Positions 1 through 12,508 of a stretch of 12,508 nucleotides of DNA are shown in pieces. How positions within the stretch are numbered: the stretch's first letter is position 1; every line of letters starts with the position of its first letter. Position numbers and translations under genes: made by a program. The stretch covers positions 1 to 12,508 of the forward strand of contig PXOY01000045.1 of the NCBI GenBank assembly GCA_003021915.1, read 5' to 3'. The stretch comes from Parcubacteria group bacterium SW_4_49_11 (GTDB lineage Bacteria > Patescibacteriota > Minisyncoccia > SW-4-49-11). The notes beneath the pieces were generated by a model, which had not been told where the DNA came from, ran no database searches, and was given only the letters and a program-made list of their open reading frames with translations.

Positions 1-11
1 CTAACGGCTTA

Positions 12-55
12 CTATTTCCTGGGGACTGCCAATAGCAGCATCCTGCTGGCGTTGA
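12..55 (+). repeat. Interspersed structured repeat, core unit 1
   Basis: This copy starts with CTATT at 12-16, runs through GGGGACTGCC, and closes with AATAG at 31-35, which is the reverse complement of CTATT. A second small hairpin follows, CAGCA (36-40) with TGCTG (44-48). Positions 21-55 match 9138-9172 over 35 bases with two differences, one of which turns an A-T pair of the first stem into a G-T wobble. The variable hairpin that precedes the core in other copies is either outside the window or absent. GGAGG/CCTCC (68-90) and a GGACACA word (72-78) follow, and the copy at 9138 is also followed by GGACACA. Confidence 0.75.
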
Positions 56-97
56 CCAGGTATTACGGAGGAGGACACAAAATTGCCTCCAAGCACT

Positions 98-125
98 TGC
101 TACCTGCTACTCGCTACATGCTACT
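98..125. repeat. Tandem heptamer, four copies
   Basis: Four consecutive 7-mers read TGCTACC, TGCTACT, CGCTACA, TGCTACT. The same arrangement of four YGCTACN heptamers recurs at 9375-9402, also preceded by CACT and also downstream of a gene 3' end. I see no coding meaning for it. Confidence 0.8.
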
Positions 126-150
126 TTTAGTCCACATTCTATTCACAACC

Positions 151-200
151 GTATATCTACCTTAGATCATGCCGAAAGGCATATATATAACTTATATATC
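151..200 (+). repeat. GTATATC-hairpin repeat, copy A
   Basis: GTATATC (151-157) is followed eleven bases later by a degenerate copy TTAGATC (162-168). Then come a hairpin ATGCC-GAAA-GGCAT (169-182), an 11-base AT-rich linker and ATATATC (194-200). The architecture matches four other copies in the window. The element ends two bases from the dnaN stop codon, so it lies in the 3' untranslated part of dnaN mRNA. It could serve as a 3' end structure, but no T-tract follows it. Confidence 0.7.
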
Positions 201-201
201 T

Positions 202-1314
202 CTATTCCCTCAGCGGCATAACCAAGTACAGAAGAGAATTATCTTCCGAATCGCGCATAACCGCCGCGGAATCGGGATCATTGAAGGAAAAGGTCAGATG
301 CTCACCGTCAAAGGCGGAGAGGCCATCCAGGAGGTACTGGTAATGAAACATAATCTCGAACGGTTGCTGTTCACCAAGCTCCAACTGCACCGGAATGCGC
401 GAAGTATTTTGTCCCACCTCAGATTGACTACTCTTTACCTCCAGACCGCCTTCCGGATCAAACGAAAGACGAATAATGTGCGAGGCGTCCGTGGAAAAGA
501 CGGCCGCCAGCTGAATGGCCTGCCGCAAGTCTTCTTTCTGAAAGGCGACACGATAGGCAAAATCTTGAGGAATCAAGGCGTCGTACTGCGGGAAGGTTGC
601 CTCCAGAAGTTTCGAAATAACTTCGGTCGTGCTCAAAGACGCCATAACTTGACTATCACTAAAGGAAAGCTCTAACGCTTCGTCCTCCTGAGCGTCTAAA
701 ATGCGGATCAGTTCTTGCACGGTATGCGTGGGGATAAGAGCGGAGAATCCTTCAGGCGCTTCGGTGTCCAGGCGGAGTTGTTTTTCACTCAACCGAAAGC
801 CATCCGAGCCGACCAAATAGAGGACACCGTTATGTACGGACAAATACACACCTGCAATTTCAGGGCGTGTATTGGTTTTCGCGAGACAAATACTCGCTTT
901 TTTGAGCGCACTGACAAAAGAAGCTCGGTCCAACTGCAAAACGTGTTTGGCCTCGAACTGAGGAAGATCCGGAAACTCCTCGCTATTCATACCATGAAAC
1001 TGAGCGCTGAACTCCTCGCCGCTTTTGACCGTTAAGGTTTCTTCAGAAAGTTCTAGATCCACCTTTTCGCCCGGCAGATGCTTGATATAGGAAATTAATT
1101 TGTCTTGAGGGATGGTAATTGATCCTTCATCTTCGATGCGCCCGCGAATGATAGATTTAATGCCGAGCTCTAAGTCCGTACTTGTTACGGTTAACGCACC
1201 TCGTTCCGCTTTAATTAAAAAGTTATTTAAAATGGGGAGTGTTGTGTGTCTCGTCTTTTGCTTTGCTACTTGCAACCCGCCTGCCAAATTTTCTTGCAAA
1301 CACGTAACATGCAT
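202..1314 (-). CDS. dnaN: DNA polymerase III subunit beta (sliding clamp)
   Basis: The 370-residue product is the beta sliding clamp, which encircles DNA as a dimer and tethers the replicative polymerase and repair proteins such as MutS. Family features are visible: the opening MHVTCLQENL, TDLELGI (46-52), RPEIAGVYL (150-158), GSDGFRL (169-175), FPQYDALIP (241-249) and the C-terminal YLVMPLRE, whose MPLR segment lines the partner-binding pocket. Length is normal for three clamp domains of about 120 residues each. The ATG at 1314 gives the canonical N-terminus; only a weak GAGAG precedes it. It is transcribed away from dnaA, and the gap between them holds the putative origin. The stop codon abuts a hairpin repeat. 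Identification is firm. Confidence 0.97.
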   Translation of the reverse strand: MHVTCLQENLAGGLQVAKQKTRHTTLPILNNFLIKAERGALTVTSTDLELGIKSIIRGRIEDEGSITIPQDKLISYIKHLPGEKVDLELSEETLTVKSGEEFSAQFHGMNSEEFPDLPQFEAKHVLQLDRASFVSALKKASICLAKTNTRPEIAGVYLSVHNGVLYLVGSDGFRLSEKQLRLDTEAPEGFSALIPTHTVQELIRILDAQEDEALELSFSDSQVMASLSTTEVISKLLEATFPQYDALIPQDFAYRVAFQKEDLRQAIQLAAVFSTDASHIIRLSFDPEGGLEVKSSQSEVGQNTSRIPVQLELGEQQPFEIMFHYQYLLDGLSAFDGEHLTFSFNDPDSAAVMRDSEDNSLLYLVMPLRE

Positions 1315-1332
1315 ATCGGTTCTCTCTTAATC

Positions 1333-1338
1333 ATTATA
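1333..1338 (-). promoter_or_regulatory. Putative dnaN promoter, -10 element
   Basis: A perfect TATAAT reads on the minus strand here, 18 bases upstream of the dnaN ATG. No convincing -35 box is visible. The hexamer lies inside the AT-rich stretch proposed as the origin unwinding element, so promoter and unwinding site may overlap. Confidence 0.45.
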
Positions 1339-1352
1339 TATGTATTAAAAAA

Positions 1353-1367
1353 GAGAAGTAGTAGTAG
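1353..1367 (+). promoter_or_regulatory. DnaA-trio-like element next to AT-rich unwinding region
   Basis: The plus strand reads GAG AAG TAG TAG TAG, so read 3' to 5' from the box side it is GAT GAT GAT GAA. This fits the DnaA-trio pattern described for Bacillus subtilis oriC, where DnaA loads on single-stranded DNA. It is bordered by a 6-of-9 DnaA box (ATATCCCCT on the minus strand, 1372-1380) and by AT-rich DNA (1326-1352) on the far side, the expected order. The adjacent box is poor and the best box is about 57 bases away. Confidence 0.5.
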
Positions 1368-1423
1368 GTCAAGGGGATATGAGGAAAACGGTGTTCAACT
1401 CCCATTATGATCCGTATGATATA

Positions 1424-1432
1424 TGTGGATAA
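1424..1432 (-). promoter_or_regulatory. DnaA box, consensus TTATCCACA
   Basis: The minus strand carries TTATCCACA with no mismatch. It is the strongest box in the dnaA-dnaN gap and has the opposite orientation to the three boxes at 1504-1556. Confidence 0.8.
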
Positions 1433-1503
1433 TATGAGGAAGAAGTGTCGAAGAGATCGGGGATAACTCGACGGACGAGGAAGGTTGGGGATAGTCCGCA
1501 CAC

Positions 1504-1556
1504 GTTTCCACAAGTAAAGGTCGAGTTATACAAGGGATTTCCACAAGTTGTCCACA
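1504..1556 (+). promoter_or_regulatory. Cluster of three near-consensus DnaA boxes
   Basis: GTTTCCACA (1504-1512) and ATTTCCACA (1537-1545) each differ from TTATCCACA at two positions. TTGTCCACA (1548-1556) differs at one. All three point the same way, and the last two are separated by two bases, a spacing suited to cooperative DnaA binding. Confidence 0.6.
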
Positions 1557-1562
1557 GAGCGT

Positions 1563-1635
1563 GATATACGATAGATATATGTATCCTTCGGATACGATAT
1601 ACCGTTGATACACATGCCCTTCGGGTATGATATAC
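1563..1635 (-). repeat. Tandem GATATAC-hairpin repeats, copies D and E (33-bp period)
   Basis: GATATAC occurs at 1563, 1596 and 1629, exactly 33 bases apart. Each interval holds an 11-base AT-rich linker and a 15-base hairpin: GTATCC-TTC-GGATAC (1581-1595), then ATGCCC-TTC-GGGTAT (1614-1628) with one G-T pair. The stems differ in sequence yet both pair, and the TTC loop is identical. Relative to copies A, B and C the units are inverted. They lie beside the DnaA boxes, so they may be part of the origin. Confidence 0.8.
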
Positions 1636-1725
1636 GGTAGTGAGCCATGGCAACGACCGGTATGATACAAGTTGGGAAGGTAAGCAGTGATATTTTTCTT
1701 CTATCCTATGTAGAGAGAGGCAACT

Positions 1726-1765
1726 GTATATCGTGCTCGAAGGGCACATATATCTACTGTATCTC
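1726..1765 (+). repeat. GTATATC-hairpin repeat, copy C
   Basis: GTATATC (1726-1732) is followed by the hairpin GTGCTC-GAA-GGGCAC (1733-1747), the 11-base linker ATATATCTACT and GTATCTC (1759-1765). The two heptamers are again 33 bases apart. The copy ends ten bases from the dnaA stop codon, so it lies in the dnaA 3' untranslated region, much like copy A after dnaN. Confidence 0.7.
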
Positions 1766-1774
1766 TAGAGGAGA

Positions 1775-3229
1775 TTACGAATTGTACAATTTATTCCGGA
1801 GAATCGTGACGTCTTGTTCTAAGGCGTAGTCTTTGGAGAGGCGCTCTTTGATCTTTTGATGCGCATGCATGACGGTGGTGTGATCTCGCCCGCCCAGGGA
1901 TTTGCCGATGCCGGGGTACGTGTACTCCAGTTCTTCACGGAGCAAATACATCGTCAGTTGGCGCGGATACGCGATTTCTTGACGGCGCGTTTTGGAGAAC
2001 AAATCGTCTTTGTTGATGCGGAAATGGTCTACGATTACTTCAATCAGGGTGTTCCCGTCGAGAGAGCGCGTTTTTTCCGTCGTGCTACCAGCAACAATGC
2101 GTTTAATCATGTCTTCGGTAACGCTGTTGCCAAGCAGTTGGGCTTGAGCGATGACTTGGTTGAGCGCCCCTTCTAATTCGCGGACGTTGCTTTTGATGTG
2201 CTCGGCGATGGGATAGAGATACGCCTCGGGCAGTTCGAACTGTTTCTGTTCACATTTGCTCTTGAGAATGGCCACGCGGGTCTCGAACTCCGGAAGGACA
2301 ATATCAGCGATCATGCCTCCCTCAAACCGGGATTTAAGACGATCATTGAGGGTTTGAATGGCATTGGGCGGACGGTCGCTGGTGAGAATAATCTGTTTGT
2401 TGTGTGAGTAAAGCTCGTTGAAGGTGTTGAACACTTCTTCCTGAGTCTTTTCTTTTCCTCCGATGAACTGCACGTCGTCGATGATGAGGACGTCTGCGGC
2501 GCGGTATTTTTCCTTGAATTGGTTAATGTTTCCTTGCCTGACGGATTTGGTGAATTCGGAAATGAAGGTGTCCGAGGAAACATAGCAAATATGGTAGTCT
2601 TGCGCGCTCAACTGGTTTCCGATGGCCTGAATTAAGTGGGTTTTCCCGAGGCCCACCCCGCCGTAGACAAACAGCGGATTATAGCGCGTTCCTGGTTCTT
2701 TCGCTACGTTCAGCGCGGCGGCATGGGCGAGTTCGTTGCTTCCGCCTACAATAAAATTTTCGAAGGTATATGCTCCGTTTAACGAGGACGTAGGAGCTTG
2801 AAAAAGCGAGTCTTGGTGTTGCGTGGCCTCGGCGGATTGTTGTGCCTGAGAGTCTGTGAAGGGAGACTCCGGTTCTCCATCAGCGGAGTCTGCGTCTTCT
2901 GTCTCTTCGTTGTTGGAGCTCATTCGGCCGACCGAGCTTTTGAGGTCCACGATATGATTGGCTTTGGTACGCGAGACCGTGCGATCCTCTATCTCGTACG
3001 ATACGGTCTTGATCTCACCGGTGATGTTTTGCACTGATTCCACGATGAGGCTGTGAAATTTGTTACTGAGCCATTCGCGTGTGAACGTATTCGGGACGCA
3101 GACGATAATCTCGTTCTTGTCCATACGAACGATGTACGTATCCTTAATCCAGGTGTCAAACTGGGCTTTACTGACGTTAAGTTCTATTTCTCCAAGCACC
3201 GCGTTCCAGATGCGTTGCCTCTCATCCAT
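1775..3229 (-). CDS. dnaA: Chromosomal replication initiator protein DnaA
   Basis: The 484-residue product is the AAA+ initiator that binds DnaA boxes and opens oriC. The N-terminal domain I (about 1-75) starts MDERQRIWNAVLGEIE. A low-complexity, acidic, Gln/Ser-rich linker (about 85-145) is domain II. The AAA+ core has Walker A GGVGLGKTHL (190-199), Walker B LIIDD (248-252), sensor I ILTSD (281-285), the arginine-finger segment RLKSRF (298-303) and a sensor II region SNVRELEGAL. Domain IV ends with the DNA-binding signature GRDHTTVMHAHQKI (447-460). Length is normal. Its own promoter lies in the 98-base gap after mutS. No strong Shine-Dalgarno site precedes the ATG. Predicted binding sites flank it on both sides, at 1424-1556 and 6000-6234. 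Confidence 0.98.
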   Translation of the reverse strand: MDERQRIWNAVLGEIELNVSKAQFDTWIKDTYIVRMDKNEIIVCVPNTFTREWLSNKFHSLIVESVQNITGEIKTVSYEIEDRTVSRTKANHIVDLKSSVGRMSSNNEETEDADSADGEPESPFTDSQAQQSAEATQHQDSLFQAPTSSLNGAYTFENFIVGGSNELAHAAALNVAKEPGTRYNPLFVYGGVGLGKTHLIQAIGNQLSAQDYHICYVSSDTFISEFTKSVRQGNINQFKEKYRAADVLIIDDVQFIGGKEKTQEEVFNTFNELYSHNKQIILTSDRPPNAIQTLNDRLKSRFEGGMIADIVLPEFETRVAILKSKCEQKQFELPEAYLYPIAEHIKSNVRELEGALNQVIAQAQLLGNSVTEDMIKRIVAGSTTEKTRSLDGNTLIEVIVDHFRINKDDLFSKTRRQEIAYPRQLTMYLLREELEYTYPGIGKSLGGRDHTTVMHAHQKIKERLSKDYALEQDVTILRNKLYNS

Positions 3230-3278
3230 GATGGAAATGGTTATATCTTCTTTTGATCAGAAAATGAATTTTACGTAT

Positions 3279-3308
3279 ATTATACGCAACATTCTCCCGA
3301 ACTGCCAA
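3279..3308 (-). promoter_or_regulatory. Putative dnaA promoter
   Basis: On the minus strand TTGGCA (3303-3308, five of six matches to TTGACA) lies 18 bases from a perfect TATAAT (3279-3284). This predicts a leader of roughly 40 bases before the dnaA ATG. No DnaA box is evident in the leader, so autoregulation there is not supported. Confidence 0.65.
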
Positions 3309-3327
3309 AAATGGCGCGTTTATGGGG

Positions 3328-4188
3328 TTAATACTCATTCGAATCTTCCAGGCGATATTGTAAATCCGCGAGTGTCTGCAGAGCCTGGAGTGGGGTGAGC
3401 TGGTTCACGTCGACCCCCTGGAGCGCGGTTTGAAGCTCTTCATAACGCTCTTTCCAAGGGGACTCAGACGTCGGCGTGTGCCCGTCAAAGAGGGTGGGTT
3501 GACGCGGGGCATCTTCTGTGTGACGTTCGGCGTTAGCAAGCTCCTGGCGAGCTCTATGAAGAACATCTTTGGGGAATCCGGCTTTTTCGGCGATGGTTAT
3601 GCCGTAACTTTCACTCATGCCCCCCGGCTCGATGCTTCGGAGAAAGACCAGGTCCTCAGGTGTTTCCTCCACAGCGACGTGATAGTTTACGACCCCCGGG
3701 TAGCGCTCCTCCAGCTCTGTGAGTTCGTGATAGTGTGTGGCAAATAACGTGCGCGCTCCGATGGTGTCATGAATATATTGCGCGATAGCGGAGGCGAGGC
3801 TCATACCATCGTAGGTGGAGGTGCCCCGCCCGATTTCGTCTAAAATGACCAGGCTTCGGGCAGTGGCATTGTTCAGTATGTGAGCGGCTTCACTCATCTC
3901 CACCATAAACGTGCTCTGTCCCTCGCTTAAGTTGTCGGAAGCGCCTACGCGCGTAAAAATGTGATCGGTCACGCCCACGGTCGCGGAATCAGCGGGCACG
4001 AAACTGCCCATGTGCGCCAGAAGCACAATCAGCGCCGTCTGTCGAATATACGTGGATTTACCGGCCATATTCGGCCCGGTCAAAATAGCTAACTGATGAT
4101 CAGGAGAGAGATCCACATCATTGGGGATAAAGGTCTGGTCAGTATCGATCGCTTCCACGACCGGATGACGGCCGCGCTTGACATACAA
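3328..4188 (-). CDS. mutS: DNA mismatch repair protein MutS, C-terminal ATPase part (frame-split)
   Basis: This 286-residue frame carries MutS domain V, the ABC-type ATPase: GRHPVVE at the start, Walker A GPNMAGKST (38-46), the STFMVEMSE segment (92-100), Walker B LVILDEIGRGTST (113-125) and the FATHYHEL switch (149-156). QPTLF (230-234) resembles the beta-clamp binding motif found near MutS C-termini, and LTPLQALQTLADL matches the family's C-terminal segment. The listed start is a TTG with GAGGA seven bases upstream. However, the frame stays open further upstream and encodes YENGYTRPHITEEQT, the normal MutS sequence before this domain. That means the gene was once continuous with the preceding frame. 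It may be expressed by re-initiation at the TTG, or not at all. Confidence 0.85.
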   Translation of the reverse strand: MYVKRGRHPVVEAIDTDQTFIPNDVDLSPDHQLAILTGPNMAGKSTYIRQTALIVLLAHMGSFVPADSATVGVTDHIFTRVGASDNLSEGQSTFMVEMSEAAHILNNATARSLVILDEIGRGTSTYDGMSLASAIAQYIHDTIGARTLFATHYHELTELEERYPGVVNYHVAVEETPEDLVFLRSIEPGGMSESYGITIAEKAGFPKDVLHRARQELANAERHTEDAPRQPTLFDGHTPTSESPWKERYEELQTALQGVDVNQLTPLQALQTLADLQYRLEDSNEY

Positions 4189-4202
4189 TGTCTGTTCCTC
4201 GG

Positions 4203-5903
4203 TTATGTGTGGTCTTGTGTATCCGTTTTCGTAAGACTGTGGAGTGCGTCGATCTGAGCGATGAGATGGGCATTGTGTTGAATCTCAGCGGCGTTGTCCA
4301 AAATGGATCGACATAATTCGCCAAACAACTCACGTTCTCTGCTGCTCACCTGTTCTTCCGCCGAAAGCATCTTTTCCTCAAACTCCTTGAGCTGGGGCGT
4401 GATATAGCGCTCCGCGTTGGTCAAGGTCTGCCGTTTGATGTAGTGCTCGGGCACTTTGTCCTGATGGGTGTTACTGACCTCAATGTAGTAGCCAAACACT
4501 TTATTATATTGCACTTTGAGGGACGGAATACCGGTCTGCGCCCGTTCTTGTTCTTGAACCTTCGCAAGCCAATCTTTGCCTCCTTGTTGGAGATGGCGAT
4601 ACTCATCAAGCTTAGCATCAAATCCTTCTCGTATCACGCCCCCATTGCGTAACAGCCCGGGCGGGTCTTCGGCCAGCGCCTCATAGAGAAAGCGTTGCAA
4701 ATCAGATAACGAGAAGCGTGTTTCCCATCCCCGACTCAGCTCCTCAGCCTCGTCAGGAGCTAAGAGTTCCTCAATGACCGGCATTTGCTCCAGCGAGGAC
4801 CGCAGAGACGCGATATCTCGTGGGGTGGTCATATCAGCGGCCAAGCGGGCCAAAATACGTTCTATGTCTCGGACATCCCGGAGCGCGGTGGATAGGTTGG
4901 TCAGTGCTTCGGGACGCGACACAAGCTCTTCTACTCTCTGTAACCGTTCTTCGATGTCGTTCACATCTTGGAGGGGAGCCAAGAGCCAGTCTCGCAAAAG
5001 GCGCGCTCCCATTGCCGTTTGCGTCCGATTGATAACCTCCCATAACGAACGCGAACGTTGTCCGCCCCGTATCACCGAAAAGAGTTCCAGATTGGTAATG
5101 GTACCGGTATCTAACGTCATGCGATGCTTGTCTTCGTACGGACTCACCGACGTCATGTGCTCGAGGTCGCGTTGTTGGGTGTAACGAAGATACGCCAGTA
5201 GTCCTCCGGCCGCCCGCAGAGCCGGATCATCATGCGTGAAGCCAAAGCCTTCCAAACTGGCCACGCCCAAACGATTGGCAAGTTCCGTTTGAGCTTGGTC
5301 AGGTTTGAAGTACCAATTGGATTCATAGTTGACCACCAAGTCGAGGCCAGACGTATCCATAAGATCCTTATCTCGCAGACGTTCGGGCAGAACAAGCTCT
5401 TTCACCGGTTGTTTTTTGAGCTCTTCTCGGATCGTGGCCAACGGAAACACTCCTGCGCGCATGAGGCCTGTGGAGATATCTCCCAGAGCGAGCGCGTACC
5501 GCTCTTTGCCCACCGGCGTAACGGCGGCAATCGCGTGGTGAGCGCCCGTTTCCAAATTAGACTCAAATAGCGCCGTGCCCGGCGTAATAACGCGCACAAT
5601 CTCGCGCTTCACCAGTTTCTTGGTTTGGCTCGGATCTTCCGTTTGCTCCGCGATCGCTACGTTATATCCCGCGGCCAACAGTTTTGCCAAATACTGCTCA
5701 GCCGAGTGGTACGGAATGCCGCACATAGGGACTTCGCCGTCAGCGCTGTTCTTCCGCCGCGTAAGCACCAGATCCAAGACCCGCGCTCCTTCTTGCGCAT
5801 CTTCGTAAAAAAGCTCGTAAAAGTCCCCTAACCGAAACAGCAGAAGTGCGTTGGGATTACCCTCTTTCAGTTCTTGATACTGCGTCATCATGGGAGAAGC
5901 CAT
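4203..5903 (-). CDS. mutS: DNA mismatch repair protein MutS, N-terminal mismatch-binding and clamp part (frame-split)
   Basis: This 566-residue frame covers MutS domains I to IV. The mismatch-wedge motif is in RLGDFYELF (Phe28-X-Glu30), followed by CGIPYHSAEQYLAKLL and the ARVLDLVLTRR region of domain I. Connector, lever and clamp sequences follow, including the conserved LKVQYNKVFGYYIEV and KRQTLTNAERYITPQL. The frame leaves the family pattern just after IAQIDALHSL and ends with eight or nine unrelated residues (TKTDTQDHT). The continuation lies in the -1 frame. Together with the downstream frame the total, about 850 residues, is normal for MutS. A 13-base loss relative to the expected sequence would explain the break. 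Alone, this part could bind mismatches but would lack the ATPase and the dimer signalling it provides. Confidence 0.88.
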   Translation of the reverse strand: MASPMMTQYQELKEGNPNALLLFRLGDFYELFYEDAQEGARVLDLVLTRRKNSADGEVPMCGIPYHSAEQYLAKLLAAGYNVAIAEQTEDPSQTKKLVKREIVRVITPGTALFESNLETGAHHAIAAVTPVGKERYALALGDISTGLMRAGVFPLATIREELKKQPVKELVLPERLRDKDLMDTSGLDLVVNYESNWYFKPDQAQTELANRLGVASLEGFGFTHDDPALRAAGGLLAYLRYTQQRDLEHMTSVSPYEDKHRMTLDTGTITNLELFSVIRGGQRSRSLWEVINRTQTAMGARLLRDWLLAPLQDVNDIEERLQRVEELVSRPEALTNLSTALRDVRDIERILARLAADMTTPRDIASLRSSLEQMPVIEELLAPDEAEELSRGWETRFSLSDLQRFLYEALAEDPPGLLRNGGVIREGFDAKLDEYRHLQQGGKDWLAKVQEQERAQTGIPSLKVQYNKVFGYYIEVSNTHQDKVPEHYIKRQTLTNAERYITPQLKEFEEKMLSAEEQVSSRERELFGELCRSILDNAAEIQHNAHLIAQIDALHSLTKTDTQDHT

Positions 5904-5933
5904 GGGGCCGATCCGTTAGTTCTAAGGAAGGGT

Positions 5934-5942
5934 ATTATAGCA
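5934..5942 (-). promoter_or_regulatory. Putative mutS promoter (extended -10)
   Basis: The minus strand reads TGCTATAAT, a perfect -10 with the extended TGn, about 30 bases upstream of the mutS ATG at 5903. No good -35 is visible, which is tolerated by extended -10 promoters. No clear Shine-Dalgarno sequence precedes the ATG. Confidence 0.6.
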
Positions 5943-5999
5943 TGGTGATTCCGTGTTTGCCGAGCTGTTGCACCTGCGCCAAACAAATCGTTTTGTGGT

Positions 6000-6234
6000 T
6001 TGTTCACAAGTTATCCACATATATTTCCCCACCCTTGAAATTCAGCATATATGTCCGCATGCATCTGTTATGTCCAGTTTTAACACTGGTAAGGTGTACG
6101 CACATTCCCGCTTTCATACACGCGTTTTAGCGTCATTGAATTGGGTGAAAGCATCAAAATGGGATATGCGTTTGAGGTAAGCCCCGGACAAGCTCTGGGA
6201 GCGAATTCGATAATTTATCCACATATCATCCACA
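6000..6234 (+). promoter_or_regulatory. Second DnaA-box cluster in the mutS/tRNA-Leu gap
   Basis: Four boxes point the same way: TTGTTCACA (6000-6008, two mismatches), TTATCCACA (6011-6019, perfect), TTATCCACA (6215-6223, perfect) and TCATCCACA (6226-6234, one mismatch). They form two close pairs, each box two bases from its partner, about 200 bases apart. The gap 5904-6345 contains no credible gene. It could be the second half of a bipartite origin around dnaA, a DnaA-titrating site, or a DnaA-responsive control region for mutS. Confidence 0.7.
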
Positions 6235-6345
6235 AGCTAAGTACCACAGAAACACCGCGTTTTTCTGGGATTTAGCCTCCCCTTTATTTAAGCATAGAAA
6301 AAGAGCGCTTCGTGGAACGTGAGTCAATTGTGTATGTACCAAGAG

Positions 6346-6431
6346 TGCTAGAGGAGGGACTTGAACCCTCACGGCCTAGCGAGGCCCCCAGATTTTAAGT
6401 CTGGTGCGTCTGCCGATTCCGCCACTCTAGC
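6346..6431 (-). tRNA. tRNA-Leu(UAA)
   Basis: The 86-nucleotide minus-strand sequence folds as a class II tRNA. The acceptor stem is GCTAGAG/CTCTAGC with discriminator A, the anticodon stem is CCAGA/TCTGG with loop CTTAAAA giving anticodon UAA, and the T arm contains GGTTCAAGTCC. A long variable arm (GGCCTCGCTAGGCC) is typical of tRNA-Leu. The 3' CCA is not encoded. Confidence 0.95.
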
Positions 6432-6444
6432 GCTTTTTAAAATA

Positions 6445-6474
6445 ATTATACGCTACATCTCGCCACTCATGCAA
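6445..6474 (-). promoter_or_regulatory. Putative tRNA-Leu promoter
   Basis: A perfect TATAAT (6445-6450, minus strand) lies 13 bases upstream of the tRNA 5' end. TTGCAT (6469-6474) is a weak -35 at an 18-base spacing. The transcript would have a leader of only a few bases. Confidence 0.55.
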
Positions 6475-6480
6475 GAACAT

Positions 6481-6509
6481 AAAAAAACGCCCGTTATGTG
6501 GAACGGGCG
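6481..6509 (-). terminator. Rho-independent terminator after the 158-residue gene
   Basis: On the minus strand CGCCCGTT pairs with AACGGGCG (8-bp stem, 6-base loop CCACAT) and is followed at once by seven T residues. It lies 31 bases past the stop of the gene at 6541-7017 and separates that unit from the tRNA-Leu promoter. Confidence 0.9.
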
Positions 6510-6540
6510 AATGTAAAGAGATAGGGTAGGTTGCGACTGC

Positions 6541-7017
6541 CTAGTTGGAGAGTAACCTCACATACTCTTTCAGCTCGTCAATCCCGGTAATCTCCAGGCT
6601 ATCATCTTCCGAACTTAAGTAAACTTCGAGTGCTTCTTCCAGGACGTGATTTAGATACGCTCTTTCACTTGCCAGACAGGGGATGTCGTATTCTTCCGCG
6701 ATGTCTTGTGCTTTGCTCGGATTCCGCTTGATCAGCCACAAGACGTGCCGGTGCTTATACAGCACCTTAACCGGAAAGTACTCTGAAAACGTTTCATACG
6801 CATATAAGAGCCGTTCCGACTCCCAAAAGCCGTCAATTCTCGACCTCCGTATTGGACCTTGGTAATATAAGAGGTCCATTGCTCGCTCGAAGAATTTGTT
6901 TTCCAAGTAGGCACTTAGCCTATGAGGCAGAGGGTCGTTGGGGAGGAGACCATTTTCGGGAGTGATTTGTATAGTCATCGTAAATGTGCCGTCTGGCTGC
7001 ATTTGTAGATGTATCAT
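6541..7017 (-). CDS. Hypothetical protein, 158 residues
   Basis: I do not recognise this protein. It appears soluble: no signal peptide or membrane segment is visible. The N-terminal 30 residues (MIHLQMQPDGTFTMTIQITP) look like beta strands, possibly a hairpin. The rest is rich in charged and aromatic residues and predicted helices, with an acidic C-terminal half (NHVLEEALEVYLSSEDD, about 122-138). It is supported as a gene by an uninterrupted frame, a terminator right after its stop and a start codon directly preceded by a 24-base inverted repeat. It lies 76 bases downstream of yraN on the same strand, so it may be the last gene of that transcript or have its own repressed promoter. No Shine-Dalgarno site is evident. 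Confidence 0.75.
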   Translation of the reverse strand: MIHLQMQPDGTFTMTIQITPENGLLPNDPLPHRLSAYLENKFFERAMDLLYYQGPIRRSRIDGFWESERLLYAYETFSEYFPVKVLYKHRHVLWLIKRNPSKAQDIAEEYDIPCLASERAYLNHVLEEALEVYLSSEDDSLEITGIDELKEYVRLLSN

Positions 7018-7041
7018 ACATGTTTATTTTTGTAAACATGT
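7018..7041. promoter_or_regulatory. Inverted repeat abutting the start codon of the 158-residue gene
   Basis: ACATGTTTA (7018-7026) and TAAACATGT (7033-7041) form a perfect 9-bp inverted repeat with a 6-base spacer. The repeat ends directly against the ATG at 7017. It could be an operator for a dimeric repressor, or a leader hairpin that limits ribosome access. Confidence 0.5.
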
Positions 7042-7093
7042 AGTGAAATAGTTGGTACATTGGTGTGATACGCCGTATAGCGGTTGATGGACG

Positions 7094-7480
7094 CTACATC
7101 AGACCTTCGGATAAGTTCAAGAGATGTTCGACCTTGGCGCGTTTGGCCTCCGGACTGACTACTAACGCCACGCCCTCGATCACATAATCATGCTGTTGTT
7201 GGTCGGTTTCGAGTAAATAGTATCGGGCCATACGTTCAATTGTGCGCACCTTCGCTGCGGTTAAGCCATATACGGGGATTTCGGTTTCTTCAAAATCTTC
7301 TTCTTTGCTCAAACGGCTTTTTACCTCCACAAAACGAAACATGGTATTGTAGTATGCCACAATGTCGATTTCCCCTAAGGTTCTGTATTGGTAATTGCGC
7401 GCTAAGACGTGGTATCCCTTTTGGCTGAGAAATCGTTCAGCGAGCGATTCCGTGAATTGCGTGTTCGAAGTGGAGCTCAT
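7094..7480 (-). CDS. yraN: YraN family protein (UPF0102, endonuclease-like fold)
   Basis: The 128-residue product matches the small YraN/UPF0102 family, predicted to have a restriction-endonuclease-like PD-(D/E)XK fold with no settled function. Visible are the N-terminal LAERFLSQKGYHVLARNYQYR pattern (broken here as 13-33), GEID (36-39) and FVEVKSR (50-56). Asp39, Glu52 and Lys54 are candidate active-site residues. I chose the ATG at 7480 because it gives the standard N-terminus and overlaps the upstream gene's TGA as ATGA, which points to translational coupling. A longer frame reaching 7573 exists but only re-reads the upstream gene. It is co-transcribed with the O-antigen ligase-like gene. 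Confidence 0.88.
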   Translation of the reverse strand: MSSTSNTQFTESLAERFLSQKGYHVLARNYQYRTLGEIDIVAYYNTMFRFVEVKSRLSKEEDFEETEIPVYGLTAAKVRTIERMARYYLLETDQQQHDYVIEGVALVVSPEAKRAKVEHLLNLSEGLM

Positions 7481-8856
7481 ACGCGTCTGACGATTACCAT
7501 GAGGCCGGTGAGACTGGAGAGCGCGAACAATACGCCGCCGACCAGACCGGTCTCGGCGGTCATTAGGATCCATATGCTGTGTACAGGCTCATATTGCCAC
7601 GCAGGGAGACCTGAAGGCAAGGCGCTCACATACTGATGAAGGCCGGTACCCCAAAGCGGCGTGTTCTGAATAATTTCGAAGCTGCGTTCCAGATACAGTA
7701 CGCGCTTGTCGAAGGCGGGTCCGCCCCACGGAATAGCTCCGAACACCGCCCCCAAAGCGAGTATGCCGCCCGCTCCAAGCAGGATTTTAACGCGCGGACG
7801 GGAGGTGGCTCGGTTCATCTCCGCGGAAGGGGGCGTACGAGTGCCGGGTTGTTTCACGTGAAACACGCCACGTGCATGAAGGGGGAGAAGGTCCAGAGCG
7901 GCAAAAAACGGCCAAACGGCGTGCGACCAGCTCACGAGCACTCCTCCGGTGAGAGCGGTGACGATCCCCCAAAAACACGCGGGAGGTAACGGAGCAACCG
8001 GAGATACCGGACGACTTATGAGTATCCCAATAAGTACGAGAAATGCGTAAAAGGCTTGCGCACTCGTCAGAAGATAGTGATCCACCAGACTAATCCCGCC
8101 CAAACAAAGTATGATAATCGCGAGCCCCAAGTATTTGTATGTTTCACGTGAAACATTGTCCCGAGCTGTCTCCTGACTCGTTCTCGAGGAAGGAAGGGCC
8201 GTCATCTCTCGCCAAAACAGCCCCGCGAGCGCGGAAAACACAAAGAACGCGAGCACGTTCGGGTGGGGAAAGAATGCGTATCCTCTGATAAGCGTTTGTC
8301 CTCCGAGCGTGGTTTTGGCGATGCCGTCTTTGTCCGGTGAAAGAAGGGGTTCCGAAAAGAAACGTAGGCCCAAATCGTCTTGGCCGATGAACTGGAGAAA
8401 CGCCAGAGCAGCGGCACCCACGCCGGCTATAAGCAGTGCGGAGACACTCGCTTTCCAATACTGTGTTACGAGCGGAGTGAGATGCAAAAGTAACAGCCCG
8501 CCGAGGGTGTAGCGCGTGAGGACGCCCCAGGCCAGGAACGGAAGTTCGGCGTACCAAAGGGTGAGGAAGTTCCAGCCAAACCAGAGTGTGGCGACGCACA
8601 TCAGGAACTGAAGATCTCTCGCGGCAGGTAACTTCTGTTGTTCCACGTGAAACACCAGGAGACTGCCGAGCACTATAAGAGCGAGCAGATCCAGATGGTA
8701 AAAGAATAGCGAAAGGAACGCGTTCGGTTCTGTGGGCAGTTCATACGCTATCAGCGTGGTTCGTACCCCCAACGGAATCGTGAGGATGAACATGAGGAGA
8801 AGCAGTCCGGGCAGGCGTCTGGTCAGATCTCGCATACGTATTGTCTGTGCGGCCAT
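7477..8856 (-). CDS. O-antigen ligase/polymerase-like membrane protein (WaaL/Wzy superfamily)
   Basis: The 459-residue product is strongly hydrophobic with roughly ten membrane segments. The family's signature is near the C-terminus: GTGLHQYVSALP, then VHSIWILMTAETGLVGG, which matches the 'H-N-x-x-L-x-x-x-x-E-x-G' loop of Wzy/WaaL enzymes that join or polymerise lipid-linked glycans at the membrane. A central FPHPNVLAFF segment also fits. The exact substrate cannot be read; in a cell without lipopolysaccharide it may act on another surface glycan. I chose ATG 8856 (M-A-A-Q) because upstream codons run into the intergenic repeats; ATG 8838 is also possible. Three parS sites lie inside the coding sequence, encoded as VFHVKQ, NVSRET and VFHVEQ. 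It overlaps yraN by four bases. Confidence 0.78.
   Translation of the reverse strand: MAAQTIRMRDLTRRLPGLLLLMFILTIPLGVRTTLIAYELPTEPNAFLSLFFYHLDLLALIVLGSLLVFHVEQQKLPAARDLQFLMCVATLWFGWNFLTLWYAELPFLAWGVLTRYTLGGLLLLHLTPLVTQYWKASVSALLIAGVGAAALAFLQFIGQDDLGLRFFSEPLLSPDKDGIAKTTLGGQTLIRGYAFFPHPNVLAFFVFSALAGLFWREMTALPSSRTSQETARDNVSRETYKYLGLAIIILCLGGISLVDHYLLTSAQAFYAFLVLIGILISRPVSPVAPLPPACFWGIVTALTGGVLVSWSHAVWPFFAALDLLPLHARGVFHVKQPGTRTPPSAEMNRATSRPRVKILLGAGGILALGAVFGAIPWGGPAFDKRVLYLERSFEIIQNTPLWGTGLHQYVSALPSGLPAWQYEPVHSIWILMTAETGLVGGVLFALSSLTGLMVIVRRV
7850..7865. promoter_or_regulatory. parS: parS site 1
   Basis: TGTTTCACGTGAAACA is a perfect 16-bp palindrome matching the bacterial parS consensus TGTTNCACGTGAAACA bound by ParB. 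It is read through as VFHVKQ in the O-antigen ligase-like gene. Confidence 0.92.
8140..8155. promoter_or_regulatory. parS: parS site 2
   Basis: This is the same perfect palindrome, extended by one more pair on each side to 18 bp (8139-8156). It is read in a different frame from site 1, as NVSRET, so conservation is at the DNA level, not the protein level. Confidence 0.93.
8639..8654. promoter_or_regulatory. parS: parS site 3
   Basis: TGTTCCACGTGAAACA has one asymmetric base and is identical to the Bacillus subtilis parS consensus as I know it. It is encoded as VFHVEQ. It lies 499 bases from site 2, and site 2 lies 290 bases from site 1. Confidence 0.92.
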
Positions 8857-8884
8857 TTTACATGCTCTCTCAGAGAAACGCCAA
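8855..8884 (-). promoter_or_regulatory. Possible promoter of the O-antigen ligase-like/yraN unit
   Basis: TTGGCG (8879-8884) and TAAAAT (8855-8860) are 18 bases apart on the minus strand. The -10 overlaps the ATG at 8856. If this promoter is used, translation would have to begin at the ATG at 8838 from a very short leader. Confidence 0.35.
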
Positions 8885-8908
8885 GAGCCTCGAAATGCCA
8901 CGGGCACT

Positions 8909-8995
8909 GAAAAAACATGCATGTTTTTTCCGGAGCTCTCACGAGCTCCTATTTTCGGGGGACTGCCAATAGCTCCTCTTGTTCTGGCGTTGAAC
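8909..8995 (+). repeat. Two-hairpin structured repeat, unit 2
   Basis: A palindrome (8909-8930, AAAAAACATG against CATGTTTTTT plus a G-C pair) is followed by a second hairpin, GGAGCTC-TCAC-GAGCTCC (8932-8949). Then comes the conserved core CTATTTTCGGGGGACTGCC with closing AATAG (8968-8972) and TTCTGGCGTTGAACG. The third small hairpin seen in units 1 and 4 is not conserved here. Confidence 0.75.
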
Positions 8996-9010
8996 GTTTC
9001 CTCAGGCACT

Positions 9011-9070
9011 GAAACACCTTGGGTTTCTTCCGGCTTCTTTCAGAAGCCTATTTTCCGACAAGGGGACTGC
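9011..9070 (+). repeat. Two-hairpin structured repeat, unit 3 (degenerate)
   Basis: A weak first hairpin (GAAAC 9011-9015 with GTTTC 9023-9027) precedes a perfect second one, GGCTTCT-TTC-AGAAGCC (9032-9048). The core then reads TATTTTCCGACAAGGGGACTGC, with a few bases inserted, and the closing AATAG is lost. It looks like a decayed copy. Confidence 0.65.
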
Positions 9071-9088
9071 ATCGATTTACTACGGTCA

Positions 9089-9172
9089 CGTAAAAACCTG
9101 GCGGTTTTTACGGAAACCTGACGGTTTCCTATTTTCGGGGGACTGCCAGTAGCAACATCCTGCTGGCGTTGA
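9089..9172 (+). repeat. Two-hairpin structured repeat, unit 4
   Basis: The first hairpin is CGTAAAAACC-TGGC-GGTTTTTACG (9089-9112) and the second is GGAAACC-TGAC-GGTTTCC (9112-9129). The core CTATTTTCGGGGGACTGCC follows, closing with AGTAG (9148-9152) through one G-T pair, then AGCA/TGCT. The last 35 bases match unit 1 with two differences. GGACACA follows, as after unit 1. Confidence 0.8.
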
Positions 9173-9248
9173 ATATGCCCTGCGATCACGGGGGACACAG
9201 AAAAAACATATTTTCCTCAAAAGTGCCCAAGCAACGTTACAGGTTTCA

Positions 9249-9354
9249 GGCTTCTGGATTCAGGCTTCTCTTTTACAACAGTATATCTACGGTATATCGC
9301 GCCTCCAGGCGCATGTATCCATCGTATATCAAAACTTCTGGCTTCCGGATTCAG
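9249..9354 (+). repeat. GTATATC-hairpin repeat, copy B, between 15-bp direct repeats
   Basis: GTATATC (9281-9287) and GTATATC (9292-9298) lead into the hairpin GCGCCT-CC-AGGCGC (9299-9312), the 11-base linker ATGTATCCATC and GTATATC (9324-9330). Flanking it are GGCTTCTGGATTCAG (9249-9263) and GGCTTCCGGATTCAG (9340-9354), 15-mers with one difference. The flanks resemble a duplicated target, but similar sequence continues next to the left copy, so simple slippage is also possible. Confidence 0.7.
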
Positions 9355-9374
9355 AATTTAGACTTCCATTCACT

Positions 9375-9402
9375 TGCTACTCGCTACCTGCTACGTGCTA
9401 CT
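9375..9402. repeat. Tandem heptamer, four copies
   Basis: The units read TGCTACT, CGCTACC, TGCTACG, TGCTACT. This is the same four-unit, 28-base layout as 98-125, with only the last base of each unit changing freely. It ends five bases before the photolyase-family stop codon. Confidence 0.8.
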
Positions 9403-9406
9403 ACTC

Positions 9407-10873
9407 TCATCTCCGCCGCTTCCGCGAGCCATGGGTTTTTAAGACCGCTTCGGCATACCGTTTTCCCAAATCCGAACGTTTAATGGCGTACACTTTGTCC
9501 TTCATGATTGTAGTGCGCGTTTTACGATCCACGATAGGAGTAATGTATCCCGTAAGCGGCTTGGATTCGTGCTTAATAATGTCTTGAGATGAGAACTCCG
9601 CCAGTTCGGGCACCCAGGTGCGAATGAACGTAGCTTCGGGATCTTGATCCGCAATCTGCTTGGTGGGAGAATAGACACGCATGCTGTTAATGCCCGTGAC
9701 TCCTGCCTGCATCTGAATCTGGCTGATATGAATACCCGGCTCGTAGTCATAGAACAGGCGCGCGAGCGGATACATAATCGTCTTCCACGAGAGATGAAGC
9801 GTATATACGGCGAACGAAACAACCATCGCGCGCATCCGGAAATTCAAAAAACCGGTGTGTTGGAGGCAACGCATGCAGGCGTCCACAAGCGGAAAGCCTG
9901 TTTGGCCGGTTAGCCAAGCGGAGAGGAGCTCTTCGTCGTCTTCATACGGCAAAGACTCGAAGGCACGGTTCATGGCATAAAACTCGATCTCGGGCTCGGT
10001 CTCCAGTTTTTGAATAAAATGATCGCGCCAATGCAAACGGGCCTGAAAGTTTCGTAAAGACGATTTCCAGGGTTTGGGCGGCGCCGTCATATGCCTGACC
10101 TCGCGATCCCGCTGCAAGGTCAGCCGATACACGGTTCGCAGAGAAATCGTCCCCCACGCCAGATGAGGAGAAAGACGGGAGCCATACCAAAAAGCAGTAT
10201 TGGGCGAGCTAATATTGCCTCTATACCACTGTCCGCGCTCGGTTAAGAAACTCTTCAGCGTCTGTTGCGCATCGTACTCAGTAACCGGTTGGAGCGTATA
10301 GTCCGCTCTCTGCGGGAAATACGCCAAAATATCCTCGTACGAAAACTCTTTGTTGAGGTGATCCACCGTTTCGTTCGGCGTGGGAATGTGTTCCGGCCGT
10401 GAAATAATCGCTCCGTGCATGCGTTCGTGCCATATCCGTTCGCTTTTATCCCGATCTCGAAGTCCGCGAATAACCCCGTTTTGCGGCAGTTCGTGCCAGG
10501 CTATTCCGTGTTCTTTGCTCCAGTTCTTCATCCGCATGTCACGCGTGTAGGTGACATTGCTTCCCGTCTCTTCGTGAGAGAAAATCGCCTCAAATAGCAG
10601 ATAATACTGAAGATAGTCAAAAGCTTCGGGAAAGTCCGCATGAAGAAAGAGAATATCACTGCCTCGTTCGCGGAATTCCTTTTGAAGATAACAGAGCGCT
10701 TCCCACCAGGCATGAATATGAAAATACGACGTCTCCGATGCTTGTAAAAGCTTCGGCTCAAATACAAATACGGGCACCACTTCTTCGGAGTGAGCCAACG
10801 CGGACGTTAACGCCGGATTATCAAACAGACGAAAATCACGCTTAATCCACCACAGACTACGCGTATATCTCAT
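9407..10873 (-). CDS. Cryptochrome/photolyase family FAD-binding protein
   Basis: The 488-residue product resembles DNA photolyases, which bind FAD and repair UV-induced pyrimidine dimers using light. The N-terminal alpha/beta domain begins RSLWWIKRDFRLFDNPAL (5-22). The helical FAD domain shows SRLSPHLAWGTIS (232-244), WRDHF (282-286), TGFPLVDACMRCL (325-337) and NFRMRAMVVSF (344-354). The stretch QIQMQAGVTGINSMRVYSPTKQ (broken: 385-394, 395-406) differs from the NNGGWQWAASTGTD motif of class I photolyases and marks a separate subgroup, so the substrate is uncertain. The C-terminus is very basic (GSRKRRR). AGGAAG lies seven bases before the ATG, a good ribosome site. It is divergent from the small membrane protein gene. 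Confidence 0.88.
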   Translation of the reverse strand: MRYTRSLWWIKRDFRLFDNPALTSALAHSEEVVPVFVFEPKLLQASETSYFHIHAWWEALCYLQKEFRERGSDILFLHADFPEAFDYLQYYLLFEAIFSHEETGSNVTYTRDMRMKNWSKEHGIAWHELPQNGVIRGLRDRDKSERIWHERMHGAIISRPEHIPTPNETVDHLNKEFSYEDILAYFPQRADYTLQPVTEYDAQQTLKSFLTERGQWYRGNISSPNTAFWYGSRLSPHLAWGTISLRTVYRLTLQRDREVRHMTAPPKPWKSSLRNFQARLHWRDHFIQKLETEPEIEFYAMNRAFESLPYEDDEELLSAWLTGQTGFPLVDACMRCLQHTGFLNFRMRAMVVSFAVYTLHLSWKTIMYPLARLFYDYEPGIHISQIQMQAGVTGINSMRVYSPTKQIADQDPEATFIRTWVPELAEFSSQDIIKHESKPLTGYITPIVDRKTRTTIMKDKVYAIKRSDLGKRYAEAVLKTHGSRKRRR

Positions 10874-10896
10874 AGCATTTCTTCCTAAATGAGGCT

Positions 10897-10924
10897 AGGA
10901 TACTATATGTTTCTTCGATTTCAA
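10897..10924 (-). promoter_or_regulatory. Possible promoter of the photolyase-family gene
   Basis: TTGAAA (10919-10924) and TATCCT (10897-10902) are 16 bases apart on the minus strand. A better -10, TATAGT (10902-10907), lacks a -35 at proper spacing. Either would give a leader of under 40 bases before the ATG at 10873. Confidence 0.35.
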
Positions 10925-10971
10925 AATAGAACATGTGATAGGTGCGTCTTTGGCTATACCAATACTCTCTA

Positions 10972-10980
10972 TGCTATATT
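10972..10980 (+). promoter_or_regulatory. Putative extended -10 promoter of the small membrane protein gene
   Basis: TGCTATATT on the plus strand has the TGn extension and five of six matches to TATAAT. It lies 31 bases before the ATG at 11012. Confidence 0.45.
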
Positions 10981-11011
10981 CATAAATAGAGAGGTTTTTA
11001 CTCTGCATGGT

Positions 11012-11191
11012 ATGGATATCAAACGCATTCTCATAGCGCTCATAGATCTGGTCATCTGGTACGCCTTTATCTACTACTGGCTTTACACCATTCGGACCGA
11101 GGACGTCACGTTATGGCTGAACTCTCTCGTTCTCTTGCTCATGTGTTTGGTGGGGCTGGTTCTTATTCCGTTCGCGTTTCCGCGTCGGTAA
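11012..11191 (+). CDS. Small hydrophobic membrane protein, 59 residues
   Basis: I do not recognise a family. The protein is almost all membrane: about 6-27 (ILIALIDLVIWYAFIYYWLY) and about 34-56 (LWLNSLVLLLMCLVGLVLIP) form two likely helices joined by a short polar loop TIRTEDVT. A basic C-terminal PRR suggests both ends are cytoplasmic. I used the ATG at 11012. The frame is open further upstream to 10889, but that part contains the putative promoter and looks non-coding. GAGAGG lies 17 bases upstream, too far for a standard ribosome site, so the exact start is unsure. It is the only plus-strand protein gene in the window and converges on the DoxX-like gene. Confidence 0.6.
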   Translation: MDIKRILIALIDLVIWYAFIYYWLYTIRTEDVTLWLNSLVLLLMCLVGLVLIPFAFPRR

Positions 11192-11265
11192 GTGGCTGAG
11201 ACGGCTCGTGTATAGCAAAGATAACGCCATCACCAGTTGGAAAAGCCAGTGGGCGAGCCCGCATA

Positions 11266-11284
11266 CCGTACAACGGGTGTACGG
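11266..11284. other. Hairpin between convergent genes
   Basis: CCGTACA (11266-11272) and TGTACGG (11278-11284) form a 7-bp stem with loop ACGGG, six bases past the DoxX-like stop codon. It may help end transcription of the convergent genes, but no T-tract follows on either strand, so I do not call it an intrinsic terminator. Confidence 0.4.
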
Positions 11285-11290
11285 ACCTAC

Positions 11291-11671
11291 TTATTCCTGC
11301 GGACGTTGGGTATCCCATGCGAGAACTCCCAAGGCCAGTGCTCCCGCCATGAGGCCGACGTTCCGAAACACCACATCCAGGAGCGAGAGATTAAAAAGCA
11401 CAATGAGCGCCAAGAACAAAGCCGTGAGAAAACTAGGAATGACTAACCGCTGGCCACTGAGGAGCCAGCCGGCTAAGAGGAGCTCTCCCCAGGTCGATAT
11501 CTGAAATACAAGCTCACGTAAACCGCCTGATAAAAAGCCCGGCACGTACGCTTTCCAGCTCACCGGATCCGTCAACGCGCCGACCCCTGCGTAAATCAAC
11601 ACAAAGGCGAGTCCGAGTTGAAGAATCCAGCGCGCGTACTGTTCGCGATGCTCAAGAACATGGTTTCTCAT
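11291..11671 (-). CDS. DoxX-like family membrane protein
   Basis: The 126-residue product has four likely membrane helices (about 14-32, 57-72, 77-95 and 103-119). The opening RWILQLGLAFVLIYAGVGAL followed by DPVSWKAYVPGFL is the usual start of DoxX/SURF4-like small quinone-associated or redox-linked membrane proteins. The precise role is unknown. It starts 31 bases after the cupredoxin stop, so the two are probably one transcript; pairing with a copper protein suggests a membrane redox or oxidative-stress function, which is an inference. No clear Shine-Dalgarno site precedes the ATG. Confidence 0.75.
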   Translation of the reverse strand: MRNHVLEHREQYARWILQLGLAFVLIYAGVGALTDPVSWKAYVPGFLSGGLRELVFQISTWGELLLAGWLLSGQRLVIPSFLTALFLALIVLFNLSLLDVVFRNVGLMAGALALGVLAWDTQRPQE

Positions 11672-11702
11672 ACGAGGTGCTTGTGGGGTGCTGATTTACG
11701 TT

Positions 11703-12230
11703 TTACTCAACAATAACCGTACCGCCCGCGGACGCGTTCACGTGATTGTGGTACCCCCATTCGCCGCTCTTCTCGAACGTGAAGGTGAACGTTTGACCGG
11801 TGGTACACTGATCAAACGAACTGACTCCACCCTCACAGTGCTCGTTAACACTCGTGCCATCGTACTGCGTGTGAGTGGGGTGTTGATCGCTTCCGACCCA
11901 CATTTGGCCGTCTCCCTCGTTCACGAAGCGTACAGACTGCCCTTGTTGGATGGTTACGGTTTGCGGGCTAAACGAACCATCCTGGTAGGTCACCGTAGCT
12001 GCCGCTTCACCGTCCTTGTTTTCTGACTCATTCGGAGCATTCACGTCTTCATTTTCGTTCGAACTGCCGACTGGGCTTTGAGGCTCCTCGGTATCCCTCT
12101 GTTGAGACTGTTCTGGCTCTTCTGATTGGCTCCTTTGTTCGCTGTCTCCTCCCGACCCAATAAGAACCGCGAGAACACCTATTCCGATGACGATGAGAAT
12201 TCCTAACGTAATAGTTAGCGTTTTATTCAT
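11703..12230 (-). CDS. Membrane-anchored cupredoxin-domain protein
   Basis: The 175-residue product has an N-terminal membrane anchor (about 5-25, TLTITLGILIVIGIGVLAVL), an acidic Ser/Gln/Glu-rich spacer (28-75) and a cupredoxin domain (78-175) outside the membrane. Typical beta strands are SFSPQTVTIQQGQSVRFVN, GQTFTFTF and GTVIVE. The usual C-x-x-H-x-x-x-M copper loop is replaced by YHNHVNASAGG. Candidate metal ligands are His117 and His120 (HPTH), His161 and His163. Cys132 and Cys142 could form a disulfide or bind metal. Variants of this kind are, to my knowledge, common in CPR bacteria. I chose ATG 12230; a TTG three codons upstream is possible but less likely. It leads the DoxX-like gene. 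Confidence 0.82.
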   Translation of the reverse strand: MNKTLTITLGILIVIGIGVLAVLIGSGGDSEQRSQSEEPEQSQQRDTEEPQSPVGSSNENEDVNAPNESENKDGEAAATVTYQDGSFSPQTVTIQQGQSVRFVNEGDGQMWVGSDQHPTHTQYDGTSVNEHCEGGVSSFDQCTTGQTFTFTFEKSGEWGYHNHVNASAGGTVIVE

Positions 12231-12261
12231 ACGAAGCAAACTAATTGATATCTTATTACGT

Positions 12262-12267
12262 ATTATA
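12262..12267 (-). promoter_or_regulatory. Putative -10 of the cupredoxin/DoxX-like operon
   Basis: A perfect TATAAT on the minus strand, 31 bases before the ATG at 12230. The -35 region (TTAGGA at an 18-base spacing) is poor. Confidence 0.5.
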
Positions 12268-12363
12268 ACGCCATTCCTTAGAACCTCCTAATGCATTTTT
12301 TGAAAGAGACGTACGTATACCCACTATTCTCTTCTGTATGCTCTTTTCTCACCCTTGTTTTTA

Positions 12364-12372
12364 TGGTATCTT
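12364..12372 (+). promoter_or_regulatory. Possible tRNA-Ala promoter (extended -10)
   Basis: TGGTATCTT has the TGn extension and four of six -10 matches, eleven bases before the tRNA 5' end. No good -35 is visible. Confidence 0.4.
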
Positions 12373-12383
12373 AGAAAGAAGAT

Positions 12384-12457
12384 GGGCCTGTAGCTCAGCT
12401 GGCTAGAGCATCTGTTTCGCATACAGAAGGTCACCGGTTCGAGTCCGGTCAGGTCCA
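12384..12457 (+). tRNA. tRNA-Ala(CGC)
   Basis: The 74-nucleotide sequence folds fully. The acceptor stem is GGGCCTG/CAGGTCC with discriminator A, the D stem GCTC/GAGC, the anticodon stem TCTGT/ACAGA with loop TTCGCAT giving anticodon CGC, and the T stem ACCGG/CCGGT with TTCGAGT. The third acceptor pair is G3-U70, the alanine identity element. The 3' CCA is not encoded. Confidence 0.96.
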
Positions 12458-12508
12458 CTACGTAACACAGCAGACAAGGACGAATTCCAGATAATTCGTG
12501 AGAGGCGA

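Follow-up and report, generated by a model that had tools for sequence, protein, structure and literature searches.

The window, i.e. the whole stretch of 12,508 nucleotides that was analysed, is contig 45 of a Parcubacteria genome (G000; 494,541 bases, 74% complete), and its gene content according to Pfam includes dnaN, dnaA, mutS split into two pieces, and photolyase. Four repeat arrays lie in the window (Table 1), and in each of them a word, RTRTATC, recurs on one strand at fixed steps. The analysis also covered the sister genome G001, which belongs to the same genus and is 88% complete.

Table 1. Repeat arrays of the window, their parts, and the DnaA box in the gap between dnaA and dnaN
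Feature	Position	Strand	Parts	Setting	Model score
Degenerate array (seen in sequence)	151..200	+	word 151-157; linker; worn word 162-168; hairpin 169-182 (5 bp, GAAA loop); worn word 183-189; last word 194-200	ends 1 bp from dnaN stop	
Two-hairpin array	1563..1635	-	words 1629-1635, 1607-1613, 1596-1602, 1574-1580, 1563-1569; hairpins 1614-1628 and 1581-1595 (6-bp class, GAA loops)	dnaA-dnaN gap, origin region	R1 48.4 and 41.8 bits
Single-hairpin array	1726..1765	+	word 1726-1732; hairpin 1733-1747 (6-bp class, one T.G); word 1748-1754; linker	9 bp from dnaA stop	R1 47.6 bits
Four-word array	9281..9330	+	words at 9281, 9292, 9313, 9324 (steps 11, 21, 11)	76 bp from photolyase stop	R2 44.1 bits
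DnaA box TTATCCACA	1418..1432	-		one-base overlap with solitary ATATATC word	

A sequence-only reading of this DNA had described five copies with a single plan. Four of them fit that plan well, one of these (1726-1765) ending in a worn word at 1759-1765, GTATCTC instead of GTATATC. The copy at 151-200, which reads GTATATC-TACC-TTAGATC-ATGCC(GAAA)GGCAT-ATATATA-ACTT-ATATATC, is degenerate and was barely detected by the covariance models (E 0.2 and 0.051). The two copies that had been placed in tandem at the origin, 1563-1602 and 1596-1635, are present and constitute a single minus-strand array with a common GTATATC at 1596-1602; on the minus strand its second stem reads ATACCC/GGGCAT and contains a single A.C mismatch, and the ATGCCC/GGGTAT given earlier is the other strand. 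The copy at 9281-9330 is likewise present, although its hairpin (9299-9312) is GCGCC(TCCA)GGCGC, with a shorter stem than had been read, and is preceded by an extra GTATATC-TACG step; similar arrays were found at other loci. The DnaA box at 1418..1432 is a neighbour of the two-hairpin array in the same gap and possibly lies outside the repeat family.

Word phasing and hairpin design

The steps between words are of few types. The 11-bp step corresponds to a 4-base linker (mostly [TCA]A[CT][CTG]), the 21-bp step to a 14-base hairpin with a 5-bp stem and a 4-base loop, and the 22-bp step to a 15-base hairpin with a 6-bp stem and a 3-base loop, while in G001 an extra step of 23 bp encloses a 16-base interval, NNNN-GTRYCCGC-NNNN, with no hairpin. 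In the fetched stretches, with spacings counted to a maximum of 60 bp, 170 of 178 in G000 were 11, 21 or 22 bp (86, 41 and 43, with 8 others), and 139 of 151 in G001 were 11, 21, 22 or 23 bp (60, 18, 20 and 41, with 12 others); no spacings were found in the reversed-sequence control, in which one strand was scanned. Units combine freely, giving arrays such as 11-21-11, 11-22-22-11 and 11-22-11-21-11, and the arrays hold 3 to 9 words, those with fewer than three words being left out of this count. The first base of the word depends on what precedes it: after a well-formed hairpin the word starts with A (64/64 in G000, 22/23 in G001) and after a linker with G (82/95 and 49/50, respectively), and ATRTATC followed the hairpin in 61 of 64 cases in G000, even though the search did not demand it. 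Some 14- or 15-base intervals between words are in fact two short steps with a further word inside.

Hairpin slots were defined by the flanking words alone, as 14- or 15-base intervals with no word inside. The earlier claim that the stems differ and yet pair is borne out by the 115 slots in the fetched parts of the two genomes, in which stems were by no means unpaired as often as paired: 93 were fully paired (40 of the 53 14-base and 53 of the 62 15-base slots), and 110 had at most one unpaired position. When the right arms were shuffled whole, a test that retains linker and unpaired rows, the maximum number of fully paired slots in 2,000 trials was 25 for the 14-base and 28 for the 15-base class. 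Covariation was assessed in alignments of 24 of the 26 distinct 15-base slots (A1) and 35 of the 36 distinct 14-base slots (A2). Paired cells made up 94.4% in A1 (78.6% shuffled) and 92.6% in A2 (75.5% shuffled), percentages that are raised because the rows left out, two and one, respectively, are linkers or unpaired; cells changed on both sides numbered 30 versus 9.0 in A1 and 25 versus 5.7 in A2. Sliding the partners by 1 to 3 columns reduced the paired cells to at most 63.2% (A1) and 48.6% (A2). Two of ten covariation measures were not clearly above shuffles; further pair types in A1 numbered 10 versus 10.0 shuffled (371 of 500 shuffles reach it), and the A2 pairs changed on both sides lay weakly above the control (4 versus 2.4, reached by 68 of 500 shuffles).

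The last loop base was A in all 110 paired slots and the first was G in 98 of them, the remaining 12 loops starting with A or T, and a C-G closing pair was present in 19/22, 17/18, 11/14 and 9/10 distinct hairpins in four sets, which leaves 8 hairpins without it out of 64 distinct ones, each genome being counted separately. The loops are thus mostly C(GNNA)G in the 5-bp design and C(GNA)G in the 6-bp design, which are known extra-stable DNA mini-hairpin types; for GNA or GNNA loops combined with two or more G-C pairs, the group that reported such mini-hairpins describes extraordinary stability (PMC4686876). A few loops read TTTA. Part of the loop invariance reflects descent, because related copies are not independent. 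Changes on both sides of the stem with pairing kept, together with the constant loop ends and closing pair, make selection on structure well supported.

Of the two sources of stem variation proposed earlier, selection on structure or a copying mechanism that renews the stem, the former stands, and copying stands as the copying of whole units, a 50-base array being identical at three loci (L052, L061 and L075), stem renewal being a candidate mechanism at most. For six single units or their complements, the predicted DNA folding energies were modest (-2.1 to -6 kcal/mol) and about equal on both strands, and the unit at 1607-1635 folded scarcely better than shuffles, 47 of 200 folding as well. 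The stems contained 13 G.T and 10 A.C positions; since G.T is hardly above A.C, they are silent as to which strand folds.

Distribution and genomic setting

The covariance models, one for each hairpin design, were built from G000 and G001 sequences, and up to 150 candidates were scored per genome. Copies beyond the window, whose absence had been named as a refutation of the family, are numerous: at E values up to 0.01, at least 51 matches to the 6-bp model and at least 53 to the 5-bp model were found in the whole G000 genome, and at least 32 and at least 23, respectively, in G001. These counts are not summed because both models partly match the same places, and some hairpins in chains may be missed because two hairpins there share one word. 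Nine other genomes, five of them from the same family, gave no match to either model among the candidates scored, and in those five genomes the strict array pattern also had no match. Among 383 genomes sampled from the class, only two contained the strict pattern, each a member of this genus (22 and 14 matches); the other 381 lacked it. Within G000, GTATATCN{20,30}GTATATC occurred 19 times, versus none for the backwards-read pattern, and RTRTATCNNNNGTATATC with up to two mismatches occurred 128 times versus 15 in the control, so that chance is no explanation for the repeat family.

Searches further afield yielded no additional members. In other genera, neither 147 kb of G002 nor 40 kb of G003 contained the 12-mers seen at least seven times, and G004 and G005, considered as carriers of the same plan, gave other repeats and were rejected. 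A contig-database search returned 13 stretches, seven of which come from the assembly of the sister genome; by eye, three Prevotella stretches resembled coding sequence and three Pedobacter stretches resembled other tandem repeats. A phage or plasmid origin of the arrays was rejected, as neither a search with window positions 9275-9340 against phage and plasmid records nor a search with the strict pattern in viral contigs gave a match.

In none of 94 arrays (51 in G000, 43 in G001) does the overlap with a called gene exceed 25 bp, the gene calls being simple. The suggestion that the copies sit after stops holds as a tendency: the median distance of the arrays from gene 3' ends is 101 and 127 bp, compared with 248 and 215 bp from 5' ends. 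However, a rule of one orientation after stops was rejected: tandem gaps hold 27 antisense and 22 sense arrays (15:10 in G000 and 12:12 in G001), and a further 18 arrays are convergent and 11 divergent, the remaining 16 lying where one side of the stretch has no called gene. The gap between dnaA and dnaN contains an array on the dnaA strand in both G000 and G001, of differing composition and standing shortly before DnaA-box-like words (at most one mismatch). As the five other genomes of the family were without match, the array is not a general part of the origin.

The two species differ in their units as well as in their occupied sites. As another sign that whole units are copied, searching for the 16-base interval gave 29 occurrences in G001 versus one in G000; the 23-bp step was present 41 times in G001 pieces and never in G000 pieces, and a 10-bp step was present six times in G000 arrays and never in those of G001; unit types spread within a lineage. 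Some orthologous gaps, with orthologs taken as reciprocal best hits within the fetched pieces, differ by whole mosaics (956 versus 111 bases; 40 versus 736). Among completely covered gap sides, scored for arrays of at least two words and with one gap able to count from both genes, arrays were found in both species at 6, in G000 only at 3, in G001 only at 4 and in neither at 17, many of the contigs behind these counts having been picked because they bear arrays. In 26 arbitrarily chosen G001 contigs, the corresponding gap sides were 0 for both, 2 and 2 for one species only and 7 for neither. None of the four array-bearing gap sides on these contigs is thus occupied in both species, which argues against strong site-by-site selection, and a general conservation of slots between the species was not upheld. 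The same contigs (159,764 bases) contain 3 arrays of at least three words and 8 of at least two, with none in their reversed sequence, so that densities from stretches picked for their arrays are not to be extrapolated.

Known systems and possible function

No described repeats of this kind, whether from Patescibacteria or with mini-hairpins, were found in searches of an open-access library of papers, in line with the earlier statement that no family with such a plan was known. The closest resemblance is to BIME and BOX elements as modular intergenic palindromes, the tested REP and TIGR features being absent (further repeat literature: PMC12045711, PMC3049150, PMC3733652). Like the arrays, BIME/REP elements are palindromes that lie between genes in many copies, each next to a short conserved word, and that form mosaics, some families being species-specific. 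They differ in their GTAG or CGTC tag, in place of which the arrays have RTRTATC before and ATRTATC after the hairpin, and in the alternation of REP and inverted REP, whereas the words of an array all point the same way and follow fixed steps; moreover, array stems are not conserved in sequence and follow two fixed stem-loop designs. The BOX elements of Streptococcus (boxA-boxB(n)-boxC) are likewise modular and intergenic, vary in the number of inner units, are limited to close relatives and are found in clusters with other repeat families. However, they measure 67 to 637 bp and have distinct end modules, while the freely combining units here measure 11-23 bp, with no sign recognised of end modules, inverted repeats or target duplication. 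TIGR stem-loop arrays, known from CPR bacteria, also repeat their units in tandem, with constant words framing parts that vary but are always palindromic. They have two 8-12-base spacers per unit, in contrast to intervals here of mostly 4, 14, 15 or 16 bases in arrays dispersed over the genome, and identity with TIGR-Tas was rejected because these spacers are lacking and no gene with a Nop domain (Tas, PF01798) was found in either of the two incomplete genomes.

At the level of single hairpins, the nearest counterpart is provided by the early promoters of phage N4, which share with the arrays the short stem, the 3-base loop with G first and A last, the C-G closing pair and stem bases that are otherwise free while paired. 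According to a review (PMC4496689), extrusion at these promoters requires the closing pair and the loop G and A, tolerates any other stem bases that preserve the hairpin, and takes place in vivo with gyrase, the N4 hairpins being extruded by supercoiling. Most hairpins of the family, not all, show this combination of loop, closing pair and free but paired stem, and the match argues for a reading at the DNA level. The difference is that N4 has three promoters, which serve the virion RNA polymerase, versus dozens of chromosomal copies here, with no polymerase implied.

The reading favoured here, with a probability of roughly 0.4, is that of a genus-specific, intergenic, modular repeat family acting as DNA and not as RNA, with extrudable hairpins set on phased words. 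The arrays phase their words, use two hairpin designs with covarying stems, avoid genes and differ in composition between loci and species, and we read them as BIME/BOX-like mosaics in which no RAYT was detected. What we infer beyond this concerns extrusion, a binding partner, the mode of spread and a benefit. By analogy with the N4 early promoters, negative supercoiling would extrude the mini-hairpins, and the AT-rich words, about one or two helical turns apart, may make the DNA easier to melt and/or align a word-binding protein along a single face of the helix. An array could then serve as a landing platform of folded DNA or absorb supercoils, both at the origin and between transcription units, and arrays would spread and reshuffle through recombination at the repeated words. 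A more demanding version, in which phased words and extrudable hairpins form a structural grammar in DNA that labels the origin and the intergenic regions of one genus, with loop and spacing selected, hairpins interchangeable, stem sequence free and a dedicated protein binding the folded DNA, appears rather unlikely.

The 23-bp step of G001, which spans about two turns with no hairpin, suggests that the words may matter more than the hairpins. It thereby favours an array of double-stranded binding sites, in which a genus-specific protein would occupy the phased RTRTATC words from one side of the helix, the palindromes would be spacers or sites of a second protein and extrusion would be unnecessary. 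The predominance of steps near one or two turns and the near invariance of the words, even where the search did not demand them, are also consistent with this explanation, which we nonetheless hold to be unlikely, since it leaves the constant loop ends and closing pair amid varying stems unexplained and since copying of fixed modules could equally give fixed lengths. Quite unlikely is a miniature single-stranded-DNA transposon of the REP/BIME type, mobilised by an HUH (Y1) transposase for which a hairpin and its flanking word are the recognition site and whose gene may have disappeared or lie in an unsequenced part. The hairpin by a conserved word, the mosaic, intergenic and genus-limited occurrence, the differences of hundreds of bases between some orthologous gaps with and without arrays, and the TTTA loops, a loop also present in a Marinomonas REP, where its T and A may pair (PMC8266576), all speak for it; against it are the direct orientation of the repeats, unlike REP/inverted-REP pairs, and a word that is neither GTAG nor CGTC. 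The RAYT search (PF01797) gave one match per array-bearing genome, neither with an array in the fetched stretch, although a RAYT gene could be missed because the genomes are 74% and 88% complete: in G000 the match is a 151-aa IS200-type gene on a 3,360-base stretch, and in G001 it adjoins genes that were judged by eye to be tnpB and phage-tail genes. Besides, PF01797 was present in 30 of the 55 genomes searched, 28 of which are without the strict array pattern.

Selfish or neutral spread, in which modules are copied by short-repeat recombination and template switching perfects the palindromes with no host function, would fit the presence of other repeat modules in the same gaps, the differing occupancy in G000 and G001 and the lack of finds in related genera. 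It is nevertheless judged improbable, as template switching alone would presumably not keep the C(G..A)G loops or the 21/22-bp rule. The covarying stems and the proximity to gene 3' ends could also be explained by an element acting as RNA, such as 3' UTR hairpins, an attenuator or a small RNA; this is the most doubtful of the alternatives. Tandem gaps follow no strand rule, for three of the four arrays in the window the gene with the facing stop lies on the opposite strand, Rfam matched only three tRNAs at the gathering score in the window and four loci, and there is no marked G.U excess. Moreover, the third tetraloop base is a purine in 22 of 51 cases, which indicates no clear GNRA preference; an RNA GNRA loop would need a purine there, so that the G000 counts (13/34) speak against RNA more than those of G001 (9/17), in which the tetraloop preference is weaker, with G first in 13 of 17.

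Chromosomal elements that join covarying stems, extra-stable loop chemistry and helical-step spacing are, to our knowledge, rare. If the hairpins of the favoured DNA-level reading extrude, dozens of sites in one small genome would make folded DNA testable as a genomic signal, with the natural stem variants serving as ready-made compensatory mutants.

The family also shows how rich in modular repeats a small CPR genome can be. The array-bearing gaps additionally hold TGCTAC heptads and the repeat modules AAAAAGGAGGAAAACACA and GGGGACTGCCAATAGCAA, the heptad pattern occurring 64 times in G000, 25 times in G001 and 2 to 5 times in three of 53 other genomes.

The 23-bp step of the sister genome

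In three stretches of the sister genome G001 (L105, L089 and L091), the RTRTATC words are separated by an NNNN-GTRYCCGC-NNNN unit, which results in a 23-bp step. The GTRYCC of this unit also serves as the left arm in some of the 15-base hairpins, and by its sequence the unit looks as if it were such a hairpin minus the right arm. The TATATC-NTTG repeats found in Pedobacter contigs (L109, L112 and L113) likewise follow 11- and 22-bp steps, and are probably unrelated to the arrays of the SW_4_49_11 genome (G000) and G001.

Other intergenic modules

The intergenic DNA of G000 contains several repeated modules, including the GGGGACTGCCARTAGCARCATCCTGCTGGCGTTGA-like one. A genome pattern search for the GCTACNN heptad repeats returned 64 matches in G000, 25 in G001 and none in the remaining five genomes of the family.

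mutS and transposase-type genes

The division of mutS into two frames reflects either an assembly frameshift or a broken gene. In L100, a stretch of G000, hairpin-like sequence flanks the IS200-type TnpA gene on both sides, and a gene identified by eye as infB-like lies downstream. L115, contig 54 of G001, carries tnpB, tnpA and phage-tail genes, also identified by eye, and may be a contaminant in that assembly.

Coordinates of the additional features
Feature	Stretch	Position	Detail
GCTACNN heptad repeats	window	95-125; 9375-9401	
GGGGACTGCCARTAGCARCATCCTGCTGGCGTTGA-like module	window	20-57; 9141-9175	
mutS, two frames	window	3328-5903	one frame (4203-5903) encodes domains I-IV, the other (3328-4188) domain V
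IS200-type TnpA gene	L100	1459-1914	solitary
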